Position numbers and translations under genes: made by a program
IMG/VR virus record: IMGVR_UViG_3300046740_000122
Span: 1-25,157 of that record
Length of the DNA stretch: 25,157 nt
Direction: 5' to 3' (one strand)
From: a virus
In this document: piece after piece, positions 1 through 25,157 of the stretch
Layout of the letters: each line of letters opens with the position of its first letter
Numbering within the stretch: the stretch's first letter is position 1
Notes under the pieces: generated by a model
The model's database searches: none
The model's input: only the letters and a program-made list of their open reading frames with translations
Told to the model about the DNA's origin: nothing

Positions 1-39
1 ATATTCAGGCATGTCCTTCCGTCTCGGTCGAATCTTCAT
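1..39 (-). CDS. Partial CDS, N-terminus only, cut by left edge
   Basis: An ATG at 39-37 overlaps the TGA of the preceding gene in an ATGA junction and opens a frame that runs off the left edge after 13 codons (MKIRPRRKDMPEY). The fragment is basic. Nothing can be said about function. It is called a gene only because the 4-base stop/start overlap is the same arrangement used by many gene pairs in this window. Confidence 0.4.
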   Translation of the reverse strand, partial: MKIRPRRKDMPEY

Positions 40-200
40 GCCCTGCGCTCCCACTGCTGCGTCTGCGCGTTGCTGCATGTGGCGTTGCGGATGAACTGCG
101 AGACGCTGACGCCTGCGCGCTTCGCCGCCGCCTGAATCGTGCGCTTCTCGCGGGCGGTCACGATGAACTGAATCACGATGCGGCGCGACGTTTTCGCCAC
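36..200 (-). CDS. Small ribbon-helix-helix type DNA-binding protein
   Basis: This 54-residue protein starts at GTG 200-198, two bases after the stop of the previous reading frame, and ends in an ATGA overlap with the next gene. Residues 6-15 (RRIVIQFIVT) look like the beta strand of a ribbon-helix-helix fold. They are followed by a charged helix (AREKRTIQAAAKRAG) and a second helix (SVSQFIRNATC), the arrangement seen in DUF1778/MobC-like and Arc-type repressors. Members of this fold bind DNA as dimers, the paired strands contacting the major groove. In a phage it could be a regulator of late or neighbouring genes or an antitoxin-like protein; no toxin gene is visible beside it. The assignment rests on sequence pattern only. 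Confidence 0.65.
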   Translation of the reverse strand: MAKTSRRIVIQFIVTAREKRTIQAAAKRAGVSVSQFIRNATCSNAQTQQWERRA

Positions 201-202
201 GG

Positions 203-346
203 TCAGATCCCGAGATTCGCTGACGTGTAGGTCATCGCGCCCTGCGGCGCTGAGGCCATGAGTAGACCGCTTGAGTTGATGGCCGTGTTTTGAAGCTGAT
301 TGACCCAGTTCTGATTCGGCTCTTGATTCGCCACGTTGCGCGCCAT
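203..346 (-). CDS. Small hypothetical protein, possibly the -1 frameshift extension of the upstream gene
   Basis: From ATG 346-344 the frame encodes 47 residues (MARNVANQEPNQNWVNQLQN through YTSANLGI), with an AAGG sequence five bases before the ATG as a possible ribosome site. The frame is open and protein-like well upstream of that ATG (SDPYAQTLAASKGVM), without any ATG, GTG or TTG between the end of the preceding gene and codon 349-347. That preceding gene carries an in-phase CCCTTTC heptamer at 418-424, and a -1 slip there would read straight into this frame and add 71 residues. The segment may therefore be made as an independent short protein, as the C-terminal part of a 136-residue fusion, or both. 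Function unknown. Confidence 0.55.
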   Translation of the reverse strand: MARNVANQEPNQNWVNQLQNTAINSSGLLMASAPQGAMTYTSANLGI

Positions 347-411
347 CACACCCTTCGACGCCGCTAGTGTTTGCGCGTAGGGATCAGATGGCGCTGCCTG
401 TGCAACTGGCG

Positions 412-612
412 TTACGCGAAAGGGCGGACGAGCACCGCGATCCGCGAACGATCCGCATCGACGGTTCCGCCATCGAGCACGGCGGCAATCGCGGCCGATT
501 GGCTGTCCTTCGCGACGACGGCCTTCGGGCCGAATACGAGCCGTTCGCTCTTGCCGTCCTCGGCTTCCTTCTTCGTTGGCGTTTCCAGAATCGCGACTTC
601 GAATAGCGGCAT
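412..612 (-). CDS. Small conserved-type phage protein of unknown function
   Basis: A 66-residue protein (begins MPLFEVAILE, ends VRPFA). The start at ATG 612-610 is supported by AGGAG five bases upstream. It looks like one compact alpha/beta domain: a beta strand at residues 3-9, a charged stretch containing a GPKAVVAKD strand near 28-36, a helix (SQSAAIAAVL) and a final strand (IAVLVRPF). I recognise the general look of small phage proteins of this kind but cannot give a function. The last codons, CGC CCT TTC GCG TAA, contain the slippery pattern C CCT TTC in phase directly before the stop. It follows a hairpin-rich gap of about 60 bases, the likely place for regulation. Confidence 0.75.
   Translation of the reverse strand: MPLFEVAILETPTKKEAEDGKSERLVFGPKAVVAKDSQSAAIAAVLDGGTVDADRSRIAVLVRPFA
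418..424 (-). promoter_or_regulatory. Candidate -1 ribosomal frameshift site CCCTTTC
   Basis: Read on the minus strand, the last codons of the 66-residue gene place C CCT TTC in the X XXY YYZ phase, one sense codon before the TAA. A -1 slip continues as CCC TTT CGC GTA ACG and stays open to the TGA at 205-203. I see only short potential stems immediately downstream (GCG/CGC around the stop, GGC/GCC slightly later), so no strong stimulatory structure is obvious. Arg-Pro-Phe codons can create this heptamer by chance, which lowers confidence. Confidence 0.35.
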
Positions 613-629
613 GTGTGCTCCTGACTGCT

Positions 630-663
630 AGCCGCACTAGCGCGGCTCATGATGCGCTCATGA
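630..663 (-). promoter_or_regulatory. Intergenic inverted repeats upstream of the 66-residue gene
   Basis: Between the stop at 672 and the start at 612 lie two perfect inverted repeats. One has 6-base arms AGCCGC/GCGGCT around a 6-base loop (630-647); the other is TCATGA repeated either side of five bases (647-663). Neither is followed by a T run in the direction of transcription, so a classic intrinsic terminator is not supported. They could be an operator for a dimeric regulator, such as the ribbon-helix-helix protein encoded nearby, or an RNA hairpin separating two translation units. Confidence 0.35.
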
Positions 664-671
664 TACGCCCG

Positions 672-905
672 CTACGGCCCCACGTCAAACGGCCGCACAT
701 CCGGCCCGCTCGCCAGATGCCAGAACAGCAGCGACAGTAGCGCAATCCCGAGCGCCCGCTTCCATCCCCTCGGGAACAGATGCCAGAAGTGCTCGGACGC
801 CGAGCGCGGCTTCTTGTGCGGCCCCCACGAGGCGAGAATGTCGGCAAGGATGAACGTGAGCGTCAGCGCGATCCAGAACCAGCCCCAACGGGACGGACGG
901 CTCAT
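672..905 (-). CDS. Small two-helix membrane protein, holin candidate
   Basis: A 77-residue protein with two hydrophobic segments: residues about 8-26 (GWFWIALTLTFILADILAS) and about 50-65 (ALGIALLSLLFWHLAS), joined by a basic, polar loop (HKKPRSASEH, RGWKRA). The size and two-pass topology fit a phage holin, which makes timed holes in the inner membrane so that the endolysin can reach peptidoglycan. It lies just downstream of the lysozyme-like gene, which supports a lysis role, but a second two-helix protein at 2153-2344 is an equally good candidate. The ATG at 905-903 overlaps an upstream stop (ATGA) and has no clear ribosome site, so translation may be coupled or the start may be imperfectly placed. 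Confidence 0.65.
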   Translation of the reverse strand: MSRPSRWGWFWIALTLTFILADILASWGPHKKPRSASEHFWHLFPRGWKRALGIALLSLLFWHLASGPDVRPFDVGP

Positions 906-1099
906 GCTAGAATCAGCACGCTCTCTGCGGCGTGAATTGGCACGCGGCGCGGCCTAGGGTCACGAAACCTAGCGCGCAGATCGCCTGAGTCGTTCTCAGG
1001 TAGTCCGTTACAAAAATGACCATCGAAGTCGCGGTTAGTGGTCAGCCTTCCGGGATAGAACTGAGACTGCGAGTGACCGGACGGTGCGGACAAGCGCAC
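902..1099 (-). CDS. Doubtful small ORF in a hairpin-rich gap
   Basis: A possible 65-residue frame starting at GTG 1099-1097 and ending in an ATGA overlap with the membrane-protein gene. The overlap is the only argument in favour. Against it, the codons have a mixed third position (CTA, AGG, TTT, CGT) unlike the strong G/C third-position preference of neighbouring genes, no ribosome site precedes the GTG, and the span contains several inverted repeats. It may be untranslated leader rather than a gene. Confidence 0.25.
   Translation of the reverse strand: MRLSAPSGHSQSQFYPGRLTTNRDFDGHFCNGLPENDSGDLRARFRDPRPRRVPIHAAESVLILA
954..1000 (-). promoter_or_regulatory. Inverted repeats in the 906-1129 gap
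   Basis: The roughly 220-base stretch between the lysozyme-like gene and the membrane-protein gene holds CCTGAG/CTCAGG around a 5-base loop (984-1000) and CTAGG/CCTAG around 9 bases (954-972). No T run follows either on the minus strand. The stretch is probably a regulatory or untranslated segment; apart from the doubtful 65-codon frame I see no gene in it. Confidence 0.3.
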
Positions 1100-1139
1100 G
1101 TCGGAACTGACCGACTCGCAGAGAGCACTTCACTTTCCC
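1100..1139 (-). promoter_or_regulatory. GGGAAAG heptamer with downstream hairpin at the end of the lysozyme-like gene
   Basis: The last codons of the 107-residue gene are ACG GGA AAG TGA, giving G GGA AAG (1133-1139) in the -1 slippery phase. This is the same heptamer used in the lambda G/GT frameshift. A perfect hairpin, GTCGG/CCGAC with a 6-base loop, lies at 1100-1115, 17 bases after the heptamer, farther than the usual spacing of under ten. A -1 slip would add about 32 residues ending at 1035. The extension has poor codon bias, so this may be chance. Confidence 0.25.
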
Positions 1140-1453
1140 GTCCACAGCTTCCAGACGTTGCCCGTCCAGTTCGCGTTGAGATGACGCGGATCGTTGCCCG
1201 CGCCGACCGGCGCCCACCGCGCACCCCAGAACGTCACGAACGGCAGCGCATCGTGCGCCTTCACGTAATCGCTCATCGCGTGGACCGCCGACCGGCAGGT
1301 GACTTCCAGCGCCTCTTGCCGCGTGGAGACAGATGGCAGTGAGCACTGGACCGCCTTGAGGATGTCGCCCTCAGCCTGCACGACGGCCTGAATGAGCGCG
1401 GCATCGACGCCGAAGTGCTTCGCGGTCGCTGCGACATCAAGGTCGATCGTCAT
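1130..1453 (-). CDS. Lysozyme-like protein, endolysin candidate
   Basis: A 107-residue protein whose ATG at 1453-1451 overlaps the previous stop (ATGA). The N-terminal segment, AKHFGVDAALIQAVVQAEGD (residues 9-28), resembles the start of goose-type lysozyme/lytic-transglycosylase domains, where a helix reading like ALIxAVxxxES carries the catalytic Glu; here that Glu would be at about residue 26. Downstream are a Cys pair (QCS, TCR) and an aromatic C-terminal part (FVTFWGARWAPVG, NDPRHLNANW, VWKLW). If correct, it cleaves peptidoglycan glycan strands at lysis. It is short for that family, and the usual glycine-rich stretch after the Glu is replaced by DILKAVQC, so the enzymatic call is uncertain. 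Neighbouring membrane proteins support a lysis cluster. Confidence 0.55.
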   Translation of the reverse strand: MTIDLDVAATAKHFGVDAALIQAVVQAEGDILKAVQCSLPSVSTRQEALEVTCRSAVHAMSDYVKAHDALPFVTFWGARWAPVGAGNDPRHLNANWTGNVWKLWTGK

Positions 1454-1650
1454 GCCGCCGCGTCGATCGCCACCGACACGCCGCGGAAGTAATCGTGCGC
1501 CTTCAGCACACGATGCGCCGCCGCTTCCGCCTGCGTGCGCGAGAACTGCGGACGATTCTTCCGAATCATCTCGACGGTGTGCTCGAACTGCGCCGACTCT
1601 CCAGGCGGGCAGCAGACCCCGAGGATGCAACAAACCTCTCCATTTGACAT
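1450..1650 (-). CDS. Small cysteine-rich protein of unknown function
   Basis: A 66-residue protein with two Cys-Cys pairs near the N-terminus (EVCCILGVCCPPG, residues 5-17), followed by a helical, charged region (EHTVEMIRKNRPQFSRTQAEAAAHRVLKAH). GAGG precedes the ATG at 1650-1648 by about five bases and overlaps the end of the upstream gene. The stop overlaps the start of the lysozyme-like gene in an ATGA, so the two are probably translated together. The paired cysteines could bind a metal or an iron-sulphur group, or form disulphides if exported; there is no signal peptide. Location suggests an accessory lysis or late function, but none is assigned. Confidence 0.7.
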   Translation of the reverse strand: MSNGEVCCILGVCCPPGESAQFEHTVEMIRKNRPQFSRTQAEAAAHRVLKAHDYFRGVSVAIDAAA

Positions 1651-1657
1651 ACCAACC

Positions 1658-2146
1658 TCACTTGTCTTTCTTCTGGACGATTTCCTTCAGGGACTGAAAC
1701 TCGTAGCGGAGCAATTCGTATTGGCGCTTGGCGTCTGCAGCAGTCGCTTTCGCATCGGCGGCGGCATCTCCCAACGCTTTCATCTGCACTTCCTCGAGCT
1801 TGGCCGAGGCTTCTGTCGCCCGCTGCTGCGCGTCGAGTTTCGTGCTCAGGTTCCAGTAGCTCGCCGCAATCGTCACGGACGCGAGCACGACGGCGATGAT
1901 GGCCTTCGACGAGAGCACGAGTTTGGTCGCGTCCACGGGCGTATCGGCCTTTATGGATACTTCGTTGAGCTTCGACCGAACCAGATTGTTCTGATCCTCG
2001 AAATGCCGAAAGTTCGAGTCCACGGTATCCCCGAGATCGCGCAACGTTTCGCGGAGCCGCTTGTGTGCAGCTTCGTGCTTCTCGTCGTTCTGCTGAATCA
2101 TTTGCAGCAGACCGGCGCGCGTCGATTCGGAGGGCGAGTCGTCCAT
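1658..2146 (-). CDS. Coiled-coil protein with one membrane segment, lysis-region accessory
   Basis: A 162-residue protein. Residues 1-70 are helical and highly charged (NDEKHEAAHKRLRETLRDLG, then SNFRHFEDQNN). Residues about 78-98 form one hydrophobic segment (VLSSKAIIAVVLASVTIAAS), and residues 100-160 form a second long amphipathic, Ala/Lys/Glu-rich helix (LDAQQRATEASAKLEEVQ, YELLRYEFQSLKEIV). A central membrane anchor flanked by coiled coils is reminiscent of XhlA-like hemolysin/holin-accessory proteins or inner-membrane spanin-type subunits, but no diagnostic motif is present. AAGGG lies four bases before the ATG at 2146-2144. It sits between the holin-like and Cys-rich genes. Confidence 0.7.
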   Translation of the reverse strand: MDDSPSESTRAGLLQMIQQNDEKHEAAHKRLRETLRDLGDTVDSNFRHFEDQNNLVRSKLNEVSIKADTPVDATKLVLSSKAIIAVVLASVTIAASYWNLSTKLDAQQRATEASAKLEEVQMKALGDAAADAKATAADAKRQYELLRYEFQSLKEIVQKKDK

Positions 2147-2152
2147 GTGCCC

Positions 2153-2344
2153 TTATCGAATCCGAATCCCTGGACCGACGCCGAAAAACGTCGAGACCAC
2201 CCACAGCACGATCAGGCAGACCAGCCCGACATAGATGATCGTCGCGATGTTCGCTGGCACGCCGATCGCGGCGCACAACTGCGGCACCGCCCAGACAACG
2301 AGCGCGATGAGAATCAGCACGCCGAAGATTGCGATAAGGCTCAT
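2153..2344 (-). CDS. Small two-helix membrane protein, holin candidate
   Basis: A 63-residue, almost wholly hydrophobic protein with helices at about residues 2-20 (SLIAIFGVLILIALVVWAV) and 33-54 (NIATIIYVGLVCLIVLWVVS), a short turn between (PQLCAAIGVPA) and a basic tail (GIRIR). AGGAG six bases before the ATG at 2344-2342 fixes the start. The size, topology and place at the head of a cluster with a lysozyme-like gene fit a small phage holin. Many phage genomes carry a protein of this look beside the lysis genes, often without experimental proof. The second two-helix protein at 672-905 is the alternative holin, or the pair may be holin and antiholin. Confidence 0.7.
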   Translation of the reverse strand: MSLIAIFGVLILIALVVWAVPQLCAAIGVPANIATIIYVGLVCLIVLWVVSTFFGVGPGIRIR

Positions 2345-2353
2345 GGATGACTC

Positions 2354-3760
2354 CTAGCGCGCAGGGGCGCCCATCTTCGTGATGGCGCGCATCAGTTGCG
2401 ACTTGACGCTCGTGGGCAGCGTCTTGTTTTTAGACACGAGCGAGAGGGCCTGACCTGTCGAGAGTCCACGCGCCGCGATTTCCTGCTGAAACGCTGCCGC
2501 AATTTCCTTGCCCTCGGCGCCGGTCGTCGGAAAGATGTCCTGTCCGACTCGGCTTTTCCACGCTTCCGGCAAATCGGCTACGTTAATTTCGCCGCTCGGC
2601 TTGGCTGACTGGGCGGCGATGCGCGCCTTCGCGGCGGCGATGTCGGCCATGTCCTCCGGCGAGCGCGTGAAATAGGGGCGGCGCGGCGGCGCGGCGGCCG
2701 CTGGCGCCCCCGTGTCTGCCGGCGCGGGCTGGTAAGGCTTCGCGGGCCGCTGACGGGGCGCTGGCGCGCTCGTCCGTGGCGTGTAGCCCGGCGGCAGCTC
2801 CGGCGCGGGCGGCGTCGTCATGCGGGCCGGTGGCGGCGTGGCGCGGGCATCCTCGAGCGCGGCGGCAATCGCTTGCGTCGTCGTCGGCGTTTGCGCGGGC
2901 ACGAGCGTCCCGCCCGCGTTCGGTGACGGGGCGGCCGGCGGCGGCACCTCGGTGCGCGGGGTGTAGCCGGGCGGCAGTTCAGGCGCCGGTGGCAGTTCGA
3001 CCGATTCGGTCTTTGGCGGCTGGCGCAGTTCCTCGAGCGCGTCAGAAATCCACTGCTCGGCGCTCTTGGCGCCGGATTCGCCCGCCTTGACGAGTCGGCC
3101 GCCGGCCGTCTTGACCGCTTCGGCGTCTGGGGCAACGCGATCGAGCACTTTCCCAAGAAATCGTGCGGCAGACTGTCCAACCCGAATAGGCGGCGCAAGG
3201 TAGGATGCAGCATCAAGCAGCGCCGACGAGCCGACCTTGTTGAGAACGGGCCCCACGGATGGCGCGATGTCACGAATCACACCAGGCACCGCCCGAGCCG
3301 CCGCGAGACCGAGCTTACCGGCTTCCATCGCCGGCTGCGCGAGTTCAGCCACGGTTTCGACGGCACCGCCGACACGTTCCGGCGTGTTCGCGTAGGCCGT
3401 GTCTTCTCGCGCCTTGCGCAGCACAGGATTTTCGAACGCCGGATTCAGAAACGACGACGCGTGCCCGGGTAGGAGTCCCGCATCGATCGCCTGCTGACCG
3501 ACGTCGATTGCGGTGTGCGCAGCACCCTTCGCGGCGCCGACGATGCCGCTGCCGATAGCGGATGCCGCGTTGCGGATCTTGTCACCAAAGCTGTCGCCCT
3601 GAACCGTTTGACCCTTCGACGGTGCCGCCAATGTGGTCGGCACGTCGTCGTAGGCGCCTGGGTGCTTCGCTTTGACGGCTGATTCGAGATCGGTATCGCT
3701 CAGGTCATCGTAGACGCCTGGATACTTCGCCCGCACGAGCTGAGCCAGCGTGTCAGGCAT
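2354..3760 (-). CDS. Large proline/alanine-rich virion protein, ejection-protein candidate
   Basis: A 468-residue protein. The N-terminus holds two copies of a short motif, KYPGVYDDLS at 12-21 and KHPGAYDDVP at 32-41, of a type I associate with phage internal or structural proteins. Residues 60-165 are small-residue-rich helices (IGSGIVGAAKGAAH), possibly membrane-interacting. Residues 250-360 are proline-rich and contain the 14-residue repeat PPAPELPPGYTPRT twice (257-270, 317-330). The C-terminus is helical (EGKEIAAAFQQEIAARGLST). It is the last large gene of the virion block, where P22 keeps ejection proteins, so DNA delivery into the host is a reasonable inference. ATG 3760-3758 directly follows the upstream TAG. 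Confidence 0.75.
   Translation of the reverse strand: MPDTLAQLVRAKYPGVYDDLSDTDLESAVKAKHPGAYDDVPTTLAAPSKGQTVQGDSFGDKIRNAASAIGSGIVGAAKGAAHTAIDVGQQAIDAGLLPGHASSFLNPAFENPVLRKAREDTAYANTPERVGGAVETVAELAQPAMEAGKLGLAAARAVPGVIRDIAPSVGPVLNKVGSSALLDAASYLAPPIRVGQSAARFLGKVLDRVAPDAEAVKTAGGRLVKAGESGAKSAEQWISDALEELRQPPKTESVELPPAPELPPGYTPRTEVPPPAAPSPNAGGTLVPAQTPTTTQAIAAALEDARATPPPARMTTPPAPELPPGYTPRTSAPAPRQRPAKPYQPAPADTGAPAAAAPPRRPYFTRSPEDMADIAAAKARIAAQSAKPSGEINVADLPEAWKSRVGQDIFPTTGAEGKEIAAAFQQEIAARGLSTGQALSLVSKNKTLPTSVKSQLMRAITKMGAPAR
2771..2992 (-). repeat. Two copies of a 42-base coding repeat (PPAPELPPGYTPRT)
   Basis: The units at 2951-2992 and 2771-2812 both encode PPAPELPPGYTPRT, separated by about 46 less similar residues rich in Pro, Ala and Thr. 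The protein copies are identical while the DNA copies differ at several third positions, which suggests the peptide is kept by selection rather than being a fresh duplication. Confidence 0.75.
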
Positions 3761-5176
3761 CTACCGCTTTCGGATGCCGAGCGGGTCAGCGGCGCCGGCC
3801 GGCTTCCCGCCCATCCCCTGCAGCGCGTCGAGCCGTGTGCGCGACTCCGGAGTAATCGCGCTAACCGCCTGTGTGCCCATGCCCTGCTTGTATTGGCTGT
3901 CGAGCGCACCGAGCTTGCTTTCGAGCATCCCACCGATCGTCTTGAACGCGCCCTGCAATTCCTCGGGCGACTTCGACGCGTCAATCGTCGATTTCCAGTC
4001 CTCGATTTCCTTTTCGCTGCCCGCGCCGCTCTGCCGCCACGTCCGCATCAGTTCGTTCGCCACGCCCTCTTTCAGCGTGTTGAAGTTGTTCAGCGCGACG
4101 CCGCGCGTCGATCCTCCTGAAGTCAGGAACCTATTGCGCAGACCGTTGAACCAGTCGACGCCGGTATTATCGAGCTTATCGCCTGCGCCGGACAGGTCGT
4201 GCAGATGCCCCACGACGGTGTTAATCGCGTTGATCTGCTGCGCCGACTTGCCGCTCGTGAAATCCTGACGCGTCTTGTTGCGCGCGTTGAAATCGACCGT
4301 GTCGTAATTCGGATCGACCTGATTGGCGAGCGCGATCACGCCCTTCCAATAGGGGTCTTTCGTCGCCGTGCCGCTCGGAATCGCCTGCCGCCCGTCGAGC
4401 ACCGCGCGCACCGTCGCCGCGATCGGCGGCGCCACTTTCGACAGCAGCGCGTCACCCGTCAGCGGCGCCCCGTTCGCGTCCGTGGGCAAACCCTGCGTGT
4501 TCCGTGGGCCCGCAGTGACACCTACGGCACCGGTCGGCTTCTGAAAGAAAATCCCAAACGGATTCGCCGCCAGATCTTCTTTCGCCACGTTCGCGCGTTC
4601 CGATTCGGCCTGTTTCCGTCGCGCCAGTTCGTCGACAACGGCCTGCTGCTGCAACTGCGGCTGCATCGCCCCCGGTGCCAGCGTCATGAGCCGCTGTTCG
4701 GGCGTCTCGAGCGGTGACGGCCGCACGGTGTAGAGCGGATTGCCGCGAGGGTCCGTGCTCACGCTCGTCATGGCCTGCGCGGGCGGTGTGGCCGACGCCG
4801 CGACTTGCGCCGCATAGCCCGCCTTCTGGCCGGCGATGGCGTCGGCTTCGTCCTTGTCCTGCAGCTCCTGCGCGACACGAACCCGCGCCCGCTGTTCGTC
4901 GGTCAGCCGGTCGAGCGCCAGATTGCCAAGGAGGTTGCCGCGCGCGTCGTCAGCGCCTGGCGCGCCGCCCCCCGACACGCTGTTCCCGATGCCGCCGAGG
5001 TTGACATTGAACCGCTGGCCGTTCGCCTCGGCGTCGTCGGCCTGCTGCCCGAGGGCCCCTTCAAAGGCCTGCCAGCCATACGTGGGCGTCGGCCCGCCCG
5101 GATAGAGCAGGAACCCGCGATCGTCGCGGCGCCCGCGCTGGTAGCGTTCGACGGCGGCGTTTACATCAAAGGCCAT
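3761..5176 (-). CDS. Large helical virion protein, internal/ejection-protein candidate
   Basis: A 471-residue protein with no signal peptide or membrane helix. It has a glycine-rich N-terminal part (NLGGIGNSVSGGGAPG, about 60-75), a charged helical part (LDRLTDEQRARVRVAQELQD), and a long C-terminal helical domain from about residue 300 (FTSGKSAQQINAINTVVGHL, LKEGVANELMRTWRQSGAGS, LESKLGALDSQYKQGMG). The pattern 'AxQINAINTVVGHLxxL ... GDKLDN' occurs in large phage structural proteins of unknown function, and the spacing of helical segments fits a virion-internal protein. It sits between two other large non-enzymatic genes downstream of the tail-hub gene, in the place of the P22 ejection genes 7, 20 and 16. 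ATG 5176-5174 follows the upstream stop by two bases. Confidence 0.75.
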   Translation of the reverse strand: MAFDVNAAVERYQRGRRDDRGFLLYPGGPTPTYGWQAFEGALGQQADDAEANGQRFNVNLGGIGNSVSGGGAPGADDARGNLLGNLALDRLTDEQRARVRVAQELQDKDEADAIAGQKAGYAAQVAASATPPAQAMTSVSTDPRGNPLYTVRPSPLETPEQRLMTLAPGAMQPQLQQQAVVDELARRKQAESERANVAKEDLAANPFGIFFQKPTGAVGVTAGPRNTQGLPTDANGAPLTGDALLSKVAPPIAATVRAVLDGRQAIPSGTATKDPYWKGVIALANQVDPNYDTVDFNARNKTRQDFTSGKSAQQINAINTVVGHLHDLSGAGDKLDNTGVDWFNGLRNRFLTSGGSTRGVALNNFNTLKEGVANELMRTWRQSGAGSEKEIEDWKSTIDASKSPEELQGAFKTIGGMLESKLGALDSQYKQGMGTQAVSAITPESRTRLDALQGMGGKPAGAADPLGIRKR

Positions 5177-5178
5177 GA

Positions 5179-6132
5179 TTACTGTCCGTAGCTGTAGCCG
5201 GGATAGGGGAGCCGCCCGAACGGGTTGTTCAGCGACGCGCTGTCGTCGACGTTGAAGTTCCCGCCGTAGCGATTCGTGCGGCCAGGCGCACCGCCTGCGG
5301 GCCGACCGGCCGGCAGATGTGCCATCATCCCGCCGCCGCCCGCTGCCGCCTGCCGCTGCGCTTCGACGCTCTGCGCATATTCCTGCTGCGCCTGATTCTG
5401 GACGGCCGCTTGCCGGTCCAGTTCCGCTTGCGCGTTGTCCTGCGTCGTGTGCGCAGCGGTGACGGCCCGGTCGTAGACGGGGAGCGTGTCGCCAAACTGC
5501 GTTTGCTTTTGCCCGAAGTTCTGCGCGTTGGTATCGCGGTTCGTGCCGTAGCCGGCGAGCGTGTCGCCGAACACGGTCTGATTCTGGCCGAAGTTCTGCG
5601 CGTTCGTGTCACGGTTGGTGCCGTAGGACTGGAGCGCGTTATTGAAATACTGCTGAAAGCCGCCGCGCGCCAAACGCGTCGCGTTGTCTTGGAGCGAGCG
5701 CAGCGTGCCGCCGCTGAGCAAGTTGCCGTGGAACGCCGCCGACCGTTGCGTGGCTTTGTCGGCCTGCCCGATCTGATCCTGATAGTCCTGCGAGTTGATA
5801 TAACTCGCCATGTCCGGCGCGGTGAACTGCCCGGTCGGCGTGAGCGTCGGCGCTTGGCCCGTGAACTGCCCGGTCGGAATCGTGCCGGGAGGAGGGCCGA
5901 GCGGCGCGGGCGGCTGATACGGCGCGACGCCTGGAATCGTCGTGTGCGGCACGAACGGTGCGGCGAGTGGCTGGGAGCCGCCCGACATCGGCACCGTCGA
6001 CGGCGGCGCCCCAGGATAGGGCAACTGCGCGACCGGAGCTGGCGCCGCCATCGGACCGCCGCCAGGTCGAGCGCCCATGCCCGGCCTCGGATCGCCTATC
6101 GGAGAGAGCGTGCCCATCGTGGAACTCGCCAT
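5179..6132 (-). CDS. Proline/glutamine-rich virion protein with tandem 25-residue repeat
   Basis: A 317-residue protein. Residues 1-110 are low-complexity and rich in Pro, Gly, Ala and Thr (repeated PTGQFT at about 90 and 104). Residues 115-165 look helical (YQDQIGQADKATQRSAAFHG). Residues 170-219 are two tandem copies of YGTNRDTNAQNFGQ-type repeats, followed by a Gln/Ala helix (TTQDNAQAELDRQAAVQNQA) and a glycine-rich tail. I chose ATG 6132-6130, which has GAGG five bases upstream and lies 20 bases after the previous stop; the frame stays open further upstream but only as a shadow of the neighbouring gene. It is probably a structural or ejected virion protein; no enzymatic motif is visible. 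Confidence 0.75.
   Translation of the reverse strand: MASSTMGTLSPIGDPRPGMGARPGGGPMAAPAPVAQLPYPGAPPSTVPMSGGSQPLAAPFVPHTTIPGVAPYQPPAPLGPPPGTIPTGQFTGQAPTLTPTGQFTAPDMASYINSQDYQDQIGQADKATQRSAAFHGNLLSGGTLRSLQDNATRLARGGFQQYFNNALQSYGTNRDTNAQNFGQNQTVFGDTLAGYGTNRDTNAQNFGQKQTQFGDTLPVYDRAVTAAHTTQDNAQAELDRQAAVQNQAQQEYAQSVEAQRQAAAGGGGMMAHLPAGRPAGGAPGRTNRYGGNFNVDDSASLNNPFGRLPYPGYSYGQ
5476..5625 (-). repeat. Two tandem 75-base coding repeats
   Basis: Units 5551-5625 and 5476-5550 encode the same 25-residue module starting YGTNRDTNAQNFGQ and ending FGDTL plus two residues. They differ at N/K and V/Q near the middle and at the last two residues (AG/PV). A frame-preserving period of 75 bases points to intragenic duplication; synonymous differences show it is not very recent. 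Confidence 0.85.
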
Positions 6133-6152
6133 GATTGCCTCGTATTCTACGC

Positions 6153-7619
6153 CTACTTGGAGTTGTTCTCGATGGCGACCTTCACCGCCTCGAACCACTT
6201 CACCCACACCTCGTGCATCCGTTCGTCTCCGTCGCCCTTGCCGGTCGTGGCTGGCGTGGCCCCCTGCCGCGTCGGCACCGTCACCGGCACCGGCGGCAGC
6301 GTTATCGGCTGTCTCGCCACGTAGGTATAGAGCCCGGTGCCGGTCGCGACGCCGACGACTTGGACATCCACCAGCCCGGTCGCGTGCGGCGGCGTGATGC
6401 AGGTAATCTTCGTGTCGCTCACGATGACCATTTCCGTAGCCAGCACGCCGTCGAACTTGACATTCGTTGCGGAGAGAAACCCGCGGCCTCGGACGGTGAC
6501 GGGCGTGCCGCCGAGAATCGTGCCGGACGCTGGAATGACGAGGATGACGGCGGGCGAGAGAATCGTATACGTGCCGATCAACGCCATAGTGTTGTAGGCG
6601 TCGTAGGCCGTGTCGTTCTCGACGAAGATGAGATTGCCGGACCCGTCCGAGGTCAGCGTGGCAAGTATGTGCGTTCCGACCAGCGCCCCGAGTGTCGCGA
6701 GATCCATGCCGGTCGTTTCGAAGTCCCCACCGTTGAAGCTGAATCCGTTGGGGTCCGTAGCCGGCATCGCGCTCCCGACGAGCGTTGGATCGAACACAGC
6801 GCCGTAGTGGTATTCGACTTGAACAGCCACACCGCCAGCGAATGTATGGTAGTGGAGCGCGTAGGCTGACGACGGCGTGAATCCTGCCGGCAGTCCGGCA
6901 ATGTCGACCGGCGTGACGCTGCCGTCGACGTAGATAAACGCTCCGGCTGTGTCGGCAAACGGAATCTGAATGGTGCCTGTCGCGCCAGGTGTGCCGCTGA
7001 TTTGCGCCGCATCCGGGAACGCGGAGACAAAATCGACCGCCCCCGTCGCCGTGTTCATCTGACCGCAGCGCACCAGCCATGATCCGACGCCGATGTTCTG
7101 ATAGACGACAGTGACGGTGTAATTCGAGACGACAAACCGCGTGCTCGTCGTCGTGTTGTCCTCAAGATTGAGAAAATATTGGAAGCCGAGCGCGAACAGA
7201 TCGGCGCGAGTAGGGCTCGATACTCCCGTGAGCGCCGTGCCATTCCACAAGACGGACGTGGTGCCACTTGAGGCGCCAGCGCCCTGATTGAAATTCGCGC
7301 CAGTGTTCGTGCATCCGGGCTGAAGCGTGCTGCGGGGAGAGGCGCTCCCTCCGACATGCGTGACCGCCCAATCGAAACTGATATTGATGCTCGAAATCAG
7401 AATATTGGCAGGGATCGATCCGTCGTCGTGGAGCGTGCCGAGCACATTCAGCAACGTCGCGTTCGCACCGCCCATGCCCGCGTCTGAGACGACGCCGGTA
7501 TCGCCATTCATCGATGGCGTCCAGGCAGCCGCCGCCGCCGTCCATGCGGGAGGCGACCCGAATCCAGTCGTCGCGCTGGTGAAATCGATAGTGGCGTCCG
7601 TGAAAATCTTCGTCGCCAT
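6153..7619 (-). CDS. Virion appendage protein with a C-terminal IPT/TIG domain
   Basis: A 488-residue, beta-rich protein with many Thr, Ser, Gly and Asn. Residues about 354-434 match an IPT/TIG immunoglobulin-like fold: an opening strand with Pro (ILVIPASGTILGG), then TPVTVRGRGF, the strand NVKFDG, and the ITCITPP-ATGLVDVQVV pattern. TIG domains often occur in surface and phage adhesion proteins. The N-terminal 340 residues read as a beta-structured domain (NILISSINISFDWAV, YTVTVVYQNIG) that I do not recognise. A short charged helix at the C-terminus (HEVWVKWFEAVKVAIENNS) may attach to another tail part. It lies directly downstream of the gp10-type gene (TAG then ATG), the position of the tail needle gene in P22, but it does not look like the helical needle protein. 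Confidence 0.8.
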   Translation of the reverse strand: MATKIFTDATIDFTSATTGFGSPPAWTAAAAAWTPSMNGDTGVVSDAGMGGANATLLNVLGTLHDDGSIPANILISSINISFDWAVTHVGGSASPRSTLQPGCTNTGANFNQGAGASSGTTSVLWNGTALTGVSSPTRADLFALGFQYFLNLEDNTTTSTRFVVSNYTVTVVYQNIGVGSWLVRCGQMNTATGAVDFVSAFPDAAQISGTPGATGTIQIPFADTAGAFIYVDGSVTPVDIAGLPAGFTPSSAYALHYHTFAGGVAVQVEYHYGAVFDPTLVGSAMPATDPNGFSFNGGDFETTGMDLATLGALVGTHILATLTSDGSGNLIFVENDTAYDAYNTMALIGTYTILSPAVILVIPASGTILGGTPVTVRGRGFLSATNVKFDGVLATEMVIVSDTKITCITPPHATGLVDVQVVGVATGTGLYTYVARQPITLPPVPVTVPTRQGATPATTGKGDGDERMHEVWVKWFEAVKVAIENNSK

Positions 7620-9071
7620 CTACGACGCTCCGACTTGCGGATCGATGAACGCATCGACGAGCCGCAACGGCTGCGCGGTCGTGCATTGCACCTGATAGAC
7701 GCGATTGCGGGCGAGACCGAGCTTCCGCCAGCGCACGAGCGTGTTATAGGCGCCCGTTCCGCCGGCAGAAGCCGTCACACCGGCATTGAACGTTTGACCT
7801 CCGTCATTCGACCATTTCAGCGTCAGTGTTGGATTCGATGGACCTGTGCCGACTTCCATGAACAAGCGGAACCAATGGTGGACGACCTGTTGCAGCTCTT
7901 CGACGAGATTCGGAGCGCGGCGGCGATACGTGAGTCCGGTCGTGCCGTCGATCTCGGTCGAATGCGCCTGCGAGTAGTAATAGACCTTGTTGTCGGTGCG
8001 CGAGGCCATGAGATACGGCGCGCTGATGCCGGTCGCTGTCTCATCTGGAATCTGCACGCCATTGCTAACCGCAAGCGCGTCAAATTCGCCCGTGCCGGTG
8101 TTGTAGGCGCCGACCTGTGTCCACAGTCCGGTGATCAGGTCATAGGCCCACGACTGATTCCCGGTCGGGAACGTGAGCACATAGAGCGTGTGGCCCTGCT
8201 CGCTATAGACCGAACCTTCGGCGTCAGTCGTCGTGCTATAACCGGCCCACACGTGTTCGATCGCGTGCGTCGAGATGCGCACGGGATTGTAGCCCTGCGC
8301 GTAGCGCACGGTGCCGTCGTCGGCGAGCCAGATCGGAGATCCCTGCATGAGTTGCAGCGACTTGACGGCGCGAATGCCGCGCGTGACAGTCACGTTGAGA
8401 TTCGGCGCGAACGGCGGATCGTCATCGACGGGAAAATAGACGCTGGTGCTCTGCGACCCGAACAGCCAGACCTCGTTCTGCTTGACGATCATCGTCTTCC
8501 AGAAGTCGCCCACATCCTCCCGCTGGAATTCGTCGGCAGGATCCCATGTCGTGCCGTCTTCCAGCGACGAAAAATGGACAATCGATGTCGATTCGTCGAG
8601 GAGCAGAAAATAGCCGTTGATGAAGACGACGGTATTGCCGTTGACCGTCAGCACCTGCGTGAACGCTAACGTCTGCGTATTGAAGACGAACAGATCGCCG
8701 TTCCCGTTCGTCGCGAGTACTTGATTATTGGCAAATCCGCCTGGCGCGATGGTGGGATTGCCCCCAGAGCCGCCGACCGTGCCGAGCGTCGACCAGCTCG
8801 GACCCGTGGGCACGTTCGTCACCGAGACGAGCGCCGTGCCGAGGACGTAATACGCCACGCGATCCAGCGCGGCCCGTGCGCGAAACGTGCCGCTGCCGAC
8901 GGAGGCGCCGATATACGACAGCCCTGGCGCCGGATCGAACACATACTGCGCGTCCCCGGCACCCGTGCCTGATTCAATCTTCGCGGGAATCCAGTTGACG
9001 GTCTGATCGGCCCCGGCGACGATGGACGGCGTCACCGCCCACGGCCCGATGAAACCCGTGTAGCGCGGCAT
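7620..9071 (-). CDS. P22 gp10-like packaged DNA stabilization / tail hub protein
   Basis: A 483-residue protein (P22 gp10 is 472). It has the family pattern: an N-terminal strand with YTGFIGPWAV and ADQTVNWIPAKIES, a DPAPGLSYIG segment, and then beta-propeller-like repeats (ANNQVLATNGNGDLFVFNTQ; VVFINGYFLLL; IVHFSSLEDGTTWDP). In P22, six copies bind below the gp4 ring to plug the portal and carry the tailspikes and needle. The motifs 'FSSLEDGTTWDP-EF' and 'VWLFGSQSTSVYF' are typical of this family as I know it. The C-terminus carries a strand-rich domain with LTLKWSNDGGQTF. It follows the appendage genes by a TAG-ATG junction. Gene symbol omitted because numbering is phage-specific. Confidence 0.85.
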   Translation of the reverse strand: MPRYTGFIGPWAVTPSIVAGADQTVNWIPAKIESGTGAGDAQYVFDPAPGLSYIGASVGSGTFRARAALDRVAYYVLGTALVSVTNVPTGPSWSTLGTVGGSGGNPTIAPGGFANNQVLATNGNGDLFVFNTQTLAFTQVLTVNGNTVVFINGYFLLLDESTSIVHFSSLEDGTTWDPADEFQREDVGDFWKTMIVKQNEVWLFGSQSTSVYFPVDDDPPFAPNLNVTVTRGIRAVKSLQLMQGSPIWLADDGTVRYAQGYNPVRISTHAIEHVWAGYSTTTDAEGSVYSEQGHTLYVLTFPTGNQSWAYDLITGLWTQVGAYNTGTGEFDALAVSNGVQIPDETATGISAPYLMASRTDNKVYYYSQAHSTEIDGTTGLTYRRRAPNLVEELQQVVHHWFRLFMEVGTGPSNPTLTLKWSNDGGQTFNAGVTASAGGTGAYNTLVRWRKLGLARNRVYQVQCTTAQPLRLVDAFIDPQVGAS

Positions 9072-10160
9072 CTAGACCGCCACCAGCGTCCCGTCCGACT
9101 CGACGCACAGCGACCGACGCCCGACACCCGCGAGCGCCGGAATCATCATTGTGCCGTCGTGCGCGATGCGGAGCCGCACGTTGCTGCCAAGGCTCGATGC
9201 TGCCGCGAGGATGAACGCGTCATCGTCGGCGTTGCGCACACCGAGGCTGTAGTCCTGTGCGCCAGGCACGCTGAATAGCATCGATGGATCGCCGCCAGTT
9301 GCACCGGACACGACGGCGCGGAATTGCGCAGGCCCGGCGCCAGTGTTTTCGAGCTCGCTCCGCATCGCGCCGGCAATGCCCCCGCTCGCGCGGAAGCCGT
9401 AGAAGTTGCCGGACGCCATCGTCGGCGCAGCCACTTTCACACCGGTATCGTTGCTGTTCGCCGTGGTCGGCTGGAACGTCGCGAACGAGGCCGAGGTCCG
9501 CGGTGCGACGACGTCGAGCGGCGCCGCAATCGTCGCCGTATCGTGATTGTCCAAATAGAGCAGGTTGACGTAGCTGGTGCCGGACGCGTTGAGTTGCTGC
9601 AACGCCGGCTGATTGTTTTCGACGAACCGCAACGTGATCGGGTGATCGTTCGCCCCGACATCGATCGCGGCATTGCCCTCGTGGAACTGCATCAGGCTCG
9701 CATCGCTCAGCCCAGCGATCACGAACGAGCTGACCTTGAGCGCCGCTCCCATGACCGACCCATCGTGCGCCATGAACACCGACCACGGCCGGAATGTCGT
9801 CAGCCCGTCTGTGCTGACGCCCTGGAGATGAAACTCCTGCCCGAAGCATTGCCCGTTCCAGAATTGGCTTTCGAAGGACAGCGCAAAGTTTGGCCGGCTC
9901 GTATCGAATCGTCCGACGCCGCCCGAGAGCGTCCCGACATTGGGGCCGAGATGCCACGTATCGTCGATGTAGGGACCGCTGGGCGCATTCGTCCAGCGCA
10001 CGGGCTGATAGCTCTGTCCCAGCGTGCAGCCGCCGACGTCGCCTGGATCAGTGCCGACCGTGCCGTCGATCGTCGGATTGTGCTGGCCCCACAGGGCCGC
10101 CCCAGCGCCTGACTGCGCCGTGAGCGTCAGCGAGTCGAGCGTGGGCGTGGTCGACCACAT
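9072..10160 (-). CDS. Tail fibre/appendage-like virion protein
   Basis: A 362-residue, beta-rich protein (SLTLTAQSGAGAALWGQHNP near the start). It has jelly-roll or beta-helix-like segments (NFALSFESQFWNGQCFGQEF; HPITLRFVENNQPALQQLNA; FGQEFHLQG) and a C-terminus reading ALAGVGRRSLCVESDGTLV. That last motif is the small trimerising or receptor-side ending common to phage fibre-type proteins. The ATG overlaps the upstream stop in TAATG. It is placed between gp4-like and gp10-like genes rather than at the end of the virion block, which is unusual for the P22 order. Host binding is inferred from composition and family appearance; no enzymatic motif (such as a depolymerase active site) is evident. 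Confidence 0.7.
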   Translation of the reverse strand: MWSTTPTLDSLTLTAQSGAGAALWGQHNPTIDGTVGTDPGDVGGCTLGQSYQPVRWTNAPSGPYIDDTWHLGPNVGTLSGGVGRFDTSRPNFALSFESQFWNGQCFGQEFHLQGVSTDGLTTFRPWSVFMAHDGSVMGAALKVSSFVIAGLSDASLMQFHEGNAAIDVGANDHPITLRFVENNQPALQQLNASGTSYVNLLYLDNHDTATIAAPLDVVAPRTSASFATFQPTTANSNDTGVKVAAPTMASGNFYGFRASGGIAGAMRSELENTGAGPAQFRAVVSGATGGDPSMLFSVPGAQDYSLGVRNADDDAFILAAASSLGSNVRLRIAHDGTMMIPALAGVGRRSLCVESDGTLVAV

Positions 10161-10810
10161 TAGAACGCAAACGCAATAACGGCCACGATATCGCTCGCGG
10201 TGAACGCCAGCGCCGCCCCAGTCGAGATGGTCTGATACTGCAACGTGAGCGAGTTCGTCGTTGACGATTGCACGACCACTCGACTATCGGCGCGGTTCGC
10301 TGCAGTGCCGGTGATGTTCTCGGCGTAGGCGTTCCAGCCCGTTGTCGCCGCCGGCATCGCGAGCACGATCGTCGTCGCCACGCCGCCTGTGCCGACGTTG
10401 ACGCGGAAGGTCGACGATCCATTCGATGCCGATATCGATGGGGAACTTCCGGCCGATGTGACAGTCGGAGGGGTCGCTGACATCGCCAGCACGCCGCCGA
10501 ACTGCAGGGCTGACGCCGCATTCAAGATATTGAGGCGAATATCCCCGAATGCGCTATCGTCAGCTAGCCGCACGTCGAGACGGTTCGTGGCCGAAAACTT
10601 GAGCGCCGGAAAACTGCCGGTCGTGCCGCCGAACATCAGCATCGGCGTCGTGCCGGTCAAGACGAGCTTGCCAGCCGCGCCGCCGCGGCCCAACGCCGTA
10701 TCGGCATTCGCAACGTCGAACTTGACTGAATCGAACGTGCCGAGCGGAGAGGTGACGGACGTGCTGAACGTCACCGCCTGGCCGAGCCACAGAAAGACGC
10801 TATTGGCCAC
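10160..10810 (-). CDS. Beta-rich virion/appendage protein
   Basis: A 216-residue protein starting at GTG 10810-10808, with GGAG about nine bases upstream. It is rich in Thr, Ser, Ala and Gly and contains segments seen in fibre-type proteins (LKFSATNRLDVRLADDSAFG; IRLNILNAASALQFGG), ending in a strand-rich C-terminal half (TIVLAMPAATTGWNAY; LTLQYQTISTGAAL). The C-terminal half has the look of a small beta domain that caps a trimeric fibre. It overlaps the 362-residue gene in TAATG, so the two are probably made together. Function as a host-contact or decoration protein is inferred, not proved. Confidence 0.7.
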   Translation of the reverse strand: MANSVFLWLGQAVTFSTSVTSPLGTFDSVKFDVANADTALGRGGAAGKLVLTGTTPMLMFGGTTGSFPALKFSATNRLDVRLADDSAFGDIRLNILNAASALQFGGVLAMSATPPTVTSAGSSPSISASNGSSTFRVNVGTGGVATTIVLAMPAATTGWNAYAENITGTAANRADSRVVVQSSTTNSLTLQYQTISTGAALAFTASDIVAVIAFAF

Positions 10811-10825
10811 TGTCTGACTCCAACG

Positions 10826-11191
10826 TTACGACCCCTGCCTGTTCAGGAACACGAGCACCGTGCCGCCGCCCGTAATCGCGGAACTGATGCGCACGCGCAC
10901 CGAGCCGTAAGCGTTCGGGCTGATGTGATAGCACAGTTGAACACCGCCTGTGAACGACGACGCCGAGATCGACGTGATTTGGCTCCACGTCCCGGTGTAA
11001 TACGGCCGTGAGGCTTCCTCAATCAACAGCGTGCCGCCGCTCGTCGTGCCGACACTCTCGAACGTGAAGACAAGCTCGTCGAAGCCTTCCATCGGATAGG
11101 GCTGACTCGTGCCGGACGTGACGCCCGTAAACGAGCCGTCCGCGTTGGCCGTGCCGAGCACGATATTTTGGGCTGGTGCGTTCGCAAGCAT
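10826..11191 (-). CDS. Small beta-rich virion protein of unknown function
   Basis: A 121-residue protein (MLANAPAQNIVLGTANADGS...). It is made of predicted beta strands and Gly/Thr/Ser turns (FDELVFTFESVGTTSGGTLL; YGSVRVRISSAITGGGTVLV), with no charged or membrane segments. Typical of small structural proteins that sit in the tail or on the capsid. Its ATG follows the gp4-like stop by three bases, and the next virion gene follows after 15 bases, so it belongs to the late structural unit. I do not recognise a family. Confidence 0.7.
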   Translation of the reverse strand: MLANAPAQNIVLGTANADGSFTGVTSGTSQPYPMEGFDELVFTFESVGTTSGGTLLIEEASRPYYTGTWSQITSISASSFTGGVQLCYHISPNAYGSVRVRISSAITGGGTVLVFLNRQGS

Positions 11192-11194
11192 GCG

Positions 11195-11962
11195 CTATCC
11201 GCCTGTTCCCGTATCGATGTTGTAGCCGCCCCGCCCGCTGTGCGTCAGCGCCGGGTCAATCGGCAAGTCCACGAGCTTCACATTCGCGCGCTTGATGTTC
11301 GCCAGCGTCGTCCGCGCCATGTCGAGCACGTCCGACACGACACCCTGATCCGTGATGCCGTAGGGCGTCAGCAGCCGTCGAGACAACTGATAGCCGAGCA
11401 TCTCTTCGTAACCCTCCGGCAAGTCAATCACCGCCGCGACCGAAGGAAACGACGCAATCGGCAGGTTGCGGTAGAGCACGAGGCCGTTGACCGTCGTATT
11501 GGGCACCGGCCAGAGGTTGATCGTCCCGAGCCCGCCGGTATACGTCGGGTTGTAGTAGGCGTCCGTAAACAGCCCGTTCGGGAGGCCCTTGATCTGAATC
11601 GCCTGCCACGCGTCGTCCGTCAGCATCGCGCGCGGGATTTCCACCTGCGTCGCATTCGTGCCTGGCAGCGTCAGTCCCCAGCCGGTAATCTCCGACACCG
11701 AGGCCGGGCGCGTCGTGTTGAAATCGCCGTTCGGACCGATGGTGTAGGGATTATTGGGACCGCCTTTGCCGACCGTCAGCGCGAAAGTTTCACGCGTGTT
11801 CGTCGGCGACGTGAGCGGCTGCAGCTTGAAACTGCTCATCATGAGGTTGAGAATGCCGAAGGCGTAGGTCTCGTCGGTCGTGCCAGCAATCGTATCCGCC
11901 AGCGCAAAGATACCGTTTGCAAGGAACGCCGAGGAGATAATCGCGCGGGCTGTCGTCGACAT
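11195..11962 (-). CDS. P22 gp4-like tail accessory / head completion protein
   Basis: A 255-residue protein (P22 gp4 is 166). The N-terminal helix (TTARAIISSAFLANGIFALA) followed by a helix with NLMMSSFKL and then FALTVGKG-YTIGPNGDFNTTRPASV matches the pattern of the gp4 family, in which a short helical hairpin precedes a phi-TxGxGxYTIGPxGDF loop. In P22 twelve copies attach beneath the portal and start tail assembly, and gp4 also has peptidoglycan-degrading activity; that activity cannot be judged here. The C-terminus (DLPEGYEEMLGYQLSRRL, then DMARTTLANIKRANV) is helical, as expected for portal contact. It lies between head genes and tail genes, as in P22. Confidence 0.8.
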   Translation of the reverse strand: MSTTARAIISSAFLANGIFALADTIAGTTDETYAFGILNLMMSSFKLQPLTSPTNTRETFALTVGKGGPNNPYTIGPNGDFNTTRPASVSEITGWGLTLPGTNATQVEIPRAMLTDDAWQAIQIKGLPNGLFTDAYYNPTYTGGLGTINLWPVPNTTVNGLVLYRNLPIASFPSVAAVIDLPEGYEEMLGYQLSRRLLTPYGITDQGVVSDVLDMARTTLANIKRANVKLVDLPIDPALTHSGRGGYNIDTGTGG

Positions 11963-12000
11963 GCCCGCGCCCTATCCCATCCGAGGCAAGGCGCCACGCA

Positions 12001-12282
12001 TCAGGAATCCCTCCCCTGCATGGGCTCAGTGACGTCGATCGCGTATTCGGGCTGACCGGAGGCCGAGAACGACAGGCCGCGAAAGAGAAACACGCGCCCG
12101 CAACTCGGACACTGCCCCGGCATCGCGCCGATCTGGCGCCCCTCGAGACGCACAATCAACACGACACTCCCACCCGCCGCGCAGCGACACTGCACGAGCG
12201 GGAGGAGCGTGGCATTGAGCACCGTCATCGGTTGCCCGAGGATCGGCACGTCGCACGAGAGGAGCGCGTCAGTCGGCGGCAC
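12001..12282 (-). CDS. Small zinc-ribbon-like protein
   Basis: A 93-residue protein read from GTG 12282-12280, right after the preceding stop; ATG at codon 19 is a possible alternative start. Two cysteine pairs, CRC at 32-34 and CPSC at 58-61, are about 24 residues apart, as in a compact zinc-binding fold, with strands in between (SVVLIVRLEGRQIG) and after (GRVFLFRGLSFS). Such small proteins occur in phage structural blocks; the role is unknown. It is separated from the gp4-like gene by 38 bases in which I see nothing distinctive. Confidence 0.65.
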   Translation of the reverse strand: MPPTDALLSCDVPILGQPMTVLNATLLPLVQCRCAAGGSVVLIVRLEGRQIGAMPGQCPSCGRVFLFRGLSFSASGQPEYAIDVTEPMQGRDS

Positions 12283-12283
12283 G

Positions 12284-12913
12284 TTACGCCGGCAGCTCGG
12301 CCCAGAGCAGGCCGATCGTGAAGACGCCGGAGGTCAGCGTGGCCGACGCACAGACGTAGCCGACGTTGCCCGGTCCGATGATGAGCGAGCCGCCCACGTC
12401 GACGAACCCGGTCGTCAGCACGGACGTGGTGATCGCGCCGGTATTGACCGACACGAGCGGAAGAAAGATCGGCGCCGGAAGCACGATGACCGTGCCGCCC
12501 GAGTTCACCGCCGCCATCTGCGAGGTGCCACCGCCCGCGTAGGCGTTGACCGCCACGATGGCCGTGGGCGAGGTCGGCGCGGTCGGCTGCACCGCCGAGG
12601 CATACCCGATCGCGCCCGCCACGCCGGACGCCGTGGTCGGCGAGCCGACGCCGACTGCCAGAATGTGCGCGTCGAGCCCGGAGCCCGGCTTGTTCCAGAT
12701 CATCGGCCCGAGCTGCGCAGCGGTCGAGAAAATGACCGGCGCGGTGATGATGGCGCTGGTGTAGAAGACTTTCTGAGACTTCACCAGCGTGGCGTATTTC
12801 GCCAGCACTTCCGACACGGTGAGTTCGCCGACGACACCGGCCGGGACACCGGCCTGCTGCGTCGGGAACGAGCGCGTCGGGAACGAAAACGAAGGCGCTG
12901 AAATGTTCGGCAT
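12284..12913 (-). CDS. Virion/head-associated protein, tandem paralog B
   Basis: A 209-residue protein starting at ATG 12913-12911, with GAGG eight bases upstream. It is a clear duplicate of the gene just upstream (13016-13648). By my hand alignment about 160 of 209 positions are identical, including MPNISAPSF, QQAGVPAGVVGELT, KYATLVKSQKVFYTS and SQMAA-NS-GTVIVLPAPIF. The most divergent part is around residues 161-175. It is beta-rich with no charged helices, which fits a protein displayed on the capsid or tail. No known domain is recognised. The pair may form hetero-oligomers or alternate surface variants. Confidence 0.8.
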   Translation of the reverse strand: MPNISAPSFSFPTRSFPTQQAGVPAGVVGELTVSEVLAKYATLVKSQKVFYTSAIITAPVIFSTAAQLGPMIWNKPGSGLDAHILAVGVGSPTTASGVAGAIGYASAVQPTAPTSPTAIVAVNAYAGGGTSQMAAVNSGGTVIVLPAPIFLPLVSVNTGAITTSVLTTGFVDVGGSLIIGPGNVGYVCASATLTSGVFTIGLLWAELPA

Positions 12914-12945
12914 GATCGAATCCTCTACAACCTCAACAGCCTCGC

Positions 12946-12991
12946 GGTGGTCAGTCGGCCGGTCCGCCAAGGAACGCGCGTGAGGCGCGCG
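12946..12991 (-). promoter_or_regulatory. Duplicated leader element and hairpin before paralog B
   Basis: The 100-base gap between the paralogs carries GGTGGTCAGTCGGCCGGTCC (plus strand, 12946-12965), which matches 18 of 20 bases in the leader of paralog A. It also carries a perfect GC hairpin, CGCGCG/CGCGCG with a 5-base loop (12975-12991). On the minus strand the hairpin is followed by TTCCTT, too short for a confident terminator. The same order (hairpin, element, ribosome site, start) occurs before paralog A. Confidence 0.45.
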
Positions 12992-13015
12992 ACGTTTACC
13001 GAGTCACGAACACGA

Positions 13016-13648
13016 CTACGCCGGCAGTTCGGCCCACACCAGCCCGACGAGCGGAAACACGCCCGTGCTCAGGGTCGCCGAGCCGCAGACATACCCGCAG
13101 TTGCCAGGACCGACGATGAACGCGCCGTTGACGTCCAGATAGGTCTGCGACAGCGCGCTGACCGACACGGCGCCCGTGTTGACCGCAATGAGCGGCATGA
13201 AAATCGGCGCAGGCAGCACGATGACGGTGCCCGCCGAATTGATCGCGGCCATCTGCGACGGCCCGCCGCCAGCATAGGCGTTGACGGCGACAATCGCGGT
13301 CGGCGTCGTCGGTGCGGTCGGCTGCACGGTCGACGCCCAGCCAATCGAGCCGGCCACGGTCGCCGCGGTGGTCGGCGACGAGACCGCGATCGCGAGGATG
13401 TGCGCGTCCACGCCCGATCCGGGCTTGTTCCACAGCATGGGGCCGAGTTGGCCCGCCGTCGAGAAGGCCACCGGAGCCGTGACGCTGGCCGAGGTGTAAA
13501 ACACCTTCTGCGACTTGACGAGCGTGGCGTATTTGCCAAGAACTTCCGAGATCGTCAGTTCCCCGACTACGCCCGCCGGCACGCCGGCTTGCTGAGCGGA
13601 AAACGCTTTCGTCGGAAAGGTAAAGGACGGGGCGCTAATGTTCGGCAT
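13016..13648 (-). CDS. Virion/head-associated protein, tandem paralog A
   Basis: A 210-residue protein from ATG 13648-13646, with GGAG about nine bases upstream. It is the first of two tandem paralogs; about 77% of residues match the downstream copy by hand count. The sequence is strand-rich with Ala/Gly/Thr/Val (ASTVQPTAPTTPTAIVAVNA; GTVIVLPAPIFMPLIAVNTG) and two cysteines near the end (NCGYVC), of which only the second is kept in the copy. It lies within the late structural block after the coat genes, so a capsid decoration or tail-surface role is likely. Function unknown. Confidence 0.8.
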   Translation of the reverse strand: MPNISAPSFTFPTKAFSAQQAGVPAGVVGELTISEVLGKYATLVKSQKVFYTSASVTAPVAFSTAGQLGPMLWNKPGSGVDAHILAIAVSSPTTAATVAGSIGWASTVQPTAPTTPTAIVAVNAYAGGGPSQMAAINSAGTVIVLPAPIFMPLIAVNTGAVSVSALSQTYLDVNGAFIVGPGNCGYVCGSATLSTGVFPLVGLVWAELPA

Positions 13649-13686
13649 GGCGACTCACTCCACAAATGTCTCTCAGACGCCCCGCT

Positions 13687-13734
13687 GGTGGTCAGCCTGC
13701 CGGTCCACGGGGGCACACGCGAGAGAGCCGCGTG
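13687..13734 (-). promoter_or_regulatory. Leader element and hairpin before paralog A
   Basis: The 104-base gap upstream of paralog A contains GGTGGTCAGCCTGCCGGTCC (plus strand, 13687-13706), the partner of the element before paralog B. It also contains a perfect hairpin, CACGCG/CGCGTG with a 7-base loop (13716-13734), shortly after the stop of the previous gene. No T run follows the hairpin. Conservation of a non-coding 20-mer next to both paralogs suggests the duplication included the leader, or that the element has a function in RNA or as a binding site. Confidence 0.45.
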
Positions 13735-13752
13735 CGTCTTAGCGTGCGTGTG

Positions 13753-14049
13753 TCAGCTCGTCAGACTCGAATCGTTCGCCAGGATGTCCGGGCGCAACTG
13801 GAGCTGCGGATCGTCCACGAGGTTGAAGCCGAATTGCAGCAACTGATTCGAGATGCGGTTCTCGACCAGAATCTGCTGCAGGCGGATGTCGGTGTCGGTC
13901 AGGCCTGGATCGGTGCCGCCCTGGCCAGGCGTCACAAACGGCGTGAACGACCAGCCGGGGCCGAGCGCGTTGAACTGCGCCTGACTCTGCACGATCTGCG
14001 CGGGCTGCGACTGATTGTAGGCCCACGACGGAAAAGCGGGACCAGCCAT
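13753..14049 (-). CDS. Small virion-block protein of unknown function
   Basis: A 98-residue protein from ATG 14049-14047, with AGGAG about ten bases upstream. It begins with an aromatic/Pro-rich stretch (MAGPAFPSWAYNQSQPAQIV), has a Gly/Pro loop (VTPGQGGTDPGL), then a helix (DTDIRLQQILVENRISNQLL) and a short tail with DPQLQLRPDIL. No membrane segment or known motif. The gap after it (13649-13752) holds a hairpin and the leader of the next gene. Confidence 0.7.
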   Translation of the reverse strand: MAGPAFPSWAYNQSQPAQIVQSQAQFNALGPGWSFTPFVTPGQGGTDPGLTDTDIRLQQILVENRISNQLLQFGFNLVDDPQLQLRPDILANDSSLTS

Positions 14050-14062
14050 GTAGCTCTCTCCT

Positions 14063-14488
14063 TTACCGCGCCTTCGGGCGGATCGGCGTCTCGGGAATCG
14101 TCGGCAGATGGTTCATGCCGGCAGCGGATTCAGCGGCGGCGACTTCGGCCTTCGCCTTGTCGCCCGAGCGCAGCATCTCGGCGTTGCGTTCGGCGGCGAG
14201 TTCCGCGAATTCGAACTGCTGCTTCGCGTAGCTCTCGAGCGCCTCGAGCGGCGTCGGTCGGAAGCCGCGCGATCGATGCGACTCCATCTCGCGGGCGCTC
14301 TCGACGAGCTGTGTCTCGACGATTTCCGGCACACCGAGGCCGCTGGCGGGAGGGCCGGCGCGGTGCAGCAGCATCGGATAGTCGCGCTTGACGTAGGGCC
14401 GTCCAGGAGCGCCCACTTCGCTGTGGACCGCTTCCCACTTGGCGCGTTCCTTCGCGTAGGGGCTGTCAGGTGCGTGCAAAACTGCCAT
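14063..14488 (-). CDS. Charged helical protein of the head gene block, unknown function
   Basis: A 141-residue protein. The N-terminal third includes RPYVKRDYPMLLHRAGPPASG, a pattern common in phage proteins that bind or copy a virion partner. The middle and C-terminal part is a long charged helix (LEALESYAKQQFEFAELAAE, MLRSGDKAKAEVAAAESAAG), followed by a proline-rich tail (IPETPIRPKAR). Non-enzymatic. It lies between the 220-residue head protein and a small gene, within ten bases of each, so it is part of the late structural unit. Confidence 0.7.
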   Translation of the reverse strand: MAVLHAPDSPYAKERAKWEAVHSEVGAPGRPYVKRDYPMLLHRAGPPASGLGVPEIVETQLVESAREMESHRSRGFRPTPLEALESYAKQQFEFAELAAERNAEMLRSGDKAKAEVAAAESAAGMNHLPTIPETPIRPKAR

Positions 14489-14497
14489 ATGCCCTCG

Positions 14498-15160
14498 TTA
14501 CGAGAAGGTGACCGGCGTGATGCTGGCGTTGATGACGTTCCACGACCCGTTCTGCGCGACGAGCTGCATCGACACGCCGCTCGCCGCCGCAAACGTCGCG
14601 ATCGTGAACGGGGCACCCGCTGCTCCCGTGAAATACAGCCCGGTCGTGCCCGTCGCGCCAGGCGTCGTCACCGTGCAGGAGAACGCCGACTGCAGCGTGA
14701 GCGTCAGTTCGAGGCCGTTGAGCGCCAGCGAAGGCGCCCCGAGCGTGTAGGCCGTCGCGTTCGTCGTCGGCGCCAGGAAGGCGTAGGTCGTCGCCTCGAG
14801 CGGCACGGCAATCGCGCCGGCCTGTCCGTAGGTGACGATGTCCGGCGCGCTGGCCGGACGCTGCGTCAGCATCCCCGGCTGCACGACCGGGAAGTCCTGA
14901 GGCGACGCGGACGTGACGACCGCCGATCCGACGTCGTGCGAGACCGCGTCGGTGCCGTCCGATCCGCGCATGCGCACCGTGACGGTGTTCGTTGCCGGAC
15001 AGCCGACGAGAAACATGATCTCGTCATCGATCTGCAGCGGCTGGTAGACGAGCGGCGCGGCACCGACCGCCGGGAACGCCTGATTCGCGGTGCTCGCCAC
15101 CCCGAACGTGATTTGGGACGCCGTAATCGGCGCAGTCAGTGTCGTGCGGACCAAGGCCAT
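14498..15160 (-). CDS. Beta-rich head protein next to coat, decoration candidate
   Basis: A 220-residue protein starting at ATG 15160-15158, with GGAG eight bases upstream and four bases after the coat stop. The frame stays open upstream into the coat gene, but that part is a shadow. The N-terminal half looks like a small barrel (RTTLTAPITASQITFGVAST, PLQIDDEIMFLVG, TVTVRMRGSDGTDAVSH). The C-terminal half is Thr/Gly/Ala-rich strands (LNGLELTLTLQSAFSCTVTT, AASGVSMQLVAQNGSWNVIN). The place directly after the coat gene and the beta-rich make-up fit a capsid decoration or cement protein; this is inference. Confidence 0.7.
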   Translation of the reverse strand: MALVRTTLTAPITASQITFGVASTANQAFPAVGAAPLVYQPLQIDDEIMFLVGCPATNTVTVRMRGSDGTDAVSHDVGSAVVTSASPQDFPVVQPGMLTQRPASAPDIVTYGQAGAIAVPLEATTYAFLAPTTNATAYTLGAPSLALNGLELTLTLQSAFSCTVTTPGATGTTGLYFTGAAGAPFTIATFAAASGVSMQLVAQNGSWNVINASITPVTFS

Positions 15161-15164
15161 GTGC

Positions 15165-16391
15165 TTAGCTCCACGCCCGAAGGGCGAAATACGGGAGAAT
15201 CGCGGCGACGCCGCCGATGCTGTCCAGTCGCCGCGGCAACTGGTCCGTCTGGATGTTGTACTGGTCGACGTAGCGCATGGAAATCTTGGCGTCCCGGTCG
15301 TTCTTGCGCGCCGCGACCGCGCCCGCCAGATTCGCCGGCAGATCCGCCATGACGAACGCGAACGCGGCCGGGTTGAAGAGCAGCGACTGCTTGCTCGACT
15401 GCGCCGAGAGCGTCGCGTTGACCGTGCCGCTCGATCCGACAACGGTAATCGTCGCGTTGTTGGCCGGCGAGACGGTGACGGTCTGGAGCGGGCCGCTCGT
15501 GATGATCGGCGGGCTGATGGTCAGCAGCGCGGCGCCAGAACCCGCCAGATCCGCCTGAATCGAGAACGCCTGCGGGTCACCCGTGTCGACGTAGGAGACG
15601 GGATTCACCGCGTTCACGCCCGACAGGTAGAACGTGTCGCCCGCCTTGAACGAGAACGTGCCCCAGCCCTTCGTGAGCAGCGTCGATCCGGTCTGCAGCG
15701 CCCCGTCGACGAGCGGCGTCGAGGTCGTGAACGTGCCGGTCGTGTGCGTCGGCATGTTCGGGTCTTTCAACCACTCGTCGACGCCGAGGGCGCCCTGGTT
15801 GAACTGGCCCGTCTTGAAGTATTCCGAAATCTGCGCCTGCGGATTGAACGCGCCGATGTTCGCGCCGAGCAGCTTGGAGTGCGTTTTCGGGTCAATGACC
15901 GCGCAGAATTCGTCCGGCACGGCGACGTTCGCGAGCTTGGCGAGCCCGTCGAGCCACACCTGATCCGACGACAGCGGCGTGCCCGGCGTGCCGATCTGGA
16001 AATACACCTGCTTGTAGACTTCGACGCCCGCGACGGTGTCCCACTTGTTGGCCATCGCACGGCCCGCCGGCATGGTGTAGCGCTTCTGCACCTCTTCGAC
16101 GACGAGCGACTGATCCGCGCTCGACCACCCGTGCGCGACCTGGAACTGATGGTTGATCGTGATCGGCACGGTCTGGTTGAGGATGGCCTGCTGCTGGAGC
16201 TGCTGGCCTTCGAACACCTGCCAGCGCTGCTCGATGCGCACCTGCGTGGTGTAGCCGATCTGCGCCCCGTCCGGCTTGTTCTCCCACGTGTTGTCCCACG
16301 TCCGGTCGAACTGGCCGATCAACTTGATCGAATTCTTGAACCCGACGGCGCTATCCGTCGTGACCCATTGCGGAGTGATGAAAGTGTTCAC
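15165..16391 (-). CDS. P22-like major coat protein
   Basis: A 408-residue protein (P22 gp5 is 430) belonging to the P22 coat family. The N-terminus MNTFITPQWVTTDSAVGFKN, then FDRTWDNTW, the strand GYTTQVRIEQRWQVFEGQ and QTVPITINHQFQVAHGWSSA, is the pattern of that family's HK97-fold N-arm and E-loop. The middle (LSSDQVWLDGLAKLANVAVP, then CAVIDPKTHSKLLGANIGAF) forms the peripheral domain. A Gly/Thr-rich insertion (about 225-330, containing TFSFKAGDTFYLSG) fits the extra I-domain. The start is GTG 16391-16389 with AGGAG six bases upstream. It builds the icosahedral capsid shell around the scaffold. Confidence 0.9.
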   Translation of the reverse strand: MNTFITPQWVTTDSAVGFKNSIKLIGQFDRTWDNTWENKPDGAQIGYTTQVRIEQRWQVFEGQQLQQQAILNQTVPITINHQFQVAHGWSSADQSLVVEEVQKRYTMPAGRAMANKWDTVAGVEVYKQVYFQIGTPGTPLSSDQVWLDGLAKLANVAVPDEFCAVIDPKTHSKLLGANIGAFNPQAQISEYFKTGQFNQGALGVDEWLKDPNMPTHTTGTFTTSTPLVDGALQTGSTLLTKGWGTFSFKAGDTFYLSGVNAVNPVSYVDTGDPQAFSIQADLAGSGAALLTISPPIITSGPLQTVTVSPANNATITVVGSSGTVNATLSAQSSKQSLLFNPAAFAFVMADLPANLAGAVAARKNDRDAKISMRYVDQYNIQTDQLPRRLDSIGGVAAILPYFALRAWS

Positions 16392-16400
16392 CGGCAGCTC

Positions 16401-17375
16401 CTAGGCGCGTTTGCGCTTGCGATTGAAAAACCGTTCGTGATCCGCGATGGAGGCGTTGTCCTCGGGCGGCGTGTCGGCATCGCGGTCGCGTGCCGGGGCG
16501 GTGCGAAGCGGCGACGGCGGCTTGGCGATCTGCGGCGGCACGAGCGCCATCGGGGTCCGCGCAGGACGCTGATCCGCGACGAGGGCCGCCAGATACCGGC
16601 GAGTCGCCGCCACGGTCGCTTTGAACGCCGGATTGCTGCGCTCCACGAGCGTGTCGTTCGTCAGCGCGGCAAATTCCTCGGGATGCGTCGCGAGGTAGTA
16701 GTCCGCTTCCGGACCGACCGCCAGACACGCGTGCGCGACGACGAGCGACGTGCCGAGCGGCTTGCCGCCAGGCGCGACACGGTCATAGAAGTCGGGGTAT
16801 TTCTTCGCGACGGCTGGCACGGCTTCGCTGTGGCTTTTCTGCAAGTCGAGGAAGGCTTTCTCGTCGGCGCTCGCGGCTTCCTGCTGCCGTTCGGATTCGC
16901 GCACCTGCGAGTAGTTCCAGCGGGCCCTGGCGTCGTAGTAGTCGTCCCAGTCGGCGCTTTCGTTGCCCTTCGTCTTGACGAATTCTTCGAACGTCTGGAA
17001 CTTCGGGCCTGACGCGGCCGGCCGTGCGGGGGGCTCCTCGCGGCGTTCGGCGGCCGGTTCGGCGCGGGCGGTGAGGCGATCTTCGGCCTCTTTCAGCCGG
17101 CGCTCGAGCGCTTCGACGCGCGCATCGTCCTGCGCAGGCTTGGCCGGCTTCGCGCCGCGCTTGGCGAACTTGCCCGTTTCGTCACGGTCGGCGGAAGGCG
17201 GCGCGGGGGCGGCGGCAGGGCCCGCGACGGGCTCCGGCGTCTCGCGCTCGGCGGCGGCAGATGGCTTCTCGCCCTTGGTCGGAAATGCGGCGGCGTGGTC
17301 GGCTAAGGACAGCGATTCTTCGGCCGCGGGGGCGGCGTCGGCGGTCGGCTGGTCTGGCGCTGATGTCTGTTCCAT
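16401..17375 (-). CDS. Scaffolding protein candidate
   Basis: A 324-residue, highly charged and helical protein (P22 gp8 is 303). It lies between portal and coat genes, exactly where scaffold genes sit in P22-like phages. Residues 1-75 are Ala/Pro/Glu-rich and likely disordered. Residues about 82-115 are a strong coiled coil (RVEALERRLKEAEDRLTARA). The middle has WDDYYDARARWNYSQVRESE and FLDLQKSHSEAVPAVAKKYP, patterns common in phage scaffolds. The C-terminus is a very basic tail (HERFFNRKRKRA), matching the basic helix-turn-helix by which P22 gp8 binds coat protein. A hairpin lies just before the ATG at 17375-17373. Confidence 0.8.
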   Translation of the reverse strand: MEQTSAPDQPTADAAPAAEESLSLADHAAAFPTKGEKPSAAAERETPEPVAGPAAAPAPPSADRDETGKFAKRGAKPAKPAQDDARVEALERRLKEAEDRLTARAEPAAERREEPPARPAASGPKFQTFEEFVKTKGNESADWDDYYDARARWNYSQVRESERQQEAASADEKAFLDLQKSHSEAVPAVAKKYPDFYDRVAPGGKPLGTSLVVAHACLAVGPEADYYLATHPEEFAALTNDTLVERSNPAFKATVAATRRYLAALVADQRPARTPMALVPPQIAKPPSPLRTAPARDRDADTPPEDNASIADHERFFNRKRKRA

Positions 17376-17376
17376 A

Positions 17377-17402
17377 GGCTGACGCGGCTACGCATGTCAG
17401 CC
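17377..17402 (-). promoter_or_regulatory. Strong hairpin immediately before the scaffold start
   Basis: GGCTGAC/GTCAGCC arms enclose a second stem, GCG/CGC around a 4-base loop with a two-base bulge, giving about ten base pairs ending one base before the scaffold ATG. The likely ribosome site (GAGGG) lies just upstream of the hairpin. The structure could hide or position that site and so control scaffold synthesis; P22 is known to regulate its scaffold after transcription. The gap itself is 52 bases with no other feature. Confidence 0.4.
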
Positions 17403-17427
17403 CTCGTCTGGAACGGTCGGGCGGGTT

Positions 17428-17625
17428 TTAGGTCGTGAGGTGCTTACTATCGCGCAAACACGGTTCGGCTGTCAACTGTCGAGCCGAGACAAGCCGAACA
17501 TGCGTCTTCGTTTCGATGCTCTGCACGGTCCCTTGGTTCACGTTGAGCGTGATTTGCCCGCACGCGATATGGATGTCGAGCGCACGGAGCAAGGCGGCCA
17601 CGAGGACGCTAATATCAGGGTTCAT
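17428..17625 (-). CDS. Small hypothetical protein
   Basis: A 65-residue protein whose ATG at 17625 overlaps the previous stop in ATGA. The N-terminal part could form an amphipathic helix (DISVLVAALLRALDIHIACG), followed by strands (QITLNVNQGTVQSIETKTHV). No motif is recognised. The codon pattern weakens towards the C-terminus. Called mainly for its overlap and position between portal and scaffold genes. Confidence 0.55.
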   Translation of the reverse strand: MNPDISVLVAALLRALDIHIACGQITLNVNQGTVQSIETKTHVRLVSARQLTAEPCLRDSKHLTT

Positions 17626-17798
17626 CGCGTCCGCGCGTGGCCCTTCTTGACATCCGCCGCATGCTTGCGGTCCATCGCTTTCCCTTTCGGCGTTTCCTTG
17701 TTGCCTCGCATCGCGCCGATCGCGTTGAGCGTGCCGTAGATGGCGCGCGGGTTGTTGCCGTATTCGGCGCGGAGTTTCGTTTCGAGGAACTTCGGCAC
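17622..17798 (-). CDS. Small basic protein downstream of portal
   Basis: A 58-residue protein from GTG 17798-17796, two bases after the portal stop, with GGAGG nine bases upstream overlapping the end of the portal gene. The sequence (MPKFLETKLRAEYGNNPRAI, then GTLNAIGAMRGNKETPKGKA) ends in a Lys/Arg/His-rich tail (DRKHAADVKKGHARTR) and could bind nucleic acid. The frame continues open upstream inside the portal gene, but only as a shadow. Proteins of this look appear in many phage genomes beside the portal gene; no function is known to me. Confidence 0.7.
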   Translation of the reverse strand: MPKFLETKLRAEYGNNPRAIYGTLNAIGAMRGNKETPKGKAMDRKHAADVKKGHARTR

Positions 17799-17800
17799 GT

Positions 17801-20161
17801 CTACTGCCCTCCTGCCGGCGCCTGCGGTTGCGCGGCTTGCGCGGCCTGTGCTTGCGCGGCCATCGCTGCGTCGTGTTGCTGACTGGCGTCCTGCGACTGC
17901 GCCTCCGCGTCCTGTGCCGCTTGCGCCTGTTGTGTCATCTGCGCGTGCTGCATCGCCGCCATGCCGACCTCGTGCGCGCGGTCGTGCGCCGCCTGATCCT
18001 GTAGACCAATGCGAGCCCGTTCTTCGAGGAACAGCGCGATTCTGTCGACCTTCGCGCCGAGTTCCGCAACGGCAATCTTGGTTTCTCTGTCTGCCTGCGC
18101 GTTGACGGCCTCGGACTGCAATTCCATGTTCTTGATCGCCGCCTGCCCCTGCTGCTTGATTTGCTCCACCGCGCCCGGCTTCGACAGTTCCTGCACCTGC
18201 TGCTGGAGCTGCTGATTCTGCTGCTGCAACTGTGTCATCTGCGCCTGCAACTCCGGCGGCACGTTCTGCCCGCTCGCCTTCGCCGAGAGCTGCTGCTGAA
18301 TCTTCGGATCGAGCATGACTTTCGCGCGATCCGCCATCTCCTGATGCCCTGGGCCGTCCTGATTCTTGAAAAAAAGATCGCCAAACCACGTCATGAGCGA
18401 CGGTTCGGCTTGCAGCAAATCGCCAAGAATCGCCGCTTCCTGTTCGCGTCGCGAATCGTAGCTCTTGCTGACTTTGACGAGCACGTTGAACTGCGCATCC
18501 TTCGTCAGCGTGTAGGTTTTCGCGTTCGCATCGTCCTCGCGCGCCGGCACCGGCTTCCCGCCCTGCCGCACCATTGGCTGATGCAGCAATACGCTCTCGG
18601 CATCGCCCTCTTTGTTCAGCAACCGCGCGACACGGCCCGGCCGACCGTAGATGGGATACAGCAGATTGTTGATAATCTGCCCTTCGTAGCGAATCGACCG
18701 CTGTAAATTGTCGAGGAAGTGATTCGAGGACCGCTGCGACTGCTCCTGCAGCGCCTTGATCGCGCGCCCGCTCTTGACGGACGGGTCGACCTTGCCGAGC
18801 GACGGATCGTGGATGCCGCTCGTCGCCTGAATCGCTTCGTCGAAGATTTGCACCGATGCGACGAGCGACTGCACTTGCGCGTCTCGATTCGGCGGCACCT
18901 GAGGCTCAGGCGCGGGATTTCCTTCGAGGTCGCGCTGCTTGTAATGCACGCGCCCGAGCGCCCGCGTCGCGATCGCGTCCCACTCTTTTTCGTAGCCCTC
19001 GTCCTGGCCTTCCGCCATCATGATCGGCGACAGCGCGGTCTGCCCGATGCGCTCCACCCACGTCGAGACCATGAAGTTATACATCTGGCCCGGCTCGCGC
19101 ATCGGCCGCACCATACCCTCGACGCGGCGCTTATCGTCGAACGGCTGCAACTCCTCGCCCAGCACCTTCACGATCGGCATGTCGGGACCGTTCCAATCGG
19201 TCTCCTCGAGCACGTCGTCGTCAGAGCCGTCGATCTTCGCCCACTTGATTTGCTTCTGCGTGACGGTGCGCCGCCCGTCTTCCGCTTCGACCCAGCCCTC
19301 CGGCGCCTCCGGAACCTCGTCAGCCCATTCCGTCGTTTCCTGCTCGCCGTCTTCGCTCTGATAGGTGACAAGCTCGCGCGTCGTGCGGTGCGTATACCAA
19401 TACTCGACGACGCGCACCATGCGCAGATCGCCTTCGCTCGTATACCAGCCCGGCTTCTCTTCCCCGAGTTGCCGCCATTCGTCGTTCGAATACGTGCGCA
19501 GGACCGCGTTCTTGCGTTTGCCGCGCTTCGGATATTCCGCCTTATAGACGTCCCACGGGAGGTCTGTGCCGACGAACACCCACTCGGCGTCCGAGCCGTC
19601 AGGCTGCTCGTGCGCCGGATCGCGCACAACGGCCGACTGATTGAAAAACCGGCGAATGTAGACTTCTTGGTCGTTCGTCTTGCCCGGCACGTAGCGCGTC
19701 ATCACACCGTAGTTGCCTTCGCCGGCAATCACCGCCCGTGCAAACGCCCACGTCCGCGCGTCACCCGCTTCCGACGCGCGCTGGATGCGCCGGATGAGCC
19801 CTTCGCGGAGTTCGATCTCCGTCTCGTCGATTGGCCCAACAATCTCCCCAAAGTCATCGGCGGGCACGATCTCGATGCCCATGTCCGACTCGCGCTCTTG
19901 ATTGAGCACTTGCCGCACAGGTTCGCGCGTTTTGTTGATGGTGATCGTCGGACGCGCCGGCACGGGCGGCAGGCCGTTTCCGTTGGCGTTCGCGGCCATG
20001 CCGGAGCGTGACGCTTTAATGGGACCAGGCCACTGCTCGCCCGCGTAGAATTCAAGGTCGTCTTTCTCGCGCTGACGCTGATCTTTCGTCGCCTCGGTGC
20101 CCTGCTTGTAGCGGTCACGGGCGAGCTTGAAAAACGCTTTGCGGTCAGCGGTGGGCGGCAT
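17801..20161 (-). CDS. P22-like portal protein
   Basis: A 786-residue protein (P22 gp1 is 725). The N-terminal region has the family pattern KDDLEFYAGEQWP (about 33-45), then RPTITINKTREPVRQVLNQE (about 70-90) and IEIVPADD. The middle carries FFNQSAVVRDPAHEQPDGSD, DAEWVFVGTDLPWD and a wing/stem region with GMVRPMREPGQMYNFMVSTW and KSGRAIKALQEQSQRSSNHF. The last about 150 residues are Gln/Ala-rich coiled coil (QMTQLQQQNQQLQQQVQELS; AMAAQAQAAQAAQPQAPAGG), the place of the P22 barrel domain. It forms the twelve-subunit ring at one capsid vertex through which the terminase pumps DNA, and it carries the gp4-like protein below. Confidence 0.9.
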   Translation of the reverse strand: MPPTADRKAFFKLARDRYKQGTEATKDQRQREKDDLEFYAGEQWPGPIKASRSGMAANANGNGLPPVPARPTITINKTREPVRQVLNQERESDMGIEIVPADDFGEIVGPIDETEIELREGLIRRIQRASEAGDARTWAFARAVIAGEGNYGVMTRYVPGKTNDQEVYIRRFFNQSAVVRDPAHEQPDGSDAEWVFVGTDLPWDVYKAEYPKRGKRKNAVLRTYSNDEWRQLGEEKPGWYTSEGDLRMVRVVEYWYTHRTTRELVTYQSEDGEQETTEWADEVPEAPEGWVEAEDGRRTVTQKQIKWAKIDGSDDDVLEETDWNGPDMPIVKVLGEELQPFDDKRRVEGMVRPMREPGQMYNFMVSTWVERIGQTALSPIMMAEGQDEGYEKEWDAIATRALGRVHYKQRDLEGNPAPEPQVPPNRDAQVQSLVASVQIFDEAIQATSGIHDPSLGKVDPSVKSGRAIKALQEQSQRSSNHFLDNLQRSIRYEGQIINNLLYPIYGRPGRVARLLNKEGDAESVLLHQPMVRQGGKPVPAREDDANAKTYTLTKDAQFNVLVKVSKSYDSRREQEAAILGDLLQAEPSLMTWFGDLFFKNQDGPGHQEMADRAKVMLDPKIQQQLSAKASGQNVPPELQAQMTQLQQQNQQLQQQVQELSKPGAVEQIKQQGQAAIKNMELQSEAVNAQADRETKIAVAELGAKVDRIALFLEERARIGLQDQAAHDRAHEVGMAAMQHAQMTQQAQAAQDAEAQSQDASQQHDAAMAAQAQAAQAAQPQAPAGGQ

Positions 20162-20167
20162 GCGCAG

Positions 20168-20422
20168 CTACCGATACGAGAGCGACTCTACTTCGATGAC
20201 ATCCGGCGCGTCGACCCACTGCGCCCGCGGTAACGGCGTCAGCACACGCTCAGCGTTCATCCGGAACTGCTGCGGCTCCGGCATCGCCCGACGCGTCTTC
20301 GGATCGACGCGTGGCACCCATCCGTTCGGTGTCTTGACGATGACCGGCGCACGCGCACCTGGCCGCATCGCGTGGCGGCCACGGATCTGCTCCATGAGCG
20401 GCGGCGTGTAGCGAACCTGCAT
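20168..20422 (-). CDS. Small hypothetical protein between terminase and portal
   Basis: An 84-residue protein whose ATG overlaps the upstream stop in TAATG. It is basic and proline-rich (MQVRYTPPLMEQIRGRHAMR; TPNGWVPRVDPKTRRAMPEP), with an acidic end (DAPDVIEVESLSYR). No motif recognised. The tight spacing on both sides (1-base overlap upstream, six bases before the portal gene) supports it as a real gene. Confidence 0.7.
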   Translation of the reverse strand: MQVRYTPPLMEQIRGRHAMRPGARAPVIVKTPNGWVPRVDPKTRRAMPEPQQFRMNAERVLTPLPRAQWVDAPDVIEVESLSYR

Positions 20423-20658
20423 TACGCCTGCGGCGTCAGACTGGCGGCTATCGCCTTAGCGTCCGCGTCGAGCGCGTCGAGATCCGCCTGCGACACGAGC
20501 GGCGGCGTGCTGCCCTTGGCGAGGAGTGCGTCGACACCGGCCTTGATGGCGGCCAAATCGGCCTGAAGTTCTGCGAGCGTCGCCATGATGTGCGTGACCT
20601 CGTGCTGAAGATGCCGGGCCGTGCGAGCCTGCGCGGGCGTCCGGCGGGGTTGCGGCAT
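20422..20658 (-). CDS. Small helical protein downstream of terminase
   Basis: A 78-residue protein 21 bases after the terminase stop. The N-terminus is basic (PQPRRTPAQARTARHLQHEV), and from residue 25 it reads MATLAELQADLAAIKAGVDA, a heptad-like coiled coil. The ATG at codon 25 (20586) has GAGG about 11 bases upstream and may be the true start, giving 54 residues; the upstream codons have the G/C third positions of coding DNA, so I kept the longer form. Function unknown. Confidence 0.6.
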   Translation of the reverse strand: MPQPRRTPAQARTARHLQHEVTHIMATLAELQADLAAIKAGVDALLAKGSTPPLVSQADLDALDADAKAIAASLTPQA

Positions 20659-20679
20659 AAACGCTCGGCAGTATACACC

Positions 20680-22119
20680 CTACCCGGCGTATCCCATCTC
20701 GCCCCGCGGCGGGGGCGCGCTCTGACGCGGCGGGGGCGGCGGTTTCCGTGTCGGCAGACTCCCGAAATTAGCCTCCAGATACTCGACGACGTTCATCGGG
20801 TGCTCGTGCCAGCCGTCTTTTTTCGGCTTCCGCATCTGCTTGCTCCCGACGCTGACCATGTGCTCGTCCCACACGTAGCCCGATTCGAACGCCGAGGCGA
20901 CCATCCTATGCACGGCGGACCCGTGCGCGCTCAGGCGAATCCAGTGCTCGGTGTCATTCGACACGCGCAGCATCTCCTCGCCGTCGAGCCCGCGGCTCCG
21001 CATCTGCTTGCCGATCGACTCGATGAGCGCGACACGCGCGGCCGGCGAGTTGCTATCCTCCCGATACCGCGCCTGAATGCCGTGCGCGCGCAGTAGTTTC
21101 CCCATGTCGACGCCGATCGGATTCGACACGCCGGCCGGGTCGCAGCACCAGACCGTTTCGACCGGCGCCGGGAACCACTGCTCGAGAATGCGCAGTCCAG
21201 CGACGAGGAAGGCGTCGAACATGAGATTCTGCCCGAGGATGCCGCCGAGGTAGCGAATCTGCCCGACCGGCGATACCTGACGGGCGACGAGGCAGGGATG
21301 GTGCTTGCCGAAGTCGAGCCCCACCTCGAGGCGCAGGCGCGGTTCGTAGCGGCACTCGCCTTCGTGACGCTTCCGCACGAACAGGCCTGGCCGCGAGCCA
21401 TCGGACGGCGTGCCGTAGACCGGATCGCCTTCAATCCGCGCGCCGCGCTCCCCGAGAATCAGCGTCGTGTGAATCGGCGTCCCTGGCGGATGCGCGTCTT
21501 CCATTTCCGCGATGTAGTTCGCCGGCAGGTTGTGCGCGTTGTCGTGCGTCGACAGCGCATAGTAGGCGCGGCCCGTCTTCAGCGCGCGGTCAGCGGGAAA
21601 TTCCTTCGCGATCCAGTGATCCTCGTCGACCGTCTGCGGGCTGAGCAGCATCTTGTGCGGCACGCCGTCTTGCGAGAGGCGCAGGAACAGCTCGACGAAC
21701 ACGCCGTGCGGCAACTCTTCGGACTGGTCGTTGTAGACGAAGCCGAGCGTCAGCCCGCGGAACTTGCGATAGGGGTTTGTCGCGTCCTGCGTCTTCAGGC
21801 CGGTGATGTAGACGCGGCTCTTGTTCGGCAGCTCGTCGTAGCCCTCTTCGGCGTTCCACGTCAGCGCAACGCCGGCGCGGAGGCAGATGGCCCGCCAGAT
21901 CGGTTTCAACAGCTTGTGCGTGTCGTCGTCGCTGAACCGACAGATGAGGCCGTGGATGCCGGGGAATTGCTGGCAGAGCGCGAGCACGATTTCGAGACAG
22001 AGCGTCGTCTTGCCGGAGCGCACCGCGCCTTCGATGTCGAAGAGGCGATACTCATCGCTGAAGACGTGCTTGTAGACCGTCGCGTGTGTGCCGTAGAACG
22101 CCGTGCGGGATTCAGCCAC
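20680..22119 (-). CDS. terL: Large terminase subunit (packaging ATPase/nuclease)
   Basis: A 479-residue protein (P22 gp2 is 499). The ATPase Walker A motif GAVRSGKT is at 31-38. The Walker B region is probably FVYNDQSEELP around 128-138, where Asp131 is followed by Gln rather than the more usual Glu. The nuclease domain begins with VGLDFGKHHP, Asp about 269, with a second acidic site likely at CCDPAG (Asp about 327), the RNase H-like fold that cuts concatemers. The protein drives genome packaging through the portal. I chose GTG 22119-22117, which overlaps the stop of the preceding 28-residue gene; TTG 22170 is an upstream alternative with no better ribosome site. Confidence 0.9.
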   Translation of the reverse strand: MAESRTAFYGTHATVYKHVFSDEYRLFDIEGAVRSGKTTLCLEIVLALCQQFPGIHGLICRFSDDDTHKLLKPIWRAICLRAGVALTWNAEEGYDELPNKSRVYITGLKTQDATNPYRKFRGLTLGFVYNDQSEELPHGVFVELFLRLSQDGVPHKMLLSPQTVDEDHWIAKEFPADRALKTGRAYYALSTHDNAHNLPANYIAEMEDAHPPGTPIHTTLILGERGARIEGDPVYGTPSDGSRPGLFVRKRHEGECRYEPRLRLEVGLDFGKHHPCLVARQVSPVGQIRYLGGILGQNLMFDAFLVAGLRILEQWFPAPVETVWCCDPAGVSNPIGVDMGKLLRAHGIQARYREDSNSPAARVALIESIGKQMRSRGLDGEEMLRVSNDTEHWIRLSAHGSAVHRMVASAFESGYVWDEHMVSVGSKQMRKPKKDGWHEHPMNVVEYLEANFGSLPTRKPPPPPRQSAPPPRGEMGYAG

Positions 22120-22198
22120 GGCGGTAGTCGTCGATGAACCGCTGCGCCGCGAGGCCGACGAGATAGCCAAGCGCGAAGCCGAAGAGCACGAGCGTCAT
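22112..22198 (-). CDS. 28-residue membrane peptide overlapping the terminase start
   Basis: A very short frame from ATG 22198-22196, which overlaps the previous stop in ATGA. It encodes one hydrophobic helix (TLVLFGFALGYLVGLAAQRF) with a charged tail (DDYRRG). Its TGA at 22114-22112 lies inside the terminase N-terminal codons, so the genes overlap by eight bases and translation of the terminase may depend on it. Single-helix phage peptides can be lysis regulators or host-interaction peptides, but there is no direct evidence here. It may also serve only to couple translation. Confidence 0.5.
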   Translation of the reverse strand: MTLVLFGFALGYLVGLAAQRFIDDYRRG

Positions 22199-22395
22199 TG
22201 CATGCGCTCCACGCGCGTGGTGTCTGGCAACGCGCTGCAATTTCGATGCGGGCCTCTCTCGCGCGGCACTGGATACAAGCTGCCGTCAGCCGTTACCTCG
22301 AACCAGACGAGCAGATCAGCGATGACGTCGCCAGTTAGCGGGTTCACGGGGTGACAATCAGTGAACTGATACGCATGGCCAGGCCGCAGCGTCAT
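22195..22395 (-). CDS. Small hypothetical protein
   Basis: A 66-residue protein from ATG 22395-22393, which overlaps the preceding stop in ATGA; the frame is open further upstream but that part is a shadow of the zinc-knuckle gene. The sequence MTLRPGHAYQFTDCHPVNPL, then DLLVWFEVTADGSLYPVPRE, looks like a small beta-rich domain with one histidine/cysteine-containing loop. No family recognised. The end overlaps the next gene (ATGA). Confidence 0.65.
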   Translation of the reverse strand: MTLRPGHAYQFTDCHPVNPLTGDVIADLLVWFEVTADGSLYPVPRERGPHRNCSALPDTTRVERMQ

Positions 22396-22610
22396 ACCGC
22401 CCCGCCTCCTGGCACGTCCGCGCCGATGTCGGGCGACCGACGCGCGATTTTGCAATCGACCCACCGATGCCCATATTGGCCGCACATCGCGCACGGACAG
22501 CCGGGACCGCGATGGTCAGCATTGGGCCAACCGCAGTGCGAGCACTTCGCGCCAGATAGCCCCTCCGCCGCATGAGCGCCCCGCTGTGACGTGCCAGCCT
22601 CGTGAGCCAT
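22392..22610 (-). CDS. Small CCHC zinc-knuckle protein
   Basis: A 72-residue protein from ATG 22610-22608, sharing one base with the previous TAA. Residues 40-53 (CAMCGQYGHRWVDC) match the zinc knuckle spacing C-x2-C-x4-H-x4-C exactly, with an aromatic residue (Tyr46) at the site usual for nucleic-acid stacking. A preceding pair (CSHC at 23-26) plus Cys38 could form a second metal site. Zinc knuckles bind single-stranded nucleic acid. The gene lies two genes upstream of the large terminase, so a role in genome handling or packaging is possible, but that is inference. The frame extends farther upstream without support. Confidence 0.7.
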   Translation of the reverse strand: MAHEAGTSQRGAHAAEGLSGAKCSHCGWPNADHRGPGCPCAMCGQYGHRWVDCKIARRSPDIGADVPGGGAV

Positions 22611-22786
22611 TACGCACGCTCCAGCACAATCACGACACTCTCCCATTTGGTCCGGCTGACTTCAGGAAGTGCCCGAAATACGGCCTTCCGCGCGGCCTCG
22701 CTCGCGTCAGAATCGTCCAGACGGCCGCGGACCACCATCGGCTCGCCCTTGTCGCTTTCGAACGTCACAATGCTGCGAAATGCCAT
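22610..22786 (-). CDS. Small hypothetical protein (58 residues)
   Basis: A 58-residue protein from ATG 22786-22784, two bases after the previous stop and sharing one base with the next gene. The reading is MAFRSIVTFESDKGEPMVVR, a helix DASEAARKAVFRALPEV, and a final strand WESVVIVLERA. This beta-alpha-beta pattern looks like a small ferredoxin-like or dodecin-type fold, but no family is recognised. The tight packing and even codon use support it as a real gene. Confidence 0.65.
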   Translation of the reverse strand: MAFRSIVTFESDKGEPMVVRGRLDDSDASEAARKAVFRALPEVSRTKWESVVIVLERA

Positions 22787-22788
22787 AC

Positions 22789-23088
22789 TCAGCCCTCCCG
22801 CTTCGGCGGCGGCCCCTCGTGGAGCTCGACGACGTGCTTGTGCTCGATCTCCCCGCCATCCTTGCCGGTCATCTCGGTCCGCGCCAGTTTCGGAATGTGA
22901 TACTCGAGCAAGTCCATAACGCAGCGAAAGGCCACGTCCGGACCTTTGGTCGCCGCAATCTCGTCCAGCCAGCCCTGGAGCCGTGGCGTGTTCTCGTCGA
23001 CGAACAGGGCTATTGCCTCGCGCGCCGTCGACGTGGCGCGGTTTGGGGAGCCTTTAGGACGGCCTTTGCCAGCGTTGGGTGGTGTCAT
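22789..23088 (-). CDS. Small terminase subunit candidate
   Basis: A 99-residue protein read from ATG 23088 (GTG 23097 would add three residues; neither has a clear ribosome site). The N-terminus MTPPNAGKGRPKGSPNRATS is a basic Gly/Pro/Lys patch like the AT-hook-like starts of DUF5681-type and small-terminase-like phage proteins. It is followed by helices (REAIALFVDENTPRLQGWLD; PDVAFRCVMDLLEYHIPKLA) and an acidic/basic tail (HKHVVELHEGPPPKREG). Upstream of the large terminase with only small genes between, it is the best candidate for the DNA-recognition subunit that starts packaging. The start codon lies inside a perfect inverted repeat. Confidence 0.6.
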   Translation of the reverse strand: MTPPNAGKGRPKGSPNRATSTAREAIALFVDENTPRLQGWLDEIAATKGPDVAFRCVMDLLEYHIPKLARTEMTGKDGGEIEHKHVVELHEGPPPKREG

Positions 23089-23146
23089 AAGTGACACTAT
23101 TTGTCAGTATTGTAGTGTCGTGCCAAGTCTACACCTGTCGAGGTGT
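23082..23146 (-). promoter_or_regulatory. Two palindromes around the small-terminase candidate start
   Basis: GTGTCA/TGACAC arms with a 4-base loop (23082-23097) cover both possible start codons of the small-terminase candidate. ACACCT/AGGTGT arms with a 4-base loop (23131-23146) lie at the end of the previous gene. The sequence between is AT-rich for this genome and holds a loose TTGGCA followed by TACAAT and CAAATA, but the spacing is poor for a standard promoter. This could be an operator, a packaging-recognition site or an RNA structure over the start. Confidence 0.4.
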
Positions 23147-23317
23147 TGCTGGCGGTAAGCGTTTGGGGCGCGGCGTGATGTCGCGCGGGTATTTGATGCC
23201 GAAACAGACGCGGCCAATCTCGCGGAGTGGCGCTTCGGCGTCGGAGGTGCTGGTGCCGATGTCCTCGGCGTTGGAGGGCATCGGCGTGTTGTCGTCGAAG
23301 AGCCATTCGGCTTTCAT
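23129..23317 (-). CDS. Small hypothetical protein
   Basis: A 62-residue protein whose ATG overlaps the preceding TGA (ATGA). It starts MKAEWLFDDNTPMPSNAEDI, has an acidic first half and a basic, proline-rich end (IKYPRDITPRPKRLPPATPR). No motif recognised and no secondary structure is obvious. Its stop lies next to the 23131-23146 palindrome. Called real because of the overlap with the gene before it. Confidence 0.6.
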   Translation of the reverse strand: MKAEWLFDDNTPMPSNAEDIGTSTSDAEAPLREIGRVCFGIKYPRDITPRPKRLPPATPRQV

Positions 23318-23712
23318 GGGGCGTCCTGTTCGGCATTGGCCGCGAGGCTGTCATCGTAGTCCGTATCGTGCGAGGCGATCCACTCGTCGAGACGACCGGC
23401 GCCGGCCATGCGGAGGAAATGCGCGAATGCCTCGTCGGCCGCGAGGCGGGCGTGTGATGTCGTCGCCGCGCATTGCTCAGCGTGGAGCCGTTGCGCAATG
23501 CGGACGAAAACGGACGGCGAAGTGAATCCATGCATGGCGGCCTCGATCCAGCGTTGGGTGTGGCGGCGGGCGTTGCGAGCTCCGGACTGGTAGCCGCGGA
23601 GGTAGTCGGGGGAGAACTTCGACAACTGGCGGTGTTTGCCGCCTTTGCGCCCGGCAGCGATAGCGCGAGGGTCGCCCGGGACGAAGGATTGGGCATTAAC
23701 GTGTTGGGGCAT
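23314..23712 (-). CDS. Small basic helical protein, unknown function
   Basis: A 132-residue protein from ATG 23712-23710, with GAGG eight bases upstream, directly after the stop of the previous gene. The N-terminal half is basic and Gly/Arg/Lys-rich (GDPRAIAAGRKGGKHRQLSK, RGYQSGARNARRHTQRWIEA), suggesting nucleic-acid contact. The second half is helical (QRLHAEQCAATTSHARLAAD; EAFAHFLRMAGAGRLDEWIA). No family recognised. It sits in the early/DNA-handling part of the window. Confidence 0.7.
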   Translation of the reverse strand: MPQHVNAQSFVPGDPRAIAAGRKGGKHRQLSKFSPDYLRGYQSGARNARRHTQRWIEAAMHGFTSPSVFVRIAQRLHAEQCAATTSHARLAADEAFAHFLRMAGAGRLDEWIASHDTDYDDSLAANAEQDAP

Positions 23713-24633
23713 TTAGCCGACCTCGGCTTTGAGGGCGTCGGAGCGTAGGCGAAGGGCGTGCTTGTATCGGTCGAGCTGGCACTCGTGCTTGTGGAGGATG
23801 CCGCATTCCTCATACCAGTCGACAGGCTCGTGACCGGTCGTGTTGCCGACCCCGTTACTGTGTGCGCTGCTACTGACGGGTTCGTCGTCCCACCGGCCCT
23901 GATTGAGCCAGGTGGCCGGATTGGGAATAAATTGGCCGTGGTCTTTCTGCCATTGATCGGACTGGCAGTAGAGCGCGAGCGTGGCGGCAATGCGCTCGCA
24001 GAGGCCGTTGGCGGGTTTGATTTTCTTCCACGTTTTGAGGGCGGCGCCTTTGCCGGTCTTTTTCGGGTAGAGACGCCAGAAGGCATCGAAGGACACGTCG
24101 AGCGCCGAAGGCGCGGGGTCCGGTTTCGACAATCGGCCCATTGGTACAAGTTCAGAGATCTCTGCTTCTGCTTCTGCTTCTGCTTCTGCTTCTGTATGGG
24201 CGCACTGCGGCTCACCACGGCTCACAGCGGCACACGACGGCACACTCGCATCTTGACTTGTATTGATTATGGAGCGTTTCTTTGCGCGATGCTCAGCCAT
24301 TTTCTGGCGATTGTAGGCCCGGCGATCGTCCTCATGCCGAATGCCTCGGTAGGTGCGGTGATTCACGACGCGATAGGCGAAGGCACCCTCTCTCACCAGC
24401 CGCCGGCCTTCTTCTTCTTGGCTCCGACTGTTCGGGTCTGGTGCGCAGAGATACTCGAGCGCGGCCGCGATATCCCCTTCGTCGGCCCCAAGCACAGACG
24501 CGAGCGCCTTCGGGTTGAGTTCGATTTGCCCGTTGATGGTATTTGCGATGATGTAGCCCCACACGCTGAACACATGCAACCCCGCCCCATACATCGACCC
24601 CGTGTAGGTTGAGGCGAAGTGCTTACCGAACAT
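23713..24633 (-). CDS. Winged-helix replication-type protein (phage replisome organizer-like)
   Basis: A 306-residue protein. The start at ATG 24633-24631 is chosen for AGGAG seven bases upstream; an upstream ATG at 24663 has no such site. Residues about 1-115 contain a helix-turn-helix-like domain (GLHVFSVWGYIIANTINGQI; NPKALASVLGADEGDIAAAL; YRGIRHEDDRRAYNRQKMAE). Residues 148-158 are an EA dipeptide run encoded by a hexanucleotide repeat. From 182, FDAFWRLYPKKTGKGAALKT and a following helix match the C-terminal part seen in many phage replication-initiation or DnaT-like proteins. It probably binds DNA at an origin and helps load host helicase; no helicase motif of its own is seen. Confidence 0.75.
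   Translation of the reverse strand: MFGKHFASTYTGSMYGAGLHVFSVWGYIIANTINGQIELNPKALASVLGADEGDIAAALEYLCAPDPNSRSQEEEGRRLVREGAFAYRVVNHRTYRGIRHEDDRRAYNRQKMAEHRAKKRSIINTSQDASVPSCAAVSRGEPQCAHTEAEAEAEAEAEISELVPMGRLSKPDPAPSALDVSFDAFWRLYPKKTGKGAALKTWKKIKPANGLCERIAATLALYCQSDQWQKDHGQFIPNPATWLNQGRWDDEPVSSSAHSNGVGNTTGHEPVDWYEECGILHKHECQLDRYKHALRLRSDALKAEVG
24161..24196 (-). repeat. Hexanucleotide repeat encoding Glu-Ala linker
   Basis: Five perfect TCTGCT units (plus strand) followed by TCTGTA encode alternating Glu and Ala in the replication-type protein, between its N-terminal DNA-binding-like domain and the C-terminal FDAFWRLYP domain. The period keeps the reading frame, so slipped-strand copying would change linker length without a frameshift. 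Confidence 0.9.
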
Positions 24634-24859
24634 GCGCCGGCTCCTGTTCATAGACGTGCCCACACTTGCGGCACTGGATAAGGGGAGGAATCGCGTGCCC
24701 GGGATGGTCGAAAATCAAGGCCTCGTCGACCTGGGCGATCGCGAGACCGACAACCGGAAGGTGCGCATCGCGCCCGCACGTCATGCACGTAAACTCGACG
24801 GTGCGGGCATTGTGGGGAATATTGCCACGGTCAAGAATCTTCCAAGTCTTCACGCGCAC
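24623..24859 (-). CDS. Small zinc-ribbon protein
   Basis: A 78-residue protein from GTG 24859-24857, eleven bases after the previous stop, overlapping the next gene by 11 bases. Two cysteine pairs, CMTC at 25-28 and CRKC at 63-66, are the classic C-x2-C ... C-x2-C of a zinc ribbon; both are followed by Gly. Such proteins may bind DNA or partner proteins. No family name can be given. Confidence 0.7.
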   Translation of the reverse strand: MRVKTWKILDRGNIPHNARTVEFTCMTCGRDAHLPVVGLAIAQVDEALIFDHPGHAIPPLIQCRKCGHVYEQEPAHVR

Positions 24860-24870
24860 GGCTCAGGTTA

Positions 24871-25157
24871 TCACGTATTGAGCCGCACGCCAATCGCCAG
24901 GAGCGCGTCCGCTTCCGACCGCACCGTGACGACAGGAGAGCCCTTCCACTCTCGAGCGAATGTCTCCTGACGCTCGCGGACGCTGGCATTCGTCGCCTTC
25001 TCGCGCGCCTTGATTTCCATCAGCACCGACCGGCCCTGATAGCCGCACAGCACGTCCGGCACGCCCGCGCCGACGGCATGGAGATCGACCACCGACACGC
25101 CGCACGCCTTCAACGCCTTGATGATGGCGCTCGCATTCGCATCCTGCCGGCCCCGAC
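24871..25157 (-). CDS. VRR-NUC/PDDEXK-like nuclease, N-terminus cut by right edge
   Basis: The frame is open to the window edge; 94 residues are visible. It begins RGRQDANASAIIKALKACGV, continues GVPDVLCGYQG and ends in SVLMEIKA plus a helix and WKGSPVVTVRSEADALLAIG. The PD ... E-x-K arrangement (Asp about 34, Glu 47, Lys 49) is the PDDEXK nuclease core, and the shape of the domain matches the small stand-alone VRR-NUC proteins of phages. These are thought to cut DNA joints or flaps during replication or recombination. An internal TTG gives an apparent 80-residue start, but the upstream codons in frame fit the family, so the true start is probably beyond the edge. Confidence 0.75.
   Translation of the reverse strand, partial: RGRQDANASAIIKALKACGVSVVDLHAVGAGVPDVLCGYQGRSVLMEIKAREKATNASVRERQETFAREWKGSPVVTVRSEADALLAIGVRLNT

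Follow-up and report, generated by a model that had tools for sequence, protein, structure and literature searches.

The window analyzed here (the whole stretch of 25,157 nucleotides, positions 1 to 25,157 of the IMG/VR virus record IMGVR_UViG_3300046740_000122) carries, on the minus strand, a short gene, denoted ORF A, and a -1 frame that remains open past the ORF A stop codon. The locus includes the following features, all on the minus strand:

612-412, minus: ORF A, stop codon included, with the 66-aa 0-frame product MPLFEVAILETPTKKEAEDGKSERLVFGPKAVVAKDSQSAAIAAVLDGGTVDADRSRIAVLVRPFA; supported by IMG/VR homologs and an AlphaFold model
440-433, minus: site of the internal Shine-Dalgarno (SD)-like element of the family, weak in the window (GGTG only, 436-433)
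424-418, minus: slippery heptamer C CCT TTC, in the X XXY YYZ phase, separated from the TAA by a single codon
418-203, minus: the -1 frame tail RVTPVAQAAPSDPYAQTLAASKGVMARNVANQEPNQNWVNQLQNTAINSSGLLMASAPQGAMTYTSANLGI, 71 codons plus TGA (205-203); the tails of relatives are under purifying selection
410-396, minus: weak 3-bp GCC/GGC hairpin, read from the sequence; relatives have a stem at the same place
229-212, minus: C-terminal motif YTSANL (family form Y/F-x-A-x-x-L), conserved in tails

The gene for the ORF A protein (MPLFEVAILE...IAVLVRPFA) ends in CGC (426-424) CCT (423-421) TTC (420-418) GCG TAA (414-412). A -1 slip on the heptamer would yield a 136-aa fusion (65 + 71 residues) with the predicted junction sequence ...VLVRPFRVTPVAQ..., and the earliest standard start within the tail, counting ATG, GTG and TTG, is the GTG at 349-347, codon index 23. 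In the window, which is GC-rich, no stop interrupts the -1 frame upstream of the heptamer as far back as a GTG at 637, which gives a 144-aa ORF. An original prediction, made without database searches, had given the coordinates, the phase of the heptamer, the 71-codon tail, the position of its first start and the 136-residue fusion, and all of these held to the base. The same prediction described the parts of the fusion as two otherwise tiny proteins, and here a correction is required: the first is predicted to fold into a compact alpha/beta domain, for which AlphaFold gives a confident strand-helix-strand-helix-strand model (pLDDT 90.9), and the second is a tail that is modeled with low confidence (pLDDT 64) and possesses a conserved end motif. 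The last strand of ORF A runs into the RPF sequence, and the tail would accordingly extend from the C-terminus; judging from the model, the tail is probably flexible. Comparison of the ORF A sequence with Pfam, PHROGs and the PDB sequences, and of its predicted fold with the PDB and BFVD (Foldseek), yielded no significant match. Directly downstream of the tail (36-200, minus strand), the window encodes a 54-aa ribbon-helix-helix-like protein (Pfam NikA-like, E 2.7e-9).

Homologs of ORF A and the conservation of the heptamer

Queried with ORF A, IMG/VR returned 60 loci, with 43-90% identity, and an alignment-based search recovered more distant homologs beyond these. A tblastn search of INPHARED detected one distant relative, the uncultured 735-kb phage LR756501 (two records, approximately 35% identity), and no records beyond these two, whereas PLSDB and the GTDB genome contigs contained no detectable relatives of ORF A. 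Searches seeded with LR756501 and its relatives produced 23 loci, mostly from phages with 26-46% GC (the AT-rich group), two of which (L152 and L153) align over a short segment only. The family ranges from about 27% GC to high GC, and from a podovirus-type phage with a P22 portal to a 735-kb megaphage. In the latter (L127, 3001-3192 and downstream), the same arrangement is observed, with the distant homolog ending in GTG CGC CCT TTT TAA. We found no description of this gene family in the open-access literature that was searched, which is not the whole literature.

The heptamer was counted in 48 dereplicated homologs from the first search and in 75 dereplicated members from both groups. CCCTTTY, in the X XXY YYZ phase and with a nearby stop, is present in 45 of the former and in 67 of the latter; the other members include four with TCCTTTT and one with TTCTTTT, sites that we infer to be capable of re-pairing via G-U wobble. 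U_CC has been mentioned as an X_XX variant at other frameshift sites (PMC5009743).

Conservation of the site extends to the choice of codons. In a codon-column test, the proline codon of the heptamer was found to be CCT in 46 of 46 cases, compared to a CCT share of 9% at the other proline positions of ORF A and 14.5% in the long ORFs of the same loci, a contrast that is unmatched by any other ORF A codon column, and the arginine codon is CGC in 96% versus 54% elsewhere. In the AT-rich group, the genes end in CGC CCT TTT (15) or CGT CCT TTT (3), with TAA or TAG directly after, so that CGC occupies the site in 15 of 18 cases although it accounts for 6% of the arginine codons in this group (26-46% GC). 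Given these disparities (46 of 46 against an expected 9-15% for CCT, and 15 of 18 against 6% for CGC), the heptamer is kept beyond the need for Arg-Pro-Phe, and the slippery site is under selection at the nucleotide level. The membership test of a 0-frame-phase X XXY YYZ heptamer conserved past the amino-acid need is met. Thus, the proposed check of heptamer conservation held, and the counter-argument offered with the original prediction, that an Arg-Pro-Phe ending gives such a heptamer by chance, failed.

The putative stimulatory elements are less uniform. In the GC-rich group, pairing with the anti-SD sequence is most favorable for hexamers that begin 16-12 nt before the heptamer, a sharp peak with a mean duplex energy of approximately -4.9 kcal/mol. 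A 40-nt segment beginning at the fifth base past the heptamer folds better than shuffled sequence in this group, with a mean z of -1.09 versus -0.08 in control windows (p = 6e-7). The modal start of the downstream hairpin is nt 7 after the heptamer, and one member (L033) contains an 11-bp perfect hairpin starting 6 nt past it; L009 likewise has a strong stem. The downstream region of the window itself shows no significant structure (z = +0.7, the MFE structure being a different one), so the initial remark that there was no strong downstream stem held for the window but failed for the family. The AT-rich group has no significant proximal stem and no strong SD, and the membership test that combines an SD about 10 nt upstream with a stem-loop about 5-8 nt downstream is met in the GC-rich group only. 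The signal is conserved at the heptamer and just partly at the stimulators. In the AT-rich loci L128-L151, in which the stop directly follows CCT TTT and no significant stem is found, it is possible that frameshifting is stimulated differently.

The -1 frame, its start codons and natural variants

In nearly all homologs from the first search, AT-rich ones included, the tail frame is open, mostly for 45-115 codons (usually 44-115 over the family as a whole), whereas frames 0 and +1 past the heptamer are usually short. In eight alignable pairs of tails, most substitutions affect the third codon position as read in the -1 frame, and the pooled pN/pS is 0.31; this comparison of sequences shows that the -1 frame is protein-coding and subject to purifying selection. 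The tails are hypervariable, being almost wholly different from one relative to another, and most of them end in the shared Y/F-x-A-x-x-L motif. When this motif was searched for in the other ORFs of the fetched loci, the only significant matches were the same tails, in duplicate loci. Collagen-like G-x-y repeats are present in the tails of two members (L119 and L032) and of the megaphage LR756501. In the megaphage, the tail frame enters GTSGTSGSSG repeats, and several neighboring genes also contain collagen repeats.

The ORF A stop codon is TAG in 33, TAA in 21 and TGA in 21 of the 75 members; because most of the stops are TAG or TAA, a stop-start overlap cannot explain most members of the family. 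Among the 58 members examined in this respect, a start codon overlaps the stop in none of the 38 with TAA or TAG, whereas in 18 of the 20 with TGA, an ATG, GTG or TTG in the -1 frame overlaps the stop or lies beside it. In 62 of 72 members, the -1 frame is interrupted by a stop that lies within the gene, ahead of the heptamer. Between the preceding -1 stop and the tenth codon beyond the heptamer, 29 of the 72 lack any ATG, GTG or TTG, and in 16, a standard start is still absent out to 25 codons. The membership test of a coding -1 frame without its own initiation site is met, with the TGA members remaining ambiguous. It had been stated beforehand that homologs in which the downstream protein has its own start or lies in an unrelated frame would refute the proposal; this check was passed, with the -1 relation seen in almost all homologs and a large fraction of them lacking a usable start for the tail.

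Several members depart from the common arrangement. In L039 (5001-5249), the ORF A core appears to be fused in frame to ATAPRGASTFSATDLMKGA, without RPF and the variable tail, although an assembly error is not excluded. The site in L147 (4001 onward) is a degenerate GGCTTTT, yet the YTSAASLK end motif is kept in the -1 frame. The heptamer is lost in L038, L122 and L123, and two further members (L058 and L060) are truncated. These variants are compatible with a fusion that is kept in most lineages and is sometimes lost or fixed.

A putative programmed frameshift, its alternatives and the possible function

Given the conserved site and its phase, the coding -1 frame, the missing starts in many members and the stimulators of the GC-rich group, it is very likely that the 3' end of ORF A is a programmed -1 ribosomal frameshift site. 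The evidence is comparative, and the slip itself and its efficiency are inferred, in the absence of expression data; at this level, the frameshift interpretation of the original prediction is supported more strongly than the sequence alone allowed. Weighing against it are the weakness of the SD-like element and stem in the window itself, the absence of a significant local stem from the AT-rich group and the lack of a canonical heptamer in four members (L038, L122, L123 and L147). Under the proposed mechanism, the majority of ribosomes would terminate at the TAA and release the compact 66-aa protein, whereas some would slip back by one base on C CCT TTY and continue in the -1 frame, in many relatives with the aid of an internal SD-like sequence about 10 nt upstream and of a stem-loop starting about 6-8 nt downstream. 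The minority 136-aa form would consist of the same domain and a fast-evolving, probably flexible tail ending in the conserved short motif.

The strongest competing explanation is translational coupling, whereby ribosomes terminate at the end of ORF A and then reinitiate in the -1 frame to make the tail as a small protein of its own, via an ATGA or GTGA overlap or a non-standard start. This possibility draws on the fact that 18 of 20 homologs with TGA have a start codon overlapping or adjoining the stop, and on the SD-like sequence near the gene end. However, no such start exists in any of the 38 TAA/TAG members, and the junction region is devoid of a standard start in 29 of 72, so coupled initiation cannot be the general mechanism. 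Furthermore, coupling does not need CGC CCT TTY, yet the TGA members keep it; one member (L039) appears fused in frame; and the SD-like element lies about 18 nt from the overlapping start codon. Such a distance between an SD and a start is too great for normal initiation. We consider coupling very unlikely as an explanation of the family, although coupled initiation could possibly add to tail expression in the TGA members. A chance origin, in which an Arg-Pro-Phe end gives the heptamer, high GC keeps the -1 frame open and the tail is not translated, would be compatible with the occurrence of long spurious ORFs in GC-rich genomes and with the -1 frame of the window being open throughout ORF A. 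This explanation is all but ruled out by the use of CCT (46 of 46 versus 9%), the pN/pS of 0.31, the conserved end motif and the preference for CGC (15 of 18 versus 6%) in AT-rich genomes, which seldom contain long ORFs by chance. Slippage of the RNA polymerase at the C/T run would yield an identical fusion protein, but the run, merely CCC TTT(T), is too short, bacterial transcriptional slippage having been described on runs of 9 A or T (PMC5009743), and the codon phase, the SD-like element and the stem spacing are ribosomal features; we regard this alternative, too, as virtually excluded.

Programmed frameshifting, our preferred reading, is of a known kind, and the layout of a heptamer with an upstream SD and a downstream stem-loop resembles that of E. 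coli dnaX (PMC5009743, PMC3711429), where, however, the heptamer is A AAA AAG rather than C CCT TTY and the slip shortens the protein instead of lengthening it. In carboxysome cso2, frameshifting with a 3' stem likewise produces two protein forms (PMC5009743), but the protein is unrelated and of cellular origin, and its frameshifting is reported to occur without an SD stimulator on the 5' side. Closer in outcome is gene 10 of T7 and T3 (10A/10B), in which ribosomes shift to the -1 frame close to the end of the gene and make a C-terminally extended form, and the extension differs between close relatives (PMC5009743). The differences are that the 66-aa ORF A is not a coat protein (the membership test "major capsid protein" is not met), that the heptamers are dissimilar, with G_GU as X_XX in T7, and that many members of the ORF A family have an SD-like element and a proximal stem.

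The genomic context offers limited guidance as to function. In the window, ORF A is located at the lysis-side end, a P22-like portal is present, and the major head protein is encoded by a separate gene (15165-16391, phrog_283). The structural region also includes a 488-aa ORF with an IPT/TIG domain (6153-7619, minus strand; E 1.5e-12). In other relatives, the gene is upstream of endonuclease VII, terminase and portal genes, and in one AT-rich relative, it is near genes for HU-like and PD-(D/E)XK proteins; clustering of neighbor genes over the loci revealed no single conserved neighbor. Because the neighborhoods are not uniform, all functional guesses are weakened. Our best guess, inferred and marginally more apt to be wrong than right, is that the protein is a late one, associated with the virion or its assembly, a minority of copies carrying the tail; by analogy with the T7/T3 coat-protein extensions, the domain would bind a partner that is itself repeated, and the variable region would be presented by the small number of copies that have a tail. 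A host-directed or other role is conceivable and ranks next. Less probable still, and compatible with frameshifting, is a pair of morphogenesis chaperones like lambda gpG/gpGT, produced at a set ratio and absent from the virion. The logic is the same, in that a -1 frameshift ending a short phage gene yields a rarer extended form in unequal ratio (PMC5009743), and some relatives carry the gene upstream of those for terminase and portal. Against this, the window has a P22-type portal and ORF A is on the lysis side, not between the major tail or tail tube and tape-measure genes as in a long-tailed phage, so that this positional test is not met; in relatives, the gene precedes terminase and portal or occurs in other contexts; the similarity test is not met either, ORF A having no PHROG, Pfam or significant PDB or BFVD match by sequence or fold; and the hypervariable tail is unlike the conserved T domain. 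We therefore consider this alternative unlikely.

The phage frameshifts that we found described are mainly those of tail-assembly chaperones and of coat or tail extensions, from which the ORF A family is separate. Judging from the open-access papers searched, what appears to be new is the gene family and its architecture, in which a constant domain is combined with a replaceable tail and a fixed end motif. A bolder reading, which we put forward only as a possibility, is that this is an undescribed, widespread phage family in which one conserved -1 frameshift joins a nearly freely evolving tail to a constant domain; jointly with this, and no more firmly, the conserved terminal motif of the tail might serve as an anchor, the whole forming a recoding-controlled module for virion display or diversification. 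The slippery site has stayed nearly invariant in genomes that differ greatly in GC content and size, while the tail joined to it has been replaced almost freely. With standard gene-calling programs, the tail will either go unpredicted or be predicted as a distinct or spurious gene. The family presents a ready and testable case of recoding, and its members, some having an SD or a stem and others not, provide naturally occurring variants of the stimulators around the same heptamer.
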